In this document: positions 1 to 64,000 of the stretch, one piece after another
Position numbering within the stretch: position 1 is the first letter of the stretch
How the letters are laid out: the number at the start of each line of letters is the position of its first letter
Assembly (NCBI RefSeq): GCF_023022985.1
Contig: NZ_CP095461.1
Location: forward strand, 3,534,001-3,598,000
Length of the DNA stretch: 64,000 bases
Source: Arthrobacter gengyunqii
GTDB taxonomy: Bacteria > Actinomycetota > Actinomycetes > Actinomycetales > Micrococcaceae
Direction of reading: 5' to 3'
Program-made: the position numbers and the translations under genes
Notes under the pieces: generated by a model
What the model was told of the DNA's origin: nothing
The model's database searches: none
Seen by the model: only the letters and a program-made list of their open reading frames with translations

Positions 1-129
1 GTCACCGACACTGGTCACCGTGCCGTGCGCTGCGGTTCCGGTCGAGCCGGAGGAGCTGACCCCGCCCGGCGACGGCGAAGCGGACACCGGTCCGGAGGAT
101 GGTCCTGACGGTTTCTGGGCATCTGCCAT
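1..129 (-). CDS. N-terminal fragment of a divergent gene, possibly an Asp23/Gls24-type envelope stress protein (runs off the window)
   Basis: An open frame runs on the minus strand from an ATG at 129 to the window edge without a stop, giving 43 residues. It begins MADAQKPSGPSSG and is rich in Ser, Gly, Pro and Thr. An AGGAG lies about 8 nt upstream of this ATG; a second in-frame ATG at 138 touches that AGGAG and is less likely. A low-complexity N-terminal extension before the folded domain is common in actinobacterial Asp23/Gls24 proteins, and the divergent operon encodes two Asp23-like proteins, so the same family is a reasonable guess. No diagnostic domain residue is visible here, so the identity is inference only. 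Confidence 0.45.
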   Translation of the reverse strand, partial: MADAQKPSGPSSGPVSASPSPGGVSSSGSTGTAAHGTVTSVGD

Positions 130-333
130 GTCATTCATCTCCTGCTTGGAACTGAATCCCCGGGGGAAGGGGAACGCTTACGGGGTTAATGACGCAGCAC
201 GGGGCAAATCGTCACACCGTTTTGCAAAGTTCAGTCCCCGGACCCGGCGGCGGGCACGGGACTGTTCCGCAGGCCGGCAAGCTCTGGGATATTTGAAAGG
301 GACCGGCGTCCGCCGGACCGGACGGGGGCAGCC

Positions 334-969
334 ATGGCCGCGGCTGAAGTGCCGGAGGAGTCCGGCTCCGTTGCACGATTGCGTCCCCCTGCCTCTGCCG
401 GCAGGTTTGAAGGGTACGCCGGGCTCGACGAAGCCACGGTTGTGGCGCTGGCCCAGGACGGGGATCTCTCCGCCTTCGAGCACCTGGTGGAGAGCTACCA
501 GGGGCGCCTGTTCCGTCTGGCTTACCGGCTGCTCAATGACCGGGGTGACGCCGAGGACGTGGTGCAGGACACTCTGACCGCCGGCTGGCGCGCCCTTCCC
601 GGATTGGACCGTTCGAACGCCTTTGGCGGCTGGGTATACCGCACAGCCACCAACCGGTGCTTTGACGTCCTTCGCCGCCGCACGGCCCACCCTGAAGACA
701 GCGTGGACTCAGCCGGCCTGTGGCCGGCGCCGGATGCAATGACCGGTGATCCTCACCGGTCCGCGGAACTGACTGCGCAGTTCGAGTGTCTGTCCCGGGC
801 TCTTTCAGCTCTCCCGCCTGAACAGCGCGCCTGTTGGCTGCTGCGGGAAATGCATGACCAGAGCTATGCCGAGATTGGCGCTGCACTGGGAATCGGGCCG
901 GGCACGGTGCGCGGCCGGCTGGCACGGGCCCGGGAAAAGCTCGCGGAGGCGATGATCCAATGGCACTAG
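334..969 (+). CDS. RNA polymerase sigma factor, sigma-70 family (ECF-like)
   Basis: A 211-residue protein with the two helical modules of an extracytoplasmic-function sigma factor. Region 2 covers roughly residues 45-110 and includes RLAYRLLNDRGDAEDVVQDT, the core-binding and -10 recognition part. Region 4 covers roughly 150-205 and includes LPPEQRACWLLREMHDQSYA followed by the HTH EIGAALGIGPGTVRGRLARAR. Its stop codon lies inside the next gene (10-nt overlap), which begins with a zinc anti-sigma motif, so the two are probably a sigma/anti-sigma pair. The likely targets are the neighbouring Asp23 envelope-stress genes, by context. The ATG at 334 follows a G-rich stretch and an earlier start is not excluded. 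Confidence 0.9.
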   Translation: MAAAEVPEESGSVARLRPPASAGRFEGYAGLDEATVVALAQDGDLSAFEHLVESYQGRLFRLAYRLLNDRGDAEDVVQDTLTAGWRALPGLDRSNAFGGWVYRTATNRCFDVLRRRTAHPEDSVDSAGLWPAPDAMTGDPHRSAELTAQFECLSRALSALPPEQRACWLLREMHDQSYAEIGAALGIGPGTVRGRLARAREKLAEAMIQWH

Positions 970-1520
970 AGAACCGCCTTTACCGGCTTGACTGCGGACG
1001 CACCGTCAACCGCATCTGGCAGGACATGTTTCGGCCGCCGGACCCCCACACCCGGTCCTGCCCGGACTGCCAGACGGTCCGAGCCGAGATGGAGGGTCTG
1101 TTCAACGCAACGGCCGCGCTTCGGAATCACGACCTCCGGCAGCCCGGCCTCCGCCCTCCCGCCGGACTCAAAGAGCGGGTTCTGGATGCGGCTTTCTCAC
1201 AGGTTCGGCGGGGTCCGCGGTTCTCCTTGGAAAGCGCCCCGGGCGGAACCGTGGAGGTCAGCGAGACGGCCCTTGCCGCCGTCGTCCGGGGCGCCGCCCG
1301 CGGCATAGGAGGGGTTCGTGCGCGCCGCTGCCGCATTGGCCGCGTTGAAGGGGGCGACTCGGGGCTCCTCATTCATCTGCGCACTGCCGTGGCGCCGGGG
1401 GTGGACATCTGCGCCGCCATGGCGTTCCTGCGCCTCAATATCCGTGATGCCGTGGAGGCTTCGGTGGGCGTTGTGCCGCAGGCCGTCCACTTGACGGTAG
1501 AGGACCTTTACGATGACTGA
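960..1520 (+). CDS. Zinc anti-sigma-like domain fused to an Asp23/Gls24-like domain
   Basis: A 186-residue protein in two parts. The N-terminal 60 residues carry a ZAS-type zinc motif: Cys12 (LDCGRT) and then DPHTRSCPDC, which fits HxxxCxxC. The C-terminal part, from about residue 95, reads VEVSETALAAVVRGAARGIG and ends in the alternating pattern of Asp23/Gls24 (DUF322) domains, resembling the next gene product. It overlaps the sigma gene by 10 nt and the following Asp23 gene by 8 nt, so the three are translationally coupled. The probable role is an anti-sigma factor whose sensor part is an Asp23-like fold. No transmembrane segment is visible, so the complex should be cytoplasmic. The fusion is read directly; regulation is inferred. 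Confidence 0.72.
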   Translation: MALENRLYRLDCGRTVNRIWQDMFRPPDPHTRSCPDCQTVRAEMEGLFNATAALRNHDLRQPGLRPPAGLKERVLDAAFSQVRRGPRFSLESAPGGTVEVSETALAAVVRGAARGIGGVRARRCRIGRVEGGDSGLLIHLRTAVAPGVDICAAMAFLRLNIRDAVEASVGVVPQAVHLTVEDLYDD

Positions 1521-1917
1521 CCGGCTCCTGCGGGGCAAGGTGATTGGCAGTTCGATAATTGCCGGGGTGGCTGCACGGGCAGCGCGCGAGACACCCGGCA
1601 TCCTCCGGCTGGGCCCCTCGATGGGGCATCTGGCGGTTCGGCTGCGCTCGGCCGCCCGCAACACATTGCGCCGGCTTCCTGATCCGGGTGCCCGGACGAG
1701 CAGGGACGGAGTTTTCGCCGCTGTCTCAGAGGGCACGGCAACCATTGACGTGGAAGTGGCAACGGATGCCCGGTTCAATGCCCTGGAGGTTGCCGCCGAT
1801 CTCCAGGAACGTGTCCGCCGGGCCCTGCGCACCACGGGAATTGCCGCCGGCCCCATCAACGTCACCATCCTCGCCATCGAGGACGTGCCCTCTTTCCCTC
1901 CGTTTCGGGAGCGGTGA
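1513..1917 (+). CDS. Asp23/Gls24 family envelope stress response protein
   Basis: A 134-residue protein beginning MTDRLLRGKVIGSSIIAGVA. The opening (SSIIAGVAARAARETPGILRLG) is the usual Asp23/Gls24 entry helix. A central stretch, FAAVSEGTATIDVEVATD, is the beta region, followed by the helix NALEVAADLQERVRRAL and the closing strand GPINVTILAIEDV. Family members in Gram-positive bacteria form abundant membrane-associated proteins induced by alkaline or cell-wall stress. It is coupled to the upstream zinc/Asp23 fusion by an 8-nt overlap and followed at once by a GNAT-like gene. An operator was not identified; control by the sigma factor at 334-969 is the simplest model. Confidence 0.8.
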   Translation: MTDRLLRGKVIGSSIIAGVAARAARETPGILRLGPSMGHLAVRLRSAARNTLRRLPDPGARTSRDGVFAAVSEGTATIDVEVATDARFNALEVAADLQERVRRALRTTGIAAGPINVTILAIEDVPSFPPFRER

Positions 1918-1924
1918 CCTGGGC

Positions 1925-2566
1925 TTGGGGCCGTGGCAGAGCAATCTTTCGCAGTGGGCACCTGCTTGGGCGGCAGTGCGCGGGGTGGAAAGCATTCCGG
2001 ACGGGGACGCGGTGCTGATGGCGCCCCGCGGCGGCGGCGCAGCCCAGTATGTGGTCACCTGGCCCGGACGGGATACTCCCCGGGCGGCCGCGGAAGTCGC
2101 GGCCACGCTGGGTGCCCGCCTCACCTTGGTGACGGACGATCCGGAAACCGCACGGGAGTTCGCCGCCGGGCAGGGGCTGGTCTCCCTGTCCACTCTGGCA
2201 CTCATGACCGCCGACCCGGCGGACCTGCCCCAGGTGCCCCAGCTGCCCGAGGGTGCAGATCTCACGCTGGAGGAATTTCCAGACTGTTCGGTGGTGGAAA
2301 TCAGCGCTTTCGGCTCCCCGGTGGCCCGGGGACGGATCGCACAGGGAGAAGGGTTTGCCGTGTTCGGCGGCATCGATATCCGGCTCGCCGACCCTGACCA
2401 CACGATGGAAACAGCTGTGCTGGCAGCCCTGGCAGCGGAAGCAGCAGTCCGGGACCTGCCGCTGATCCTGATGCCTGCCCTGCCCAAGTCCGGCTTCTGG
2501 TACGCCCGCCAGGGATGGAGTGCAGCCGCGGAAGTCCTGACATTTATGCGCGCCCGGGACACCTAA
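1925..2566 (+). CDS. GNAT-like hypothetical protein, last gene of the sigma/Asp23 operon
   Basis: The reading frame ending at 2566 encodes about 214 residues after the Asp23 stop codon. The C-terminal half looks like a GNAT acetyltransferase fold: VFGGIDIRLADPDHTMETAV resembles the acetyl-CoA-binding strand and helix, and PKSGFWYARQGWSAAAEVL resembles the closing FYxxxGF strand. The N-terminal half is not recognised. The start is uncertain: TTG at 1925 follows GGGAG at 1907-1911 with long spacing, and in-frame GTG codons at 1976 and 1985 are alternatives. The same frame stays open far upstream over the Asp23 gene, but that part is only a shadow. It is probably translated with the upstream operon. 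Substrate unknown. Confidence 0.6.
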   Translation: MGPWQSNLSQWAPAWAAVRGVESIPDGDAVLMAPRGGGAAQYVVTWPGRDTPRAAAEVAATLGARLTLVTDDPETAREFAAGQGLVSLSTLALMTADPADLPQVPQLPEGADLTLEEFPDCSVVEISAFGSPVARGRIAQGEGFAVFGGIDIRLADPDHTMETAVLAALAAEAAVRDLPLILMPALPKSGFWYARQGWSAAAEVLTFMRARDT

Positions 2567-2614
2567 GACTTGTCACATTTCCACTTAATAGACATTAAAG
2601 TCCACCATACGGAA

Positions 2615-2633
2615 ACTCTGTCTTTCAAAGAGT
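2615..2633. promoter_or_regulatory. Inverted repeat upstream of malate synthase
   Basis: ACTCT (2615-2619) and AGAGT (2629-2633) form a perfect 5-bp dyad with a 9-nt spacer in the AT-richer stretch between the GNAT-like gene and aceB. It lies 67 nt before the aceB ATG and could be an operator for a glyoxylate-shunt regulator. No regulator gene is adjacent, so the assignment is tentative. Confidence 0.3.
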
Positions 2634-2699
2634 GTAAGCTCCATCGCATCGATGCACCTGCTGGCAACAGCTTCGTCACCACTCGTAGGGAGAGACACC

Positions 2700-4298
2700 A
2701 TGGCCATTGATGTGAGCGACATGTCCCCGGCTCCGGGAGCCGAGAAAATCCTGACGCCGGAAGCATTGGCGTTTATTGAAGAGCTGCACAACCGCTTCCG
2801 GCCCACCCGGGATGACCTGCTGGAGGCCCGTTCCGAGCGCCGCAGCCGCATAGCCGCCGGCGAAAGCCTGGATTTCCTGCCCGAAACGGCCAGCGTCCGA
2901 GAAGGCGACTGGCAGGTGGCCGCTGCCCCCGCCGCCCTGACCGACCGGCGGGTGGAGATGACCGGACCGGCGTCACCGGCCAAGATGGCCATCAACGCAC
3001 TGAACTCCGGCGCAAAAGTGTGGCTGGCAGACCTTGAGGACGCCCACACCCCCACCTGGCACAACGTGGTGGACGCCGAGTACAACCTCTACCGGGCCGC
3101 CCGCGGGGATCTCTCCTTCACCTCTCCGGACGGCAAGGAATACAAACTGCGCACGGATGCGCCGCTCGCCGTTCCCGTCGTGCGGCCGCGCGGCTGGCAC
3201 CTTCCGGAGAAGCACGTCATGGTTGACGGCGAACCTGCTGTGGGCGCGCTGGTCGACTTTGGCCTGCATTTCTTTCACAACGCCCAGCAGCTCCTGGATA
3301 ACGGGCAGGGACCGTACTATTACCTGCCCAAGATGGAAAGCCACCTTGAGGCACGGCTCTGGAACGACATCTTTACCTTCTCGGAGGAATACGTGGGGAT
3401 TCCTCACGGTTCCATCCGCGCCACCGTCCTCATCGAGACCATTCCGGCCGCCTTCGAAATGGATGAAATCCTTTACGAGCTGCGGGATCATGCCTCCGGC
3501 CTCAACGCCGGCCGCTGGGATTACCTGTTCAGCATGATTAAGGTCTTCCGCGACTCGGGCAAGGATTTCCTGCTGCCGGACCGCGCCGACGTCGCCATGA
3601 CCGCACCGTTCATGCGCGCTTACACGGAGCTGCTGGTCAGCACCTGTCACCGCCGCGGCGCTTTTGCCATGGGCGGCATGGCCGCCTTCATTCCGAACCG
3701 GCGTGAACCGGAAGTCACCGCCAAGGCCTTCGAAAAGGTCACTGCGGACAAGACCCGGGAAGCCAATGACGGCTTTGACGGCTCCTGGGTGGCCCATCCG
3801 GACATGGTGGATACCTGCCGCGAGGTTTTCGATTCCGTCCTCGGGGACAAGCCCAACCAGGTGGACAAGCTGCGCGATGACGTCTCCGTCACGGCCAAGG
3901 ACCTGCTGGACGTCTCCACGGCGGAAGGCGCCATCACCGAGGCAGGCCTGCGGTCCAACCTGTATGTGGCAGTGGCCTACACGGCCGTCTGGCTCTCCGG
4001 CAACGGTGCCGTGGCCATCCACAACCTCATGGAGGACGCTGCCACTGCCGAAATTTCCCGCTCCCAGGTGTGGCAGCAGGTGCATAACGGCGTTGTCCTG
4101 GAAGACACCGGAGCCACTGTGACCCCGGAACTGGTGGAACGCCTGCTGTCCGAAGAGACCGAGCGCCTGCGCAGCGAGGTCCCCGAGGAGCAGTTCACCC
4201 GCTTCTACGCTCCGGCGAGCCAGCTGATTGCAGACATCAGCCTGGCCGATGACTACGTGGACTTCTTGACCCTGCCCGCCTATGAGCTGATCGACTGA
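2700..4298 (+). CDS. aceB: Malate synthase A
   Basis: A 532-residue protein that condenses glyoxylate with acetyl-CoA to give malate, the second step of the glyoxylate shunt, in the cytoplasm. Length and sequence match malate synthase A. Visible family blocks include the central PKMESHLEARLWNDIF, the glyoxylate/Mg site region IRATVLIETIPAAFEMDEIL, GAFAMGGMAAFIPNR and the late catalytic segment NGAVAIHNLMEDAATAEISR. The ATG at 2700 is chosen because AGGGAG sits 7 nt upstream; an in-frame ATG at 2652 lacks this. Isocitrate lyase is not in the window. The last 19 bases overlap the convergent hydrolase gene. Confidence 0.96.
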   Translation: MAIDVSDMSPAPGAEKILTPEALAFIEELHNRFRPTRDDLLEARSERRSRIAAGESLDFLPETASVREGDWQVAAAPAALTDRRVEMTGPASPAKMAINALNSGAKVWLADLEDAHTPTWHNVVDAEYNLYRAARGDLSFTSPDGKEYKLRTDAPLAVPVVRPRGWHLPEKHVMVDGEPAVGALVDFGLHFFHNAQQLLDNGQGPYYYLPKMESHLEARLWNDIFTFSEEYVGIPHGSIRATVLIETIPAAFEMDEILYELRDHASGLNAGRWDYLFSMIKVFRDSGKDFLLPDRADVAMTAPFMRAYTELLVSTCHRRGAFAMGGMAAFIPNRREPEVTAKAFEKVTADKTREANDGFDGSWVAHPDMVDTCREVFDSVLGDKPNQVDKLRDDVSVTAKDLLDVSTAEGAITEAGLRSNLYVAVAYTAVWLSGNGAVAIHNLMEDAATAEISRSQVWQQVHNGVVLEDTGATVTPELVERLLSEETERLRSEVPEEQFTRFYAPASQLIADISLADDYVDFLTLPAYELID

Positions 4299-5389
4299 GC
4301 TCCTGCCTGCAGCTCCGGTGACGTTTTCGGAGCTGCAGGCAGATAGCCGCGCGCCCACCGGTCCACTGCAGCATAGGCACGCCGGCGCACCGGCTTGGCG
4401 GACAGGAAAACATCGTGCAGGGCATCGGGCACCCTCGCCACTGTCACGGAGTTTCCCAGCGACAGGGCCCGGTGGGCCACCACCTCCACGTCGAGGGCGA
4501 CGTCGGCCTTTCCTGCCTCGGCCGACCAGCGCGGCTGCAGATAACTTTTGTCGGAGAGCAGCACCAGGACGGGAATGCCGAGATCGAGCCCGTCGGCAAC
4601 GGCCGCCTGCGCGCGGAACACCGCGTTGAGGAATGCGACGGTGCCGGGAAACCCCCTGAGCGGGCGCCACAGAAGGTTGTAGGTCCACTCTCCGCCAAAG
4701 GCGGAAAAGACCGCACGTGAATAGTTTCCGGCGTCAACCGGGGGCAGCGTGGCCAGCGGGTGCCGCTGGGCCTCCCTGCCGATCAACGGCGAGATGATCT
4801 TCCTGCCCAGCTCCGTAGCCTGGAATTCCAGCCAGGGGCTGTTCAGCACCAGGGCCGAGGCGGCCAAGGGATGCCGGGCCGCCCACAGGCTCAGGGTCAG
4901 TCCGCCCGTGGAATGCCCCACCAGGATCAGGGGCCGCGCTGGTTTCGCCTCCTCGGCGGTTTCACCTTTCACTGCCGGGACGGGACGTCCCATCGCGGCG
5001 AGCGCGGCGGCGATGTCGTCGTCGTATTCGGTAAGGTCCATGGTGAATCCAGGGCTCTGCCCCGGGCGGAGACTGCGGCCGTAGTTGTGCAGGTCGAGGG
5101 CGTAGAACCGCATTCCGGCCTTGGCCCAGTACTGCGCAAGCTCGGTTTGGAAGAAGTAGTCCGACCATCCGTGCACATACAGCACATCGGCAGCGTCCGG
5201 TCGGCATCCGCCGGGCGGAGAATAGCGGACCAAGGTTGCGGGGGCTCCGCTGGGCAGCTCCAGTGTCAGCTGCTCATAGCCTTCACCGAGGATGTCGGGC
5301 TGCCAAGTGGCGGTGTCCCCGGAATAATGTGTCAGTTCTGGCAAGGCAAGGAGTCCCTTCACGCCGCCTGTCTGGAGGCCGGGCGACAT
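4280..5389 (-). CDS. Alpha/beta hydrolase (monoglyceride lipase/lysophospholipase-like)
   Basis: About 360 residues with an alpha/beta hydrolase fold. The oxyanion region is VLYVHGWSDYFFQTE (HGWS), followed by RFYALDLHNYGRSL. The nucleophile elbow is LILVGHSTGGLTLSLWA with Ser in GHSTG, and the likely acid and histidine lie in the last third (LVLLSDKS and PDALHDVFLS). This arrangement matches the Hydrolase_4 (serine aminopeptidase S33/monoglyceride lipase) group. There is no signal peptide, so it is probably cytoplasmic. The 3' end overlaps aceB by 19 bp. An in-frame GTG at 5362 (reading VKGLLALPEL) is an equally plausible start. Substrate is not predictable. Confidence 0.82.
   Translation of the reverse strand: MSPGLQTGGVKGLLALPELTHYSGDTATWQPDILGEGYEQLTLELPSGAPATLVRYSPPGGCRPDAADVLYVHGWSDYFFQTELAQYWAKAGMRFYALDLHNYGRSLRPGQSPGFTMDLTEYDDDIAAALAAMGRPVPAVKGETAEEAKPARPLILVGHSTGGLTLSLWAARHPLAASALVLNSPWLEFQATELGRKIISPLIGREAQRHPLATLPPVDAGNYSRAVFSAFGGEWTYNLLWRPLRGFPGTVAFLNAVFRAQAAVADGLDLGIPVLVLLSDKSYLQPRWSAEAGKADVALDVEVVAHRALSLGNSVTVARVPDALHDVFLSAKPVRRRAYAAVDRWARGYLPAAPKTSPELQAGAQSISS
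4303..4342. terminator. Bidirectional stem-loop between aceB and the convergent hydrolase
   Basis: CTGCCTGCAGCTCCG (4303-4317) pairs perfectly with 4328-4342 across a 10-nt loop, immediately after the aceB stop. It lies inside the last codons of the opposite-strand hydrolase. There is no U-tract, but the 15-bp perfect stem is a credible terminator for aceB. Confidence 0.55.
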
Positions 5390-5530
5390 CCGCGGCTACG
5401 GTCCATGCTCCCGTGCCGCCGAGTGTCCGGTCAACGCGGGCCGGCCGAAACGCAGCGGCCCACAGCGCGGCTCGGCCGGCAGCACCGTGCAGGTGACACC
5501 GACACCGGGGATCTTTGGCAAGATGGCAGC

Positions 5531-6031
5531 ATGACCCTGAGCCCCCGCCATACATCCGCGCTCCCGGCCCCCGAGGTGCGGGCATTGTCCCGCGCACTTT
5601 CCGCCGGAGACGTGACCGTTTTTGTCGACGGGACGGCGCTGCGCCTGCCCGCTGCCGCCCGCGATGCGGTGCTGGACCTGCTCGTTCGGCTGGGACGGGG
5701 CGAAGGCGTGGTGGTCGGATCCGGCGACGCATCCGAGCCTGCGGCGCCCCGGCCAGAGGTGCCTAGGGCAGAGGTGCCGGCGCCGGCAATCTCCGCGCCC
5801 GGAACCCGGAACGGTTCCAACGTTCCCCTCCTGACGACGTCGCAGGCAGCCGCGGCCGCGGGAATTTCCCACACCTACCTGCGAAACCTGACCGACGCCG
5901 GAATCATCCCCGTGGAATACCGGGGCACGCACCGCCGCATCCGCCTGTCCGACGTCGAAGCCTGGCTCCGGACTCAGCAGGCGGCGAAAACAACGCGGGC
6001 GCAGGACGGTGGCGCACCCGTTCAGGAGTGA
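5531..6031 (+). CDS. Excisionase-family HTH protein resembling a PIN-toxin antitoxin, without a toxin partner
   Basis: A 166-residue protein. The N-terminal half has VTVFVDGTALRLPAAARDAV followed by a GVVV strand, a pattern seen in actinobacterial HTH antitoxins paired with PIN-domain toxins. After a Pro/Ala/Glu-rich linker (about 75-100) comes a MerR/excisionase-type HTH: LLTTSQAAAAAGISHTYLRN and then IIPVEYRGTHRRIRLSDVEA, where the basic RRIR wing contacts DNA. The start ATG at 5531 follows AGATGGCAGC, a weak ribosome-binding site. The next gene is alanine dehydrogenase, with no room for a PIN gene between. It may be an orphan antitoxin or a free-standing regulator. Confidence 0.75.
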   Translation: MTLSPRHTSALPAPEVRALSRALSAGDVTVFVDGTALRLPAAARDAVLDLLVRLGRGEGVVVGSGDASEPAAPRPEVPRAEVPAPAISAPGTRNGSNVPLLTTSQAAAAAGISHTYLRNLTDAGIIPVEYRGTHRRIRLSDVEAWLRTQQAAKTTRAQDGGAPVQE

Positions 6032-6103
6032 CCGCTCTACTCCCTTATGCTGGGGAGAAACCCGGCGGTTGCCCGCCTCACCTGCAATGCAACGGAGCTA
6101 GCT

Positions 6104-7222
6104 GTGATTATCGGTATTCCCAAGGAAATCAAGAACAACGAGTTCCGGGTGGCCATTACGGCCTCCGGAGTCCATGAGTTCACGACCCGCGGACACACGG
6201 TACTGGTGGAATCCGGAGCAGGCATCGGCTCCAGCATCAGCGATGCTGAATACGCCGGCGCCGGCGCCAAAATCCTGGACTCGGCCGATGACGTCTGGAA
6301 CCAGGCCGGCCTCATCCTGAAGGTCAAAGAACCGGTGGAGTCGGAATACCGCTTCTTCCGTCCCGACCTGGTGCTGTTCACCTACCTGCACCTGGCCGCA
6401 GCGCCTGAGCTGACAAAGGCCCTGCTGGAATCGGGCATGACGGCCATCGCCTACGAAACCGTGCAGGAAGGACGCGTGCTCCCGCTGCTGGCGCCCATGT
6501 CCGAGGTGGCCGGCCGTCTCTCCGTCCAGGTGGGCGCACAGTGCCTGACGTCCCCGGCGGGCGGTCCGGGACTGCTTCTCGGCGGTGTGCCCGGCGTTCG
6601 GCCGGCAAAGGTGGTGGTGCTCGGTGCCGGAGTGGCCGGCACCAATGCGGTGGCCGGCGCAGTGGGCGCACACGCCGACGTCGCAGTCCTGGACATCAAC
6701 ATCGACCGGCTGCGCCAGCTTGATGCGCAGTACGCCGGCCGGATCCGCACCATCGCCTCCAACGCCTTTGAAATCGAGCGTGCGCTGGCGGATGCCGATC
6801 TGGTGATTGGTTCGGTGCTTATTCCAGGCGCCCGGGCACCGAAGCTGGTCAGCAATGCAATGGTCTCGCGGATGAAGCCCGGCAGCGTGCTGGTGGACAT
6901 CGCGGTGGACCAGGGCGGCTGCTTCGAAGATTCCCGGCCCACCACCCACGAGGATCCGACCTACCGGGTCCACGGTTCCATGTTCTACTGTGTGGCCAAT
7001 ATGCCCGGGGCGGTGCCCAACACCTCCACCTATGCACTGACCAACGTCACGCTGCCCTACGCCGTCGCGCTGGCCGACCGCGGCGTCCGCGGCGCGTTTG
7101 ACGCGTCTCCGGCACTGGCCCGCGGGCTGAACATTGCCGGCGGGAAGGTGGCGCATGCGTCAGTGTCCACGGCGCTGGGCCTGGAGTTGTCGGAGGATTG
7201 GTCCTCCCTCGTGCCGGCCTGA
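6104..7222 (+). CDS. ald: Alanine dehydrogenase
   Basis: A 372-residue enzyme, the standard family length, catalysing NAD-dependent interconversion of L-alanine with pyruvate and ammonia. The N-terminal domain starts MIIGIPKEIKNNEFRVAITA with the substrate-binding Arg and Lys. VKEPVESEY carries the catalytic Lys region and FTYLHLAA the catalytic His. The NAD-binding Rossmann motif is VVVLGAGVAGTNAV, and DIAVDQGGCFEDSRPTTHED is the conserved C-terminal signature. The GTG at 6104 is chosen because translation from it gives the exact family N-terminus and GGAG lies about 6 nt upstream. In mycobacteria ald is induced by hypoxia or nutrient downshift; no such operator was recognised here. Confidence 0.97.
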   Translation: MIIGIPKEIKNNEFRVAITASGVHEFTTRGHTVLVESGAGIGSSISDAEYAGAGAKILDSADDVWNQAGLILKVKEPVESEYRFFRPDLVLFTYLHLAAAPELTKALLESGMTAIAYETVQEGRVLPLLAPMSEVAGRLSVQVGAQCLTSPAGGPGLLLGGVPGVRPAKVVVLGAGVAGTNAVAGAVGAHADVAVLDINIDRLRQLDAQYAGRIRTIASNAFEIERALADADLVIGSVLIPGARAPKLVSNAMVSRMKPGSVLVDIAVDQGGCFEDSRPTTHEDPTYRVHGSMFYCVANMPGAVPNTSTYALTNVTLPYAVALADRGVRGAFDASPALARGLNIAGGKVAHASVSTALGLELSEDWSSLVPA

Positions 7223-7230
7223 TCCGGAAA

Positions 7231-7260
7231 TGCGCGGACGGCTCCCCGGCCGTCCGCGCA
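7231..7260. terminator. Bidirectional terminator between ald and the GAF-ANTAR gene
   Basis: TGCGCGGACGGC (7231-7242) pairs perfectly with 7249-7260 across the hexaloop TCCCCG. The 12-bp stem lies between two convergent genes, so it can serve both strands. No T-tract follows. Confidence 0.7.
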
Positions 7261-7270
7261 CCGGCACCCG

Positions 7271-8008
7271 CTAGCCTTCAGTGAAATGCGGGGCGGCAGG
7301 TTCCCCGTTCAGCCGCTCAACAATTTCGGCCGCCAGGACCCGGACCTTGACGTTGCGGCTGTTGGAGGCCCGCCGGAGGGTGTCGAATGCCTCCCGCTGG
7401 GTGCAGCGGCTCTGTCCCATGATGATGCCCACGGCCAGATCTATGGTGGTCCGTGAGGCAAGCACACCCTGAAGGTCCTCCACTGTCGTTGCGTGCCGGG
7501 CTACCCGCACCGCGAGGAGCAGCGCCTGCGCGGCTTCGGCGGCGTACGTTTGGGCAACGCGCCGGAAGTCGTCGTCGAACACATCCGGAGTCTTGGCGTA
7601 AAGATTCATTGCGGCCCTGGCCTGTCCGCCCAGCTTGAGCGGAACCGCGTACATGGAACGGATGCCGTAGTCCCGGATGCAGTCCATGTATTCCGGCCAG
7701 CGGGAGTCCGTGGCCGAGTTGGGCACGTGCACCTCGTCCTGGATCCGGATCGCGTGCAGGCACGGCCCGTCGCCGAAAGCGTACTGGATTTCATCCATCT
7801 TCAGCGCCTCAGTGCCGCTGCTGGCCACCGTGAAGTGATGGTCGCGCGAGCGCTGGAAGGTGATGCCGCAGTACGTGGTTCCCCGCAGGGAAAGCGACGA
7901 CGCCGTCAGGACGGCAAGTTCGGAGAGAAAATCCTGCACATCCTCGTGCTGAACGAGAAGATCCTGCAGCTGTGCCCACGGGGCACTTGCGGTGCTTGAG
8001 TCGTCCAT
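7271..8008 (-). CDS. GAF and ANTAR domain-containing regulator
   Basis: A 245-residue cytoplasmic protein. The GAF domain spans about residues 15-165 (GTTYCGITFQRSRDHHFTVA, then GDGPCLHAIRIQDEVHVPN and YGIRSMYAVPLKLGGQARAA). A C-terminal ANTAR domain covers about 175-235 (LQGVLASRTTIDLAVGIIMG, CTQREAFDTLRRASNSRNVK), the three-helix RNA-binding module that antiterminates by binding paired hexaloop stem-loops. The actinobacterial GAF-ANTAR group senses an unknown small molecule through GAF. The start ATG at 8008 is supported by AGAGGAATC just upstream; a longer start at 8032 is less likely. The RNA target is unknown. Confidence 0.9.
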   Translation of the reverse strand: MDDSSTASAPWAQLQDLLVQHEDVQDFLSELAVLTASSLSLRGTTYCGITFQRSRDHHFTVASSGTEALKMDEIQYAFGDGPCLHAIRIQDEVHVPNSATDSRWPEYMDCIRDYGIRSMYAVPLKLGGQARAAMNLYAKTPDVFDDDFRRVAQTYAAEAAQALLLAVRVARHATTVEDLQGVLASRTTIDLAVGIIMGQSRCTQREAFDTLRRASNSRNVKVRVLAAEIVERLNGEPAAPHFTEG

Positions 8009-8174
8009 GATTCCTCTGCTGGCGCATGCCACATCGGATAAGAGGGCGGCAGTATGCGATAACGGACGTGTGCCCGGGCGCGGAATTGTCTGCCGTGCCG
8101 TTTGATATTACGATAAAATTTCACGGTCAAGACGCGGCCATGGCTTTCTGCGCACCCTCCAGCAGAGGATATCC

Positions 8175-8360
8175 ATGGATCCTGCAGTTCAACTTCCCTT
8201 CTGTCACCAGTGCGGTGTGGACGATTTTCTCATTTTTGAGTCCTTCTCCCCGGCCACGGGCGACACTCCCGCTATGGCCAACTACACATGTTCCGGCTGC
8301 GATTCCTTCGCCGGCCACAGCGTTCCGGCCGGTTGGCTGCCCCCGGGGTGGGGCAATTGA
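8175..8360 (+). CDS. Small zinc-ribbon-like protein
   Basis: A 61-residue protein with two Cys pairs, FCHQCGVDD at residues 9-17 and TCSGCDSF further on. The CxxC...CxxC spacing of about 25 residues fits a single zinc ribbon. AGAGGA lies 6 nt before the ATG. Its stop codon overlaps the start of the next gene (TTGA), so it is translationally coupled to a winged-helix protein. It may help that protein bind nucleic acid or it may be a small redox or zinc sensor. I do not recognise a named family. Confidence 0.7.
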   Translation: MDPAVQLPFCHQCGVDDFLIFESFSPATGDTPAMANYTCSGCDSFAGHSVPAGWLPPGWGN

Positions 8361-8761
8361 GCACTGACCGGACCGCGCCCGGATATGTTCCGCGGCTGCT
8401 TTCCGCCGCAGCGTTCCTTACCAACCGGGCCACCGAAGAATCCCTGGTTGAGCTTCGCCTAACCCATGAACGCACCGTCATCCTGCGGCTGCTGTCCGAA
8501 TCCTCCGCAACTGAGGACCAGCTCTGCGTCAGTTCAGGGCTGGCTTCAGCCTGCGTCCGTGACTGCGTGCTGGCCCTGCAGCACTGCGGATACATCGCTT
8601 CCGCACCCGGCGCAGCCTGGATGATCACACCCGCCGGCGCCACGATCTCCGTCACGGCAGACCACACCGAAGCCCGGCTCATGTCCCTCGTCGACAACGA
8701 CGTCGAAAGCCTGCGGCGGGAGCTGCACGCTTTAATCACCGCGCTGACGCCGCCGCGCTGA
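8357..8761 (+). CDS. MarR-like winged-helix protein
   Basis: About 134 residues starting at a TTG that overlaps the preceding stop codon (TTGA). GGGGTGGGG just upstream can act as the ribosome-binding site. Residues about 30-100 form a winged helix: LTHERTVILRLLSESSATED is the first helix pair, LCVSSGLASACVRDCVLAL the recognition helix, and HCGYIASAPGAAWMITPAGA the wing. The C-terminus (DNDVESLRRELHALITAL) is a likely dimerisation helix. The pattern fits MarR/wHTH proteins. Coupling to the zinc-ribbon gene suggests a joint regulatory role; the target is unknown. A longer frame upstream lies over the previous gene and is not used. Confidence 0.65.
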   Translation: MSTDRTAPGYVPRLLSAAAFLTNRATEESLVELRLTHERTVILRLLSESSATEDQLCVSSGLASACVRDCVLALQHCGYIASAPGAAWMITPAGATISVTADHTEARLMSLVDNDVESLRRELHALITALTPPR

Positions 8762-8782
8762 CCGCACACCGTTAACCGCGGA

Positions 8783-8820
8783 AGGGGAGTTCCAGCGGTG
8801 CTTACCGCCGAAACTCCCCT
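8783..8820. terminator. Stem-loop between the winged-helix gene and the convergent catalase gene
   Basis: AGGGGAGTT (8783-8791) pairs with AACTCCCCT (8812-8820), and an inner GCGG/CCGC pair extends the stem. The structure lies between convergent genes and probably terminates both. Confidence 0.6.
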
Positions 8821-8858
8821 CCCGGTAACTGCTGCCCGGTTTCGGGCGCCCTGCTTGG

Positions 8859-11078
<2,220 letters not shown>

Positions 11079-11138
11079 GTAGCCTCCATGATTGTTCGGA
11101 CCAGACAGCCGCCCATGTTCGGCGACTTCTTCCCACCC

Positions 11139-11151
11139 TACTAAATTAGTA
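11139..11151. promoter_or_regulatory. Palindrome in front of the catalase gene
   Basis: TACTAAATTAGTA is an odd palindrome (TACTAA, centre A, TTAGTA) in the AT-rich stretch between the TetR stop and the catalase start. It is a candidate operator for the neighbouring TetR regulator, 61 nt upstream of the catalase ATG. Confidence 0.4.
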
Positions 11152-11154
11152 AGC

Positions 11155-11760
11155 CTACTGACACTTGTTGGCGGTCACGGATTCCACGAGGTCCAGCCAT
11201 CCTTCGGTAATCCGTTCCAGCGGCATCCCGGCACTGCGGTGCAGATGCAGCAGCAGACCTGCCTCGAGGAACGATTCCAGCTGATAGGCGGTCAACTCCG
11301 GATCGCGGATTCCCGGAAGGGCGGACAGGAGCATGGCGAGATGGCTCAATTCGAGCTGCCGGGCCGGATGCCGGTAGTGCGTGAAAACGTCGACGTCGGC
11401 GGCCCGCCGGAGTTCCCCGGTTAGCTCCAGTGCTTGGATCCGCGCAGCCCCAAACGCCCGCAGTCGGTCCAACGGCGGCGCTCCCGGCCCCAATGGCGCA
11501 GGGCCGCGCATATAGCCTTCCTGGAAGTCACGTTCGGCGTGGTCGAGCAGAGCGCGCATCACACCTGCCCGACTGCCGAACCGCCGAAAGACCGTTCCCT
11601 TTCCCACGCCCGCACGCCGGGCCAGATCATCCATGGTGAGTGCTTCCAAGCCCCGCTCGGCGACAATCTCCAGTGCCGTGCGCAGCACCAGGCGACGGTT
11701 TCTCGCCGCGTCGAGTCGCTCATAAGCGTTGCCCGTGCGCCCTTCCCTGCCTGCCTCCAT
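11155..11760 (-). CDS. TetR family transcriptional regulator
   Basis: A 201-residue protein with a TetR N-terminal HTH: NRRLVLRTALEIVAERGLEA, then LTMDDLARRAGVGKGTVFRR with recognition helix GVGKGTVFRRFGSRAGVMRA. The C-terminal domain contains LRRAADVDVFTHYRHPARQL, resembling the ligand-binding domain of regulators of oxidoreductases in actinobacteria. The ATG at 11760 is preferred over an upstream GTG/ATG region because it fits the usual N-terminal length. It lies upstream of the catalase gene on the same strand and is divergent from an FMN reductase gene; either or both may be targets. Confidence 0.88.
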   Translation of the reverse strand: MEAGREGRTGNAYERLDAARNRRLVLRTALEIVAERGLEALTMDDLARRAGVGKGTVFRRFGSRAGVMRALLDHAERDFQEGYMRGPAPLGPGAPPLDRLRAFGAARIQALELTGELRRAADVDVFTHYRHPARQLELSHLAMLLSALPGIRDPELTAYQLESFLEAGLLLHLHRSAGMPLERITEGWLDLVESVTANKCQ

Positions 11761-11767
11761 GCGCGTC

Positions 11768-11813
11768 AGTGTAACCCGCAGGGAATAAAACCGGACCACG
11801 GTCCACTTACACT
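11768..11813. promoter_or_regulatory. Nested dyads in the TetR/FMN-reductase divergent promoter
   Basis: AGTGTAA (11768-11774) and TTACACT (11807-11813) are perfect inverted arms 32 nt apart. Between them GGACC (11793-11797) and GGTCC (11800-11804) form an inner dyad. The location between divergent genes makes them operator candidates for the TetR protein. Confidence 0.4.
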
Positions 11814-11865
11814 TGAAGATGCAACAACTGTGCCGTTACCGGCATGGTCCCCGATAGGAGTTTCC

Positions 11866-12426
11866 TTGAGCACTAGAGTACTTACCCTGGTCGGCAGCCT
11901 TCGAGCCGGTTCAGTCAACCGCCAGCTTGCCGAAACGGCCGCCCTGAACGCCCCCGACGGTGTGGAGGTTGTCATCCACGAGGGCATCGGAACCATCCCG
12001 TTCTACAACGAGGACATCGACGTTGAGGGATCCATTCCCGAGGCCGCCGCCGCTCTGCGCAAGGCAGCCGCTTCTTCCGACGCACTGCTGCTGGTCTGCC
12101 CGGAGTACAACGGAACGATGCCTGCCGTCCTGAAGAACGCCATTGACTGGCTCTCCCGCCCGTTCGGTGCAGGCGCCATCGCCGGCACTCCCGCCGCCGT
12201 GATCGGCTCCGCCTTTGGTCAGTACGGCGGAGTCTGGGCCCATGATGACGCCCGCAAGTCCCTGGGCATTGCCGGTGCCCACCTGGTCGAAGACGTTCGA
12301 CTGTCCATTGGCGGCTCCGTGACCCGCTTTGCCGACGTTCACCCCAAGGACGATGCCGAGGTGGTGGAACAGGTTCGCGCCGTAGTTTCGACGCTGGCCG
12401 GGGCTTCCATCTCCGCCGCTTCCTAG
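11866..12426 (+). CDS. NADPH-dependent FMN reductase/quinone reductase-like flavoprotein
   Basis: A 186-residue flavodoxin-like protein of the NADPH-dependent FMN reductase family. VLTLVGSLRAGSVNRQLAET is the phosphate-binding GSLRxxSxNRxL signature, and LLVCPEYNGTMPAVLKNAID is the PEYNxxxxxxLKNxxDW motif. AVIGSAFGQYGGVWAHDDAR completes the flavin site. Such enzymes reduce quinones or azo compounds in the cytoplasm with NAD(P)H. The TTG start at 11866 is preferred because TAGGAG lies 7 nt upstream and it gives the correct family N-terminus. The gene is divergent from TetR and ends before a strong terminator. Confidence 0.92.
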   Translation: MSTRVLTLVGSLRAGSVNRQLAETAALNAPDGVEVVIHEGIGTIPFYNEDIDVEGSIPEAAAALRKAAASSDALLLVCPEYNGTMPAVLKNAIDWLSRPFGAGAIAGTPAAVIGSAFGQYGGVWAHDDARKSLGIAGAHLVEDVRLSIGGSVTRFADVHPKDDAEVVEQVRAVVSTLAGASISAAS

Positions 12427-12445
12427 CAGCACCGGCACCACACAG

Positions 12446-12490
12446 AAGGAAGGGCGGACCTGCTGCTGCAGCAGGTCCGCCCTTCCTTTT
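12446..12490 (+). terminator. Strong intrinsic terminator after the FMN reductase
   Basis: Arms at 12446-12465 and 12469-12488 are perfectly complementary over 20 bp with a CTG loop, and the sequence continues into TTTT. It also faces the 3' end of the minus-strand locus at 12527 and could act in both directions. Confidence 0.9.
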
Positions 12491-12526
12491 CTGCTCTCCG
12501 GGGCTTCATCGCCCCTAGTTGTACCC

Positions 12527-12718
12527 CTAGTCCCAGAAACCGCCCGCCCACGCCGCATCCCGCAGATAGTCGCGGGCGGGGCCCACATCCCACACCTCGC
12601 CGCTCGACGCGACTATGCCTTTGTCCCGCAGATCTTCAACAACATCCTCGGTGCATCCCAGGACCTCTGACAGGTCCTGGGAACTGGATGCCACGACCAA
12701 CTCGTTGCGGTTGGACAC
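12527..12718 (-). CDS. Small 63-residue protein downstream of the SpaB_C-like gene
   Basis: A 63-residue acidic protein (MSNRNELVVASSSQD...). The GTG start at 12718 has AAAGGGGA 5 nt upstream. The middle, LSEVLGCTEDVVEDLRDKGI, reads as a helix-turn-helix, then EVWDVGPARDYLRDAA, and the tail is WAGGFWD. It could be a mini winged-helix or a peptide-binding RRE-like protein; there is only one Cys and no Ser/Thr/Cys-rich core, so it is not an obvious lanthipeptide or thiopeptide precursor. It follows the SpaB_C-like gene by 32 nt and is likely co-transcribed. Confidence 0.65.
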   Translation of the reverse strand: MSNRNELVVASSSQDLSEVLGCTEDVVEDLRDKGIVASSGEVWDVGPARDYLRDAAWAGGFWD

Positions 12719-12750
12719 AGGTTCCCCTTTCTGGTGGGCCTCACGGTTTC

Positions 12751-13710
12751 CTAATGCCTATCCAACAGGGCTGCTTCTCGTTCGGTGCTCCAGTTGCGCG
12801 CGTACAGACCCAGTGCGGCCTCTTCACGGAGTGAGAGTCCGAGGCGGTTGAGCAGCATGTGCGCCTGATACACCGTCAGGTGCTGTGCACTTCGGCTAAG
12901 CCTGGCCTTGTCCGCCCGGTAAAGATAATTGTCAACGCCGCGGAACCAGCGGCGGCGCCAGTTCGCCACGGCGTTTTCGGCAGCAGTGGCGGCCATCAGG
13001 CGATGGGTGGGTGTCACCTTTGACGCAACCTGAATTGTCATCGCCTGCCTAACGCTTCCGGCCCGCTGTCCGAAACCCGCCGTGCAGCTGCGGAGATGGC
13101 TGTCCCAGTAGTAGTCCCAGGAGATTCGCCGGCGATCCGGCCAGCTTGCGGAATGGGGGCCCTTCATCATGCTGCGTGCGGAATCAAAAAGCAGGAGCGA
13201 TCCAAGGGCCCACCTGTTTTGGACTTTCGGAAACCGTGCCGTGGCCCAGGCCCCCAATTCCGAGGAGAGCTCAAAAACCTCTTCCGCCAGCGCCAAGCCT
13301 TCCGGGCCGCCGTATTTGGCCAGATCGGCCTCCATTCGGGGATTCTGTTGTTCCGCTCCTCCGGGCCCTAAACGGTCCGTCACGGGCTCACTGATCTGCT
13401 GGACCATTTCAAGGTGTCCAATGACGCCGCTGGCCTGGTCCCGCAGTGCGCCCAGAAGGTGCGTCAGCCGTTCAAAAATTTCGGGTTCGCCCAAGAACCG
13501 GACCCTCACGTGCGCGTTGGTCGGCTCCAGGCACCGTGTGTAGTACCACCGTGTGGCCCCGTAGGCCTGAGCTTGGGCCGCCAGCGGGGTAACCAGTTCT
13601 CCAATGATGCCGTCCGCTACATCGAAGCCCCCGGTATAGAAGGAGACTGTCCACCATTGTGCCGTTGGGCGAGTTCGTGAGGCGTTTCGAACTGCTGTCA
13701 GCTGTGTCAT
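12751..13710 (-). CDS. Standalone thiopeptide-type/lantibiotic dehydratase C-terminal domain protein (SpaB_C-like)
   Basis: A 319-residue protein matching the LanB elimination domain/thiopeptide pyridine-synthase family. Visible hallmarks are the opening aromatic strand WWTVSFYTGG, the strand-helix DGIIGELVTPLAAQAQAYGA, the conserved WYYTRCLEPTNAHVRVRFLG (equivalent to WFFIRYxxPxxHLRLR), and a C-terminal helical half. There is no glutamylation domain, so it is either a split LanB elimination subunit, a TclM/PbtD-like [4+2] cyclase or a repurposed fold. GGAGGGG lies 9 nt before the ATG. The upstream leader holds a possible minigene and two GC-rich palindromes; a LuxR-type regulator is divergent. 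No LanC, YcaO or full LanB is nearby. Confidence 0.78.
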   Translation of the reverse strand: MTQLTAVRNASRTRPTAQWWTVSFYTGGFDVADGIIGELVTPLAAQAQAYGATRWYYTRCLEPTNAHVRVRFLGEPEIFERLTHLLGALRDQASGVIGHLEMVQQISEPVTDRLGPGGAEQQNPRMEADLAKYGGPEGLALAEEVFELSSELGAWATARFPKVQNRWALGSLLLFDSARSMMKGPHSASWPDRRRISWDYYWDSHLRSCTAGFGQRAGSVRQAMTIQVASKVTPTHRLMAATAAENAVANWRRRWFRGVDNYLYRADKARLSRSAQHLTVYQAHMLLNRLGLSLREEAALGLYARNWSTEREAALLDRH

Positions 13711-13748
13711 GGCGTGCGTCCCCTCCGGGGTTTGTTGCTTGGTTACCG

Positions 13749-13759
13749 CCGCTGAGCGG
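13749..13759. repeat. Odd palindrome CCGCTGAGCGG in the SpaB_C leader
   Basis: CCGCT, centre G, AGCGG: a perfect 11-bp odd palindrome 39 nt upstream of the SpaB_C-like start codon. It shares the CTGAG core with the one at 13797-13809, so the pair may be RNA hairpins or a repeated operator. Confidence 0.4.
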
Positions 13760-13796
13760 GTGCTGCTGTTTTATTCGTTGTACATCGAGTTGGCTT

Positions 13797-13809
13797 CCCC
13801 CTGAGGGGG
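13797..13809. repeat. Odd palindrome CCCCCTGAGGGGG just after the minigene stop
   Basis: A perfect 13-bp palindrome 4 nt downstream of the minigene TAG (minus strand). As RNA it would form a short GC hairpin with a 3-nt loop. No U-tract follows, so it may be an mRNA-stabilising or attenuating hairpin, or a protein-binding site. Confidence 0.4.
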
Positions 13810-13813
13810 TTTG

Positions 13814-13846
13814 CTAGATCCAGTCCCAAACTTTGGTCATCTTCAT
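13814..13846 (-). CDS. Possible minigene encoding MKMTKVWDWI (10 residues) or MTKVWDWI (8 residues)
   Basis: On the minus strand ATG (13846) begins MKMTKVWDWI and stops at TAG (13814-13816). A perfect AGGAGG with GGGGA continuation lies just upstream: 3 nt before the first ATG, or 9 nt before the second ATG at 13840, which is the better spacing and gives MTKVWDWI. The peptide ends in a W-D-W-I motif. It lies 103 nt upstream of a RiPP-type tailoring gene on the same strand. It could be an ultra-short RiPP precursor, a regulatory leader peptide, or chance. Only the ribosome-binding site, reading frame and context support it. Confidence 0.45.
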   Translation of the reverse strand: MKMTKVWDWI

Positions 13847-14181
13847 TCCCCTCCTGTACCTGCGGCCGGATGTCCAGCCTGTGCGGTTGGTTGACTCCGA
13901 AAGCTTCCCCCGGTGCGCTGCGCCCCGTCTACCCCTTCAGATGCCCGGTTCCTGACATGGCCCGTTTGGCACTTGCCTGCCGAACTTCAGTCCCGGGTCT
14001 TGACCGGAAGGCCGCACGCCGGCACGGAATATGCGCCATCTCTGGCCCCGCTGCGACAATTGCGGCATAGTGGCATTAAGCGGCCATGGCAGGTATTCCC
14101 ACCGCGGCGGTGAGTACGCATCAGGGAACTGAAAGTCCGTTGCTGAGTAATGGTTCTCGGTTGAGTGAAAGGAACGGAGTT
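13847..14181. other. Intergenic region between the minigene locus and the divergent LuxR gene
   Basis: About 335 bp without a convincing coding frame. It must hold two divergent promoters. A possible small minus-strand ATG frame near 13957 (MSGTGHLKG) lacks a ribosome-binding site. If the LuxR gene starts at the upstream ATG (14086) the region is correspondingly shorter. I see no clear operator. Confidence 0.5.
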
Positions 14182-15147
14182 GTGGATGACTTGTCCCAGG
14201 CTGTCTACCGGTACGCCGTAAGCAGCCCGGGCTGGACCGTCGAAGACGCATCGGAGGCGCTGGGTTTCACTACGCGTTCCATTGAAGCGGCCGTCGCGGT
14301 CCTCGTGGAGCACTGCCTGCTGGTGCAGGCCAACGGGGGCCGGCGCAGTTACACGGCAGTCTCCCCCGACGTCGCACTGGCGGAGCTTGTCGATCCGGAT
14401 GAACGGGCACTCCTTGATCTCCGGTCGCGGATCGGAACAAAACGGCGTGAGCTGGCGGCACTGGTGCCCATCTTTGCCGAAGCCAGCCGGCGGATGTCCA
14501 CCGATGCCCAGGTGGAGGTCCTGGAGGACCCCGAGCAGGTAATGCGCATTCTGATCGAATACGCCCGTTCCGCATCCGAATGCGTGCTGATGGCACGCCC
14601 CGGACAAGGCGCCACAGCTGACACCCAGGAGGAAAGCGTCCAGAAGGATGTGGACATGCTGCAGCAGGGGGTCAAACGCCGCACCCTCTACCACTCCAGC
14701 ATCCGGGACCACATGCCCACGCGCAGGGCCGTCGAGATTGTCACTGCAGCCGGCGGAGAATTCAGGACGTTGCCCCACCTGCCGCTTCGGGTCGTGGTTT
14801 TCGACGGCAAAGTTGCAGTGATACCCCGGGCAGCGCATGCCGAAGACCGTGCAGGGCTGGTCATCCGGGATCCCAACGTAGTGTCCATCTTTGTCCGGCT
14901 GTTTGACTTCGCCTGGGAGCAGGCTGAGCCGTTCCTTGCGGAGGAACCGCTTCCACATCAGCTGACCAGCACCCAGCGCTCAATCCTCCGCGCCCTGGCC
15001 GCCGGACATCCTGATGAGGTGATCGCCCGGCGGATGGGCATCAGCGTGCGCACCTGCCGGCGCCACATCGCCAAGATGCTGGATGATCTGGGAGCGGAAA
15101 GCCGTTTTCAGGCCGGAGTGAAAGCGCACCGCGCCGGGTGGATTTAG
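14182..15147 (+). CDS. LuxR-family regulator with N-terminal TrmB-like winged helix
   Basis: About 321 residues. Residues 1-65 form a TrmB-like HTH: AVYRYAVSSPGWTVEDASEA, LGFTTRSIEAAVAVLVEHCL. The middle has a phospholipase-D-like/TrmB sensor pattern (MARPGQGATADTQEESVQKD, LRVVVFDGKVAVIPR). The C-terminal 60 residues are a LuxR HTH: LTSTQRSILRALAAGHPDEV and IARRMGISVRTCRRHIAKML. The GTG at 14182 is preferred because GGAACGGAG precedes it; an in-frame ATG at 14086 would add 32 residues. Regulators of this build in actinomycetes often sit beside specialised-metabolite or peptide loci, so it probably controls the divergent minigene/SpaB_C operon, by inference. Confidence 0.85.
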   Translation: MDDLSQAVYRYAVSSPGWTVEDASEALGFTTRSIEAAVAVLVEHCLLVQANGGRRSYTAVSPDVALAELVDPDERALLDLRSRIGTKRRELAALVPIFAEASRRMSTDAQVEVLEDPEQVMRILIEYARSASECVLMARPGQGATADTQEESVQKDVDMLQQGVKRRTLYHSSIRDHMPTRRAVEIVTAAGGEFRTLPHLPLRVVVFDGKVAVIPRAAHAEDRAGLVIRDPNVVSIFVRLFDFAWEQAEPFLAEEPLPHQLTSTQRSILRALAAGHPDEVIARRMGISVRTCRRHIAKMLDDLGAESRFQAGVKAHRAGWI

Positions 15148-15194
15148 GCAACGAATGTTGCCTGGGGGTGAACGTCCAGGGCTAGGATGTGGGG

Positions 15195-16487
15195 ATGACT
15201 TCCGAAGAGACCTTCGCCAGAGTCCTGACTGCTGAGACACAGACTGCCCTTGACCGGGCTGCTGCTTCCACGCACCGGCACGAGGCCCTGTTCTCGGACC
15301 GGGCTTTCCACATCAAGCAGTCTGCCGTGCGTGATGTCTTTGATATCTCCATCCGGCCGGGGCTGATCTCGCTGGCGGGCGGCAGTCCCTACCTGCGCTC
15401 ACTTCCCCTTGACGATCTGGGCGTGTCCGCGCAGCGCATCGTCGCCGAGCACGGGCTTGAAGCGCTGCAGTACGGCGCCGGGCAGGGTATGGAGGAACTC
15501 CGCATCCAGGCCTGCGAGGTCATGGCCGCCGAAGGAATCACCGACGCCGACCCCGCTGACGTCGTGATCACCACCGGTTCACAGTCCGCACAGGACGTTG
15601 CCGCCAAGGTCTTCTGCAACCCCGGTGATGTGGTGCTGTGTGAGGACCCCACCTATGTGGGTGCGCTGAATGCCTTCGAAGCGTACGAGGTGGAGATGCA
15701 GGCCCTCCCGGTGGACAGCGAGGGACTGGTGCCCGAAGCGCTGGAGGAAGCCATCGCTTCCCTTCGGGGACAGGGCAAGACCATCAAGATGCTTTACACC
15801 ATTCCGAGTTTCAACAACCCCAGCGGAGTGACCCTCGCGGCTCGCCGGCGGCAGCGGATTGTCGACATCTGCGCACGGGAAAATATCCTCATCCTCGAAG
15901 ACAACCCGTACGGAATGCTGCGTTTCGACGGAAACCCCCTGGCTCCCCTGCGGGCGGAAAATCCGCATGACGTCCTGTACCTGGGATCCTTCTCGAAGAT
16001 CTTCGCTCCGGGCGTCCGGGTGGGCTGGGCACTGGTGCCGCGGCATCTGCACCGCCGCTTCTATCTGGCCTGCGAGGCCGTGGTGCTGTGCCCGTCGCCT
16101 CTCACCCAGATGCTGGTGTCCGCTTACCTGCGCGACTACGACTGGAGGCAGCACATCCGCGACTCCCGGGTGCTGTATGCCTCGCGCTGCGCCGCCATGC
16201 TCGCGGCACTTTCCGACGAACTGCCCGACGGCGTGACCTGGACGGTGCCCGACGGCGGATTCTTCATCTGGCTGAGTCTGCCCGCGGGCGTGGACACCTA
16301 TCCCCTGCTGTACGAGGCCATCGACGCGGGCGTTGTGTTCATACCGGGAGCCGCGTTCTCGCCGTCGGACGAGCCGAGCAGCAAACTGCGCCTGGCCTTC
16401 AGCGCCGTCTCCGAGGAAGACATCGCCGAGGGCGTGCGGCGGCTGGCCCCGGTCCTGCGCCGGGCGATGGAGCGTGCCGCAGGCTAG
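15195..16487 (+). CDS. PLP-dependent aminotransferase, class I/II (2-aminoadipate/aromatic type)
   Basis: A 430-residue fold-type I aminotransferase. SLAGGSPYLRSLPLDDLG is the substrate-binding opening, ITTGSQSAQDVAAKVFCNPG contacts the cofactor phosphate, YTIPSFNNPSGVTLAARRRQ carries the conserved NPSG, ILEDNPYGMLRF holds the PLP Asp and Tyr, and YLGSFSKIFAPGVRVGWALV has the Schiff-base Lys. GGFFIWLSLPAGVD is the late substrate Arg region. It lacks a GntR domain, so it is a free enzyme related to LysN-like transaminases rather than a MocR regulator. The ATG at 15195 is preferred over a GTG at 15189. It follows the LuxR gene by 47 nt on the same strand. Confidence 0.92.
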   Translation: MTSEETFARVLTAETQTALDRAAASTHRHEALFSDRAFHIKQSAVRDVFDISIRPGLISLAGGSPYLRSLPLDDLGVSAQRIVAEHGLEALQYGAGQGMEELRIQACEVMAAEGITDADPADVVITTGSQSAQDVAAKVFCNPGDVVLCEDPTYVGALNAFEAYEVEMQALPVDSEGLVPEALEEAIASLRGQGKTIKMLYTIPSFNNPSGVTLAARRRQRIVDICARENILILEDNPYGMLRFDGNPLAPLRAENPHDVLYLGSFSKIFAPGVRVGWALVPRHLHRRFYLACEAVVLCPSPLTQMLVSAYLRDYDWRQHIRDSRVLYASRCAAMLAALSDELPDGVTWTVPDGGFFIWLSLPAGVDTYPLLYEAIDAGVVFIPGAAFSPSDEPSSKLRLAFSAVSEEDIAEGVRRLAPVLRRAMERAAG

Positions 16488-16693
16488 CGGCCCCTCCGCC
16501 GCCGTTCCAGGAACGGAAACACGACAAGGAACAGGCCCAGGATGATCAGCAGGCGCCAGAAGGTGCCCAGGCCGGGGAACAGCATGATCAGCAGGCTGGA
16601 GATGACAAACGCCACCGCCAGCAAAATGAGCGTGCGTTTGAGGTCAATGCGCGGCGGGCCGCCTTGCCCCTGGGGGCTCCGAGGAATAGTCAT
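16484..16693 (-). CDS. Small two-helix membrane protein
   Basis: A 69-residue protein. After a hydrophilic start (MTIPRSPQGQGGPPRIDLKR) there are two transmembrane segments, LILLAVAFVISSLLIMLF and FWRLLIILGLFLVVFPFL, and a basic tail ERRRRGR. It is a typical short actinobacterial membrane protein of unknown function. Its 3' end overlaps the convergent aminotransferase by 4 nt. Confidence 0.75.
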   Translation of the reverse strand: MTIPRSPQGQGGPPRIDLKRTLILLAVAFVISSLLIMLFPGLGTFWRLLIILGLFLVVFPFLERRRRGR

Positions 16694-16762
16694 AGTTCCC
16701 CGATCGTATCCGCCGCAGGCCGCGAAAGCAGCGCCGGCGCCCGCCGTTCACCTGCCTGCGGC

Positions 16763-18220
16763 CTAATCCAGCAGCAGCGCCGGTTCCTCCAGGATGGAGG
16801 CGACGTCGGCCATGAAGCGCGCGGACAGATCCCCGTCCACCACCCGGTGGTCGAAAGACCCGCCCAGGGTTGTCACCCAGCGCGGAAGAACTTCACCGTC
16901 GAGCACCCAGGGTTTCTGCTTGATGGTTCCGAAGGCCACAATGGCGACCTCACCCGGGTTGATGATGGGCGTTCCGGTGTCGATGCCCAGGGCGCCGATG
17001 TTGGTAATGGTGAGCGTCCCGTCCCGCATGTCCGCCGGCGGGGTTTTCCCCGCCCGTGCCGTCGTGGCCAGGGAGTTGAGGGCGATGGCCAGTTCCTTCA
17101 GGGACAGGTCCTGTGCATCCTTGATGTTCGGCACCATCAGCCCGCGCGGCGTGGCAGCAGCGATCCCGAGGTTCATGAAGTGCTTGACCAGGATTTCGTT
17201 CCCTGCCCAGGTGGCGTTGACCGAGGGATTGCGGGCGGCCGCCCAGATGACGGCCTTGGCCAGGATCAGCAGCGGTGAGACCTTAATGCCTTCAAAGTCC
17301 CGCGACGCCTTCAGCCGCTTCACGAACTCCATGGTCCGGGAGGCGTCCACATCCACGAAGATGCTTACGTGCGGTGCCGAGAACGCACTTTCCACCATGG
17401 CCTTGGCAGTGGCCCGGCGCACGCCCTTGACCGGAATGCGCTCAATCCGCTGGTCCCGGGATTCTTGCGCGCCGGCCCAAAAGGTGTCGGCGGAGTCCTG
17501 CTCGGATTCACGCTGCGCCTGGTAACTGATCAGGTCCTGCTTGGTCACTTCACCGCTGGGACCGGTTGCCGGCACGTCGGCCAGATTGATCCCGAGATCC
17601 TTCGCCGCCTTGCGCACCGGAGGCTTTGCCAGCACCCGCTGAATCAGGCGGGTCAGCGTGTCCTGCACCGCCGCACCCGCAGCAGCCACCGCCGGCGTAC
17701 GGGCATCAAGGGAGCGGCTGGGGGCCGGAGCTGCTTCCTGAGCTGCCGGCGCCGGAGCGGCCGGAGCCGGTGAGCCCTGGGCATGCGAATCAGGGGCAGG
17801 GGAATCAGGAGCGCGTGATTCCGGGGCTGTCCTGCTGACCCGCGGCCGCCGCTTCACGGCGTCGGCCTTCGGGCCTGTGCCGGTGAGGGAAGCGCTGGGC
17901 TGCTCGTCGTCGTCGGCTGCCGGAACGGGCGCGGGTGTCATGGGCGCCCCCGGCTGCTGTCCGTTCTCCTGAGCGGGCGAACCGGCAGTCACGCTGATGA
18001 TGGGCGTTCCGACATCCACCGTCTGGCCTTCGTCCACGAGCAAAGCGGACACGGTGCCGGCGTAGGGAGAGGGAAGTTCCACCAGCGATTTTGCGGTCTC
18101 AATTTCCACGATGACGTCATTGACGGCCACCGTATCTCCGGCTTGAACCTTCCACTGGACAATGTCGGCCTCGGTCAGGCCCTCGCCCACGTCGGGAAGG
18201 TGGAACGTTCTTTCAGTCAT
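16763..18220 (-). CDS. 2-oxoacid dehydrogenase E2 component (dihydrolipoamide acyltransferase)
   Basis: A 485-residue E2 subunit. The N-terminal lipoyl domain (about 1-76) carries the lipoylated Lys in [18 protein letters not shown] long Pro/Ala-rich linker follows (about 80-190). The peripheral subunit-binding domain is [20 protein letters not shown] (about 205-245). The catalytic domain (250-485) ends with the active-site [16 protein letters not shown]. It is the last gene of an E1alpha-E1beta-E2 operon, 45 nt after E1beta. Single-lipoyl E2 with split E1 indicates a branched-chain 2-oxoacid or pyruvate/acetoin-type complex rather than the AceE type. E3 is not in the window. Confidence 0.94.
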
Positions 18221-18265
18221 GGTTTCTCAATCTTTGTGTGCGGCAAGCTGCTTGGTGGCCGGTGG

Positions 18266-19240
18266 TCAGTAGGCGAAGGACCGGTCCAAGGCGTCCATCA
18301 GCTTGTCAATGTCCGGCAGGTAGTGCTCTTCGACCTTGGCGACCGGATACGGCATGTGGAAACCGCCGACACGGATCACCGGCGCCTCCAGGGACAGGAA
18401 CGCCCGTTCCGCCACCCGGGCCGCGATCTCGCCGCCGATTCCGCCGAAGGTGGGGGCTTCATGGGTGACGATAAGGCGGCCGGTCTTGCGGACCGAGTCG
18501 GTGATGGTGTCGAAATCAATCGGCGAGATGGAACGCAGATCCACCACCTCGATGCTGCGTCCGTCGTCCTCCGCGGCCTTCGCTGCGGCGAGGGCCACCG
18601 GCACCAGCGGGCCGTACGCCACGATGGTGGCATCGGTGCCCTCGCGCAGCACATGGGCGGCAAACGGATCACCCGAGGGCTTCTCCGTGTCAACATCGCC
18701 CTTCAGCCAGTAGCGGCGCTTGGGCTCGAAAACGATGACCGGATCAAGGCAGGTCATGGCCTGCTGGATCATCCAGTACGCGTCCTGCGGGTTGGACGGG
18801 GTGAGGATCCGCAGTCCCGCCGTATGGGCAAAAAGCGCTTCCGGTGATTCCGAGTGGTGCTCGATGGATCCGATGCCGCCGCCGTACGGGATCCGGATAA
18901 CCACCGGTGCGCTGAGGGTCCCCTCGCTGCGCGAGTGCATCTTGGCCAGCTGGGTGGTGATCTGGTTGAAGCCGGGGAAGACGAAGCCGTCGAACTGAAT
19001 CTCGCAGACGGGCCGGTAGCCGCGCAGTGCAAGACCGATGGCCGTGCCGATGATGCCGGATTCCGCCAGCGGCGTGTCCATCACGCGGTCGGCGCCGAAG
19101 TCCGCTTTGAGTCCTTCGGTCACGCGGTATACGCCGCCAAGGTCGCCAATGTCTTCACCCATCAGCAGCGTTTTTGGATTCTGCTCCAGCCCTGCCCGCA
19201 GGCCTGCGTTGATGGCCTTGGCCATGGTCATGGTGCTCAT
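18266..19240 (-). CDS. 2-oxoacid dehydrogenase E1 component, beta subunit
   Basis: A 324-residue transketolase-like E1 beta subunit. MLMGEDIG-type opening LLMGEDIGDLGGVYRVTEGL, the TPP-side ESGIIGTAIGLALRGYRPVC and FDGFVFPGFNQITTQLAKMH, and the C-terminal transketolase domain VVDLRSISPIDFDTI with VTHEAPTFGGIGGEIAA. Together with E1alpha it decarboxylates a 2-oxoacid using thiamine diphosphate and transfers the acyl group to the lipoyl arm of E2. Its ATG overlaps the E1alpha stop (ATGA), ensuring stoichiometric translation. Confidence 0.95.
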   Translation of the reverse strand: MSTMTMAKAINAGLRAGLEQNPKTLLMGEDIGDLGGVYRVTEGLKADFGADRVMDTPLAESGIIGTAIGLALRGYRPVCEIQFDGFVFPGFNQITTQLAKMHSRSEGTLSAPVVIRIPYGGGIGSIEHHSESPEALFAHTAGLRILTPSNPQDAYWMIQQAMTCLDPVIVFEPKRRYWLKGDVDTEKPSGDPFAAHVLREGTDATIVAYGPLVPVALAAAKAAEDDGRSIEVVDLRSISPIDFDTITDSVRKTGRLIVTHEAPTFGGIGGEIAARVAERAFLSLEAPVIRVGGFHMPYPVAKVEEHYLPDIDKLMDALDRSFAY

Positions 19241-20442
19241 TCGGTGGGCTCCTCGGGGTCCGCAAAGCCGGCTTCATACCGGCGGTGGAATTCCAGTTCC
19301 TCCTGGATCAGCGGATGCGCTTCGGCGTAGACGTCGGTGAAGGCGTCAGCGAATCCGGGCGATGACATGCCCAGCACATCTTCCCGCAACTTGTCCGCCA
19401 TGGCCTGGCCGTCCGCTTCGAGCCCCTCGAAGAACTCATCGTCTGCAAGGCCTGCGGCACGGAGGTGCTTCTCCAGCCGGCTCAGCGGATCACGTGAGAT
19501 CCAGGCTTCTTCGTCGGCGCTGAGACGGTACTTCGTGGGGTCGTCGGCGGTCGTGTGGGCACTCATCCGGTAAGTGAACGCCTCGATCAATACGGGTCCT
19601 TTGCCGGAACGGGCGTGTTCCAGGGCCCAGCTGGTGACGGCCCGGACGGCGATGACGTCATTGCCGTCCACCCGGATGCCCGGGAACCCATAGCCCTTGG
19701 CGCGGTTGGCGAGGGGAATGCGTGACTGCACTTCAGTGGGCACGGAGATGGCCCAGTGGTTGTTCTGGCAGAAGAAGACCACGGGCGCGTCATAGGAGGC
19801 CGCGAAAACCATGGCCTCGTGGACATCCCCCTCGGAGCTGGCCCCGTCGCCGAAGTAAGCCACGGTGGCGGCTTCCGGCAGCTGCGGATCCATCTTCCGG
19901 TCCCGCGCCATGCCCATGGCGTACCCCACGGCGTGCGGAACCTGCGCAGCCAGGACCAGGGTGTAGAGATGGAAGTTGGCCTCGGCGGGGTTCCATCCGC
20001 CGTGGGACACACCGCGGAACCGGCGCAGGAGAGAGGACAGTTCCAGACCTCGGGTCAGCGCAACGCCGTGCTCCCGGTACGTGGGAAAGACGTAGTCCTG
20101 GGGCTGCAGGGCACGGCCGGAACCGATTTGCGCCCCTTCCTGCCCCGTCATCGGCACCCACATCACCAGCTCCCCCTGACGCTGCAGGGCCGTGGCTTCC
20201 TGATCGAACCGGCGGATGGTGAACATGTCGCGGTACAGGCCGCGAAGCTCCTCGGCGCCCAGTTCAGCGGCGTAGGCGCCATAGGGTCCGTGCAGGAGAA
20301 GCTCACCCTCGGGGCTGAGCATCTGCACCATCTCCGGGGCGGCCTCCCTGTCCAGGGAGCCGCGGCCCGCGTTGCCGGCCTCGTCTTCGGGCAGGCGCGA
20401 AGAATCGGCCTCCGCCCGGACAGCCAGGTCCTTCAGATCCAT
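19237..20442 (-). CDS. 2-oxoacid dehydrogenase E1 component, alpha subunit
   Basis: A 401-residue E1 alpha subunit. The thiamine-diphosphate motif runs from GDGASSEGDVHEA to FFCQNNHW, the classic GDG...NN. Earlier blocks are MFTIRRFDQEATALQRQGEL and YREHGVALTRGLELSSLLRR, and YRMSAHTTADDPTKYR is the phosphorylation-loop equivalent. The start ATG at 20442 is chosen because GAGGAG lies 6 nt upstream; a longer frame to 20541 would run through the promoter. Gene order E1alpha-E1beta-E2 resembles actinobacterial bkd operons. A large dyad upstream is the likely operator. Confidence 0.95.
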   Translation of the reverse strand: MDLKDLAVRAEADSSRLPEDEAGNAGRGSLDREAAPEMVQMLSPEGELLLHGPYGAYAAELGAEELRGLYRDMFTIRRFDQEATALQRQGELVMWVPMTGQEGAQIGSGRALQPQDYVFPTYREHGVALTRGLELSSLLRRFRGVSHGGWNPAEANFHLYTLVLAAQVPHAVGYAMGMARDRKMDPQLPEAATVAYFGDGASSEGDVHEAMVFAASYDAPVVFFCQNNHWAISVPTEVQSRIPLANRAKGYGFPGIRVDGNDVIAVRAVTSWALEHARSGKGPVLIEAFTYRMSAHTTADDPTKYRLSADEEAWISRDPLSRLEKHLRAAGLADDEFFEGLEADGQAMADKLREDVLGMSSPGFADAFTDVYAEAHPLIQEELEFHRRYEAGFADPEEPTE

Positions 20443-20483
20443 GCTTACTCCTCGCCGGCGGTCCGCGACCTGCCCCGCGCTAG

Positions 20484-20525
20484 ATATATGCCGCACAAGG
20501 AATAGATCACGGGTGCGGCATATAT
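20484..20525. promoter_or_regulatory. Large dyad operator upstream of the E1alpha-E1beta-E2 operon
   Basis: ATATATGCCGCAC (20484-20496) is repeated inverted and without mismatch at 20513-20525, separated by 16 nt. It lies 41 nt before the E1alpha ATG, over the expected promoter. Perfect 13-bp arms point to a dimeric regulator, possibly Lrp/AsnC (BkdR) or a GntR protein; no such gene is adjacent. Confidence 0.7.
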
Positions 20526-20584
20526 GTGGAACATCCTCCACTTAGCCTAACGAGGGACGGGTCCCGGTCCGCACTTAGGACACG

Positions 20585-21724
20585 CTAGGAAACCCGTGGT
20601 CCCTTTGTATAAGTCGCACAGAGGGCAAGGAATCTTGTGTTGGCTTCGTCTTCGCCGATCGTGACCCGGATCCCCTCGCTGCCGAACGCCCTCACAGCCA
20701 GCGCCTGCTGCTCGGCCAGCGCTGCAAACCCGGGGGTATCCTCCCCAAGCTCAAGCCAGACGAAGTTCCCCTGCGCGTCGGGAATGCGCCATCCGAGTTC
20801 CCTCAAACCGTCGACGACGCGTGTCCGCTCCTGAACCAGCCCTTGTATTCTTTCCACAAGTTCCCCGTGGTGCCGCAGGGAAGCCACGGCGGCCGTTTCG
20901 GCAAGCTGGGAGACCGCAAACGGCACAGCGGCCACCCGCAGATACTGGGTTACGGGCGGGTGCGACACGGAGTAGCCGACACGCAGCCCCGCCAGCCCGG
21001 CACCCTTGGAGAAGGTCCGCAGCACCACCACGTTGGGGTGTCTCCGGTACATGTCGATGCCGTTGACGGCGTCGGGATCCCGGACAAAGTCCTCATACGC
21101 TTCGTCGATCACCACCAGCACGTCCGACGGCACCTTGGCCAGGAAGTCCTCAACCTGTACGGATGTCAGGGCGGGGCCGGTGGGGTTGTTGGGCGTGCAC
21201 AGCAGGATGACGCGGGTCCGGGAGGTGACAACGGCCGCCATGGCTTCCAGGTCATGGGTGCCGTCTGCACGCAGCGGCACCTGTACGCTGTCCGCTCCGG
21301 ACAGTCCCACACTGATGGGGTAGGCCTCGAAGGAGCGCCACGGGTAAATGACCTCATCCGGAACGCCGTATTCGTCCTGTCCGGCGAAGGTGGCAAGGAT
21401 CTGGTTCAGCGCTCCCAGGCTGCCGGCACCGGTGACGATGTCCTCGGCCGGCACATCCAGAAAAGCCGAGAGTTCGGTCCGCAGGGCCGTGGACAACGGA
21501 TCCGGGTACCGGTTGATGTCCTGCCGGTTGCCGAGAGCTTCAAGCACGGCCGGCAGCGGCGGAAACGAATTCTCGTTGGAGGACAGCTTGTAGCTCTGCA
21601 GTCCGTCGATGACCGCCGGCGGTTTGCCCGCAGTGTAGCGGGGCAGCTTCCCCATCACAGTGCGGGGGCGGATCTCGGGTGCCCGGACGTCGGCGGCGTT
21701 GGTGTCCTTTTCGGTGGTGGTCAT
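20585..21724 (-). CDS. Histidinol-phosphate/aromatic amino acid aminotransferase-like
   Basis: A 379-residue fold-type I aminotransferase. SYKLSSNENSFPPLP is the HisC/Pat signature, ITGAGSLG-like VTGAGSLGALNQILATF binds the cofactor phosphate, LLCTPNNPTGPALTSVQVED and VVIDEAYEDFVRD hold the PLP Asn and Asp/Tyr, and VLRTFSKGAGLAGLRVGYS carries the Schiff-base Lys. Sequence and length fit the aromatic aminotransferase (Pat) group of actinobacteria; substrate choice between aromatic 2-oxoacids and imidazole-acetol phosphate cannot be settled here. The ATG at 21724 gives the expected N-terminus. It lies upstream of the E1 operon on the same strand but ends before the dyad. Confidence 0.9.
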   Translation of the reverse strand: MTTTEKDTNAADVRAPEIRPRTVMGKLPRYTAGKPPAVIDGLQSYKLSSNENSFPPLPAVLEALGNRQDINRYPDPLSTALRTELSAFLDVPAEDIVTGAGSLGALNQILATFAGQDEYGVPDEVIYPWRSFEAYPISVGLSGADSVQVPLRADGTHDLEAMAAVVTSRTRVILLCTPNNPTGPALTSVQVEDFLAKVPSDVLVVIDEAYEDFVRDPDAVNGIDMYRRHPNVVVLRTFSKGAGLAGLRVGYSVSHPPVTQYLRVAAVPFAVSQLAETAAVASLRHHGELVERIQGLVQERTRVVDGLRELGWRIPDAQGNFVWLELGEDTPGFAALAEQQALAVRAFGSEGIRVTIGEDEANTRFLALCATYTKGPRVS

Positions 21725-21830
21725 GGGCTTAACCCTAATCGCCTTCCGGCAATGGGTGATCTGGAACACTGGAACCAGTCGCCGCCGCACGCTCCGCGTC
21801 TTGGGCGTGCGGATATGTCAGCATGGAGCC

Positions 21831-22229
21831 ATGCGCTTCCTGATTCAGATCATCATCAATGCCCTCGCCCTGTATGTCGCGGCATGGCTGCTCCCCGGCA
21901 TCACGATCATCGAAACGGGCGGCGCCGTGACGGGCAGCCCCACCGTCGATCTTGTGCTGGCTTTCCTGTTCATTGGACTGCTGTTCGGCATTGTCAACGC
22001 GCTCATTCGGCCAATCGTCAAACTGCTGGCGCTGCCGCTGACCATTCTGACGCTTGGGCTTTTCACGATCATCATCAACGCGGGAATGCTCATGCTGACT
22101 TCCTGGCTGAGCAGTTACACCCCGGTTGATTTCAGCGTGGATTCCTTTTTCTGGACCGCGATCCTCGCGTCAATCATCATCAGCCTGGTGTCCATGGTGG
22201 CCGGTGCACTGACGGGGACCCGCCGCTAG
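21831..22229 (+). CDS. Phage holin family IV-type membrane protein
   Basis: A 132-residue membrane protein with four hydrophobic segments: FLIQIIINALALYVAAWLL, VDLVLAFLFIGLLFGIVNAL, LLALPLTILTLGLFTIIIN and TAILASIIISLVSMVAGAL. This matches the mycobacterial four-TMS holin family, widespread in chromosomes and usually not phage-linked. TGGAG precedes the ATG at 21831. No prophage genes are nearby. It overlaps the convergent hydrolase end by 4 nt. Confidence 0.85.
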   Translation: MRFLIQIIINALALYVAAWLLPGITIIETGGAVTGSPTVDLVLAFLFIGLLFGIVNALIRPIVKLLALPLTILTLGLFTIIINAGMLMLTSWLSSYTPVDFSVDSFFWTAILASIIISLVSMVAGALTGTRR

Positions 22230-23560
22230 CGGGGGGGTGCCTGCAGCGAGGGCGACGGCGTTGGCCCGGTGCGAACGGACGGTGTCTTCGAAGGTTTCGC
22301 CGGAGGTTTCCTCGAGAACCTGAAGAGGCCCCTCGCAGCAATTGACGAGGGCGGGATGATTTCTTGCAGATATCCCAGGGATTCCTGCAAGGACGGGTCT
22401 TTACTGACATCCGCCTGATCGGCCAGCCCCAGATAGACGTCCAGGTCATGTGCCGGCCCGAGTCCGTCGAGGGCGGCATCCTCAGGAACCGGAGTCCGGC
22501 CGGTCACCGTGATCCGGTCGGGGGTGTCGGGGTTCAGCGTTCCATCCGCGCCGGGAACCCAATCCTGGTAGTGCTCCAGATGGAGGACTGAAATCCCGGC
22601 CGGCGTGTTCCTGCCCCCCGCGGGGGCGCCTGCCGTCACCACCATCTCAACGGAGAATTCTCCCGACTCTGCCAGCCGTGCTCCGGTATTCACGGCATGG
22701 ATCCCGCCTTGGCTGTAACCCACCAAAATGACCGCATCCCCTGCCGAGGCTCCCGCCTGCCGCAGAGCCTCCGCGACGGCATCGGCCACATATTGGCTGT
22801 CCTGCGCACGGCCCTCCGCGTTCCCATAGATGTCAAAGGGATTCGGTCCCACCGTCATGTTGCCGCTGTCCTGCATGCCGGGCAGGGTGACAATCCGGAC
22901 GCGTCGTTCCCCCTCCTCCACGGTCAGGATTTCAACCACGCCCCGGTCGGATCCATCCAGCAGGCGTTTTGACCGTTCCAGCAGACCCCGGGCTGATCCC
23001 GTAAGCGGAACCGGCTCCCCGGTGGCCCCCAGCTCGGTAACGTTGATGGGGCGAAGTTCTCCGAATCTGCCGTCCGCGAGCCGCTCCAGCAACTTCTCGA
23101 TGAGGAACCCGTCAAACGGCGGCACCACCAATTCGCTGACACTTCGCTCGGGAAAACCGCCTCCGCCTCGCCGCCAAAGTTCAATTCCGGTCGGAACTCC
23201 CACCGCCAGCCAGGAAATTGCCTTTTCCACCCGCCCCTCCGCCTCCAGATAGTTTCGGGCGGCACAGCGAAGATCAACGGCGGCTTCCGCCAGCTCGTGC
23301 CGGTTCCGGGCGAGGCCTTGGATGACGAGCTCCGCAGCCCCGGCGGCATGACGGGCATGGGAGTGCCCCGCCCCCGTTCCGCTCAGCAGCAGATACATTT
23401 CCATGCACCTGGACCGCAGGGAGGTGAGCTGCGTGACCGTTTCCTCCAAGGCACCGGCCACCGATTCCAATTCCCGATACTCCACCGTGAGTCCGTGGGT
23501 GCCGCCCCGGACATGGATTCCGGCCGCGGAATTGTCCTCCGGGGACCACCGAGACGGCAC
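22226..23560 (-). CDS. Alpha/beta hydrolase-like protein with N-terminal helical (WXG-type) region
   Basis: A 444-residue protein. Residues about 25-130 are helical, with conserved Cys and Trp-poor amphipathic segments (LESVAGALEETVTQLTSLRS, AGAAELVIQGLARNRHELAE), like the WXG/ESAT-6-type halves of actinobacterial secreted hydrolases. The C-terminal half has a nucleophile elbow VILVGYSQGGIHAVNTGA (GYSQG) and a late VLHLEHYQDWVPGADG with a likely catalytic His/Asp. The tail is Pro/Lys/Ser-rich. The GTG start directly follows the TAG of the upstream small helical gene, so the two are coupled. No signal peptide is seen; export through a type VII-like system is possible but there is no evidence in the window. 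Confidence 0.72.
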   Translation of the reverse strand: MPSRWSPEDNSAAGIHVRGGTHGLTVEYRELESVAGALEETVTQLTSLRSRCMEMYLLLSGTGAGHSHARHAAGAAELVIQGLARNRHELAEAAVDLRCAARNYLEAEGRVEKAISWLAVGVPTGIELWRRGGGGFPERSVSELVVPPFDGFLIEKLLERLADGRFGELRPINVTELGATGEPVPLTGSARGLLERSKRLLDGSDRGVVEILTVEEGERRVRIVTLPGMQDSGNMTVGPNPFDIYGNAEGRAQDSQYVADAVAEALRQAGASAGDAVILVGYSQGGIHAVNTGARLAESGEFSVEMVVTAGAPAGGRNTPAGISVLHLEHYQDWVPGADGTLNPDTPDRITVTGRTPVPEDAALDGLGPAHDLDVYLGLADQADVSKDPSLQESLGYLQEIIPPSSIAARGLFRFSRKPPAKPSKTPSVRTGPTPSPSLQAPPR

Positions 23561-23842
23561 CTACGGCACCTCATAACCCTGGGCCCGGATTTCTTCCACA
23601 TGCCGTGCAACGGCTTCAGCACAGACTCTCAGATCCTCCAGCGTCGTTGAGACGTATTTGATGTGCTGCCCCAGGAGTGCCGTAAATTCGCTGGCAGCCG
23701 GGGAATACCAGTCCATCCGGATGAGTGCCGGCAGGCCCTGTTCGATTCCAGCCAAATCCTCCACCGCCTTGGTGACGTATGCGGCGGCCTGCCCTGCAGC
23801 GTAGACATCGCGCGGATTAACGACCATCAATTCCACAGACAT
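23561..23842 (-). CDS. WXG100-like small helical protein coupled to the hydrolase
   Basis: About 93 residues from ATG 23842 (MSVELMVVNPRDVYAAGQAA). The centre holds ALIRMDWYSPAASEFTALLG, a W-x-S-x-A turn between two helices, which resembles the WXG hairpin, followed by the helix STTLEDLRVCAEAVARHVEE. GGAGG lies about 12 nt upstream; an ATG at 23911 would add 23 residues. Its TAG is directly followed by the GTG of the hydrolase gene. A partner role for the hydrolase is likely. Confidence 0.65.
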   Translation of the reverse strand: MSVELMVVNPRDVYAAGQAAAYVTKAVEDLAGIEQGLPALIRMDWYSPAASEFTALLGQHIKYVSTTLEDLRVCAEAVARHVEEIRAQGYEVP

Positions 23843-24097
23843 CGCGATCAACTGCCTCCATTCGTGCCGTGCCGAACATTCGTCCGGCAGTCGCCGCTCC
23901 AGTTCTTTCATGTTCCGGCCGCCAAACGGTGTTGCCGGATTTGGCTGGGGAGAGTGTCCCCCGTCGTCACTGTGCAACGGTCCTGTGGAGGACAAGCGAA
24001 GGCGCCACCGGACGGGGTGCATGGACGGGACACGGCCTGCGGCCCGTAGCCATGTCACAGAGCGGGACGGTCCACCGGAACATGAAAGAATTAGCGC

Positions 24098-25519
24098 ATG
24101 GCTGAAACCGCTGCTCCCCGCGTCCCCCTTGCCTCCGTCACTCCCGCCATTGCCCTTGGCCCGCTGGACGGCCGCTACCGCGGCGTCACGGCACCGCTGG
24201 TGGACTACCTGTCTGAAGCGGCCCTGAACCGCGACCGCACGCACGTGGAAGTGGAGTGGCTGATCCACCTCACCTCCAACTCCGTGCTGCCGGGCACCTC
24301 CCCGCTCAGCGAAGGGCAGCAGGCACAGCTGCGCGAAATCGTCACCGGCTTCGACGGCGCCTCCATCACGGAACTGGCCGAGATTGAGCAGGTCACCGTC
24401 CATGACGTGAAGGCCGTGGAATACTACATCGGCCGCCGGCTGGCAGCGATCGGCATCGAGAACCTGACCGCCCTGGTGCACTTCGGCTGCACCTCCGAGG
24501 ACGTCAACAACCTCTCCTACGCGCTGGGCGTCAAGGGTGCCGTGGAAAACGTGTGGCTGCCCGCCGCCCATGACCTGGTGGACCGGATCACCGTCATGGC
24601 CGAAGAAACCCGCTCCGTGCCGATGCTCTCGCGCACCCACGGCCAGCCGGCTACGCCCACCACGCTGGGCAAGGAACTGGCCGTCACTGCGCACCGCCTC
24701 ACCCGCCAGTTGCGCCGGATCGAAAAGACCGAGTACCTGGGCAAGATCAACGGTGCCACCGGCACCTATGCCGCGCATTACGCTTCAGTGCCCGACGCCG
24801 ACTGGCAGCAGGTGGCCCGCAGCTTCGTGGAGGGGCTGGGCCTGACCTGGAACCCGCTCACCACGCAGATTGAGTCCCACGACTGGCAGGCCGAGCTCTA
24901 CGCGGACATGGCCCGCTTCAACCGGATCCTGCACAACTTCTGCACGGATGTGTGGAGCTACATCTCCATTGGCTACTTCAAGCAGATTCCGGTGGCCGGC
25001 GCCACGGGTTCGTCCACCATGCCGCATAAGGTCAATCCGATCCGCTTCGAAAACGCCGAGGCCAACCTGGAGATTTCCAACGGCCTGCTGGACACCCTGG
25101 CCTCCACCCTGGTGACGTCCCGCTGGCAGCGCGACCTCACGGACTCCTCCTCGCAGCGCAACATCGGCGTGGCCTTTGGCCACTCCGTGCTGGCCATCTC
25201 CAACGTGGCCAAGGGTCTGGAGCGCCTGGATGTGGCCGACGATGTCCTCGCCGCGGATCTGGATACCAACTGGGAGGTGCTCGGCGAAGCCATCCAGATG
25301 GTGATGCGCGCCGAGGCCATCGCCGGCGCCCCCGGCATGGAGAACCCGTACGAGCGGCTGAAGGACCTGACCCGCGGCCACCGCGTGGACGCGGAACGGA
25401 TGCGCGAATTCGTCACCGGCCTGGGCCTGCCCGCCGAGGCAGAAGCACGCCTGCTGGACCTCACCCCTGGCAAGTACATCGGCATTGCCGATTCCCTGGT
25501 GGACCACGTCACCAAGTAG
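24098..25519 (+). CDS. purB: Adenylosuccinate lyase
   Basis: A 473-residue enzyme that releases fumarate from adenylosuccinate and from SAICAR in purine synthesis. The fumarase/aspartase superfamily signature is GSSTMPHKVNPIRFENAEAN. Other family blocks are HFGCTSEDVNNLSYAL, SRTHGQPATPTTLGKELAVT and the catalytic Ser/Lys loop within the signature. Length and extended LTLSPLDGRY-like opening (IALGPLDGRYRG) match the E. coli-type PurB subfamily. A weak GAAAGAA lies upstream of the ATG. It ends before a long perfect terminator. Confidence 0.96.
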   Translation: MAETAAPRVPLASVTPAIALGPLDGRYRGVTAPLVDYLSEAALNRDRTHVEVEWLIHLTSNSVLPGTSPLSEGQQAQLREIVTGFDGASITELAEIEQVTVHDVKAVEYYIGRRLAAIGIENLTALVHFGCTSEDVNNLSYALGVKGAVENVWLPAAHDLVDRITVMAEETRSVPMLSRTHGQPATPTTLGKELAVTAHRLTRQLRRIEKTEYLGKINGATGTYAAHYASVPDADWQQVARSFVEGLGLTWNPLTTQIESHDWQAELYADMARFNRILHNFCTDVWSYISIGYFKQIPVAGATGSSTMPHKVNPIRFENAEANLEISNGLLDTLASTLVTSRWQRDLTDSSSQRNIGVAFGHSVLAISNVAKGLERLDVADDVLAADLDTNWEVLGEAIQMVMRAEAIAGAPGMENPYERLKDLTRGHRVDAERMREFVTGLGLPAEAEARLLDLTPGKYIGIADSLVDHVTK

Positions 25520-25530
25520 TCAAAGAACGC

Positions 25531-25585
25531 ACGACGACGGCGGGAGGCCGGGTTGCGAAACCCGGCCTCCCGCCGTCGTCGTTTT
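25531..25585 (+). terminator. Long perfect intrinsic terminator after purB
   Basis: Arms at 25531-25554 and 25559-25582 are complementary over 24 bp with a GCGA tetraloop (GNRA type), followed by TTTT overlapping the arm end. One of the strongest hairpins in the window. Confidence 0.93.
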
Positions 25586-25612
25586 ACGGTCCGGCGCCGT
25601 TATTGTTGGCCC

Positions 25613-26026
25613 ATGACCGGTTTCCCGCAGCTGCTCCACACGGTTTTGGACACTACCGATGTGCGGGCGCTGGCGGAGTTCTACCGTCGGCTTCTCGGAC
25701 TCCGGTACCGGCCCGGCGACGAGCCCGCGCCGGAAGACGCCCCCGACGACGTCGACTGGCTGGTGCTGACCGACGCGCACGGCAACCGCAAACTCGCTTT
25801 TCAGCACGTGGAACAGCTTGGACGGACCACCTGGCCCAGGCCTGATGTGCCCATGCAGATGCACCTTGACCTCACCGTTCCCGACCGTCAGGCGCTCGAA
25901 GACCAGCACTCCAGGGCAATGGCGCTGGGTGCTGAACTCCTTTTCGACCGTACGGATGATCCCGATGAGCCGTTATACGTCTACGCCGACCCGGCCGGGC
26001 ACCCGTTCTGCATCTTTGTAGCCTGA
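25613..26026 (+). CDS. VOC family (glyoxalase/bleomycin-resistance-like) protein
   Basis: A 137-residue protein with two beta-alpha-beta-beta-beta units. HTVLDTTDVRALAEFYRRLL is the first unit with a metal-ligand His position, and MQMHLDLTVPDRQALEDQHS plus VYADPAGHPFCIFV the second with the typical DPxGHPFC ending. The ATG at 25613 gives the family N-terminus. It stands alone between purB and a small zinc-finger gene. The substrate is unknown. Confidence 0.85.
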   Translation: MTGFPQLLHTVLDTTDVRALAEFYRRLLGLRYRPGDEPAPEDAPDDVDWLVLTDAHGNRKLAFQHVEQLGRTTWPRPDVPMQMHLDLTVPDRQALEDQHSRAMALGAELLFDRTDDPDEPLYVYADPAGHPFCIFVA

Positions 26027-26083
26027 AACGGACTCAAGGCCCCGCATTTGGGCGGCGGGCCCGTGAAAGGCAGACTGGGCGTC

Positions 26084-26257
26084 ATGGGGTTCACGACAAA
26101 GATTCAGCGATACCTCGGCGTGGAGCCGGTAAAGGTACTCGACCAGTATGAGAAAGCATCACGCGCAGCACATTTAACGTGCCGGAGTTGCGGGGCCTTC
26201 GTCGCAGCTGAGAACCAGACGTTGCACAACAACTGGCACGCGGCCCACGACGGGTAG
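26084..26257 (+). CDS. Small zinc-finger-like protein
   Basis: About 57 residues from ATG 26084 (MGFTTKIQRYLGVEPVKVL). The tail has CRSCGAFVAAENQTLHNNWH followed by AAH, giving CxxC...HxxxH-type ligands for one zinc ion. A GTG at 26062 would add a few residues and has GAAAGG downstream, so the start is unsure. Function unknown. The stop codon lies within a terminator stem. Confidence 0.65.
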   Translation: MGFTTKIQRYLGVEPVKVLDQYEKASRAAHLTCRSCGAFVAAENQTLHNNWHAAHDG

Positions 26258-26277
26258 GGGGCTGATGCCCCTACCCG
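26251..26277. terminator. Bidirectional stem-loop between the zinc-finger gene and rlmN
   Basis: CGGGTAGGGG (26251-26260) pairs with CCCCTACCCG (26268-26277), loop GCTGATG. It includes the TAG of the small zinc-finger gene and faces the 3' end of rlmN. Confidence 0.7.
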
Positions 26278-26296
26278 ATTCGGGGTACCGGGGTTC

Positions 26297-27550
26297 CTAG
26301 TCCGCAGCAGCCAGCTGCCCGCAGGCGCCGTCGATCTCCTTGCCGCGGGTGTCGCGCAGGGTGGTGGGGATGCCGGCGTCGATCAGGTGGTTGATGAACT
26401 CGCGGGTCACGTGCGGTTCCGGCGAGGTCCAGATGGAACCCGGCGTGGGGTTCAGCGGAATCGGATTCACGTGCACCCAGCCGCGGCCGCGGGCGTTGAG
26501 CTTCTTGGCCAGCAGGTCCGCGCGCCACGGATGATCGTTCATGTCCTTGATCAGCGCATATTCGATCGAGACGCGGCGGCCGGTGACGCGGTAGTAGTTG
26601 TACGCGGCGTCCAGGGCCTCGTCCACCTTCCAGCGGCTGTTCACCGGAATCAGCTCGTCACGCAGTTCGTCATCCGGAGCGTGCAGGCTCAGAGCGAACG
26701 TCACCGGGATGTTCTCCTCGGCCAGCTTGTTGATTGCCGGCACCAGGCCCACGGTGGAAACGGTGATGTTCCGGGCGCTCATGCCCAGGCCCTCGGGAAC
26801 CTCGGCGGCCATCCGGTGCACGGCATTCATCACGCGCTTGTAGTTGGCCAGCGGCTCGCCCATGCCCATGAAGACAATGTTCGTGACGCGCTCGGCGTCG
26901 TGCCCGCCGTCGCGGCGCTTGCCGCCGAGGCCGCCTTCCTTGATCACCCGGTTGGCCTGGACAATCTGGTCCAGGATTTCCGCGGTGGACATGTTCCGGG
27001 TCAGACCGGCCTGGCCGGTGGCGCAGAACGGGCAGTTCATGCCGCAGCCGCACTGGCTGGACACGCACAGCGTGATGCGGCCGGGGTAACGCATCAGGAC
27101 GGACTCCACGAGGGAACCGTCGAAGAGCCGCCACAGGAACTTGATGGTGTCGCCGTTGTCGGTGGTGAGTCGTTTGACCTCGGTGAGCAGCGTCGGGAAC
27201 ATTTCCTTCACCAGGTCATCACGGCGCTCCTTGGGGAGGTCGCTCATGGCCTCGGGGTCCGTGGTGTAGTGCTGGAAATAATGCACCGACAGCTGCTTGG
27301 CGCGGAAGGCCGGAAGGCCCAGCTCCTTGAGCTTGGCCTGACGTTCGGGCAGGGTCAGGTCAGCCAGGTGGACCGGCGGCTGCGACACCCGCGGGGACTT
27401 GAACTGAAGCAGCGGGCGGCCGTCGGGTTCCTTGGCCTGTTCCCAGCCCTCGGTGGCGGGCCGCACCTGCGTCTTCCGTGCCTGCAGCTGGGCCTTGGAG
27501 GTGCCAACCGGCTTGGACGGGTTTGCGGGGGAAGTATCGAGGGAAGTCAT
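26297..27550 (-). CDS. rlmN: 23S rRNA (adenine-2503-C2)-methyltransferase RlmN (dual-specificity radical SAM)
   Basis: A 417-residue radical SAM methyltransferase. The iron-sulfur motif is [11 protein letters not shown] (CxxxCxxC). GGxxxP-type blocks are [20 protein letters not shown] and [20 protein letters not shown]. The second catalytic Cys occurs in [16 protein letters not shown] near the C-terminus, as in RlmN/Cfr. It methylates C2 of A2503 in 23S rRNA and A37 of some tRNAs. An N-terminal extension of about 60 residues ([18 protein letters not shown]) is usual in actinobacteria. The ATG at 27550 is favoured by GGAAGGG directly upstream. Confidence 0.96.
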
Positions 27551-27685
27551 CCCTTCCATTTTTGCATGCATCCGGATTCTCTGCTTCTCTTAGCCAACTT
27601 GCCATGCAGCTGAAACACCGTTGAAACGGCACGCCCCTAGATTGAAGGAAATTCCCGTTCCGGAGCACCTTCAGCAGGAGGCCCC

Positions 27686-28216
27686 ATGCTTGCCGACCAG
27701 CCACCGCACCTCACCATCCGCGAAGTGCCCTGGAGCAACCCTGTGGGCGCTGACTTGCGCGCCGCCCAGCAGGCAGAACTGAACAGCCGCTTTGGAACAT
27801 CCACACCCGAGCCGGCGCCGCCCACCGCCGAAGACGTGGCCGTTTTCCTCGTTGCGTATGAGAAGAGCTCCGGCCAGCCGCTTGGCTGCGGCGGGTTGCG
27901 GCGGCTGAACGACTCAACGGCTGAAATCAAACGGATCTACGTACTTCCCTACGCCCGGGGATCCGGGGTGGCCACCGCCGTGCTGACCGCCCTGGAGTAC
28001 CGGGCCCGGGCCGCCGGATACGCAGTCATCACCGCCGAATCCGGGTCGGCCCAGCCCGATGGGCAGCGCTTTTACCGGCACGGCGGCTACACCGTGGTGC
28101 CCAACTTCGGCCCCTACGCCGAGGTGGCGGACTCGGTATGCTTCGCGAAGACCATCGGCCCGGGCGTCAGGCCGCCGGTCCCTCCGGCTTCGGCCCCCGG
28201 GGGCAGGCTCGGCTGA
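27686..28216 (+). CDS. GNAT family N-acetyltransferase
   Basis: A 176-residue GNAT. The acetyl-CoA site is IKRIYVLPYARGSGVATAVL (motif A, R-x-x-G-x-G/A), preceded by the strand GCGGLRRLNDSTAE and followed by YAVITAESGSAQPDGQRFYR and YGGYT-like HGGYTVV. AGGAGG lies 6 nt before the ATG. Substrate unknown; resembles amino-acid or small-amine acetyltransferases. The last 15 residues are Pro/Ala-rich. Confidence 0.88.
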   Translation: MLADQPPHLTIREVPWSNPVGADLRAAQQAELNSRFGTSTPEPAPPTAEDVAVFLVAYEKSSGQPLGCGGLRRLNDSTAEIKRIYVLPYARGSGVATAVLTALEYRARAAGYAVITAESGSAQPDGQRFYRHGGYTVVPNFGPYAEVADSVCFAKTIGPGVRPPVPPASAPGGRLG

Positions 28217-28272
28217 GGCTTAACCGGGGCCCCCGGGTCAGGATGATCGGCTGCCTCACCCCCCGCCCAACC

Positions 28273-28752
28273 TCAGTAGTCGACGCGGTTCTCCGCGGCG
28301 GTCCAGGCCTCAAACGGGGTGGTCGCCGAAACCTCGTCCGCAGCACCCTGCACCACTTGGAGCGAGCGCTCCGCAACCGGCGTCTCAAAGTACTCGTAGA
28401 ACACTGCGTCATCGAAGCCGGCGCGGGCCGCGTCATGCCGGTCCGCAGCGAAAACCACGCGGTCCACCCGGGCCCAGAGTGAGGATGCCAGGCACATGGG
28501 GCAGGGTTCGCAGCTGGTGTACAGCACGGCGCCGCTGAGGTCGTGCGTTCCGGTGCCGGCACCTGCCGCGCGGATGGCCGTCACTTCGGCGTGCGCGGTG
28601 GGATCGTTGTTGGCCGTAACCCGGTTGACGCCCTCAAAAACCGAACCGTCGGCCGTGACGACGATGGCGCCGAAGGGGCCGCCGCCGGCGGCAACGTTGG
28701 CGGTGGCCAGGTTGATGGCACGGGCAAGGTACTGAGCGTCATTGGTGGTCAT
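28273..28752 (-). CDS. Nucleoside deaminase (guanine/cytosine deaminase family)
   Basis: A 159-residue zinc-dependent deaminase. The active site is THAEVTAI (catalytic Glu in HAE) and CEPCPMCLASSLWARVDRV (PCxxC), the zinc ligands. GPFGAIVVTADG is the substrate loop. A perfect AAGGAG lies 6 nt before the ATG at 28752. Fits the GuaD/tRNA-independent nucleoside deaminase family rather than TadA. Cytoplasmic, salvage or catabolism of purines; exact substrate not settled. Confidence 0.9.
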   Translation of the reverse strand: MTTNDAQYLARAINLATANVAAGGGPFGAIVVTADGSVFEGVNRVTANNDPTAHAEVTAIRAAGAGTGTHDLSGAVLYTSCEPCPMCLASSLWARVDRVVFAADRHDAARAGFDDAVFYEYFETPVAERSLQVVQGAADEVSATTPFEAWTAAENRVDY

Positions 28753-28953
28753 GGATATCTCCTTGAATGCGGATGGCGGCAACAGCTGCCGGATCTGCCA
28801 GGTAGATAGCACCGTGCGGTGCCCGCCTTCGGCAGCACAAGGCTAACATCGCAGGCCGGTAAACGGGCTGCACCGTGATCCGACTCTGGACGGGGCAGCG
28901 CAGCTGTGACAGCGTTCTTAGAGGGGGACGGACTGCTGCACCTTCGAGAGGAC

Positions 28954-29370
28954 ATGGCCGTGGAGCGCATGATTTTCCCCAATCTCCCTGTTGCTGACCT
29001 TCGCAGATCCACAGAGTTTTACCTGGGTTTGGGATTCAAGCAGAGCCCTCAATTCAGCAACGAGGACTGCGCCGCCGTGATCATTTCCGACACCATTGTT
29101 GTCATGCTGCTTCACCAGGAGTTCTTCTCGGGGTTCCTTCCCGAAGGCGACACCCCGCACCTGCGCGCGGCGGGCAAGGAAGTGGTGAACTGCCTGAGCT
29201 GCGACACCCGTGAAGAAGTGGACACTTTCCTGGCGAACGCCGCGCAGAACGGCGGAGCTGTGTTTCAACCCGCGCGCGAACAGATGCCGGGCATGTATTC
29301 CGGCGCTGCCACCGACCCGGACGGGCACGTCTGGGAGTTCATGTGGATGGATCCGTCCATTCCCGAGTAG
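28954..29370 (+). CDS. VOC family protein, first of a tandem pair
   Basis: About 138 residues (MAVERMIFPNLPVADLRRST). VOC fold with FPNLPVADLRRSTEFYLGLG in the first unit and ATDPDGHVWEFMWMDPS in the last. GAGAGG precedes the ATG at 28954; an ATG at 28969 with TGGAG is also possible. It is adjacent to, and clearly homologous with, the next gene. Members of this lactoylglutathione lyase-like group often have no bound metal assigned; function unknown. Confidence 0.82.
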   Translation: MAVERMIFPNLPVADLRRSTEFYLGLGFKQSPQFSNEDCAAVIISDTIVVMLLHQEFFSGFLPEGDTPHLRAAGKEVVNCLSCDTREEVDTFLANAAQNGGAVFQPAREQMPGMYSGAATDPDGHVWEFMWMDPSIPE

Positions 29371-29399
29371 AGACCCGGCAGGGCCTGGGAGGGCTGCGC

Positions 29400-29771
29400 T
29401 TGTATCCCGTCATCTATCCGCGTCTCCCGGTGGCCGATCTGGACCGGTCCACCGGCTTTTACATGGGCCTGGGGTTTTCCCTCAATGAGCGGCTCAGCAC
29501 CGTTGATCTCTCGGCCATAAACATCTCTGCCGCCATTGTGCTGGTCTTGCTGCCAAGGCCGTTCAGCCAGGAGAGCCGCACCGCGCTGGCCTTTCCCACC
29601 CGCAGCGACGTGGATGAGATCCTGGCCGCCTGCGCACCGAGCGGCGGCAGGGTGGTTTCCCGTGCCCGGCTGAGGGGCAAGGGCGTCTACCTGGGAACGG
29701 CTGCGGATCCGGACGGGCACTTGTGGGATTTCCTGTGCCGGGACGGCGAGCCGTGGGAGGGGAACCTGTAA
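29400..29771 (+). CDS. VOC family protein, second of a tandem pair
   Basis: About 123 residues from TTG 29400, with GGGAGGG 6 nt upstream. YPRLPVADLDRSTGFYMGLG parallels the previous gene (FPNLPVADLRRSTEFYLGLG), and ATADPDGHLWDFL-type ending matches ATDPDGHVWEF. The pair most likely arose by tandem duplication. A UvrA-like ATPase follows after 43 nt on the same strand. Confidence 0.8.
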   Translation: MYPVIYPRLPVADLDRSTGFYMGLGFSLNERLSTVDLSAINISAAIVLVLLPRPFSQESRTALAFPTRSDVDEILAACAPSGGRVVSRARLRGKGVYLGTAADPDGHLWDFLCRDGEPWEGNL

Positions 29772-29814
29772 CCTCGGGCAGAAGTACTGACACTTACCGA
29801 AGGAACCCACGGGC

Positions 29815-32214
29815 ATGGCCATCAGTTCAGGAGCCGCAGCGCAGACCGGCTCCCCCTCTGCGCATGCAGCCGACAGCCAGGACATGATCCGGGTCTCGGG
29901 AGCACGGGAAAACAACCTCCGGGGGATCAGCGTTGAGATCCCCAAGCGCCGCCTCACTGCCTTTACCGGCGTCTCCGGCTCCGGCAAGAGCTCGCTGGTC
30001 TTCGGCACGATTGCCGCCGAGTCTCAGCGGCTGATCAACGAAACCTACAGCGCCTTTGTGCAGGGCTTCATGCCCAACCTGGCCCGCCCCGATGTTGATT
30101 TGCTGGAGGGGCTGACCACGGCCATCATCGTGGACCAGGAGCGGATGGGAGCCAACCCGCGGTCCACCGTGGGCACCGCCACAGACGCCAACGCCATGCT
30201 GCGGATCATCTTCAGCCGGCTCGGCCAGCCGCAGATCGGCTCCCCCAACGCCTACTCGTTCAATGTCCCCTCGGTGAAGGCCAGCGGTGCCATCACGGTG
30301 GAGCGCGGCGGCCGGACCAAGGCAGAGAAGGCCACCTTCAATCGGCTCGGCGGCATGTGCCCGCGCTGCGAAGGAATGGGGTCCGTGACTGACTTCGACC
30401 TGACGGCGCTCTACGATGACAGCAAATCCCTGAATGAAGGCGCGCTCACCATCCCCGGCTACAGCATGGACGGCTGGTACGGCCGCATTTACAGCGGCAC
30501 CGGCTTCTTCGATCCGGACAAGCCGATCGCCAAGTTCACGAAGCGGGAACTGCACGACCTGCTGTACAAGGAACCCACCAAGATCAAGGTGGACGGCATC
30601 AACCTGACGTACGAAGGGCTGATTCCCAAAATACAGAAGTCCATGCTGTCCAAGGACCCGGAGGCCATGCAGCCGCACATCCGCGCGTTTGTGGATAGGG
30701 CCATCACGTTCACCATCTGCCCCGAGTGCGACGGCACCCGGCTCAGCGCCGAGGCCCGTTCCTCGAAAATCAATGGCAAGAGCATCGCCGACGCGTGCGC
30801 CCTGCAGATTTCCGACCTCGCGGAATGGGTCCGTACCCTCAACGAGCCGTCAGTGGCACCGCTGCTGGCCGGGCTGCAGCACCTGCTGGACTCCTTCGCC
30901 GAAATTGGCCTGGGCTACCTCAGCCTGGACCGGCCCGCGGGAACCCTGTCCGGCGGAGAGTCTCAGCGGACCAAGATGATCCGCCACCTCGGCTCCTCCC
31001 TGACGGACGTTACGTACGTCTTTGACGAACCGACCATTGGCCTGCACCCGCATGACATCGAGCGGATGAACGGCCTCCTCCTGCAGTTGCGGGACAAGGG
31101 CAACACGGTGCTGGTCGTGGAGCACAAACCCGAAACCATCGCCATCGCCGACCATGTGATCGATTTGGGTCCCGGGGCTGGCAGCGGCGGCGGAACGGTC
31201 TGTTTTGAAGGCACCGTCGCGGATCTGCGCACCAGCGGCACCGTCACCGGAGATCACCTTGACGACCGCGCGCGGCTGAAGGCCTCGGTCCGCACCTCCG
31301 ACGGCGTGCTGGAGGTCCGCGGCGCCGGAACGAACAACCTCCAGGACGTCGACGTCGACATCCCCCTGGGCGTGTTCTGCGTGCTCACCGGGGTTGCCGG
31401 CTCGGGAAAAAGCTCCCTGATCTCCGGGTCGGTGGCCCGCCGGGACGGGGTCGTCGTGATTGACCAGGGGGCTATCAAGGGTTCGCGGCGCAGCAACCCG
31501 GCCACCTACACCGGACTGCTGGAACCGATCCGCAAGGCCTTCGCGAAGGCCAACAACGTCAAACCCGCGTTGTTCAGTTCCAACTCCGAGGGGGCCTGCC
31601 CCGTCTGCAACGGAGCCGGCGTGATCTTCACCGATCTGGGCGTGATGGCCACGGTGGAATCCACCTGTGAAGAATGCGGCGGCAAGCGGTTCCAGGCGGC
31701 CGTGCTGGAATACACTTTGGGCGGCAAAAACATTTCCGAAGTGCTCGGCATGTCCGTCACCGACGCCGAGGTCTTCTTCGGCGGCAGCGGGGAAGCACCC
31801 ACCCCGGCAGCGCACAAGGTCCTGGTCCGACTTGCCGACGTCGGCCTGGGCTACCTGCATCTGGGCCAGCCGCTCACCACCCTCTCCGGCGGCGAGCGGC
31901 AGCGGCTGAAGCTGGCCGCCCAAATGGCGGAAAAGGGCACCGTCTATGTCCTGGACGAGCCCACCACCGGGCTGCATCTGGCGGACGTGGAGCAGCTGCT
32001 GGGGCTGCTGGACCGGCTGGTTGATTCCGGTAAGTCGGTGATCATCATTGAGCACCACCAGGCGGTGATGGCCCACGCGGACTGGATCATCGATCTGGGT
32101 CCGGGCGCCGGGCACGACGGCGGCCGGATAGTTTTCGAGGGCACCCCGGCGGACCTTGTGGCCGGCAGATCCACGCTGACCGGCCGGCATTTGGCCGCGT
32201 ACGTGGGCGCCTGA
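29815..32214 (+). CDS. UvrA-like ABC ATPase (UvrA2/DrrC type)
   Basis: A 799-residue protein with two ABC ATPase modules like UvrA, but shorter than UvrA1 (about 950). Walker A motifs are GVSGSGKSSL and GVAGSGKSSL; signatures LSGGESQR and LSGGERQR. Zinc Cys pairs are CPRCEGMG, CPECDGTR, CPVCNGAG and CEECGGKR. The missing 150 residues correspond to the UvrB-binding and insertion regions, so it should not act in normal excision repair. Family members include UvrA2 and the daunorubicin-resistance protein DrrC, which bind DNA to remove or mask drug adducts. It follows the tandem VOC genes and may be co-transcribed. Confidence 0.92.
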   Translation: MAISSGAAAQTGSPSAHAADSQDMIRVSGARENNLRGISVEIPKRRLTAFTGVSGSGKSSLVFGTIAAESQRLINETYSAFVQGFMPNLARPDVDLLEGLTTAIIVDQERMGANPRSTVGTATDANAMLRIIFSRLGQPQIGSPNAYSFNVPSVKASGAITVERGGRTKAEKATFNRLGGMCPRCEGMGSVTDFDLTALYDDSKSLNEGALTIPGYSMDGWYGRIYSGTGFFDPDKPIAKFTKRELHDLLYKEPTKIKVDGINLTYEGLIPKIQKSMLSKDPEAMQPHIRAFVDRAITFTICPECDGTRLSAEARSSKINGKSIADACALQISDLAEWVRTLNEPSVAPLLAGLQHLLDSFAEIGLGYLSLDRPAGTLSGGESQRTKMIRHLGSSLTDVTYVFDEPTIGLHPHDIERMNGLLLQLRDKGNTVLVVEHKPETIAIADHVIDLGPGAGSGGGTVCFEGTVADLRTSGTVTGDHLDDRARLKASVRTSDGVLEVRGAGTNNLQDVDVDIPLGVFCVLTGVAGSGKSSLISGSVARRDGVVVIDQGAIKGSRRSNPATYTGLLEPIRKAFAKANNVKPALFSSNSEGACPVCNGAGVIFTDLGVMATVESTCEECGGKRFQAAVLEYTLGGKNISEVLGMSVTDAEVFFGGSGEAPTPAAHKVLVRLADVGLGYLHLGQPLTTLSGGERQRLKLAAQMAEKGTVYVLDEPTTGLHLADVEQLLGLLDRLVDSGKSVIIIEHHQAVMAHADWIIDLGPGAGHDGGRIVFEGTPADLVAGRSTLTGRHLAAYVGA

Positions 32215-32220
32215 GCCGGT

Positions 32221-33111
32221 TTAGCCGGCCGGCTGCACGCAGATGGTGTCCATGGTGACGGTCACCGCGCCGTCCCCCTCTTCTGCGGTGAGCGTGACCT
32301 GGATGCCGCCGGTTTCCTTCAGGGACGCGGCGTGTGTTCCGCCGCAGGGAATCCGAACCGTGCCCTCCGGCAGGTCAACGGCCCAGCGGCGCATGTCGGT
32401 GAGGCCGTCACCGTCGCACTCGATCCTCACCTCCGCCCCGGTGGCGGTCCAGTCCGCCAAGATCGCGTTGATGCCGGCCTCGGCGGCGACCAGGTCAGCG
32501 AGCAGGGCGTCCGGGACAAAGCCCTTGCGGCGCAGGGATTTGCCGAGCCGGTACACATCAGTGGAGCCGTGCTCGGTGATGGTGGAGGTCTCGATGGCCA
32601 GGGCGTCGAAGTTGGGGTTGCCGGCGGCGTCAGGCAACACGTCTTTTTTCCATGCCCCGGCAAGCTGCCGGTTCAAGGCCAGGGACGCCAAGTGGCAGGC
32701 AGTATGTCCCGTGGAGAGGGCGCTCCGGTAGGCTTCGTCCACCTCGACCCGGACGGAGTCCCCTTCCTGCACGGCCGCACCGGCCGGGAGCAGGTGCGCC
32801 ACAGTGAAGACCCAGCCTTCGGTGCCCTTTTTCACCGGAATATCGGCGCCGAGGAACAGGTCGGTTCCGTCGGTGGCGGCCACCACGGCGTCGCGGATTT
32901 CATGAGAGGTGCCGTCGGCCGTGGTCAGCGCCGCCCGGTCCGCGCCCTGGTCCGGCCAGCCGGCATCCACCGGATGCACGGCGGTGGTGTCCAGCAGGAC
33001 CACGCGGGCGCCGTCGGCGTCTGAAACGTGCAGCACGGTGCCGGAAGACTCCACGGCGCCGGCGGGATAGGTGACAGTCGTATCTACGGTAGGCAGGCTC
33101 ACAGCCCCCAC
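32221..33111 (-). CDS. Alanyl-tRNA editing protein-like metal-dependent hydrolase (AlaX family)
   Basis: A 296-residue protein of the AlaRS editing-domain family. Zinc ligands appear in GHTACHLASLALNR (HxxxH; here GHTACH) and in IPCGGTHAASLKETGG (CxxxH). An N-terminal beta-barrel-like part precedes them. Family members hydrolyse mis-charged Ser-tRNA(Ala), although close homologues with weak RNA-binding ends are sometimes general hydrolases. The start is unclear: GTG at 33111 or 33102. Convergent with the UvrA-like gene by 6 nt. Confidence 0.85.
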   Translation of the reverse strand: MGAVSLPTVDTTVTYPAGAVESSGTVLHVSDADGARVVLLDTTAVHPVDAGWPDQGADRAALTTADGTSHEIRDAVVAATDGTDLFLGADIPVKKGTEGWVFTVAHLLPAGAAVQEGDSVRVEVDEAYRSALSTGHTACHLASLALNRQLAGAWKKDVLPDAAGNPNFDALAIETSTITEHGSTDVYRLGKSLRRKGFVPDALLADLVAAEAGINAILADWTATGAEVRIECDGDGLTDMRRWAVDLPEGTVRIPCGGTHAASLKETGGIQVTLTAEEGDGAVTVTMDTICVQPAG

Positions 33112-33200
33112 ACTACCGAGGAAACTTTGGCGACTCGAGCGTGACGGCGGTCACTGGATTCTTCGTCCCGGCTCACATGGGGGTAGAGTTCTAAGTACGA

Positions 33201-33277
33201 CGCGGGGTGGAGCAGTTCGGTAGCTCGCTGGGCTCATAACCCAGAGGTCGCAAGTTCAAATCTTGCCCCCGCAACCA
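33201..33277 (+). tRNA. Initiator tRNA-Met (tRNA-fMet, anticodon CAT)
   Basis: A 77-nt cloverleaf including the encoded CCA. The anticodon CAT is at 33235-33237. Initiator hallmarks are a C1-A72 mismatch in the acceptor stem (CGCGGGG against CCCCGCA) and three G-C pairs in the anticodon stem (CTGGG/CCCAG). D-arm GAGC...GCTC and T-arm GCAAG...CTTGC are intact. A strong terminator follows. Confidence 0.97.
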
Positions 33278-33284
33278 AGAAGAT

Positions 33285-33321
33285 GGTCCTCATCGGTGAA
33301 AACCGATGGGGACCGTTTTGT
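33285..33321 (+). terminator. Intrinsic terminator of the tRNA-fMet gene
   Basis: GGTCCTCATCGGT (33285-33297) pairs with 33302-33314 around a GAAA tetraloop (one T-G wobble), followed by GTTTTGTTT. Confidence 0.9.
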
Positions 33322-33409
33322 TTAAAGCGAAGCATGGGCGGTTGTCCGCATCACAGCGCCTCCGGTAGGTTTCAGCACCAATGGGACTTTACTGAAGGGC
33401 GGCGCCTAA

Positions 33410-34027
33410 GTGGATGCTGAAATAACCCTGCAGGTGGACGGCAGCGAACGGACGCTGACCGTGGACACCCGCACCACCGTGCTGGACGCGCTGCGGGACC
33501 GGCTCGGGGTGACATCCCCCAAGAAGGGCTGCGACCACGGGCAGTGCGGCGCGTGCACCGTGCTGCTGGACGGCCGCCGCGCCAATTCCTGCCTGACCCT
33601 GGCAGTGGCGCACGACGGCGCGGAGGTCATCACCGCCGAAGGACTGGCCGACGTGGTCCCGGACGGCCATCTGCATCCGGTGCAGCAGGCTTTCCTGGAA
33701 CAGGACGGTTTCCAGTGCGGTTACTGCACCCCGGGGCAGATCTGCTCCGCCGCCGGCATCATTGAGGAGGCCGCCGCAGGGCATCCCTCCACCGCTACAG
33801 ATCCGGCAGCCGAGGGCGGCATCGACCTCTCCGACGACGAGATCCGCGAGCGCATGAGCGGAAACCTCTGCCGCTGCGGCGCCTACGTGAACATCGTGGC
33901 CGCTGTGCGGCAGGCGGCCGAAGCGGCGGCTTCCCTCCGCAAAGGGCTGCCCGATCCGGCGGAAGCAGCGGTCCCGGACTCCCCCACCGCCGCCTCGATG
34001 CCCTCCCATCCGGAGGACCGGTCATGA
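33410..34027 (+). CDS. paoA: Aldehyde oxidoreductase 2Fe-2S subunit (PaoA-type)
   Basis: A 205-residue small subunit of a xanthine-oxidase-family enzyme with two [2Fe-2S] clusters. The plant-ferredoxin-like cluster is [20 protein letters not shown] with a further Cys in NSCLTL; the helical cluster is [15 protein letters not shown] and CRCGAYVN. Electrons pass from the molybdopterin centre to FAD. GTG start at 33410. E. coli PaoA has a Tat signal; none is visible here, so the complex is probably cytoplasmic. It overlaps the next gene by 4 nt (ATGA). Confidence 0.92.
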
Positions 34028-35031
34028 TCCCCTTCGACTACCGCCGCGCTGAAGACGCCGCCTCCGCCGTTGCCCTGGTCTCCGCCAATCCCAACGCCGC
34101 GTTCCTGGCCGGCGGCACCAACCTCGTGGACCGGATGAAACTCGGGATTGCCTCCCCCACGCTGCTGGTGGACGTCAGCAGGCTGCCGCTGGACACCGTG
34201 GACGTACTCGACGACGGCCGGGTGCGGATTGGCACCAATGTCCGCAACGCCGACCTCGCCGCCAACACCCACATCCGCCGCCGCTATTCCGCCCTGTCCG
34301 CCGCGTTGCTGGCCGGAGCCTCCGGACAGCTGCGCAACCTGGCCACCACCGGCGGCAACCTGCTGCAGCGCACCCGCTGCGTGTACTTCCAGGACCCCAC
34401 CACCCCCTGCAACAAGCGCGAACCCGGGACCGGTTGCTCCGCCGTCGACGGTTATACCCGCTACCACGCCATCCTCGGCGCCTCGGAGGCCTGCGTGGCG
34501 ACGCATCCCTCGGACATGGCGGTGGCCCTGGCCGCACTGGACGCCGCCGTGGTGGTCCTTGGGCCGGCAGGGGAACGGATTATTCCGGTGAGCGACTTCC
34601 ACCGGCTGCCCGGCAACGAGCCGCAGCGGGACACCGTGCTGGAGCACGGCGAACTGATCACCGCCGTCGAACTTCCCCCGGCTCCGGCCCGCTCCGCCTA
34701 CCGCAAGGTCCGCGACCGCGCGTCGTACGCCTTTGCGCTGATCTCCGTGGCGGCCGCGCTGGAACTGGAGGACGACGGCGCCAGTCCGCCGGTGATCCGT
34801 GACGTGCGCATTGCCCTGGGAGGAGTGGCGCACAAACCGTGGCGCGCCCTGCAGGCCGAAGCCGCGCTGCGCGGTGCCGAGGCGACCGAGGAGAATTTCC
34901 GGGCTGCCGCGGACCTCGAGCTGGCGACGGCTGAACCGCTGCGCGAGAACGGCTTCAAGATCCCCATGGTCCGCAATACTCTGTCCGCGGTGCTGCGGGA
35001 CCTGGCCGGCAGAGAGGACACCAACTCATGA
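34024..35031 (+). CDS. paoB: Aldehyde oxidoreductase FAD subunit with extra 4Fe-4S site (PaoB-type)
   Basis: A 335-residue FAD-binding subunit. [20 protein letters not shown] is the FAD pyrophosphate loop, and [17 protein letters not shown] the second FAD motif. The insertion [21 protein letters not shown] followed by [12 protein letters not shown] contains the Cys set that in E. coli PaoB (YagS) holds an extra [4Fe-4S] cluster, so this is the PaoABC subtype rather than classic xanthine dehydrogenase. It overlaps both neighbours by 4 nt. Confidence 0.92.
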
Positions 35032-37112
35032 GCCACCTGATGCCCGGGCGGGCCATTGGCACGCCCTACGAACGCCTCGACGGCGAACTCAAAGTTAAGG
35101 GCACCGCTCCGTACGCGTACGAGCAGCCCGTGGAGAACCCGCTGTATCTGTATCCCGTGCTCTCCACCATTGCCCGGGGCACGGTGGAACGGGTGGACAC
35201 AGCCGCCGCCGAAGCCATCGGCGGCGTCTTCACGGTCCTCACCTCCGAAACAACGCCCCGCCTGGAGGACCAGTCCGACCGGGAGCTGGCAGTCCTGCAG
35301 GACAGGGCCGTCGGTTACCGGGGGCAGATTGTTGCCGCGGTCCTGGCCGAAACCCCCGAAATTGCCCGGGAAGCCGCTGCTGCCGTCACCGTAACCTACG
35401 CCGAAGAGCCGTTCTCCGCCCAGCTTCGCGCGGACGGTCCGGAGCTGTATGCGCCCGAGGAACTCAATGCCGGCACGCCTACGGACAGCAGCGAGGGGGA
35501 CGTGGACGCCGCCTTTGACGCTGCTGCGCTGAGAATCGAACAGACCTATTCCACTCCGGCCGAGCACAACAACCCGCTGGAGCCCCATGCCACGGTGGCG
35601 CAGTGGGACGGCGCCGTGCTGACCCTGTGGGACTCCACCCAAGGCGTACACGCCGTCAAGGGCACGCTGGCGCAGGTGCTCGGGCTGGAGGAAGAACAGG
35701 TGCACGTCATCGCCCCGCACGTGGGCGGCGGTTTCGGCTCCAAGGGCATGCCGCACGTCCAAGTTGTGATGGCTGCGCTGGCGGCGCAGGTCACCGACGG
35801 GCGGCCGGTGAAGTTTCCGGTCAGCCGCCAGCAGATGTACACGCTGACCAGCCACCGGACCCCCACCCTCCAGCGCATCCGGCTGGGAGCCGCCGACGAC
35901 GGCCGTCTCACCGCCATGTCACTGGACATCGTGGAACACACCTCCCGGATCAAGGAATTCGCCGAGCAAACCCCGGCGCCGTTCCGGATGATGTATGCCT
36001 CCCCCAACCGGAGCACCACCACCCGCCTGGCACCGCTGGACATCCCGGTTCCTTCATGGATGCGGGCACCGGGTGAGTGTCCGGGCATGTTCGGTCCCGA
36101 AGTCGCGATGGATGAACTCGCCGCCGCAGCCGGGCTGGACCCCATTGAACTGCGGCGCCGGAACGAGCCGGAGGTGGATCCGGAGACCGGGAATCCCTGG
36201 TCCAGCCGGCATTTAATGGAATGCTTTGACCTTGGCGCCGAACGCTTTGGCTGGGATCGGCGGGTCACCCGCCCCGGCTCCGTTCAGGAGGACGGCTGGC
36301 TGGTGGGCCTGGGCACGGCCAGCGCCGTCTACCCGTTTATGCGCCAGCCATCCAACACGGCGCGGATCCGTTATGAACAGGACGGCATCCACTCGGTGCA
36401 GATTGGTGCGGCGGACATCGGCACGGGTGCCTGGACGGCCCTGACGCAGATCGCCGCCGACGCCCTGGACGTGCCCATCGACCGGATCCGGCTGGGGATC
36501 GGAGACACGGTGTTCCCTGCCGCGTCGGTGGCCGGCGGTTCCTCCGGCACGGCCAGCTGGGGCGGTACGATCATTGCCGCCGCCCGTGCGTTCCGGGCCG
36601 ACCACGGAGAGCATCCTTCCCCGGGCGCGCAGACCGAGGCGCAGGCGCCGGAGGATCCGGAGGCGGAAAACCTGGCCCTGTATTCATTTGGTGCCCATTT
36701 CGCCGAAGTCCGGATTTCTGCGGACACCGGGGAAATCCGGGTATCCCGCATGCTGGGGGTGTTTTCGGCCGGACGCATCATTAATCCGCGCACCGCCCGG
36801 TCGCAGTTCCTCGGCGGCATGACCATGGGCCTGGGCATGGCGCTGCATGAGCAGAGTGTGCTGGATCCGCGGTTCGGGATCTTCGTGAACCACGACCTGG
36901 CCGAGTACCACATTCCCACCAACGCCGATGTCCTGGAGATGGAGGCCCTGTGGATTGAGGACGTGGATGAGCATGCCGGGCCGCTGGGCGCCCGCGGGGT
37001 CGGAGAGATCGGGATTGTGGGCAGTGCGGCGGCCATCGCCAACGCCGCGTACAACGCCTCCGGGATCCGGGTCCGGGACCTGCCGCTGACGCCGGACAAG
37101 TTTCTGGTCTGA
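35028..37112 (+). CDS. paoC: Aldehyde oxidoreductase molybdenum subunit (PaoC-type)
   Basis: A 694-residue molybdopterin-binding subunit. [35 protein letters not shown] (Moco-binding glycine loop) and the catalytic Glu in [18 protein letters not shown] are the family landmarks. It probably oxidises aldehydes to acids with cytosine-dinucleotide molybdopterin, as PaoC does. The dedicated chaperone (PaoD/XdhC) is not in the window. A Gln/Glu-rich insertion ([20 protein letters not shown]) lies at about 530. Substrate is inferred only from subtype. Confidence 0.92.
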
Positions 37113-37162
37113 CGGCCCGTCATAAACGGTGCCGGGAGACGCCGGCGTCTTAGGCTGGCTGC

Positions 37163-37804
37163 ATGACTGCCGTGCGCCCCGCCGCCTCCGTGCTCACCGG
37201 CCGGTTTGTCCGGCTTGAACCGCTCACAACCGGCCTGCTTCCGGAGCTGCACCGTGCCATCGCCGTTCCGGAAGTCTTCGCCGGAGGCTACGGCGGCGGG
37301 CCGGCGGGACTGCACCCGGAGCCCGATGCCTTCGCCGCCTGGGCAAACACCTACTACCGATGGGATGCCCTGCCGTTCGCAGTGCGGCTGCTTCAAGACG
37401 GCGTGCCCGGTCCCGTGGTGGGTACCAGCACCCTCGCGGACCTGGACCTGCGTCAGGAGACGGCGCAGCTGGGGTGGACTGCGTACAGCCCAGCTGTCTG
37501 GGGCACTGCCGTCAACGCCGAGACCAAGCTCCTGCTTCTGGGACATGCGTTCGGCGCTGGATTTGGCCGTGTCAGCCTTCAAGCCGATTCCCGCAATGCC
37601 CGCTCAAGGGCCGCCATCGAGAAACTCGGCGGAACGTTCGAAGGCATCCTGCGGCGGGACAGGCTCCGCGCGGACGGCAGCTGGCGGGACACGGCGGTTT
37701 ACTCGATCCTCGCGCCGGAGTGGCCCGGAGTGCGGGCCGGCCTGGTGGACAGGATTAACCGCCTCTCCGGCGTTGCGGGCCGCGGTCCGGGCGCGCAGGG
37801 GTAG
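37163..37804 (+). CDS. GNAT family acetyltransferase (RimJ/L-like)
   Basis: A 213-residue protein. RFVRLEPLTTGLLPELHRAI is the usual RimJ/RimL-like opening; VGTSTLADLDLRQETAQLGW and TAYSPAVWGTAVNAETKLLL form the central strands with the acetyl-CoA helix; FGRVSLQADSRNARSRAAIE with EKLGGTFEGILRRDRLRADG is the C-terminal motif. Substrate unknown. A few bases after its stop lies the relic of an oxidase gene. Confidence 0.87.
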   Translation: MTAVRPAASVLTGRFVRLEPLTTGLLPELHRAIAVPEVFAGGYGGGPAGLHPEPDAFAAWANTYYRWDALPFAVRLLQDGVPGPVVGTSTLADLDLRQETAQLGWTAYSPAVWGTAVNAETKLLLLGHAFGAGFGRVSLQADSRNARSRAAIEKLGGTFEGILRRDRLRADGSWRDTAVYSILAPEWPGVRAGLVDRINRLSGVAGRGPGAQG

Positions 37805-37865
37805 CCTTCCCCGCGGCACATCAGGGCTGATGATTCTCCCGACGGTCCTCCACAGCTCTCTTTCT

Positions 37866-37943
37866 ATGAGCGGAAACTTCGGCGACTACCAGCTGGGCAT
37901 CTATCTGAAAAATGCGCGGGGCACCCTTCCTGACCTGCCCATG
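37866..37943 (+). pseudogene. 5' remnant of an FMN-dependent alpha-hydroxy-acid oxidase (lactate 2-monooxygenase-like) gene
   Basis: The frame from ATG 37866 starts MSGNFGDYQLGIYLK and continues to LPM at residue 26. This resembles the N-terminus of actinobacterial lactate 2-monooxygenase/alpha-hydroxy-acid oxidising proteins (M-S/T-x-N-x-G-D-Y-x-x-x-I-Y ... P-x-L-P-M). After about codon 26 the similarity stops; the frame continues as an antisense shadow of the TetR gene. The rest of the 370-residue enzyme is absent. A deletion that joined the 5' end to the TetR gene region would explain it. No cognate ribosome-binding site is strong. Read from memory of the family, not from a search. Confidence 0.5.
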
Positions 37944-37961
37944 GGGAACCGTCCAACGGGT

Positions 37962-38588
37962 TTAGACCCCTGGAAAGCCGTCCCGGGGCCACCATCCGGG
38001 CAACAGGTCCGGCAGGGACGCCAGCCAGGCTTCGACGTCGTCGTCCTCACCGGCAACCCACTGCTCAATCCACGAGGCATACGCCCCGCCCAGAAACGCA
38101 GCGGCGACCTCGCAATCCATGGCGGGCACCAGCCCGTAGGCCTGCCAGGCATACAGGGCCAGAAGGAACCTCGGCCGCAGCCCGTCCGCCAGAACCGCGT
38201 GGAACGTTCCGGTGTGAAACAGTGCCCGATAGACGCGCCGCTCCGCGAACGTGTGAACCAGGATCCGGCGCAGGGCCTCGGCATACAGGACACCGACCTC
38301 CTCTTGGGTGCGGCCCGTTCCCCGCTGGTCCACGTTCACAGCCCCGAGCCCGTTCACCACGTCCGCGTAGACCGAGGCAGCGAAGTCCAAAATGTTGCGG
38401 TAGTGGCCGTAGAACGTGGTGCGGTGCACCCCGGCCTGCCGGCACAGGGCGGCAACGGTGATGTCCGCCAGTTCATTCTCCTGCAGCAGCTCCCACAGGC
38501 CAGACGCCAGGGCCTCGCGGGTACGCGCGATGCGCGGCTCTTCCGCGGAGGGACGCCGCTGCTCACGGGGTGTTTCCGGTGCAGACAT
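37962..38588 (-). CDS. TetR family transcriptional regulator
   Basis: A 208-residue protein with the HTH LASGLWELLQENELADITVA, ALCRQAGVHRTTFYGHYRNI (recognition helix GVHRTTFYGHYRN). The C-terminal ligand domain is TetR_C_33/AcrR-like (AERRVYRALFHTGTFHAVLA, LALYAWQAYGLVPAMDCEVA). The ATG at 38588 is preferred to a GTG at 38609. The stop lies 18 nt from the oxidase relic, whose loss may have removed the original target gene. Other candidate targets are the neighbouring DUF1295 and GNAT genes. Confidence 0.88.
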   Translation of the reverse strand: MSAPETPREQRRPSAEEPRIARTREALASGLWELLQENELADITVAALCRQAGVHRTTFYGHYRNILDFAASVYADVVNGLGAVNVDQRGTGRTQEEVGVLYAEALRRILVHTFAERRVYRALFHTGTFHAVLADGLRPRFLLALYAWQAYGLVPAMDCEVAAAFLGGAYASWIEQWVAGEDDDVEAWLASLPDLLPGWWPRDGFPGV

Positions 38589-38612
38589 AGGACTTATCTT
38601 CTCAGACACACT

Positions 38613-38640
38613 GAAGGGCCCCGCCGAAGCGAGGCCCTTC
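38613..38640. terminator. Stem-loop with TTCG tetraloop upstream of the TetR start
   Basis: On the minus strand GAAGGGCC...CGC, loop TTCG, GCG...GGCCCTTC forms a 12-bp stem (one T-G wobble). It lies downstream of the DUF1295 gene and immediately before the TetR gene, so it may separate their transcription. No T-tract. Confidence 0.5.
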
Positions 38641-38787
38641 CATGCCGCAGCGCTGGGGGACGCCGCAAACTTGTGATGATGTTATTCAACACCTGTCGAA
38701 AAGATTCTAGTCTCAAAAAGGCGGGACCGTGGCAACGGCGGGCCGGTCGGCGTGTTGGCGCTTGTCGTGCAGCCCGTTGCCCGTCCT

Positions 38788-39612
38788 CTAACCCGCCTCC
38801 GCCGCGGGCCGCAACCCTTGCCGCGGGGGCAGGGGAATGATCGCCGACGTCCGGTGCTGATACTGCACGTAATCCGGATAGCGCGACCGCGAAATACTCT
38901 CCGTGAACACGGTGGATCCGATGAAGAGCAGGGTCAGCAGCGCCGCGCCCACGACGGTCCAATGCAGCCACTCCCCCGTGGCCGCCACGGCAAAGCCGTA
39001 GAACAGCCACCACTGCGCCTGCTCGAAGAAGAAATTCGGATGGCGGGAATACCGGAAGAGCCCGGTTTGCAGGAAGCCCGGCTGCGGAGTGCGCCCTGCC
39101 CTGCGCTCGGCGCCCTTCCACTGCTGAAAGGCCCACTGCTGCTGGTCGGCCATGGTTTCCCCCGCCAGGGCGCCCACAAACAGCACCGCCAGAATCCAGT
39201 CCCCCGCGTTGAGCGGACCGGGGTTCTCATACGCGGTGAGGGCCGGCAGAGTCATCAGGAAGATGATGATGTTCTGGTAAACACTGATGAACAAGAGGTT
39301 GAAGACGGCAAACTGCCACGGCTTCAGGCGCTGGCGCAGGATCGCCCACCGGTAGTCCTCCCCGCCGGGAGCGTAGCCTCCCTTGCGGGCAAAGTTGAAC
39401 GTCAACCGGGCACCCCACAGCGTCACAAGCACTGCCATCAAGACCAGACGCCCGTCGAAGCCGGACGCCGCGGCAAACACCCAGACATAGGCGATGGGAA
39501 CCAGGGACCAGATGCGGTCAGTCCAGGAATATTCACGGGTGATGAGCGAGAGCACCCAGGTGCCCGCACAGACGGCGGCAAAAATCCACAGACACACCAT
39601 GACCGGATTCAT
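38788..39612 (-). CDS. DUF1295 (steroid 5-alpha-reductase-like) membrane protein
   Basis: A 274-residue polytopic membrane protein. Segments include CLWIFAAVCAGTWVLSLI, WSLVPIAYVWVFAAASGF, VLMAVLVTLWGARLTFNFA, FAVFNLLFISVYQNIIIFLM, WILAVLFVGALAGETMADQQ and WTVVGAALLTLLFIGSTVFT. The C-terminal LFRYSRHPNFFFEQAQWWLF and RYPDYVQYQHRTSAIIPLPP match the 5-alpha-reductase/DUF1295 active end (NAD(P)H and substrate). The ATG at 39612 is chosen because it precedes the first helix; no ribosome-binding site is clear. Substrate unknown. Confidence 0.87.
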   Translation of the reverse strand: MNPVMVCLWIFAAVCAGTWVLSLITREYSWTDRIWSLVPIAYVWVFAAASGFDGRLVLMAVLVTLWGARLTFNFARKGGYAPGGEDYRWAILRQRLKPWQFAVFNLLFISVYQNIIIFLMTLPALTAYENPGPLNAGDWILAVLFVGALAGETMADQQQWAFQQWKGAERRAGRTPQPGFLQTGLFRYSRHPNFFFEQAQWWLFYGFAVAATGEWLHWTVVGAALLTLLFIGSTVFTESISRSRYPDYVQYQHRTSAIIPLPPRQGLRPAAEAG

Positions 39613-39730
39613 CTTTGGAGAATACGCGCGGGAGCAGCAGCGGGGGAACGGTGGATACCCGTTCACGAGGCGACGGCAGACGGTCCGTTCCGCACGGACC
39701 CCTAACGACGGCGGCTGGTAGCCTCGGCGC

Positions 39731-40273
39731 ATGACCTCACTTTTGCTGCGGCCCTGGCGGCAATCCGACGGCGGTGCGCTGGCAGCCGCCTACCGCGCAA
39801 GCTCCGACTTGGACCGGCAGCTGGACCCGGACGCGGGAACACCCGCCGGCGCGGAACGGGTCATCGGGGAGGATTTGGGCTGGGATTCACAGACGGCCTG
39901 CAATCTGGCCATCGTGGCCGACGGTACGGCGGTGGGCAATGTGGGCCTCAGCCGTATCGATCCTCGTCACGGCACGGCATGGACCTATTACTGGTTGGCG
40001 GCACCGGCCCGGGGACAGGGATTAGCGGCACGCGCAACGGCAACCCTTGCCCACTGGGCAGCGGAGGAACTGCAGCTTCACCGGGTGGAGCTCGGACACC
40101 GCACCAACAACCCTGCGTCCTGTCGAGTCGCCCGGTCCGCTGGGTTTGCCGCCGAGGGAATTCAGCGGGAAAAGCTGCACTATGACGGGGAACGGTTTGA
40201 TGTGGAGATCCACGCCCGGCTGGCGACCGATCCGGTTCCGGCGCTTCAGCTGCTCGAGTTGAGGCTGCCGTGA
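39731..40273 (+). CDS. GNAT family acetyltransferase
   Basis: A 180-residue RimJ/RimL-like protein. LLLRPWRQSDGGALAAAYRA opening, VGNVGLSRIDPRHGTAWTYY, acetyl-CoA helix WLAAPARGQGLAARATATLA (R-x-x-G-x-A) and C-terminal ELGHRTNNPASCRVARSAGF. A weak ribosome-binding site precedes the ATG. Substrate unknown. Confidence 0.86.
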   Translation: MTSLLLRPWRQSDGGALAAAYRASSDLDRQLDPDAGTPAGAERVIGEDLGWDSQTACNLAIVADGTAVGNVGLSRIDPRHGTAWTYYWLAAPARGQGLAARATATLAHWAAEELQLHRVELGHRTNNPASCRVARSAGFAAEGIQREKLHYDGERFDVEIHARLATDPVPALQLLELRLP

Positions 40274-40421
40274 GCAAGGAACCACGAACCGAGCCCTCGT
40301 CCCGGACAGCGCCGCAGTGCAGCTGACGCAGGGCGGACCTGTTAGCCTGTCCGGACCGGCGGCTGGGGAACTGCACGGAGCACCGTCCCGCTGCTTACAC
40401 ACACAGCAGCGAAAGGGCAGC

Positions 40422-41870
40422 ATGCAGACAGGAATTTTCCGTTCCACCCGCAGGAGCACCAACCGGCGGTATCGCCGGCACGGACTCATGGCCGGACTGG
40501 CTGCCGTACTGGCACTCTCGGTGACTGCCTGTTCCAGTACCGGGGCGCAGGCAGAACCGGAATCCCAACCCACCGAAACCGAAAACGCCACTGAAGCAGC
40601 GCCGCAGCCTGCGGTGGGGCTTCCCGACACGCCTGCGGGTCTGCAGGCGCAGTGGGTCCTAACCGTCATCAATGCCGAAACGCCCGTGGCAACCGATGGC
40701 TTCACGGACACGTTCGCGGACGTGATCCTGTCCGAACTGCCTGCGGAACAACTGGCGGAGGTACTGGAACAGGTGCGCTCAGAACGCCCCTGGACTCCGA
40801 TCAACGTGAACGCAGCCGGCACCCAGGGCATCTTCACCCTGCAAAGTGGCACCGGTGAGCTCGTGGACCTGCAGCTCTCGGTCGATGAGGCGGGGATGAT
40901 CAACGGCATCTTCTTCGGTCCCGGAACCCCTGTCCGCACACCCGCCGCCAGCTGGGACGAGGTGGAAACCGGCGTGGCATCCCTGCCGGACGGCTCCGGC
41001 CTGGCGGTTTACCGGGTTGCGGACGGCACGGCGATCCTGGACGTCGATGCGGACACGGCCAAGCCCGTCGGCTCCATCTTCAAGCTCTACGTGCTGGTGG
41101 CGGTCAGCGACGCGGTGACTGCGGGAACACTGTCCTGGGGTGCCAAGCTCACCGTCACCGATGACTTGCGCAGCCTGCCTTCCGGAGAGTTGCAGGACGC
41201 TCCGGCGGGTACCTCCGTCACGGTCCGGGAGGCGGCGCAGAAAATGATCGCGATCAGCGACAACACCGCCACCGATCTGCTGATGAACGCCGTCGGCCGC
41301 CCCGCCGTCGAACAGGCCCTCAGCGACGCCGGGCACGCGGATCCGGACCGGAACACCCCGTTCCTGAGCACCCGTGAACTGTTCCAGCTGGGCTGGGGCG
41401 TGGAGGAATCCGTGCGGGGACAGTGGGAGGAGGCCGACGACGACGGCCGCCGGGCGCTTCTGCAGACCCTGCCGGACGGCGTGCTGGACATTCCCGCCGC
41501 AGCGGTCACCACCCCGGTGTGGCAGCAGGACCTGGACTGGTTCGCCACCGCGGAGGATCTGATGCGGGCGCACCTTGCCCTGCAGGATCGGGCCGCAACC
41601 GACGCGGGTGAGCCGCTGCGGGACATCCTGGGCGCCAACAACGGACTCAATCTGGAGATCGGCGGCGACTGGAGCTACATCGGGTTCAAGGGAGGCAGCG
41701 CGCCGGGCGTGATGGCCGGGTCCTGGTACCTGGAGCGCAGCGACGGCGAGCGCTTTGTCGTGGTGCAGCAGGGTGCTTCGGCATCGCCGGAGGAGGTGGC
41801 GGACCCGATGGCCTTCTTCGGCCCGGCGCAGGACGCGATCGCCCTGTTGGCCTCGGAGGGCAGGGACTGA
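40422..41870 (+). CDS. LpqF-like lipoprotein, class A beta-lactamase-fold serine hydrolase
   Basis: A 482-residue exported lipoprotein. The signal peptide has a basic region (STRRSTNRRYRRHGLMAGLA), hydrophobic core and lipobox SVTACSSTG, so mature Cys is at about 35. A Cpe/LpqF-type N-terminal domain (LQAQWVLTVINAETPVATDG) spans about 65-180. The serine hydrolase domain has SxxK as GSIFKLYVLVA, SDN as AISDNTATDLLMN, and KGG (GFKGGSAPGV) as the KTG equivalent. Family members include clavulanate-cluster ORF12 and mycobacterial LpqF; they are poor beta-lactamases. GGGCAGC lies before the ATG at 40422. Probably membrane-anchored outside the cell. Confidence 0.88.
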   Translation: MQTGIFRSTRRSTNRRYRRHGLMAGLAAVLALSVTACSSTGAQAEPESQPTETENATEAAPQPAVGLPDTPAGLQAQWVLTVINAETPVATDGFTDTFADVILSELPAEQLAEVLEQVRSERPWTPINVNAAGTQGIFTLQSGTGELVDLQLSVDEAGMINGIFFGPGTPVRTPAASWDEVETGVASLPDGSGLAVYRVADGTAILDVDADTAKPVGSIFKLYVLVAVSDAVTAGTLSWGAKLTVTDDLRSLPSGELQDAPAGTSVTVREAAQKMIAISDNTATDLLMNAVGRPAVEQALSDAGHADPDRNTPFLSTRELFQLGWGVEESVRGQWEEADDDGRRALLQTLPDGVLDIPAAAVTTPVWQQDLDWFATAEDLMRAHLALQDRAATDAGEPLRDILGANNGLNLEIGGDWSYIGFKGGSAPGVMAGSWYLERSDGERFVVVQQGASASPEEVADPMAFFGPAQDAIALLASEGRD

Positions 41871-41902
41871 TCCGGGTTTAGGTGCCCCCGCAGGCGGCGG
41901 AG

Positions 41903-42376
41903 TCAGCGCCGATGGCGGGCCGGCCGGCCGGCGCACACCACTTCAACGTCCCCGCGCACGGAGAACCGGCCCAGCGCTGCCGCCGCACCGACGCTGAGGA
42001 TAAATGCCAGTACCGGCAGGTCGGTGCTGAATTCGGACCAAGGCCACAGGATGGCCGCAGGCGCTGCGAAGAACACGGCCACGTGGATCCACTGCCGGCG
42101 CACCGGGCGCAGCAGAAGGCCAAGCACCACGGCCAGGGGACCGCCCAGCAACAAGGCGCCGGCTCCGCCCCAGATCATCAGCATCAGCCAGAACCCCAAG
42201 GCGTTGATGTCCGATGCCTGTTCACTCCGTGCCGCGAAAGGGTCCAGACTCGTCAGGAGGTAAACGACCGTTACCGCCCCCAGCCATAGGGCGGTGGCAA
42301 CGAACCAGCCCTTGATCAGGGCAAGGTTGCCCAGCGCAATCCGGGATTTCTCCGCCGGCAGGTTCTCTTCGCCCAT
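41903..42376 (-). CDS. Hypothetical membrane protein, four predicted helices
   Basis: A 157-residue protein from ATG 42376. Hydrophobic segments are GWFVATALWLGAVTVVYLLT, WLMLMIWGGAGALLLGGPLA, WIHVAVFFAAPAAILWPW and LPVLAFILSVGAAAALG. The C-terminus is short and basic (GRPARHRR). No family recognised. The next minus-strand gene upstream (aminoglycoside-phosphotransferase-like) is separated by about 50 nt. Confidence 0.6.
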   Translation of the reverse strand: MGEENLPAEKSRIALGNLALIKGWFVATALWLGAVTVVYLLTSLDPFAARSEQASDINALGFWLMLMIWGGAGALLLGGPLAVVLGLLLRPVRRQWIHVAVFFAAPAAILWPWSEFSTDLPVLAFILSVGAAAALGRFSVRGDVEVVCAGRPARHRR

Positions 42377-42428
42377 CGTTGCCCCGTTCCGCCGCATCCA
42401 GTTCACCCTGAACCTACACGGGCGCTTC

Positions 42429-43331
42429 CTACACGATGCGCTGCGGACCGGGGTCATAGAGGGTTCCGCTGCGAAACCGGTCACTGAAATTGCCCAGGGC
42501 AAAGTCGCGCAGCTCGCCGTCACCGGACAGTTCCGCCGCCGCGGCCACCTGGAGCGAGAGCGACGCGCGGTGCAGCTGTGCCCGGGCCACCAGGTCCGCA
42601 TCGGCAATGTCCGCCACCGCGGCGGCACCGAAGGCTCCGACCAGCGGAGCCAGATCCATCGCCGGATCCCCGAGGCACGCATTGTCGAAGTCCACCAGGC
42701 CGGAGAGTGCGGTACCGTCCCACAGCACGTTGTGCAGCCCCAGATCACCGTGCACGACGGCGGGAATCACCCACTCCTCCGCCGCCAGGACATCCGCCAC
42801 CACCCGCGCGGCTGCCTTGGCTTCACCGCGGGGCAGGGCCACGGTAATACCGGCGACGACGGTGGGCCAATTCTCCGCACCGCACCACGCCCGGACCGGA
42901 CGAAGTCCGCCTCCGGACAACGGATCAAGGGCGGCCAGCTCCGCCAAAACCAGCGCCAGGGGCTCACGAACCGCGGCCCATGCCTCAAGCGGCCGGTGGT
43001 CGCCGGGCACATAGCTGTTGATCTGAGCGGACCAGTCCGGGCCGTGAAACAGGTCCTGCAGCACGGCCGGAATCCGAAACGGCAGCCCTGCATGGGTGAA
43101 GGCGGCCAGGTTTCCCGCTTCACCCTCGGTGCTCTGAACGTGGTGCGGCCCGTAGACCACGCGGACGACGGCGTCCTCCCCCAGCACGGCCACGTGGTGA
43201 AAGGCTCCGCGCCGAAACTGCGCCTTGTCCCACGCCAGAGCCGGCCAAACGGACCGGAGGGCTTTCCAGGTTTCGGTCGGACTGGTCGCCATACCGGCGA
43301 CGCCGGGCACCCCGGCCTCCGCGCTGTCCAC
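42429..43331 (-). CDS. Aminoglycoside phosphotransferase (APH) family protein
   Basis: A 300-residue kinase-like protein. The catalytic loop is VVHGDLGLHNVLWDGTALSG (HGDLxxxN) and the metal motif VDFDNACLGDPAMDLA (the usual D-x-D/E and GDP). These are the Brenner and DFG-like motifs of the APH/choline kinase fold. Such proteins phosphorylate aminoglycosides, macrolides, homoserine or other small molecules; no resistance claim can be made. GTG 43331 or ATG 43292 may be the start. Confidence 0.85.
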   Translation of the reverse strand: MDSAEAGVPGVAGMATSPTETWKALRSVWPALAWDKAQFRRGAFHHVAVLGEDAVVRVVYGPHHVQSTEGEAGNLAAFTHAGLPFRIPAVLQDLFHGPDWSAQINSYVPGDHRPLEAWAAVREPLALVLAELAALDPLSGGGLRPVRAWCGAENWPTVVAGITVALPRGEAKAAARVVADVLAAEEWVIPAVVHGDLGLHNVLWDGTALSGLVDFDNACLGDPAMDLAPLVGAFGAAAVADIADADLVARAQLHRASLSLQVAAAAELSGDGELRDFALGNFSDRFRSGTLYDPGPQRIV

Positions 43332-43350
43332 GGGACAGGAGCCCGGGGTA

Positions 43351-44256
43351 CTAATCTTCGGAGCCGGTCAGGTTTACTTCAAGGTGCCCATCACGGATCC
43401 GGGTCCGGAACACCGGCTGCGGCGCGGTGGCTGGACCGCGCATCACTTCGCCGCTCTCCACCGAGAATGCGCTGCCATGCCAGGGACACACCACGCACAG
43501 CTGGCCCCGGGTCTCCTGCAGATGCCCTTCGTGCAGCGGGCCGCCCAGATGGGAGCAGGTATCGGCCAGCACCGAGACGCCGTCGTCGTTTGCGTCCTGG
43601 CCTTCCATGCCCTCCCGACGCAGGACCATCACCGGGACGCTGCCCAGTTGTGCCGTGCGCGGCCGCCCGGCGGGGAATGCCTCAACCGGACCCAGCGAAT
43701 GCCAGCCGGCGGGAACCTCCTCAGGGAGGTCTTCATTGCGGTTTACGCCCGCTCCCTGCCGGTAGGAGAGGTGCCCGCCCAGGAAGCCGCCGATGCCTGC
43801 GACCGCCAGTCCGGCGAACCCGAGCAGCTTTCCGCTGCCGTGGTTGCCCCGCTTCCTCGCCAGCCACGATGCTGCGTACAGCACGGTGGCAACGGCGGTG
43901 CTGGCCTCGTGGACCACGCCCGTCCGCTGCTGCAGCGTGTCGAGCTGCGAGAAGTCGGTGACGCCGGTCAGCGCGGTGGGCATCGCCGACAGCACGCCCA
44001 GGGCAACCAGGGTTTTGGCGGCCCGTTCGTTGCCTGGCAGCACATCCAGGACGGCCGCCGAGACCCAGGCCCCCAGCGGCACGGTCACCATCAGCGGATG
44101 CACCGGGTGCCCCAGCGGAACGCCGTGAAGCGCATCGGTGACGCTCCCTTGCGGCAGCACCTTCTTCACGATGCGGGACACCGTGCCGGCGGCGGGATCC
44201 AGCCAGGCTGCGCCTTCCAGCTTGTCTACGGTACTGACCAAAGGCAGACGCGGCAT
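43351..44256 (-). CDS. Rieske 2Fe-2S protein with DUF2231 membrane domain
   Basis: A 301-residue protein. The N-terminal half is DUF2231, with conserved His in LHGVPLGHPVHPLMVTVPLG and several membrane helices (GAWVSAAVLDVLPG, TLVALGVLSAMPTALTGVTD, LLGFAGLAVAGIGGFLGGHL). The C-terminal half is a Rieske domain: CSHLGGPLHEG and CPWHGSAFSVESG provide the two Cys and two His ligands. Such fusions are common in actinobacteria and probably carry electrons at the membrane; partner unknown. Confidence 0.9.
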   Translation of the reverse strand: MPRLPLVSTVDKLEGAAWLDPAAGTVSRIVKKVLPQGSVTDALHGVPLGHPVHPLMVTVPLGAWVSAAVLDVLPGNERAAKTLVALGVLSAMPTALTGVTDFSQLDTLQQRTGVVHEASTAVATVLYAASWLARKRGNHGSGKLLGFAGLAVAGIGGFLGGHLSYRQGAGVNRNEDLPEEVPAGWHSLGPVEAFPAGRPRTAQLGSVPVMVLRREGMEGQDANDDGVSVLADTCSHLGGPLHEGHLQETRGQLCVVCPWHGSAFSVESGEVMRGPATAPQPVFRTRIRDGHLEVNLTGSED

Positions 44257-44362
44257 GTTTTTCTCCTCAGACGTGCTGGCGGAATGGTCATCAGGCTAGC
44301 CACCACACCGGCCGGGCACCACCCGTAGTCTGGATTTCATCCTCGACAGGACAGGAGCAGGA

Positions 44363-44857
44363 ATGGGACACATTGGATCCTATGTATGGGAGCTGCGGCA
44401 GAAAGTGGGAAACCGGCAGCTTCTGCTGCCGGGGGCGCAGGTCCTGGTGTTGCGCACCGACGGCACAGCCCTGCTTCAGCGGCGTGTGGACAACGGCGTC
44501 TGGGAACTTCCCGCGGGAGCCTGCGAGCCGGGCCAGAGTTTCGTCGGAGCAGCTGTCGCCGAACTTTTTGAAGAGACCGGCATCCGCGCGGACCCCGGCG
44601 ATTTGGTGGCCTTTGCCAGTCTTTCCGATCCGGACCTGCATCAGCTGGAGTATCCCAACGGTGACCGGGTGCATGCCTTTGCGCTCTGCTTCTGCCTGAC
44701 CGGCTGGGAAGGATCCGTAATCCCTGAACAGTCCGAGGTGGCTGAGATTGGCTTCTTTCCGCTGACCCGGATTCCGGAGCCGGTCCACCCGCCCACGCGC
44801 GAAGTCCTCCAGCTCTACGCGCAGTACCTGCGGACGGGAGCATTTCAGGCCCGGTGA
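44363..44857 (+). CDS. Nudix hydrolase with degenerate Nudix box
   Basis: A 164-residue Nudix-fold protein: GAQVLVLRTDGTALLQRRVD, VWELPAGACEPGQSFVGAAV and AELFEETGIRADPGDLVAFA. In the Nudix box GX5EX7REUXEEXGU the first Glu is Gln (PGQS) and the Arg is Ala (AELFEETG); the ExxEE core Glu residues remain. Catalysis may be kept but substrate handling altered. Cytoplasmic; substrate unknown. Confidence 0.85.
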   Translation: MGHIGSYVWELRQKVGNRQLLLPGAQVLVLRTDGTALLQRRVDNGVWELPAGACEPGQSFVGAAVAELFEETGIRADPGDLVAFASLSDPDLHQLEYPNGDRVHAFALCFCLTGWEGSVIPEQSEVAEIGFFPLTRIPEPVHPPTREVLQLYAQYLRTGAFQAR

Positions 44858-44927
44858 CTGCGGGAACATGGGAATTCGCCACCACTTTGGGCATTCAAAC
44901 CGGTCGCCTATCCGGCAGACTGGTCCC

Positions 44928-45422
44928 ATGACCACGGGGGAAGAGACGCAACCAAGAACGTTCCGCGCTGCAATGCCCCTGCGCTACCGGCTGGTCCTGG
45001 GCGTCCTGGGGTTCACCGGCGCGGCCGGCTGTGTGCTGGCCGTCGCCGAGGGCGGACGGGCCGGCCTCATCACCGGTGCGGCCGTGGCCGGCCTCTTTCT
45101 CGCCGTCATCATGATCACCGTTCGCCTCCACGTCGGTGAAGACAGCCTGCGGATCCGTGTGGCCGGAGTTTTCTCAACCGAGGTTCCCTACCGGGAGATG
45201 ACCGCCGTCTCCCGGGGTCCCGTGACCGGCATGCGTTACGGCATGGGGCTGCGGATCCTGCCTGATGGCACCGGCTACCTGGTGGGCGGCCCGTCGGTCC
45301 TGATCGAATGCCGGACCGGAAACGTGCTCGTGTCCTGCAGCCATCCTGATCAGTTGCTCGCCGCCCTCGCTCCGAGGCTTTCCGCCAATCAGGCGGCGAA
45401 GTTCAGACGGCGGCGAAGCTAG
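44928..45422 (+). CDS. Small membrane protein with PH-like C-terminal domain
   Basis: A 164-residue protein. Two helices, YRLVLGVLGFTGAAGCVLAV and AGLITGAAVAGLFLAVIMIT, are followed by a beta-rich part (LHVGEDSLRIRVAGVFSTEV, YLVGGPSVLIECRTGNVLVS, HPDQLLAALAP), which resembles DUF3093/PH-like domains. The ATG at 44928 is chosen because the longer frame upstream has no match. No assigned function. Converges with the aldo-keto reductase by 4 nt. Confidence 0.65.
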   Translation: MTTGEETQPRTFRAAMPLRYRLVLGVLGFTGAAGCVLAVAEGGRAGLITGAAVAGLFLAVIMITVRLHVGEDSLRIRVAGVFSTEVPYREMTAVSRGPVTGMRYGMGLRILPDGTGYLVGGPSVLIECRTGNVLVSCSHPDQLLAALAPRLSANQAAKFRRRRS

Positions 45423-46396
45423 TAGCGGCCGCCCGACGGCGCCGGGGCGCTGTTCAGCATCATCAGGTCTTCGCCGCTGAGCATCAAATCCCCGGCGGCT
45501 ACGTTGTCCCGCAGATACTTGGGCGTTTTGGTGCCCGGAATGGGAATGATCCGCTGTCCCTGGGCCACCACCCAGGCGAGTGCCACCTGGGCGGGCGTCG
45601 CGCCCACCCATTCGGCGACGTCGTGCACCCGCTGCACAATGGCCAGGTTTGCCCGAAGGTTGTCCTGCTGGAAGCGCGGAAGCCTCCGGCGCATGTCATC
45701 GGCCGGCAACTGGTCAAAGGAGGTGAACCGGCCCGTGAGGAAGCCGCGGCCCAGCGGTGAGAACGGCAGGAACGCCATCCCGTGCTCGTCACAGTAAGGC
45801 ACGACGTCGGACAGCCGGTCACGCGTCCAGAGCGAGAGTTCGGATTGCACCGCGGTCACCGGATGCACCGCCTGCGCCAGTTCAATCTCCTCCACGCTCG
45901 CCTCCGAGATTCCGATCGCGCGGGCTTTGCCGTCCGTGACCGTCTGCGCCATGGCCGCCCAGGAATCCTCCAGCGGCACCTCAGGATCCACCCGGTGCAG
46001 GATGTACAGGTCAACGTGGTCGGTGCCCAGCCGGCGCAGACTGGCATCAATGGACGTGCGGATGTGCTCGGGACGGCCGTTCTTCACCAGACCGGGCATG
46101 GTGCCGGCGGCGGGAGCGGCGTTGCTGATTTCCAAACCAACTTTTGTGGAAAGCACCGCCCGCTCCCGGTAGCCGCCGCCCAGCGCCCGGCCCACCAGCT
46201 CCTCATTGGTGTACGGCCCGTACACATCCGCCGTGTCGATCAGCGTGGCACCCAGGTCAATGGACTCGCGGATCACCGAGATGGAGGTCTCCTCGTCCCG
46301 TTTGGCCTCCATGTCGTAGGCGTAAGTCATGCCCATGCAGCCCAGGCCAATGACACCGACCTCCGGTCCGTTGGTTCCCAGCGTGGTGGTGCGCAT
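45419..46396 (-). CDS. Aldo/keto reductase
   Basis: A 325-residue (beta/alpha)8 NADPH oxidoreductase. The catalytic tetrad: Asp in TLIDTADVYGPYTNEELVGR, Tyr in the same block (VYGPYT), Lys in VLSTKVGLEI and His in LYILHRVDPEVPLE. The cofactor end is IPIPGTKTPKYLRDNVAAGD (the IPGTK motif). Fits the AKR subfamily related to general stress protein 69 (YhdN-like). Start ATG 46396. Substrate unknown. Confidence 0.9.
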   Translation of the reverse strand: MRTTTLGTNGPEVGVIGLGCMGMTYAYDMEAKRDEETSISVIRESIDLGATLIDTADVYGPYTNEELVGRALGGGYRERAVLSTKVGLEISNAAPAAGTMPGLVKNGRPEHIRTSIDASLRRLGTDHVDLYILHRVDPEVPLEDSWAAMAQTVTDGKARAIGISEASVEEIELAQAVHPVTAVQSELSLWTRDRLSDVVPYCDEHGMAFLPFSPLGRGFLTGRFTSFDQLPADDMRRRLPRFQQDNLRANLAIVQRVHDVAEWVGATPAQVALAWVVAQGQRIIPIPGTKTPKYLRDNVAAGDLMLSGEDLMMLNSAPAPSGGRY

Positions 46397-46527
46397 AGCA
46401 GGCTCCTCTGATGGTTCGGCGTCGGCCGGTCAGCCCTCAAACACGGGCCATCTCAAGGCTAGGAGGCCGGGCCTGTCTGCGGGAAGGGCTCGCGGACCGG
46501 CAGCGCGGGAGAGGGGAGCTTAAAGCG

Positions 46528-46567
46528 AAGGTGCCGCCCTCCTCCGCTCGGAGAAGGACGGCACCTT
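46528..46567. terminator. Stem-loop downstream of the MMPL gene
   Basis: AAGGTGCCG (46528-46536) pairs with CGGCACCTT (46559-46567), with further partial pairing inside. It lies 25 nt from the MMPL stop on the opposite orientation and probably terminates that operon. Confidence 0.7.
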
Positions 46568-46591
46568 TGGTGCTGCGGCAGGTGAGGCAGA

Positions 46592-49168
46592 TCAGCCGCG
46601 GGCAGTCACGCCGTTGGCCGCATCCGTTTCAGCCGAAGCGGAACCTGCTGTTCCGCCGGAACCCTCAGCGATCTCCCCCGTCTCGTGCGGGTGGCGTCGC
46701 TCCAGGGAGGCACCCTCGACGTCGACGTCGGGCAGGATCTTGTCCAGCCACTTCGGCAGCCACCAGGCCTTGTCTCCGACCAGGTGCATCAGCGCCGGAA
46801 TCAGCAGCATGCGGACCACAAAGGCATCCAGCAGGACGCCGAACGCCAGCGCAAAGCCGATGGGCCGGATCATGGTGCTGTGCGAGAAGATGAAGCCACC
46901 GAACACTGACGCCATGATGATCGCGGCGGCCGTGACCACCGAGCGTCCCGCACGGACGCCCTGGGCGACGGCGAGGCGCGCCGGCGCTCCGTGGGCGTAG
47001 GCCTCGCGCATGCCCGAGCCAAGGAAGAGCATGTAGTCCATGGCCAGCCCAAACAGGATGCCCACCAGGATGGTCGGCAGGAAGCTCAGGACTGGACCGG
47101 GAGTCTCCACGCCGAAGACCGCGGAGAGCCAGCCCCACTGGTAGATCGCGACGACTCCGCCGAGGGCAGCGAAGTAGGACAGGATGAAGCCGAGCGTGGC
47201 GATCACCGGAACAAAGATGGACCGGAACACCAGGATCAGAATCAGCAGCGAGAGTCCCACCACAACGCCGAGGTAGATCGGCAGCGCGTCGGACAGCTTG
47301 TCCGAAATGTCGATGTTGCCGCTGGCGGAGCCGGCCACGCCGATCTCGTATTCACCGTTCAGCGGTGACATGTCCCGCAGCGTGTGCACGAGGGTCTCTG
47401 TCGATTCGCTGGTGGGGCCTTCTTTCGGAACAACCTGGAAGGCGGACACGGTCCGGTCCTCCGAGGAACCGATCGGAGCAACCGCAGCCACGTCGTCCTG
47501 GTCAAAGATCGTGCGGGCAATTTCGGCCTGCGCGGACAGTTCCTCTTCCTCGGTGGGCTCACCCGGCAGCTCGGCTACCACCAGCAGGGTGCCGTTCTGT
47601 CCCTCGCCGAACTTTTCGGAGACGGCGGCGTAGGCCTGGTACTGGCTGGAGTCATGCGCCTCGGCTGAGCCGTCCGGCAGATTCTGCCGCAGGTCCAGCG
47701 CCGGGATGGCGATGAGCAGCAGGGCTGCAATCGAGGCCACCACGGTAAGGACGGCACGGCCGGTTCCCATGACCTTGGCCGTGACCGTTTCCGGACGGCC
47801 GCTTCCGGCGGCGTCGGAAGCGGAGCCGGCAGGGGCCGTGTGGGAGGCAAGGGCCGTACGTTCCTTGCGGCTGAGGACGCGCATTCCGGCGATCTTCAGC
47901 AGTGCCGGGGTCAGCGTGACGGCAATCAGCACGGCGATGGCCACGCATGCTGCGCCCACGGTGCCCATCAGGCCCAGGAACGGAATGCCGGTGACGTTCA
48001 GGGCCAGCAGTGCAATGAACACGGTGGCTCCGGCGAACACCACCGCGTTGCCGGAGGTGCCGTTGGCCAGGGCGATGGACTCCTGCAGGGTATAACCGGC
48101 CTTCAGCTGGCGCCGGTGACGGTTGACGATGAACAGGGCGTAGTCAATGCCCACGGCCAGGCCGAGCATCAGCCCGAGCACGGGGGTAATCGACGCCATT
48201 TCGACGACGCCGGAGAAGGCCAGCGCGCCCAGGGCGCCAATACCGACGCCGATCAGTGCAGTCAGCAGTGGCAGACCGGCGGCGATGAAGCTGCCAAGCA
48301 TGACCACCAGAACGACGGCGGCGACCACCAGGCCCACCACCTCGCCAATACCGAAGAGGCTGGGGACGGCGGCGGCGATGTCGGCGGAGAAGTTCACCTT
48401 CACACCGTCAATCGGGGAGTCTTCGAAGGCCGCCACGAGGGCGTCCTTGGTCTCCTGCGTGATTTCCATCTGGGTGTCGCTGAAGACCACGTTCACCACG
48501 GCCGCACTGCCGTCTTCGGATACCGTGCGGATTTCGCGGGCCATCTCCAGCAGCTCGGCGCCCTGCTCGGCCGGCAGCGCCTGCGCTTCAAGCTCTGCGG
48601 CTCCGGCATCCAGTTCCGTCCGGCTGGCGTCCAGCTGAGCCTGCTGCGCGTCGAGTCCGGCGAGCATTTCCGCCGGGGCTCCGGCAGCTTCAGCCTGGGC
48701 ACGCGCTTCATCCAGCTGCGCCTGGCCGGCGTCCAGCTGGTCCCGTGCTTCTTCCAGCTGGGCGCGCCCGGCATCGATCTGTGCCTGCCCCTCGGCCAGC
48801 TGCTGTCCCTGTGCGGCCCGCTCAGCCTCGGTGGCAAAGGGGTCGACGACGGTTTCCACGCCGTCGAGGTCTGCCGCCTTGGTGACCAGCGCTGAAATTT
48901 CCTGCCGCTGTTCGTCGGTGAAGGAAGAGTCGTCCTCGGTTTGGACAATGACCGAGCCCGAGCCGCCGGAGGCCTGCGGGAGCTTTTCCTGAAGGCGCTC
49001 GGTGACCTGCGTGGTGGGGGTGTTCGGGATGGAAAACGAGGTCGCGAGCGTACCGCCGAAGAGCGCGAACGCTCCTCCGGCGATCACGAGCACAGCGATC
49101 CAGGCCGCTAGCACGGTGCGGGCTCGGCGCGCGGCCGCCCGACCGAGTCGGTAGAGGAATTCAGCCAT
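46592..49168 (-). CDS. MMPL family RND-type exporter with large coiled-coil extracytoplasmic insert
   Basis: An 858-residue membrane transporter. N-terminal helix VLAAWIAVLVIAGGAFALFG, then an extracytoplasmic domain that includes long Gln/Leu/Ala-rich heptads (QLAEGQAQIDAGRAQLEEAR, DQLDAGQAQLDEARAQAEAA and more), then helices such as VVGLVVAAVVLVVMLGSFIA, MASITPVLGLMLGLAVGIDY (Asp in helix 4, proton relay) and the second half ALPIYLGVVVGLSLLILILV, LSFLPTILVGILFGLAMDYM. The actinobacterial MMPL family exports lipids or drugs. The ATG at 49168 has AGGA 6 nt upstream. It forms an operon with the TetR gene, which lies just upstream on the same strand. Confidence 0.93.
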   Translation of the reverse strand: MAEFLYRLGRAAARRARTVLAAWIAVLVIAGGAFALFGGTLATSFSIPNTPTTQVTERLQEKLPQASGGSGSVIVQTEDDSSFTDEQRQEISALVTKAADLDGVETVVDPFATEAERAAQGQQLAEGQAQIDAGRAQLEEARDQLDAGQAQLDEARAQAEAAGAPAEMLAGLDAQQAQLDASRTELDAGAAELEAQALPAEQGAELLEMAREIRTVSEDGSAAVVNVVFSDTQMEITQETKDALVAAFEDSPIDGVKVNFSADIAAAVPSLFGIGEVVGLVVAAVVLVVMLGSFIAAGLPLLTALIGVGIGALGALAFSGVVEMASITPVLGLMLGLAVGIDYALFIVNRHRRQLKAGYTLQESIALANGTSGNAVVFAGATVFIALLALNVTGIPFLGLMGTVGAACVAIAVLIAVTLTPALLKIAGMRVLSRKERTALASHTAPAGSASDAAGSGRPETVTAKVMGTGRAVLTVVASIAALLLIAIPALDLRQNLPDGSAEAHDSSQYQAYAAVSEKFGEGQNGTLLVVAELPGEPTEEEELSAQAEIARTIFDQDDVAAVAPIGSSEDRTVSAFQVVPKEGPTSESTETLVHTLRDMSPLNGEYEIGVAGSASGNIDISDKLSDALPIYLGVVVGLSLLILILVFRSIFVPVIATLGFILSYFAALGGVVAIYQWGWLSAVFGVETPGPVLSFLPTILVGILFGLAMDYMLFLGSGMREAYAHGAPARLAVAQGVRAGRSVVTAAAIIMASVFGGFIFSHSTMIRPIGFALAFGVLLDAFVVRMLLIPALMHLVGDKAWWLPKWLDKILPDVDVEGASLERRHPHETGEIAEGSGGTAGSASAETDAANGVTARG

Positions 49169-49208
49169 GAGAGTCCTAACAGGGGGTGGAAAGGGAAGAG
49201 GGCGGGAT

Positions 49209-49886
49209 TTAGGCCATAAGTCTGGGTGGCTTGGTGTGGCTGGGTGGTGCTGATTCGGCGCCGTGGCCGTCCCGGACTGCTCCGATGAGCTGCTCCAGGT
49301 GCCGTGCCCAGACGCGCCGGGAGTCGGGTGTGTCCACGGCGCCGGTTTCTGCAGCCCAGTGCTGGTAAAGCACTGCCACTCCACCGGCGACGGATCCCAC
49401 CAGGAGGTGGACGGCAAGCTTGTCTGCATCCGGACGGCGGCGAAGCATGGCAGCAAGAAGCCTGTTGCTCACCTCGGTGAACACACGGATTATCATCAGT
49501 GCCTGACGGGGTGACGGATCTTCAGTGGGACCGCCCAGCATCCGGGTCAGGTATGCCAGGGGGGTCACCAGATCAGTGGAGCGGAACGCGGCCGCCACTT
49601 CCTCCATCATGGAACCTTCGGTGCCATCGCCGTTGGGCGGCACCGCGGCCAAAGTCTCTACGACGGCATTAAGTGCGTCACCGCAGACCTTCGTGACTAC
49701 TTCATCGACGGACGAAAAGTGGTTGAAGACGGTACGCCGGGAAAGGTCAGCGCGCTCCGCCAGCTCGTCTACGGTGAAGTCCGTGCCGGACCGCTCCTCC
49801 ATCAGGGCCGCAGCGGCATCGACAATGGCTTGCCGGTGGCGGGTCTTGAGGGCAGCACGGCGGTCGGGAGAAGCTTCTGGAGACAC
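49209..49886 (-). CDS. TetR family regulator of the MMPL exporter
   Basis: A 225-residue protein. The HTH is RQAIVDAAAALMEERSGTDF, TVDELAERADLSRRTVFNHF with recognition helix LSRRTVFNHFSSVDEVVTKV. GTG start at 49886. A perfect inverted repeat lies directly upstream, at -8 to -33 of the start, ideal for autorepression. It is the first gene of the operon ending with the MMPL exporter, 40 nt apart. Ligand is probably a drug or lipid-like substrate of the exporter. Confidence 0.9.
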   Translation of the reverse strand: MSPEASPDRRAALKTRHRQAIVDAAAALMEERSGTDFTVDELAERADLSRRTVFNHFSSVDEVVTKVCGDALNAVVETLAAVPPNGDGTEGSMMEEVAAAFRSTDLVTPLAYLTRMLGGPTEDPSPRQALMIIRVFTEVSNRLLAAMLRRRPDADKLAVHLLVGSVAGGVAVLYQHWAAETGAVDTPDSRRVWARHLEQLIGAVRDGHGAESAPPSHTKPPRLMA

Positions 49887-49893
49887 ATTTCTA

Positions 49894-49919
49894 CACTAAG
49901 TGCACTGATGCACTTAGTG
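49894..49919. promoter_or_regulatory. TetR operator: perfect inverted repeat
   Basis: CACTAAGTGCA (49894-49904) and TGCACTTAGTG (49909-49919) are perfect 11-bp arms with a CTGA spacer, immediately upstream of the TetR start. Each half is itself close to palindromic. The likely operator for self-regulation of the TetR-MMPL operon. Confidence 0.75.
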
Positions 49920-50007
49920 CAATTTCCGCCGGCCGGCTTTTATAGGGGGCGTGAATGCCTTAGAACGGGAGCTCGGCAGCCACTGCTGAGGTCGCAGCAG
50001 AAAGGTT

Positions 50008-50043
50008 CCGCGGGTCGGGAGCCATGCTGCTGCCGACCCGCGG
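50008..50043. terminator. Stem-loop downstream of the FAD monooxygenase gene
   Basis: CCGCGGGTCGG (50008-50018) pairs perfectly with CCGACCCGCGG (50033-50043), loop 14 nt. It lies 8 nt beyond the monooxygenase stop codon and separates it from the TetR-MMPL operon. Confidence 0.7.
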
Positions 50044-50051
50044 GGAAAGGT

Positions 50052-51614
50052 TTAGGAAACCTGTACGGGAGACAGGCTCAGCCTTGGCAGATAGGCCTGC
50101 AGGCCGTCAATCGCCTGGGACTCATCGCCGGCCGGAACAGCAGCTGCCACGTACCGGTCGGGGCGCACGATCAGGGAGATGCCGCTTCCTGCGAGGGCGG
50201 TGAAAGCACCTGCAGTGTCCGTGACCGTGACCGGAGCACTGTTTTCTCCGGACGGTCCGGCGAACGGCTGCACTTCGAAGCTGCCTGCCTGTCCGGCGGG
50301 GAAGCGCAGCACCGCCCAGCCGGCGCCGAGCAGCGCGTCGAGTGCGGCGGTTTCTCCGGACCGAAGGCGCACCTCGGGCTGTGAGAGCGAACGCCCGACC
50401 AGTGCCGCGGCCGACTTGGACAACCCGGCCGCGGGGGCAACCACGCAGCCGCTGCGGAAATAGGGCTGCTTCAGGAACTTCATGCCGGTCAGCCACCGCT
50501 TGGCTGCGGGAACGATGCCCGACGCCGTGACCACCGCATCCCGGACCGCTGTCAGGACCGGGTGGACGTTCATGACTACTGCGCCGATCCGCTGGGAAAG
50601 CCGGACCATGTCCACGGCATGCGGGCGGCGTTCGGCCTGGTAGGTGTCCACGAGTGCGTCGGTTCCCTCCCCGCGGACCGTGGCGGCGAGCTTCCAGGCC
50701 AGGTTGGCGACGTCGCGCACACCCGCGTTGAGCGCCTGCCCGGCGAAGGGCGGCATCATATGGGCGGCGTCTCCCGCCAGCAGCACATGGCCCGCCCGGT
50801 AATTCAGGGCAACCCGTGAATGAGCCACGTAAACCGCGGCGCGGCGGATGTCCTCCTCCTCGATGCGGCGGAACGGTGCAATCAGCGCCTGGATGGCCGC
50901 CGGTGTGGTGACCTGGGCGGCCTCCTCGCCCGGCAACAGCATGAACTCATAACGGCGGCGACCCTGAACCCCGGGGACCACAACCACCGGCCGGCTGCCG
51001 TTGCAGTGGAACTCGGCGAACTTCTCCGGCTCCCCCGGGTTGTTGACGGTATCCACGACGATCCATTTCTGGACCTGAGTGGAGCCTTCCATGGGAATGC
51101 CCAGCTGTGAGCGCACGGGGCTGCGGCCGCCGTCGCAGGCCACCACCCACTTGGCGCGGACGGTGGACTTTCCGGCGTCGTCGATAAGAACGGTGTCCAC
51201 ATAGTCGGGGCCGTCGCTGATGCGGAAAGCCTCGGTGTTGAACCGCAGATCGATCAGCGGGCGCTGCCGGGCAGCCTCGAGCAGAAGACTCTCCAGCACC
51301 GGCTGATCAAACTGCGACTTGCCTGGTTGACCGAGCCGGGGTGCCGCCGGCCGCACCGCGGCCAGCAACTGTCCCCGGCGGCCAAAGTAACGGGCACCCG
51401 TGTCCATGAGCATTTCGGGTGCCAGACGGTCCATGATGCCGATTTCCGCCATGACCCGCAGCGACTCATCGGTGATGCTGATGGCGCGCGGCTCGTCGCT
51501 GGTGCCGGGATGCCGCTCCGCGAGAAGCACCCGCAGGCCCTGGTCCGCGAGCAGGTTCGCCGCGGTCAAGCCCACGGGGCCGGCTCCGATAACGAGTACG
51601 TCGGTCTCGATCAT
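50052..51614 (-). CDS. FAD-dependent aromatic ring monooxygenase (MhpA/PheA type)
   Basis: A 520-residue flavoprotein hydroxylase. DVLVIGAGPVGLTAANLLAD is the GxGxxG FAD site, WVVACDGGRSPVRSQLGIPM the DG motif, and GHVLLAGDAAHMMPPFAGQA with LNAGVRDVANLAWKLA the GD motif typical of MhpA-like phenol hydroxylases. A C-terminal thioredoxin-like domain follows. It uses NAD(P)H and oxygen to hydroxylate a phenolic ring. The ATG at 51614 has GGATGGAAC upstream. It is the second gene of an operon with the FAH-family hydrolase. Substrate may be hydroquinone or another phenol; unproven. Confidence 0.92.
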   Translation of the reverse strand: MIETDVLVIGAGPVGLTAANLLADQGLRVLLAERHPGTSDEPRAISITDESLRVMAEIGIMDRLAPEMLMDTGARYFGRRGQLLAAVRPAAPRLGQPGKSQFDQPVLESLLLEAARQRPLIDLRFNTEAFRISDGPDYVDTVLIDDAGKSTVRAKWVVACDGGRSPVRSQLGIPMEGSTQVQKWIVVDTVNNPGEPEKFAEFHCNGSRPVVVVPGVQGRRRYEFMLLPGEEAAQVTTPAAIQALIAPFRRIEEEDIRRAAVYVAHSRVALNYRAGHVLLAGDAAHMMPPFAGQALNAGVRDVANLAWKLAATVRGEGTDALVDTYQAERRPHAVDMVRLSQRIGAVVMNVHPVLTAVRDAVVTASGIVPAAKRWLTGMKFLKQPYFRSGCVVAPAAGLSKSAAALVGRSLSQPEVRLRSGETAALDALLGAGWAVLRFPAGQAGSFEVQPFAGPSGENSAPVTVTDTAGAFTALAGSGISLIVRPDRYVAAAVPAGDESQAIDGLQAYLPRLSLSPVQVS

Positions 51615-51670
51615 GCTGTTCCATCCATCCATAGTCGTGGCAGGCAGGCCGTGCGGCGGGGCTCCGCGGA

Positions 51671-52534
51671 TTAGTCGACCAGTTCAACCGTGTTGCGCAG
51701 GGTGCCCAGCCCGGTGATTTCCACTTCAACGACGTCGCCGGCGGAAAGCAGCCCGGAAGGAACCATGAAGCGTCCCACTCCGCCGGGGGTGCCCGTGACG
51801 ATGACATCGCCCGGAGAGAGCCGGGTAAAACCGGTGACGTAGGAGATCAGCTGCGGGATGGTGAAGTAGAGGTCGGCAACGGAGGCTTTCTGCCGGACAT
51901 CGCCGTTGACCCGGGTCTCCAGCGTGAGCTCGTTGACGTCACCGAGGTCTGCTGCCGGAACCAGGTAGGGCCCGAACCCGCCGGTGCCGGGGAAGTTCTT
52001 GCCCGGAGTCCACTGCGTGGCGGCCAGCTGCCAGTCCCGCGCGCTGAAGTCGTTGTATGCCGCGTAGCCAGCGACGTGGTCAAAGGCGTCCGCTTCGGCA
52101 ACGTGGAACCCTTCCTTGCCGATCACGAGCGCCATTTCACCCTCATAGTCGAATTCATTCGTCGACGCGGGCATCTGGGCCGGCTGCAGGTGGCCCATCT
52201 GCGAGTCCGCGAAGCGGGTGAAGATGGTCGGAGCCTTCTGCTCCTTCTGGTGCTCGGCCTTGCCGGTTTCCTTCTGGTGGCTGCGGTAGTTCACGCCGAT
52301 GCAGATGATCTTGCCGGGGTGGGTGATGGAGGGAAGGAATTCGATCTCTGCTTCCGGACGAGCCGGGGCGTTCCGGAATTCTTCACCGACGGTGCCAAAA
52401 ATTCCGCGTTCGACGGCGGCACCCAGTGAGGGGGCGAGGTTCAGGCCGGAGGGTCCGAGATCGTAGGCGGTTCCCTCACTCACGATGCCCCAGGTGTGCG
52501 ATCCGTCGGCTGCAACATAGCTTGCGTAATTCAT
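51671..52534 (-). CDS. Fumarylacetoacetate hydrolase family protein
   Basis: A 287-residue FAH-family enzyme. The N-terminal cap (MNYASYVAADGSHTWGIVSE) leads into the core with ICIGVNYRSHQKETG (catalytic His), FDYEGEMALVIGK (metal Glu pair) and GYAAYNDFSARDWQ (Asp). GTPGGVGRFMVPSGLL ends the substrate loop. Such enzymes cleave fumarylpyruvate, fumarylacetoacetate or decarboxylate oxo-acids from ring cleavage. AAAGGAAG lies 6 nt before the ATG at 52534. It begins an operon with the ring hydroxylase and is divergent from GntR-1. Confidence 0.92.
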   Translation of the reverse strand: MNYASYVAADGSHTWGIVSEGTAYDLGPSGLNLAPSLGAAVERGIFGTVGEEFRNAPARPEAEIEFLPSITHPGKIICIGVNYRSHQKETGKAEHQKEQKAPTIFTRFADSQMGHLQPAQMPASTNEFDYEGEMALVIGKEGFHVAEADAFDHVAGYAAYNDFSARDWQLAATQWTPGKNFPGTGGFGPYLVPAADLGDVNELTLETRVNGDVRQKASVADLYFTIPQLISYVTGFTRLSPGDVIVTGTPGGVGRFMVPSGLLSAGDVVEVEITGLGTLRNTVELVD

Positions 52535-52656
52535 GGTCTTCCTTTCATTGCGGCGGAACCGCCGCTGGTCGCCTGCTTCACCCGGAAGATCCGTGGGCTG
52601 GTCGGCGGAGTTTGCGGGCAGGTGAGATGTAGAACACATTATTTTATGGATAGTAG

Positions 52657-52683
52657 ATAAGTCAAACTAGAATATATTCTTTG
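52657..52683. promoter_or_regulatory. Shared 27-bp element, copy A, upstream of GntR-1
   Basis: ATAAGTCAA (52657-52665) is followed by an 18-bp part ending in the 12-bp palindrome AGAATATATTCT (52669-52680). At 61427-61453 the same ATAAGTCAA and 12 of the next 18 bases recur, 21 of 27 overall. It lies between the FAH gene and GntR-1, in an AT-rich promoter, so it is the likely binding site for one or both GntR paralogues. Confidence 0.6.
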
Positions 52684-52739
52684 TTGTCTTCATGCGTTTA
52701 TGGTTAAGGCCGCAGTCAACACAAGGAGTTAGGGCAGAC

Positions 52740-53420
52740 ATGTCGGAAGCCGGATCGCGGATCATCAGTTCCATTCGGCGCGCCATTCTCAACGGAGAAT
52801 GGGTGCCGGGCGGCAAACTTCAGCCTGCCGCCCTGGCAGCGCAGTTCGGCACGAGCACCACGGTTGTTCGTGAAGCCTTGGCCCGGCTGGCGGGCGACGG
52901 CCTGGTGACGTCCGAGCGCAACCGCGGGTTCTTCGTCCAGCAGCTGGATCTCCGCCAGCTCCGGGACATCACCGAACTGCGGTGTGTCTCGGAGGGGCTC
53001 GCCGCCGGCCTGTCCGTGGAACGGGGGGACCTGCAGTGGGAGTCGGACCTGATCGCCGCTCACCACCAGCTTTCGCGCGCACCGCGCCGGGCCCCCTCGG
53101 ACCCGGCCCGCATCACCGATGAATGGGCGTACGCCCACAAGCAGTTCCATGCCAAACTCCTCCACGCCTGTGACTGCCCGCCCATGACCAAGCTGGCCGC
53201 TGACCTGGCAGACTCCACCGAGCTCTACCGGCGCTGGGCCGCCCCTTCAACAGCGGCCGCCGTCCGCGACGTCGAGCAGGAACACCGCGACATCCTCGAA
53301 GCGGCGCTTGACCGGGATGCCGCAAAACTGGCGGCCCTGCTGCGCTCCCATTACGAGGCCACGGTGCAGGTGGTGCTGGACGCGGGCCTGGTGGCCGACG
53401 TTGCTCCGGTGGGCAGCTAG
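52740..53420 (+). CDS. GntR family regulator (FadR subfamily, FCD domain), paralogue 1
   Basis: A 226-residue GntR protein. Winged helix: SIRRAILNGEWVPGGKLQPA, FGTSTTVVREALARLAGDGL with the signature TVVREAL, wing VTSERNRGFFVQ. The FCD effector domain covers about 85-215, with His metal ligands in EWAYAHKQFHAKLLHACDCP and EQEHRDILEA and LLRSHYEATV. It is a clear paralogue of the GntR gene at 61475. Divergent from the FAH/monooxygenase operon. Effector likely an aromatic metabolite. Confidence 0.92.
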   Translation: MSEAGSRIISSIRRAILNGEWVPGGKLQPAALAAQFGTSTTVVREALARLAGDGLVTSERNRGFFVQQLDLRQLRDITELRCVSEGLAAGLSVERGDLQWESDLIAAHHQLSRAPRRAPSDPARITDEWAYAHKQFHAKLLHACDCPPMTKLAADLADSTELYRRWAAPSTAAAVRDVEQEHRDILEAALDRDAAKLAALLRSHYEATVQVVLDAGLVADVAPVGS

Positions 53421-53484
53421 ACCACCGGCACCAATCATCAACAACGCCGGACGGCCTGAAATCCCCCGGCCCCGGTGCCGCCGC

Positions 53485-54633
53485 TTAGACGGCGCCGCCG
53501 TTGCCGGCGATCACTTCGCTGGCCAGTTTCTTGGCAAAGTCGGTGTGTTCCCGAACCGCCCGGGATGCCTTCGCCGCATCGCGGCTGCGCAGGGCATCGG
53601 TCAGTGCGACGACGTGACTGTGGTCCATCTGCCGCGCCCAGTCAGCGTCGGTGAGCGCCTGGCGCCACACAGTGCCGATTCCGAGGCGGCGGAAGGCATC
53701 GGTCAGCTGCACGGACCCGGCGATGGATACGAGGCGGTTGTGGAACTTCGCGTTCAGCTTCAGGAACTCGTCAAGGGAGTCCACCCCGCGCTCGCGCAGT
53801 TCACCGAGTTTTTCCGTCATTGCGCAAAGCTCGACGACGTCGGCGTCGGTGATCTTCTCGAAGTGGCTGGCCAGGACTCCGAGCTCGATCGTGGCCCGCC
53901 CCTCGTATGCCGAGTTGATCAGGTCCTCGGTCATCGGAGTCGGGGTGAACTGCCCGCTCCCATCCCGGGTCACCAGTGCTTCGGCGGAGAGCTTGACCAG
54001 GGCATTGTGCACGTTGTTGGCATCCGAGCGGATTTCGGCGGCAATCTCCTCGGGAACCAGCGCCTCATTGACCGGGGTGCGGCGGTGAAGCACCCAGTCC
54101 CGAACGGCGTCGTACGCCGCCAGTTCCTTGACCCGCTCGAGGCGGCCGAAGGTTCCGCGGTAGTAGGCCAGGGGTTCGGCGCCTTCGCGTGCGGAGGCCT
54201 CCTGCACCAGCCCGAAGAACACGGTATGCGTTCCGCCGGCAGGGGTCTCATCGACCCTGCAGACCACGTGGGCGAGAGCGCCGTCGAGCAACGGCACATT
54301 GCCGTGTTCGCTCAAGCTGACCGCCACCGAATCGAATTTGTCGGCTCCTTTGCGGCCGAACTTCATGGCGAGGTCGCCCTGGTCCTCGGCAAGGATGTTG
54401 ATGCCGAAGTACCCCGACCTGACCACGGCGTCGTGCGTTGAACTTGACCGGTTCAGGCAGGCGAGCATCATGGGCGGCTCCATGGAAAGGGAAGAAACCG
54501 CGGACGCCGTGGTGCCGAACAGTTCACCGTCCACATTGGTGGTGATCACGGTGACGCCGCTGGCGAAGTGGCCGACGACGTCACGGAAGACCATGGGGTC
54601 GAGGACTGATCCGGGGATGGTCTGAGTAGTCAT
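53485..54633 (-). CDS. Flavin reductase (HpaC-type) fused to a GntR/FCD-type winged-helix regulator
   Basis: A 382-residue fusion. Residues 1-165 are a HpaC-type flavin reductase: FASGVTVITTNVDGELFGTT (FMN-binding) and the AxSSLSMEPPMMLACLNRSS block, with GYFGINILAEDQGDLAMKFG. From about 185 a winged helix (LVPEEIAAEIRSDANNVHNA, LVKLSAEALVTRDGSGQFTP) leads into an FCD domain (ATIELGVLASHFEKITDADV, KLNAKFHNRLVSIAG, MDHSHVVALTDALRSRDAAK, VREHTDFAKKLASEV), with the His residues expected for metal and ligand. So the protein should supply reduced flavin to HpaB and could also bind DNA. It is the last gene of the HpaB-PrpD operon. Confidence 0.88.
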   Translation of the reverse strand: MTTQTIPGSVLDPMVFRDVVGHFASGVTVITTNVDGELFGTTASAVSSLSMEPPMMLACLNRSSSTHDAVVRSGYFGINILAEDQGDLAMKFGRKGADKFDSVAVSLSEHGNVPLLDGALAHVVCRVDETPAGGTHTVFFGLVQEASAREGAEPLAYYRGTFGRLERVKELAAYDAVRDWVLHRRTPVNEALVPEEIAAEIRSDANNVHNALVKLSAEALVTRDGSGQFTPTPMTEDLINSAYEGRATIELGVLASHFEKITDADVVELCAMTEKLGELRERGVDSLDEFLKLNAKFHNRLVSIAGSVQLTDAFRRLGIGTVWRQALTDADWARQMDHSHVVALTDALRSRDAAKASRAVREHTDFAKKLASEVIAGNGGAV

Positions 54634-54678
54634 GAGTGCCTCCTGTGGAGGTGCGGCGCCGGTGCGGGCCGCACTGTC

Positions 54679-56082
54679 TTAGTGGGTGTCGGGAGTAAAG
54701 AGAGCGACGAGGGTGGAAACGTCCTCTAGGGATTCAAGGCGGTCGACGGTGTCGGCAGCGCGTTCTGCGCTGCTGCGCGAAATGCGGCCGCCGAACTCGA
54801 CGTTGGCGTAGTACTTGTCGCTGATGTCCCGTGCGCTCAGGGGATTCTTGTGGATGTCACCCAGCGGGTCATCGACCCGGCAGTGCAACCGGGAGCCGTC
54901 GCTCAGCGTCAGCTCGACCTCGGCGGTCAGGATCTCACCGGGCGCCAGCGAATCCACCAGGGAGATCTTGTCCAGCAGCCTGAGCAGCCGCGGGTCATTC
55001 ATGTGGTTGGCGTTGAGGTGTTCGGGGCGGACTGTTCGGTACATCAGGGCAGTGGCCGCCGTGAACCTGATGCTGAAGGCTCCCGATACTTCCGGGGAAT
55101 CTCCGGGCCGGAATTCCTGCCCGACAAAGCCGCGCAGCGTCCGCGGGGTGACATGGATGCGGATCTGTTCAATCTGGTCCGGGTCAATGTTGTGTCCCGT
55201 TGCCAGTCGCACGCAGGCGTCGAGTGACGGATGGCTGGCCCGGCAGGCGGACCACGGCTTGATCACGCAGTCACCGTAGAAGTCCTCCCCCAGGCCGGCG
55301 GTGATGCCCTCGGCGTTGGCATTGGAGCCAAAGACCTCCAAGAACCCGTGCTTTCCCCCGATGGCGTCAACAGGTCCGGTGAAGCCCAGTTCCGCCAGCT
55401 CCGCCGAGACGATCGCGTTCCGTGCCGCAAAGGCCATGGGCAGCTTGAACGCCGGGGACTGGTCATTGATGTTGGCAACGGTGCCGGCCAGCTGGTTTTC
55501 AACGATGCCGAACCCATGGCGCAGCGCAGCCGCATCCAGGCCTCGGAGCTTGCCAGCAACGGCAGTTCCGCCCAGGCCGTTGATGGTTCCGGTGTTGTCC
55601 TGCCCGGAATAAACGTCAAAGCCCTGGGCCATCCCGAGCCGGGCCGTCAGGTCGTCGCCAAGGATCAGCGCCGTGAGCAGGTCCCGGCCGCCGGCGTGCC
55701 GCTGTTCGGCAACGGCGAGGGCAACAGGCACCGTGGTACCCGAGATATGCGCCGGGGCCTGGGTCTGCCCCGGGCCTTCCGCACCGATCGCCTCGAAGTC
55801 ATAGGAACGCATCATGGCGGCGTTGACCATCGCCGCGGCGTGGGCCGGAACCCGCAACCCGTGCACGAGCACTGTGGCTTCGGGCCGGCCGCCCCAGCGC
55901 CCGGCGAGCGTAAGGAGCGCATCGTTGCCCTGCGCACGGTGTCCGGCGGCGATGTTGCCCAGCGAATCCAGGATCCGCACTTTCGCCCGCTCCACCGTCC
56001 GGGTGTCGAATGCCTCGAACTCCGTATCCGCAATATGGTTGCTCACCGTTTCGGTGATGGTCGCCGTCGTCGTGATGCCCAT
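54679..56082 (-). CDS. MmgE/PrpD family protein
   Basis: A 467-residue MmgE/PrpD protein. The N-terminal helical domain (FDTRTVERAKVRILDSLGNI, AAGHRAQGNDALLTLAGRWG) and the core (AAMVNAAMMRSYDFEAIGAE, LALAVAEQRHAGGRDLLTAL, GFGIVENQLAGTVANINDQS) match the fold of 2-methylcitrate and cis-aconitate dehydratases/isomerases. Between HpaB (8 nt upstream) and the flavin reductase fusion (45 nt downstream) it is surely co-transcribed with them. No propionate pathway is nearby, so its role in the aromatic route is unknown. Confidence 0.9.
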   Translation of the reverse strand: MGITTTATITETVSNHIADTEFEAFDTRTVERAKVRILDSLGNIAAGHRAQGNDALLTLAGRWGGRPEATVLVHGLRVPAHAAAMVNAAMMRSYDFEAIGAEGPGQTQAPAHISGTTVPVALAVAEQRHAGGRDLLTALILGDDLTARLGMAQGFDVYSGQDNTGTINGLGGTAVAGKLRGLDAAALRHGFGIVENQLAGTVANINDQSPAFKLPMAFAARNAIVSAELAELGFTGPVDAIGGKHGFLEVFGSNANAEGITAGLGEDFYGDCVIKPWSACRASHPSLDACVRLATGHNIDPDQIEQIRIHVTPRTLRGFVGQEFRPGDSPEVSGAFSIRFTAATALMYRTVRPEHLNANHMNDPRLLRLLDKISLVDSLAPGEILTAEVELTLSDGSRLHCRVDDPLGDIHKNPLSARDISDKYYANVEFGGRISRSSAERAADTVDRLESLEDVSTLVALFTPDTH

Positions 56083-56089
56083 GGGGAAT

Positions 56090-57592
56090 CTAGGCCCGAG
56101 GTCCTGTGCCCTGCAGGGACAGGAGGTCCTGCTGCTCCGGCGCAGGCACCGGGTCGATGCCGGCTTCCTCGAACAAGGCGCGGTAGGCACCGGTTTCGCC
56201 CTTCGCCTGCGCCTTGCGGTGGTCCAGCCCGCGGGCCCGGCCGACGGAGCCGAGGTAGAAGCGCTCGTACAGTTCGTTCCGGCTGCCCAGGGCGGATCCG
56301 GCGAAGTCCCATGCGGTGCGGAAGATACGTGCCCGCTCCTGGGCAGGAATCCCGTTGGCTCCCGGAAGGTACTTTTCCAGCAGCGGCCCCAGCCGTGTGT
56401 CCTGGAACGCGGCCGCCGTGGGGGTGGCCAGGAGATTGTGGGAACCCATCGACTTGATGATGTCGTTCACCCGGGCCATCCACAGCGGCATCATGGTGCG
56501 CAGCGACGAAATGTCATCGTGGCAGAAGAACGCCCCGTTGCCCCAGTCCGAGGCATTGACCTCGGCCGAATGCACCACGGCGCGGGCAATACGCAGGTAG
56601 GAGTAAATCTCGCCCAGGATTGATGCCGTCTCGGGCTTGGTGTCCGTGGCGGTGGCCTTGGCCATCTGGACGCAGAGGTCATAGGCGAATTCGAGTTTTA
56701 CGCAGGCCCGGATTGCCGTCTGCTGCTGCGTGTTTCCGGTGGCGGTTCCGGCATTCAGGGCGTTGTAGACGCTCAGGTTGCCGTCGATGAACACGCGTTC
56801 CCACGGGATCAGGACGTCGTCGAAAATGATGACGGCGTCCTGCTCGTCGAAGCGTGAGGAGAACGGCTTGTCCACGATTTCCGCGTCGACCCCGTAGTGG
56901 TCGCGGCAGACGGAGACGACGCCCGGCGTCGCTACGGGGATGGCGAACGAGAGCGCGTATTCCTCGTAGCCGGGCTGGATCGGCACTGCCGGGTAAACGT
57001 AGAGTTCATCGGCGATGGGGCCGAGGGTGGCGAGCATCTTGGCACCGCGGACGATGAGGCCTTCCTCGGTGCGGTCGACGACCCGCAGCGTCAGCTCCTC
57101 GTTCATGCCCTGGAGCTCGCCCACGCTCTTATCGATGGCGGCGTGGACAATGGTGTGGGTCAGCGCCAGGTCCTTTTCAATGACTTCCCGGTGGTACGCC
57201 GCGATGCGTTCATGGAACACCGGGTCACCGGACTTGTCGAAGATGTCCTTGCGCGACACATGGCCGGCCAGAACCACGTTGACGTAGTCCGGCGTGCGGC
57301 CGAGCATTCCGTTGGAGTAGCGGGCCAGCCGGTCGAAGGCCCGGTGCCGGCGGGCGATGTCTTCGGCGCTCTTAGGCAGTGAGAGGCTGACGTTCATGGC
57401 GGATCCGGTCTCCGGATCGGTCATGAGGCAATCGGCGGCGTACTTGTTCTGGTAATCGAAATAGCCCGCCATCCCCTCGATCGATCCCTTGAAGGCCGGA
57501 TGCTCCAGGACGTTGATGCGCTGGTCCCCCAGCCACACCTCCCGGTTGTCGGCGAGGCCCGCTTTGTACTCTGCTCCGGTGCGTGCAGTCAC
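56090..57592 (-). CDS. hpaB: 4-hydroxyphenylacetate 3-hydroxylase (HpaB)-family oxygenase component
   Basis: A 500-residue FADH2-dependent oxygenase. RTPDYVNVVLAGHVSRKDIF, the ADELYVYPAVPIQPGYEEYA substrate/flavin region, FDDVLIPWERVFIDGNLSVY and the C-terminal helical domain with RFYLGSVGRARGLDHRKAQA match HpaB/TcpA-type phenol hydroxylases. The reductase partner is the fusion protein two genes downstream. AAGGAG precedes the GTG at 57592. A perfect 8-bp-arm dyad lies in its promoter. The likely substrate is a para-substituted phenol such as hydroquinone; inference from the cluster. Confidence 0.92.
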   Translation of the reverse strand: MTARTGAEYKAGLADNREVWLGDQRINVLEHPAFKGSIEGMAGYFDYQNKYAADCLMTDPETGSAMNVSLSLPKSAEDIARRHRAFDRLARYSNGMLGRTPDYVNVVLAGHVSRKDIFDKSGDPVFHERIAAYHREVIEKDLALTHTIVHAAIDKSVGELQGMNEELTLRVVDRTEEGLIVRGAKMLATLGPIADELYVYPAVPIQPGYEEYALSFAIPVATPGVVSVCRDHYGVDAEIVDKPFSSRFDEQDAVIIFDDVLIPWERVFIDGNLSVYNALNAGTATGNTQQQTAIRACVKLEFAYDLCVQMAKATATDTKPETASILGEIYSYLRIARAVVHSAEVNASDWGNGAFFCHDDISSLRTMMPLWMARVNDIIKSMGSHNLLATPTAAAFQDTRLGPLLEKYLPGANGIPAQERARIFRTAWDFAGSALGSRNELYERFYLGSVGRARGLDHRKAQAKGETGAYRALFEEAGIDPVPAPEQQDLLSLQGTGPRA

Positions 57593-57655
57593 TGTCTGCT
57601 CCTTGAACGGGCTGTCTTTGCGACCCGCGTTGTTTCACATTGTTGATTGGAAAAT

Positions 57656-57676
57656 ATAATCTGCTCTACAGATTAT
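57656..57676. promoter_or_regulatory. Operator-like dyad upstream of the HpaB operon
   Basis: ATAATCTG (57656-57663) and CAGATTAT (57669-57676) are perfect 8-bp arms with a 5-nt CTCTA spacer, 64 nt upstream of the HpaB start in an AT-rich island. It is different from the 27-bp shared element, so it may bind the fusion regulator. Confidence 0.6.
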
Positions 57677-57814
57677 TTACTTTATGTGATCTTGGCAACA
57701 CCTTTCGGAGGTCTGGTTCAAAAACCCGTGAAGTGCTGGGGGTGCTGCCGGATCCTTATAAAGAAGGCGCCACGGAGACCGGGCGCGTGGCGCTCATGGC
57801 GCTGCGGAATTCGC

Positions 57815-57838
57815 CCGCGGAAATTTCCACTTCCGCGG
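57815..57838. terminator. Stem-loop downstream of the esterase gene
   Basis: CCGCGGAA (57815-57822) pairs with TTCCGCGG (57831-57838) across ATTTCCAC, 25 nt beyond the esterase stop on the minus strand. Probably separates the esterase operon from the HpaB promoter. Confidence 0.5.
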
Positions 57839-57862
57839 CCCCATGAGTCCGGCGGCATGTGT

Positions 57863-59308
57863 TCAGCGGCGCAGGAAGAGCCTCTCCGGCCCTACCAGCT
57901 CTGCCTCCGCCGCGGAGAGCCGGAGCATCTGCGGAAGGGCTGGATCGTAGGCTGGCACCGCGGTCCCGTCCGGCCTGCGTGCCACCCCGCCGGATGCAAA
58001 GCCGAGGAGAACAGCACGCAGTTCGGCACTGACGGCCTCAAAACCGGCGGGGTCGAAGCCATCCAGCATGGGAGCGTCCGACCAATCTTCCCGGTTGCCA
58101 AAGAGGAACGGCAGATCAAAGTTGTGCGGGCTGCCGATGCCGTCCAGCGGGCTGGGAACGGCAAATCGAACAAGCGTGGCGGGAACCCCCGCCGCGGAGG
58201 CGGCCGCCGCCAGTTCGGTGGCCGCCAACCGGAATTCATACAGGCTCATGGCCTCCACCATGCGGGCATGGTGCGTGGCGCCGGGTATCCGGCCATCAAT
58301 GAACGCCTCGACAGCCTGCGGGTCCTGGAACCGTTCGGCGATAAAGCCTGCGGCCATTTCGGGGGACACCGCCGGCACCGGTAGGCCGCGGAGCATGGCC
58401 GCGGCCTCGTCCTGCGTGGCGCTGAGCAGGATCGACTCCACATGCAGGCGTTCGGCCGCAACGGAGAAGTCCGCCAGATCCGCAGGGACCAGCACGCCGT
58501 CGGCCGCCGGCTGCAACCCCAGCCCGCGTCCCGCGTAGGCCCGTTCCACTTCGCGCTGGGCCGCCAGGACTTGGTCCACTCCGGCGGTGGCCGGATCGGC
58601 AGCAAGCGCACCGTTGAAGATCTCCGCGCGCTGCCCCGCCGCTGAGGCGGTGAGCGGCGGCTGGAAGGGAAGACTGAAAAAGGCTGCCCTCCCGAACAAT
58701 CCGCGGGCCGGCTCCGCACAGGCCAGCGCAAAGGCGAGCCAGGCGCCGGCCGACTGACCGGCCAGGGTGACGTCGTCGGGATTTCCGCCGAAAGCGGCCA
58801 CGTTGTCCTGGATCCAGCGCAGCGCCTGCAGCACATCATCGAGGACCCTGTTCTCGACACCGTCCGCACCCATGAGCCCTGCGGCCCCGAGGCGGTAGTT
58901 GACGGTGATGACAACCATCCCGCCCTGACCACAGAGCCGTTGCCCGTCGTACCAGTCGGCGGTTCCCGCGCCGCTGATGTAAGCACCGCCGGGCAGGAAG
59001 ACCAGCACCGGAGCGTTCCGGGCGCCGACGGGCGCCCAAATGTTCACCTGAAAGGCATCCTCGTCCCGGGGCAACCGGGCCAGTGCGGGCCCGAGCAGCC
59101 AATCCATCGATCCGGGATTCTGCGGGAACGCCGCCGGAATGCCCTGCGGATCGGCCGGATCCGGTCCGATCAGTGCGGAGAACCGGTCCGCGGGATCCGC
59201 GCGCTTCCCGTAGCGGACACCGCGGGTGTGCACGACGCCGTCGCGGACCTGGGATTTATAGGCTGCAGGCGTGGTGACGGCGGGAGCCGTGTGGGAGGAC
59301 CCCATCAT
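57863..59308 (-). CDS. Carboxylesterase type B; likely 4-hydroxyphenyl acetate esterase (HapD role)
   Basis: A 481-residue type B carboxylesterase. LVFLPGGAYISGAGTADWYD (oxyanion HGGxxxx equivalent), the nucleophile elbow VTLAGQSAGAWLAFALA (GQSAG), acid region SATQDEAAAML and the late His in GIGSPHNFDLPFLFGN. Its ATG overlaps the TGA of the Baeyer-Villiger gene by 1 nt, so translation is coupled. By context it hydrolyses the aryl acetate formed by that enzyme. Cytoplasmic, no signal peptide. Confidence 0.88.
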   Translation of the reverse strand: MMGSSHTAPAVTTPAAYKSQVRDGVVHTRGVRYGKRADPADRFSALIGPDPADPQGIPAAFPQNPGSMDWLLGPALARLPRDEDAFQVNIWAPVGARNAPVLVFLPGGAYISGAGTADWYDGQRLCGQGGMVVITVNYRLGAAGLMGADGVENRVLDDVLQALRWIQDNVAAFGGNPDDVTLAGQSAGAWLAFALACAEPARGLFGRAAFFSLPFQPPLTASAAGQRAEIFNGALAADPATAGVDQVLAAQREVERAYAGRGLGLQPAADGVLVPADLADFSVAAERLHVESILLSATQDEAAAMLRGLPVPAVSPEMAAGFIAERFQDPQAVEAFIDGRIPGATHHARMVEAMSLYEFRLAATELAAAASAAGVPATLVRFAVPSPLDGIGSPHNFDLPFLFGNREDWSDAPMLDGFDPAGFEAVSAELRAVLLGFASGGVARRPDGTAVPAYDPALPQMLRLSAAEAELVGPERLFLRR

Positions 59309-61293
59309 CAGGACAACTTGTTGTAGTCATCGAGATTCACCCGGCGCGTGATCTTCCAGTAATCCAGCACAGGGTAGGGCCAGATCTGCGACACCCTGCC
59401 GAACTTGTTCTTGTACCAGGTATTCACGCTCGGATGCCCCCAGGCCTTCTTGGAATTGGCGGCATCCAAATCCCGCACAAACGCATCCAGGACTTCCTGC
59501 TTGAGATCGAGCGCCTTGAGGTTCTCCTCCAGCAGATGGCGGAAGGCCTCCAGAGTGTACTCAATGGCGCTTTCCATCATGGTGAACAGGCTGCCGTTGA
59601 CGACATGTCCCGTATTGGGCCCGGTCAGGATGAACAGGTTCGGGAAGTTGGGAACGGTAATACCGGCAAAGGCCTTGGCATCGCCACCCCAGTACTCATG
59701 CAGGTCCCGACCGTTGCGGCCGGTGATCTGCAGCGGTTCCAGAAACTCCGAGGCATGGAATCCTGTGGCGTAAATGATCATGTCCAGCTCATGGAAAACG
59801 CCGTCCGCGTCAATGATGCCGTTCTCCGTCATCCGCTCCATGCCGCTGGTGACCAGCGTGGTCTGCGGCTTCTTGAGGGATTCAGCCCAGACACCGTTGT
59901 CGCGCAGCATGCGCTTGCCGCCGACGATGTAGTCGGGAGTGACCTTGGCGAGCAGGTCCGGGCGGTCCTGGTACTGGACCTCCAGCAGACGCGTGAGTTC
60001 CTGCCGCACCCGCTCGTTGATGGCGGAAACACTTCCCGGAGTGTTCCACCCGTCCTCGACGTTCATGGTGTGCTGCCGGCCCTCAACGCCCAGCCAGTAC
60101 TGCCAGAACCGCATCCACTGACCGTAATGGGGCAGGTGCTCCACCAGCCACTTCACGGAATCGGGCATGTCATCGTAGTAACCGTTGGTGGGCAGCATCC
60201 AGGGCGAGCTGCGCTGGAAGACCGTGAGGGATTCCACCTGGTCCACGACGGCCGGAACGATCTGGTAGGCACTGGCACCGGTGCCGATGACGGCAACACG
60301 CTTGCCCGTAACATCGACGTCGTTGTCCCATTCCGCTGAATGCATGTGGATGCCGGCAAAGTCCGTGCGGCCGGGGACGTCGGGGAACTTCGGCCGATCC
60401 AGCTGGCCGACGGCGGAAACCACAGCATTGAACCGGCGGCTGACCTGCTCCCCGTCGACGATCATCTCCACGGTCCAGAGTCCGGTGGCCTCGTCGTAGG
60501 CAGCGGACGTGACCTCGGTCCCGAACTGGATATTCTCTTCAATACCGCCGCGGCGTGCCACTTCACAGGTATAGGCGTGGATTTCTGGCCCCTCGGAGAA
60601 CTGCTGTGGCCAGTCGTCCCGCTGCGCGAAAGAGAAGCTGTAGGCGTAGTTGGGCGTATCCAGACGCACCCCGGGATAGGTGTTCTTCCACCAGGTCCCC
60701 CCTACGGCATTGCCCTTCTCGAAGACGGTGTAGGGAATATTGGCCTGCCCAAACCGGTAGGCGGCAGCCATCCCGGACACGCCCGAACCGATGATGGCTA
60801 CGCTGAACTCCCGGCCTGCGGAAATGTCCTCATAGTTCCAGCGGGGCTTTCCGCTCTTGCCCTCCGCCAGTGCCATGTCGTGCATCAGGAACGGGTGGTA
60901 CTCGGGGGAGGCCGCGTTGGTGATCCACTCCAGGATGGAGGTCGCCTGATCCTCGTCAAGTGTCTCGACGCGTGTGAGCTGCTCATCGCGTACGCGCCGC
61001 AATGCCTGGAAGGCCAGCTCCCTCGCCTCCATCTGTGCTTCCTGGGACATCCCCCCGTGCGGCTGCCCAATGGTGTCGGCCGGCGGCTGGGGCGGACGAA
61101 GATTGGGGCGAAGGAGTGAAAAGTCCCTGGTAACGGCAGCCAGGGCCACCAGCAGTGCCGGAAGGTCGCTGGTCTCCACAATGTTGCGCAGAAACGCGTC
61201 ATCCTCGGTGATCTGACTGTACTCGTCTCGCCAGTACAGGTCGTCGACCACGCTGTCCTGGGGCGCCTGCACGGCGGCGGGGGAATAGGTCAC
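59308..61293 (-). CDS. hapE: Baeyer-Villiger monooxygenase of the 4-hydroxyacetophenone monooxygenase (HAPMO) type
   Basis: A 661-residue flavin monooxygenase. The first 150 residues form the N-terminal extension of HAPMO-like enzymes (EDDAFLRNIVETSDLPALLV, QALRRVRDEQLTRVETLDED). Then two Rossmann motifs, VAIIGSGVSGMAAAY and KRVAVIGTGASAYQ, and the BVMO fingerprint FxGxxxHxxxW as FAGIHMHSAEWD. NIPYTVFEKGNAVGGTWWKN is the GGTW block. It inserts oxygen next to the ketone, converting 4-hydroxyacetophenone to 4-hydroxyphenyl acetate. The GTG at 61293 follows AAAGGAG by 8 nt. The esterase gene overlaps its stop. Confidence 0.92.
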   Translation of the reverse strand: MTYSPAAVQAPQDSVVDDLYWRDEYSQITEDDAFLRNIVETSDLPALLVALAAVTRDFSLLRPNLRPPQPPADTIGQPHGGMSQEAQMEARELAFQALRRVRDEQLTRVETLDEDQATSILEWITNAASPEYHPFLMHDMALAEGKSGKPRWNYEDISAGREFSVAIIGSGVSGMAAAYRFGQANIPYTVFEKGNAVGGTWWKNTYPGVRLDTPNYAYSFSFAQRDDWPQQFSEGPEIHAYTCEVARRGGIEENIQFGTEVTSAAYDEATGLWTVEMIVDGEQVSRRFNAVVSAVGQLDRPKFPDVPGRTDFAGIHMHSAEWDNDVDVTGKRVAVIGTGASAYQIVPAVVDQVESLTVFQRSSPWMLPTNGYYDDMPDSVKWLVEHLPHYGQWMRFWQYWLGVEGRQHTMNVEDGWNTPGSVSAINERVRQELTRLLEVQYQDRPDLLAKVTPDYIVGGKRMLRDNGVWAESLKKPQTTLVTSGMERMTENGIIDADGVFHELDMIIYATGFHASEFLEPLQITGRNGRDLHEYWGGDAKAFAGITVPNFPNLFILTGPNTGHVVNGSLFTMMESAIEYTLEAFRHLLEENLKALDLKQEVLDAFVRDLDAANSKKAWGHPSVNTWYKNKFGRVSQIWPYPVLDYWKITRRVNLDDYNKLS

Positions 61294-61426
61294 GGCGGTT
61301 CTCCTTTGGCGGATCTCAGCGGACGCAGCCGGTCGCCCGAACCCTGCCGCCGGACAGCTTCCGGGGCGGGAACAGCAGATGTGACCGGGGTCTCATTTCT
61401 CCCTGCCAGTCTAACCGTGATCTTGC

Positions 61427-61453
61427 ATAAGTCAATGAACAATACATTCTGTG
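61427..61453. promoter_or_regulatory. Shared 27-bp element, copy B, upstream of GntR-2
   Basis: ATAAGTCAA at 61427-61435 followed by 18 bases, 12 of which match copy A at 52666-52683, including AATA and ATTCT. It precedes GntR-2 and faces the Baeyer-Villiger gene, over the expected -35 region (a TACAAT box lies at 61462). Confidence 0.6.
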
Positions 61454-61474
61454 CTCGTCGCTACAATTATGCAC

Positions 61475-62197
61475 ATGTCAAAAAGAATCGATGCGGAGAC
61501 GCTCAGCACCCACGTCCGCAGTGCGCTCCGCAGCGATATCCTCTCGGGCAAATGGGCGCCGGGCGAGAAGCTGCAGCTCACTGACCTCTCCGGCCACTAC
61601 CAGACCAGCAGCACCGTCGTCCGGGAGGCCCTCACCCGGCTCGTCGGTGACCGGTTGGTGCTGCTGAAGGCAAACCGCGGGTTCTTCGTTCCCGTGCTTT
61701 CACTGGCGGAACTGAAGGACATCACCGAGCTGCGCTGCGTCAATGAGGAGTTCGGCATCCGCCTCGCCGTCGAGCGCGGCGACCTGGCCTGGGAGTCAGA
61801 GCTCATGGCAGCCCACCACACCCTGGAACGGACCCCCTACCGCACCGAGGGTGATGATGCACAGCTGACGGATGACTGGGTGCGCGCCCACCAGGCCTTC
61901 CACGAGAAACTCCTGCAGGCGTGCGCGGTGCCCACCCTGATCGATTTGACCTGCACCCTTTCCGACCTCACGCAGCTCTATAACCGCTGGGCGGGAAGAG
62001 CGACCCGGTTCGTCAACCGCGATGTGGCCCAGGAACACCGCGAAATCCTCGCCGCCGCGCTGAACCGCGATGCCAAAGAAGCATCCAAGTTGCTTCGCTC
62101 CCACTATGAGACGACGCTGAAGGCCATTGAAAAGGCCGGTTTCTCGGAGGACTCCCCGACGTCCTCCAGCCCGGCGGCCAGCGGTTCGGCCAGATAA
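61475..62197 (+). CDS. GntR family regulator (FadR subfamily, FCD domain), paralogue 2
   Basis: A 240-residue GntR protein, paralogue of GntR-1: STVVREALTRLVGDRL and KANRGFFVPV (winged helix), LKDITELRCVNEEFGIRLAV and ERGDLAWESELMAAHHTLER (FCD start), RAHQAFHEKLLQACAVPTLI and VAQEHREILAAALNRDAKEA (His ligands). The ATG at 61475 is only 7 nt after TACAAT and has no Shine-Dalgarno, which suggests a leaderless mRNA; GTG 61451 and ATG 61469 are alternatives. Divergent from the Baeyer-Villiger operon and convergent with the oxidase gene. Confidence 0.92.
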   Translation: MSKRIDAETLSTHVRSALRSDILSGKWAPGEKLQLTDLSGHYQTSSTVVREALTRLVGDRLVLLKANRGFFVPVLSLAELKDITELRCVNEEFGIRLAVERGDLAWESELMAAHHTLERTPYRTEGDDAQLTDDWVRAHQAFHEKLLQACAVPTLIDLTCTLSDLTQLYNRWAGRATRFVNRDVAQEHREILAAALNRDAKEASKLLRSHYETTLKAIEKAGFSEDSPTSSSPAASGSAR

Positions 62198-62250
62198 GGA
62201 TCCGGGCAGCGGCAACACCCAACGGGAGATCTCCGGCCTCCCTGCCGGAC

Positions 62251-62276
62251 CCGCGGGCAGCACCTGCTGCCCGCGG
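62251..62276. terminator. Bidirectional stem-loop between GntR-2 and the oxidase gene
   Basis: CCGCGGGCAG (62251-62260) pairs with CTGCCCGCGG (62267-62276), loop CACCTG, between two convergent stop codons. Confidence 0.7.
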
Positions 62277-62293
62277 TCCGCGGTCCGGGCCCC

Positions 62294-63865
62294 CTAGGAA
62301 CGTACAGCCGCTCCATCCACGGCCGGACGGAATTTGGCCGGCCAGACCCCCTGCTTGCCCGGGGACAGGATGCCCTTCGGATCCACGGCGTCCTTCAGGA
62401 CCTCTTGGAATCGGCGGAGCGCGTTGTTGTTGAAGTCAAAGCCGTCGGCGATGGTGTCCATGTAGTCCACATGGCTGCGGTACGGCGCATAGCCGCGGCG
62501 GCGGGCGGCTTGGAGCAGCTTGGCGTACAGTTCACGCGCCCGGGCCAGCATCTCCTCGTTGCCGTTCTCGAAGAAAATCATGGTCACGTGGACCATGTGC
62601 CGCGGATAGAGGTGGTATCCGATGTACAGGTCGAATCCGTACTCCCGGTACAGGGCCTTGGCCTCCTGGTAGAAGTCCCAGACATCCTGGCCTCGGGCCG
62701 GAAGGATCGGAGCGGCGTCGATATGGCCGCCGTTTTCCGCCGCCCAGGCCACTGTCGACAGCGGTTTCAGCGTGGGCACGCCCGCCATCTGCGTGCGGTC
62801 CATTGGGGCGATGTCCTCATAGGCAACCTGTGCCCCGTCGGATCCCTCGTAGGTGCGGGCCTTGACCGTGAACCCCTCAAGCCCGGCGAACCGTTCGCGG
62901 ATAATTTCCAGCCGACGCTCGGCCAGTCCCTTGTCGCCGTAAATGGCAAACTTCGCGTTCCACTGTCCGACGCCCATTTCGTGGCGCATTTCCTCGAGCC
63001 GCTCGTCCGGAATCGACCCTTCGCCGGTGTACCAGCGCGACCGCGGGCCGTTCATGGTGGCCGCCCGGACCACATTTCCGCAGAGTGCGTTGTTCTGGAT
63101 GATGTCCTCGCGCCGGAGCTGGGTGAGGATGTCCACCAGCTTGGGCATGTCCTCCTCGCGTTCCACCACAACGTCGCCGTTGATGTAGACGTCGGGCCAG
63201 GGCATCAGCCACAGGCCGACCTTCGTCGCCACGCCCAGGTTGGACTGGGTGAACAGTCCGTCGAGCGTGGGACCGAAGCCGCCCTGGAAAAGCGGTCCGA
63301 GGTCAGTGCCCTCCATGGCCCACATGCCCGTGCGGAGCAGCTCGCCGTCGGGCAGCACCACCTCCATGCCGCAGAGGCTTTTGACGTGGTCGCCCATGGG
63401 CGTCATGCCGTAGCCGCGGTCCAGCATGTTCCCCAGCACCGACCCCCAGCCCAGTGCCGGAACGGACATCCAGAGCTTGAGGCCCTTGGCCTTGATGTGC
63501 TCGAACAGGTCAAAGAAGGTGACACCGGGCTCGACGACGGCGTAGTTCAGTTCGTCGTTGACCTCCAGGATGCGGTTCATCCGGCTCAGGTCCAGCGCCA
63601 CCATTTCAGTCCCGCGGGGCTCCGGCCCTCCGTAGCCGAGATTCTTCCCCCGGGAGAAGGTCCAGAGCGGTACCTCGAGTTCGCCCGCCAGGCGCACCAG
63701 CTCCTGCACTTCTTCCACGCACCCGGGCATGACGCCCGGCCATTTCCCGCGTCCGGCGTTCAACGGGTACGGGTCAATATAACCGGCCTCGGCGTTCGGA
63801 CGGATTACGTTTTCGGCACCGACAATTTCAGCGGCACGGTCCAGGAATGCACTGCGGCTGTCCAT
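62294..63865 (-). CDS. Vanillyl-alcohol/eugenol oxidase-type FAD flavoprotein (VAO/PCMH family)
   Basis: A 523-residue oxidase or dehydrogenase for 4-alkylphenols. The FAD (PCMH) domain opens YIDPYPLNAGRGKWPGVMPG and continues through FSRGKNLGYGGPEPRGTE and EPGVTFFDLFEHIKAKGLK, LGWGSVLGNMLDRGYGMTPM. The C-terminal domain has NGGHIDAAPILPARGQ, matching the VAO/eugenol-oxidase His that carries covalent 8-alpha-N3-histidyl FAD, and PYRSHVDYM, the catalytic Tyr-Arg pair. It is close in length and layout to eugenol oxidase (526 residues). Such enzymes oxidise the alkyl side chain, for instance of 4-ethylphenol or vanillyl alcohol. ATG 63865 has a weak GAAAG upstream. Confidence 0.92.
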   Translation of the reverse strand: MDSRSAFLDRAAEIVGAENVIRPNAEAGYIDPYPLNAGRGKWPGVMPGCVEEVQELVRLAGELEVPLWTFSRGKNLGYGGPEPRGTEMVALDLSRMNRILEVNDELNYAVVEPGVTFFDLFEHIKAKGLKLWMSVPALGWGSVLGNMLDRGYGMTPMGDHVKSLCGMEVVLPDGELLRTGMWAMEGTDLGPLFQGGFGPTLDGLFTQSNLGVATKVGLWLMPWPDVYINGDVVVEREEDMPKLVDILTQLRREDIIQNNALCGNVVRAATMNGPRSRWYTGEGSIPDERLEEMRHEMGVGQWNAKFAIYGDKGLAERRLEIIRERFAGLEGFTVKARTYEGSDGAQVAYEDIAPMDRTQMAGVPTLKPLSTVAWAAENGGHIDAAPILPARGQDVWDFYQEAKALYREYGFDLYIGYHLYPRHMVHVTMIFFENGNEEMLARARELYAKLLQAARRRGYAPYRSHVDYMDTIADGFDFNNNALRRFQEVLKDAVDPKGILSPGKQGVWPAKFRPAVDGAAVRS

Positions 63866-64000
63866 ATCAACACGTCACTTTCAAGATTTCCTCCGGCAGG
63901 CGCCGGAGCATGGGGTTGGTTTCTGGTGTCACCGCGGCAACGGCAGAATCACTGCTCATTGGCCGTGTGACGGAATGTCTGTTCAGTTATATTGACAATA
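63866..64000. other. Upstream region of the oxidase gene, to the window edge
   Basis: About 135 bp that should contain the oxidase promoter. On the minus strand near 63975 the segment TGAACAGACATTCCG resembles part of copy B of the shared element (TGAACAATACATTCTG), one indel apart. No other gene is visible. Confidence 0.4.

Follow-up and report, generated by a model that had tools for sequence, protein, structure and literature searches.

A conserved W-x-W minigene upstream of a standalone SpaB_C gene: a candidate RiPP-like peptide cassette in Micrococcaceae

In the window (the whole stretch of DNA that was analysed, 64 kb), the minus strand reads AGGAGG-N9-ATG ACC AAA GTT TGG GAC TGG ATC TAG, in agreement with an earlier note on this DNA that had described an AGGAGG followed by a tiny frame. 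The minigene (13814..13840) consists of eight codons plus TAG and encodes MTKVWDWI, with its ATG at 13840, its final base at 13814 and the Shine-Dalgarno (SD) sequence AGGAGG (13850..13855, minus strand) 9 nt 5' of the ATG. The note had placed this frame 103 nt upstream of a SpaB_C-like gene, and the distance to the ATG of a standalone SpaB_C (Lant_dehydr_C) enzyme gene of 319 aa (12751..13710, minus strand) was indeed 103 nt. The enzyme matched PF14028 at 1.3e-20 (75 bits) and also passed NCBIfam TIGR03891. A 63-aa companion, p63, starts with GTG at 12527..12718 (minus strand) and ends in ..YLRDAAWAGGFWD, with a strongly conserved RDAAWA-x(3)-W C-terminus. The divergent LuxR regulator proposed earlier was found as a TrmB-like/LuxR-type gene (14086..15147, plus strand; GerE 1.9e-09), with an uncertain start codon and poorly conserved N-terminal residues. 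Scanning the window neighbours with Pfam and NCBIfam recognised SpaB_C, LuxR, TetR, FMN reductase, aminotransferase and catalase, and no P450 beside the minigene.

Two starts had been offered for the minigene, the ATG at 13840 and an upstream ATG at 13846 that would yield MKMTKVWDWI. The ATG at 13840 was kept in all eight sequences compared (the window plus L002-L007 and L028, the seven relatives nearest to it), while the codon at 13846 was not ATG in four of them (L003, L004, L006, and L007). We therefore preferred the eight-codon reading, so that the start at 9-nt spacing stood and the upstream one did not. The combination of an SD and a tiny frame is unremarkable in itself, since the window holds seven ATG frames of 5-20 codons preceded by AGGAG or GGAGG, three of them by a perfect AGGAGG; only the minigene ends in W-x-W. 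Its significance comes from conservation.

A W-x-W frame was present upstream of the standalone SpaB_C/PF14028 gene in all 29 genomes of this genus (G006 being counted through record L054) and before the enzyme gene in all 50 other Micrococcaceae loci found via p63, giving 79/79 p63-bearing loci in 5 genera. Conservation in homologous loci, the check on which the note had staked its claim, thus came out in favour of the frame. Under a strict rule (W-[DE]-W or W-G-W, a stop no more than 6 residues on, ATG or GTG start), 76/79 intergenic regions held such a frame, against a mean of 0.07 of 79 after dinucleotide-model resampling and 0/79 on the opposite strand; the 79 loci are related and hence not independent. 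The chance alternative, for which the six other pairs of SD and tiny frame in the window might speak, was rejected on these counts and has a negligible probability. The TGG codons were invariant and the surrounding codons varied synonymously or conservatively. The middle codon of the last W-x-W in each of the 79 frames was GAC in 52, GAT in 13, GAA in 7, GAG in 6, and GGC in 1 (D 65, E 13, G 1), and the stop codons were TAA (51), TAG (24), and TGA (4). Proline codons in the frames were CCC (19), CCG (19), and CCA (2). With W codons that never change, synonymous changes beside them and varying stop codons, the frames behave as coding sequence. On this comparative evidence the minigene MTKVWDWI was confirmed as genuine: its sequence is conserved, of coding type and linked to the enzyme gene. 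As a conserved coding-type frame, it would also qualify as the ribosomally encoded precursor gene that is general to RiPPs.

The peptides of the genus were 7-17 residues long. The shortest, MKSWDWF (7 aa), occurred in 12 genomes, MTKVWDWI-like peptides (8-9 aa) in eight and MKKATAPVSIKSWEWF-like peptides (16-17 aa) in nine. Records with such frames included, among others, Arthrobacter luteolus, A. citreus, A. koreensis, and A. gandavensis. W-x-W alone was common to the 79 loci, so the motif singled out in the earlier note is the constrained part of the peptide. The residue before it was S, V, N, A or I, the core held no constant Ser, Thr or Cys, and the cores printed for the 79 loci contained no Cys. 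Given the lack of a constant Ser, Thr or Cys, the Trp pair with its mostly acidic middle residue is the candidate modified or recognised part. The presence of the frame in 29/29 genus genomes suggests a basic role rather than that of an accessory antibiotic.

Precursors in the 50 loci of other genera were 33-93 aa long, and 49 of them (44-93 aa) carried, close to the N-terminus, a strongly hydrophobic segment whose 14-residue mean was at least 1.6. This segment is probably a Sec-type signal, in which case the peptide would be exported in most genera. Cores were repeated in 30/50 loci; the number per precursor was one (20 loci), two (23), three (5), four (1) or six (1), and MKKIIGAAAGILVAAAVLAPATPAVGAASWDWPKTVTASWDWPK is an example of a core-bearing sequence. 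The precursors of genus g8 terminate exactly in WDW. In L113 (2300-2489) the precursor has three SWDWPK cores and lacks the hydrophobic signal part; it looks like a natural intermediate. The enzyme profile matched 87/395 Micrococcaceae genomes, eight of them without a p63 match. Seven of these eight (all but G264) were examined, and W/Y-x-W frames were found in all four that had no LanB N-part upstream: G172 and G292 had W-D-W precursors (G172 also has a divergent p63), G036 carries an IYDWP frame of 21-24 aa and G093 an IWAWP frame of 22 aa. Within the genus the enzyme profile matched all 29 genomes, G006 and G022 with a disrupted reading frame. The enzyme gene frame was broken in L028/L047, L054, L114, and L136, naturally or by assembly error, with the W-x-W frame still present.

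The earlier note had also considered a regulatory leader peptide. In that case translating the tiny ORF would control the enzyme gene, through its Trp codons or through pairing of the CCCCCTC after the stop with the SpaB_C SD, and the peptide would be functionless. The fixed order, with 76-148 nt between minigene or precursor frame and enzyme gene in the 79 loci, is consistent with such control, as is the possible SD pairing in the window, where CCCCCTCAGGGGG just 3' of the minigene stop (13796..13809, minus strand) may base-pair, weakly (z -1.2), either locally or with the SD of SpaB_C. However, the long signal-bearing frames in 49/50 non-genus loci, the repeated cores in 30 of these 50 and the amino-acid-conservative exchange of D and E all argue against a functionless peptide. 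The minigene contains no more than two Trp codons, and there is no T-run terminator. RNA hairpins 3' of the minigene were not significant (z-scores -1.4 to +1.1, 5 folds), which also disfavours a trp attenuator, and Rfam gave a single chance-level match around the minigene (E 1.1, far below gathering). We consider a leader peptide improbable. An element resembling CCCGCTCAGCGGCGGTAACCA / CAGCGGnGGTAACCA lies between the minigene and the SpaB_C gene (13740..13760, minus strand); its strict pattern, CAGCG-N3-6-TAACC, occurred in 38/79 loci against a resampled mean of 0.1, and its RNA folding was not significant.

A LuxR-type regulator was found beside the locus in 24/29 genus genomes (23/28 genomes plus L054) and was divergent in 50/50 non-genus p63 loci. 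No regulator match was seen within the 1.5 to 5 kb of flanking sequence retrieved for G002, G003, G022, G023, and G024, and other genes take the regulator position in L031, L032, and L047. A CATGTC box before the minigene (13942..13961, minus strand) is a putative regulator site; CATGTC/GACATG occurred in 78/79 intergenic regions (resampled mean 16.9). At the regulator end, the box GCCATGGCCGCTTAATGCCA (14071..14090, minus strand) has its counterpart in a TTAATGnCA close to the regulator in 45/79 regions (resampled mean 0.2). A third stretch, GGGGAAGCTTTCGGAGTCAA (13891..13910, minus strand), is a promoter or operator candidate conserved in this genus only: TTTCGGAGTC was present in all members of the three genus subgroups and in no region of other genera.

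The p63 profile matched 79/395 Micrococcaceae genomes in 5/32 genera, and its two matches among 394 class-wide genomes were both Micrococcaceae. Most loci encode a p63 of 61-63 aa. Besides the start, R53, D54, A56, W57, A58, and W62 were invariant in 42 aligned rows, from which L138 and L142, reading RDAVWA, were excluded. The N-terminal half decays in genus g8 and also in L143, L144, L145, and L155, and the tail is kept. No Pfam or NCBIfam match was found at E<=10 and no PHROG at E<=0.1, and the structure model was too weak for use (pLDDT 60.7, pTM 0.34). The conservation pattern of p63 suits a C-terminally constrained peptide better than a folded regulator. No p63 was found beside the enzyme gene in L198 or L205.

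The 319-aa enzyme has the LanB elimination-domain fold and the catalytic His motif. NisB H961 is catalytic (PMC4341554), and we equated H284 with it through the H-x4-R motif spacing. Among the 72 locus proteins, H284 was conserved in 70, N288 in 71 and R289 in all 72; both genus g5 loci (L119 and L120) have Gln in place of the catalytic-type His. This His was retained in 70/72 distinct enzymes beside a precursor versus 2/30 distinct orphan paralogues (Fisher p 2e-20, with sequences that are not independent); it was thus lost in 28/30 of the genus orphans examined. The window enzyme has a complete H-x-R-x-R motif (HVRVR). The final Arg was present in 29/72 locus enzymes versus 5/5 usable split LanBs, so the paired Arg is not constant at these loci and activity may be altered or lost.

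Such decay would suit a further alternative, in which W-x-W is an unmodified pheromone, exported as in Phr systems or cell-internal in this genus, the SpaB_C fold serves as its binding protein or receptor, and p63 with its Trp-rich tail competes or relays. Signal-bearing precursors with 1-6 repeated cores, the regulator and promoter boxes, and orphan paralogues that retain the family and lose the His all point in this direction. Bacillus Phr precursors, which give rise to secreted pheromones of the Phr/Rap type, are likewise short and signal-bearing with a short C-terminal motif. In contrast to Phr/Rap, the peptide here is associated with an elimination-fold protein, and one of three precursors given matched Phr_nterm only at E 0.98, below cut-off and over the signal part alone. 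Retention of H284, N288, and R289 goes beyond the apparent needs of binding, and the regulator, the expected output, was not found in 5/29 genus genomes. We regard an unmodified pheromone as unlikely.

We searched for the LanB glutamylation N-domain (PF04738) in six frames and obtained matches in 0/29 genus genomes and 0/21 further locus-bearing Micrococcaceae genomes, in a search that recovered two known divergent partners only at E ~2e-4 and that a more divergent partner could escape. Because 14 standard control genomes gave no PF04738 match, genomes of families f24/f26 served as the positive control, and 6/6 matched at E<=0.001, with four passing the curated cut-off. The elimination-domain fold and His motif would fit a class I lanthipeptide remnant, in which the enzyme would strip glutamate from Ser/Thr residues that an unlinked LanB N-domain has glutamylated. 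Both the absence of PF04738 from the genus, which disfavours glutamate elimination in trans, and the cores, preceded by S, V, N, A or I and free of Cys, make this very improbable. Of the class I characters sought, neither a PF04738 partner nor Ser/Thr with Cys in the core was found; without constant Ser, Thr or Cys in the core, lanthipeptide chemistry is unlikely. The locus thereby differs from class I systems with a LanB or split LanB elimination domain (NisB, MibB; PF14028), as it also does in the final Arg of H-x-R-x-R.

PF04738 lies directly upstream in the five nearest outside relatives (two frames confirmed). These are split LanBs, from which the enzyme descends. G033 and G050 carry a frame of 826-827 aa directly 5' of the enzyme gene, as in split LanBs, and G316 a broken-up counterpart. 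Other Micrococcaceae (L199, L200, and L201; genera g6 and g23) appear to carry split LanB clusters, an 826-827-aa frame lying just 5' of SpaB_C in L199 and L201. A weak SpaB_C match without a PF04738 match was seen in G650, of the same order.

In the enzyme tree, which was rooted for drawing only and has long branches (L198, L199, L201, L202, and L139), the ten genus rows formed one group (100/99). The signal-bearing g5 and g8 loci lay nearer the split LanBs, and a signal-bearing ancestor with later loss therefore fits best. The minigene label required a fewest of three changes, of which the starred branches force one, and owing to the long branches it is unsure how many times the signal was lost. 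In this genus the precursor would have shrunk to scarcely more than the core, and the natural series from 93 to 7 residues would show how such stripping can proceed.

Taken with the synteny of the locus across genera, we put the probability that the peptide specified by the minigene belongs to an undescribed RiPP-like Micrococcaceae cassette at roughly 60%. The cassette would comprise the W-x-W peptide, the standalone LanB-elimination-fold enzyme and usually the 63-aa companion, with the divergent LuxR-type regulator normally adjacent and controlling the operon, presumably at the CATGTC boxes. Since the same core occurs in precursors of 7 to 93 residues, there is no common leader, and the enzyme may recognise the W-[DE]-W core itself, using H284 for a reaction independent of glutamyl-tRNA. 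RiPP systems do not usually pair a Sec signal with a cytosolic modifying enzyme, and this counts against the reading, as do the lack of a regulator match in the flank of 5/29 genus genomes and the failure to find p63 in L198 and L205. The earlier note had pointed to the minigene and the enzyme; the long signal-bearing precursors of other genera, p63, the lack of a LanB glutamylation partner and the orphan pseudo-enzyme paralogues come from the present analysis. Our preferred guess at the biology is a signalling role, with which export-type signals, repeats, the nearby regulator and syntenic inheritance are compatible. We give less than an even chance to the wider proposal that these are peptide natural products or pheromones of a new class, in which a glutamylation-free enzyme acts on leaderless W-[DE]-W cores, the core moved one or more times from a multi-copy, exported precursor into a 7-codon minigene, and pseudo-enzyme copies spread within the same genomes as peptide-binding proteins.

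Among known systems, the locus resembles a minimal-precursor RiPP such as the biarylitides and would be a member of no family tested. The biarylitides (BytA/BytO, a pentapeptide minigene with a P450) likewise combine a minigene, an aromatic-x-aromatic core and one adjacent modifying enzyme, and their 18-bp gene escapes automatic detection (PMC13417212, PMC8708641). Here, in contrast, the enzyme has the LanB-elimination fold rather than being a P450, the core is W-[DE]-W, and relatives have long signal-bearing precursors with repeated cores. The thiopeptide pyridine synthases TbtD, PbtD, and TsrL act on dehydrated and azole-bearing substrates, whereas no dehydration or azole machinery was recognised among the scanned window neighbours. 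Titles and abstract starts in the open-licence PMC literature gave no description of a W-x-W/SpaB_C system, which does not prove its absence. If the cassette reading is true, the minigene would be among the shortest ribosomal precursors, the five-codon biarylitide genes being shorter, and a LanB-elimination-fold enzyme would have a role other than dehydration or pyridine synthesis. Gene callers readily pass over genes of this size, and comparable systems may therefore have escaped notice widely.

The genome of the window (G000:C1) also holds five solitary SpaB_C paralogues, L055-L059 (3610410-3611348, 1830086-1831033, 3121097-3121993, 769990-770889, and 1760863-1761756, respectively), and a SpaB_C fragment of 96 nt at 1744037. 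Near L055-L059 neither p63 nor LuxR gave a match, and no W-x-W frame behind an SD was seen. FWG-ending frames before orphans, considered as peptide candidates, proved to be the orphans' own TTTTTTGGGGATGA start context, and a W-T-W at the L073 orphan, within a 54-aa GTG frame that has no SD and runs into the gene, was taken as chance. CATGTC/GACATG occurred before 6/30 orphans (5.4 in resampled DNA) and ATGTCC/GGACAT before 10/30 (5.2 resampled), a mild excess. The upstream sequence CCCATAGTCGC...CGCAGGAAAAG was shared by the orphans L059, L062, L063, L067, L069, and L074, and the start context TTTGGGGATGA by 8/30 orphans. This shared DNA suggests that these orphans were recently duplicated along with their regulatory DNA.
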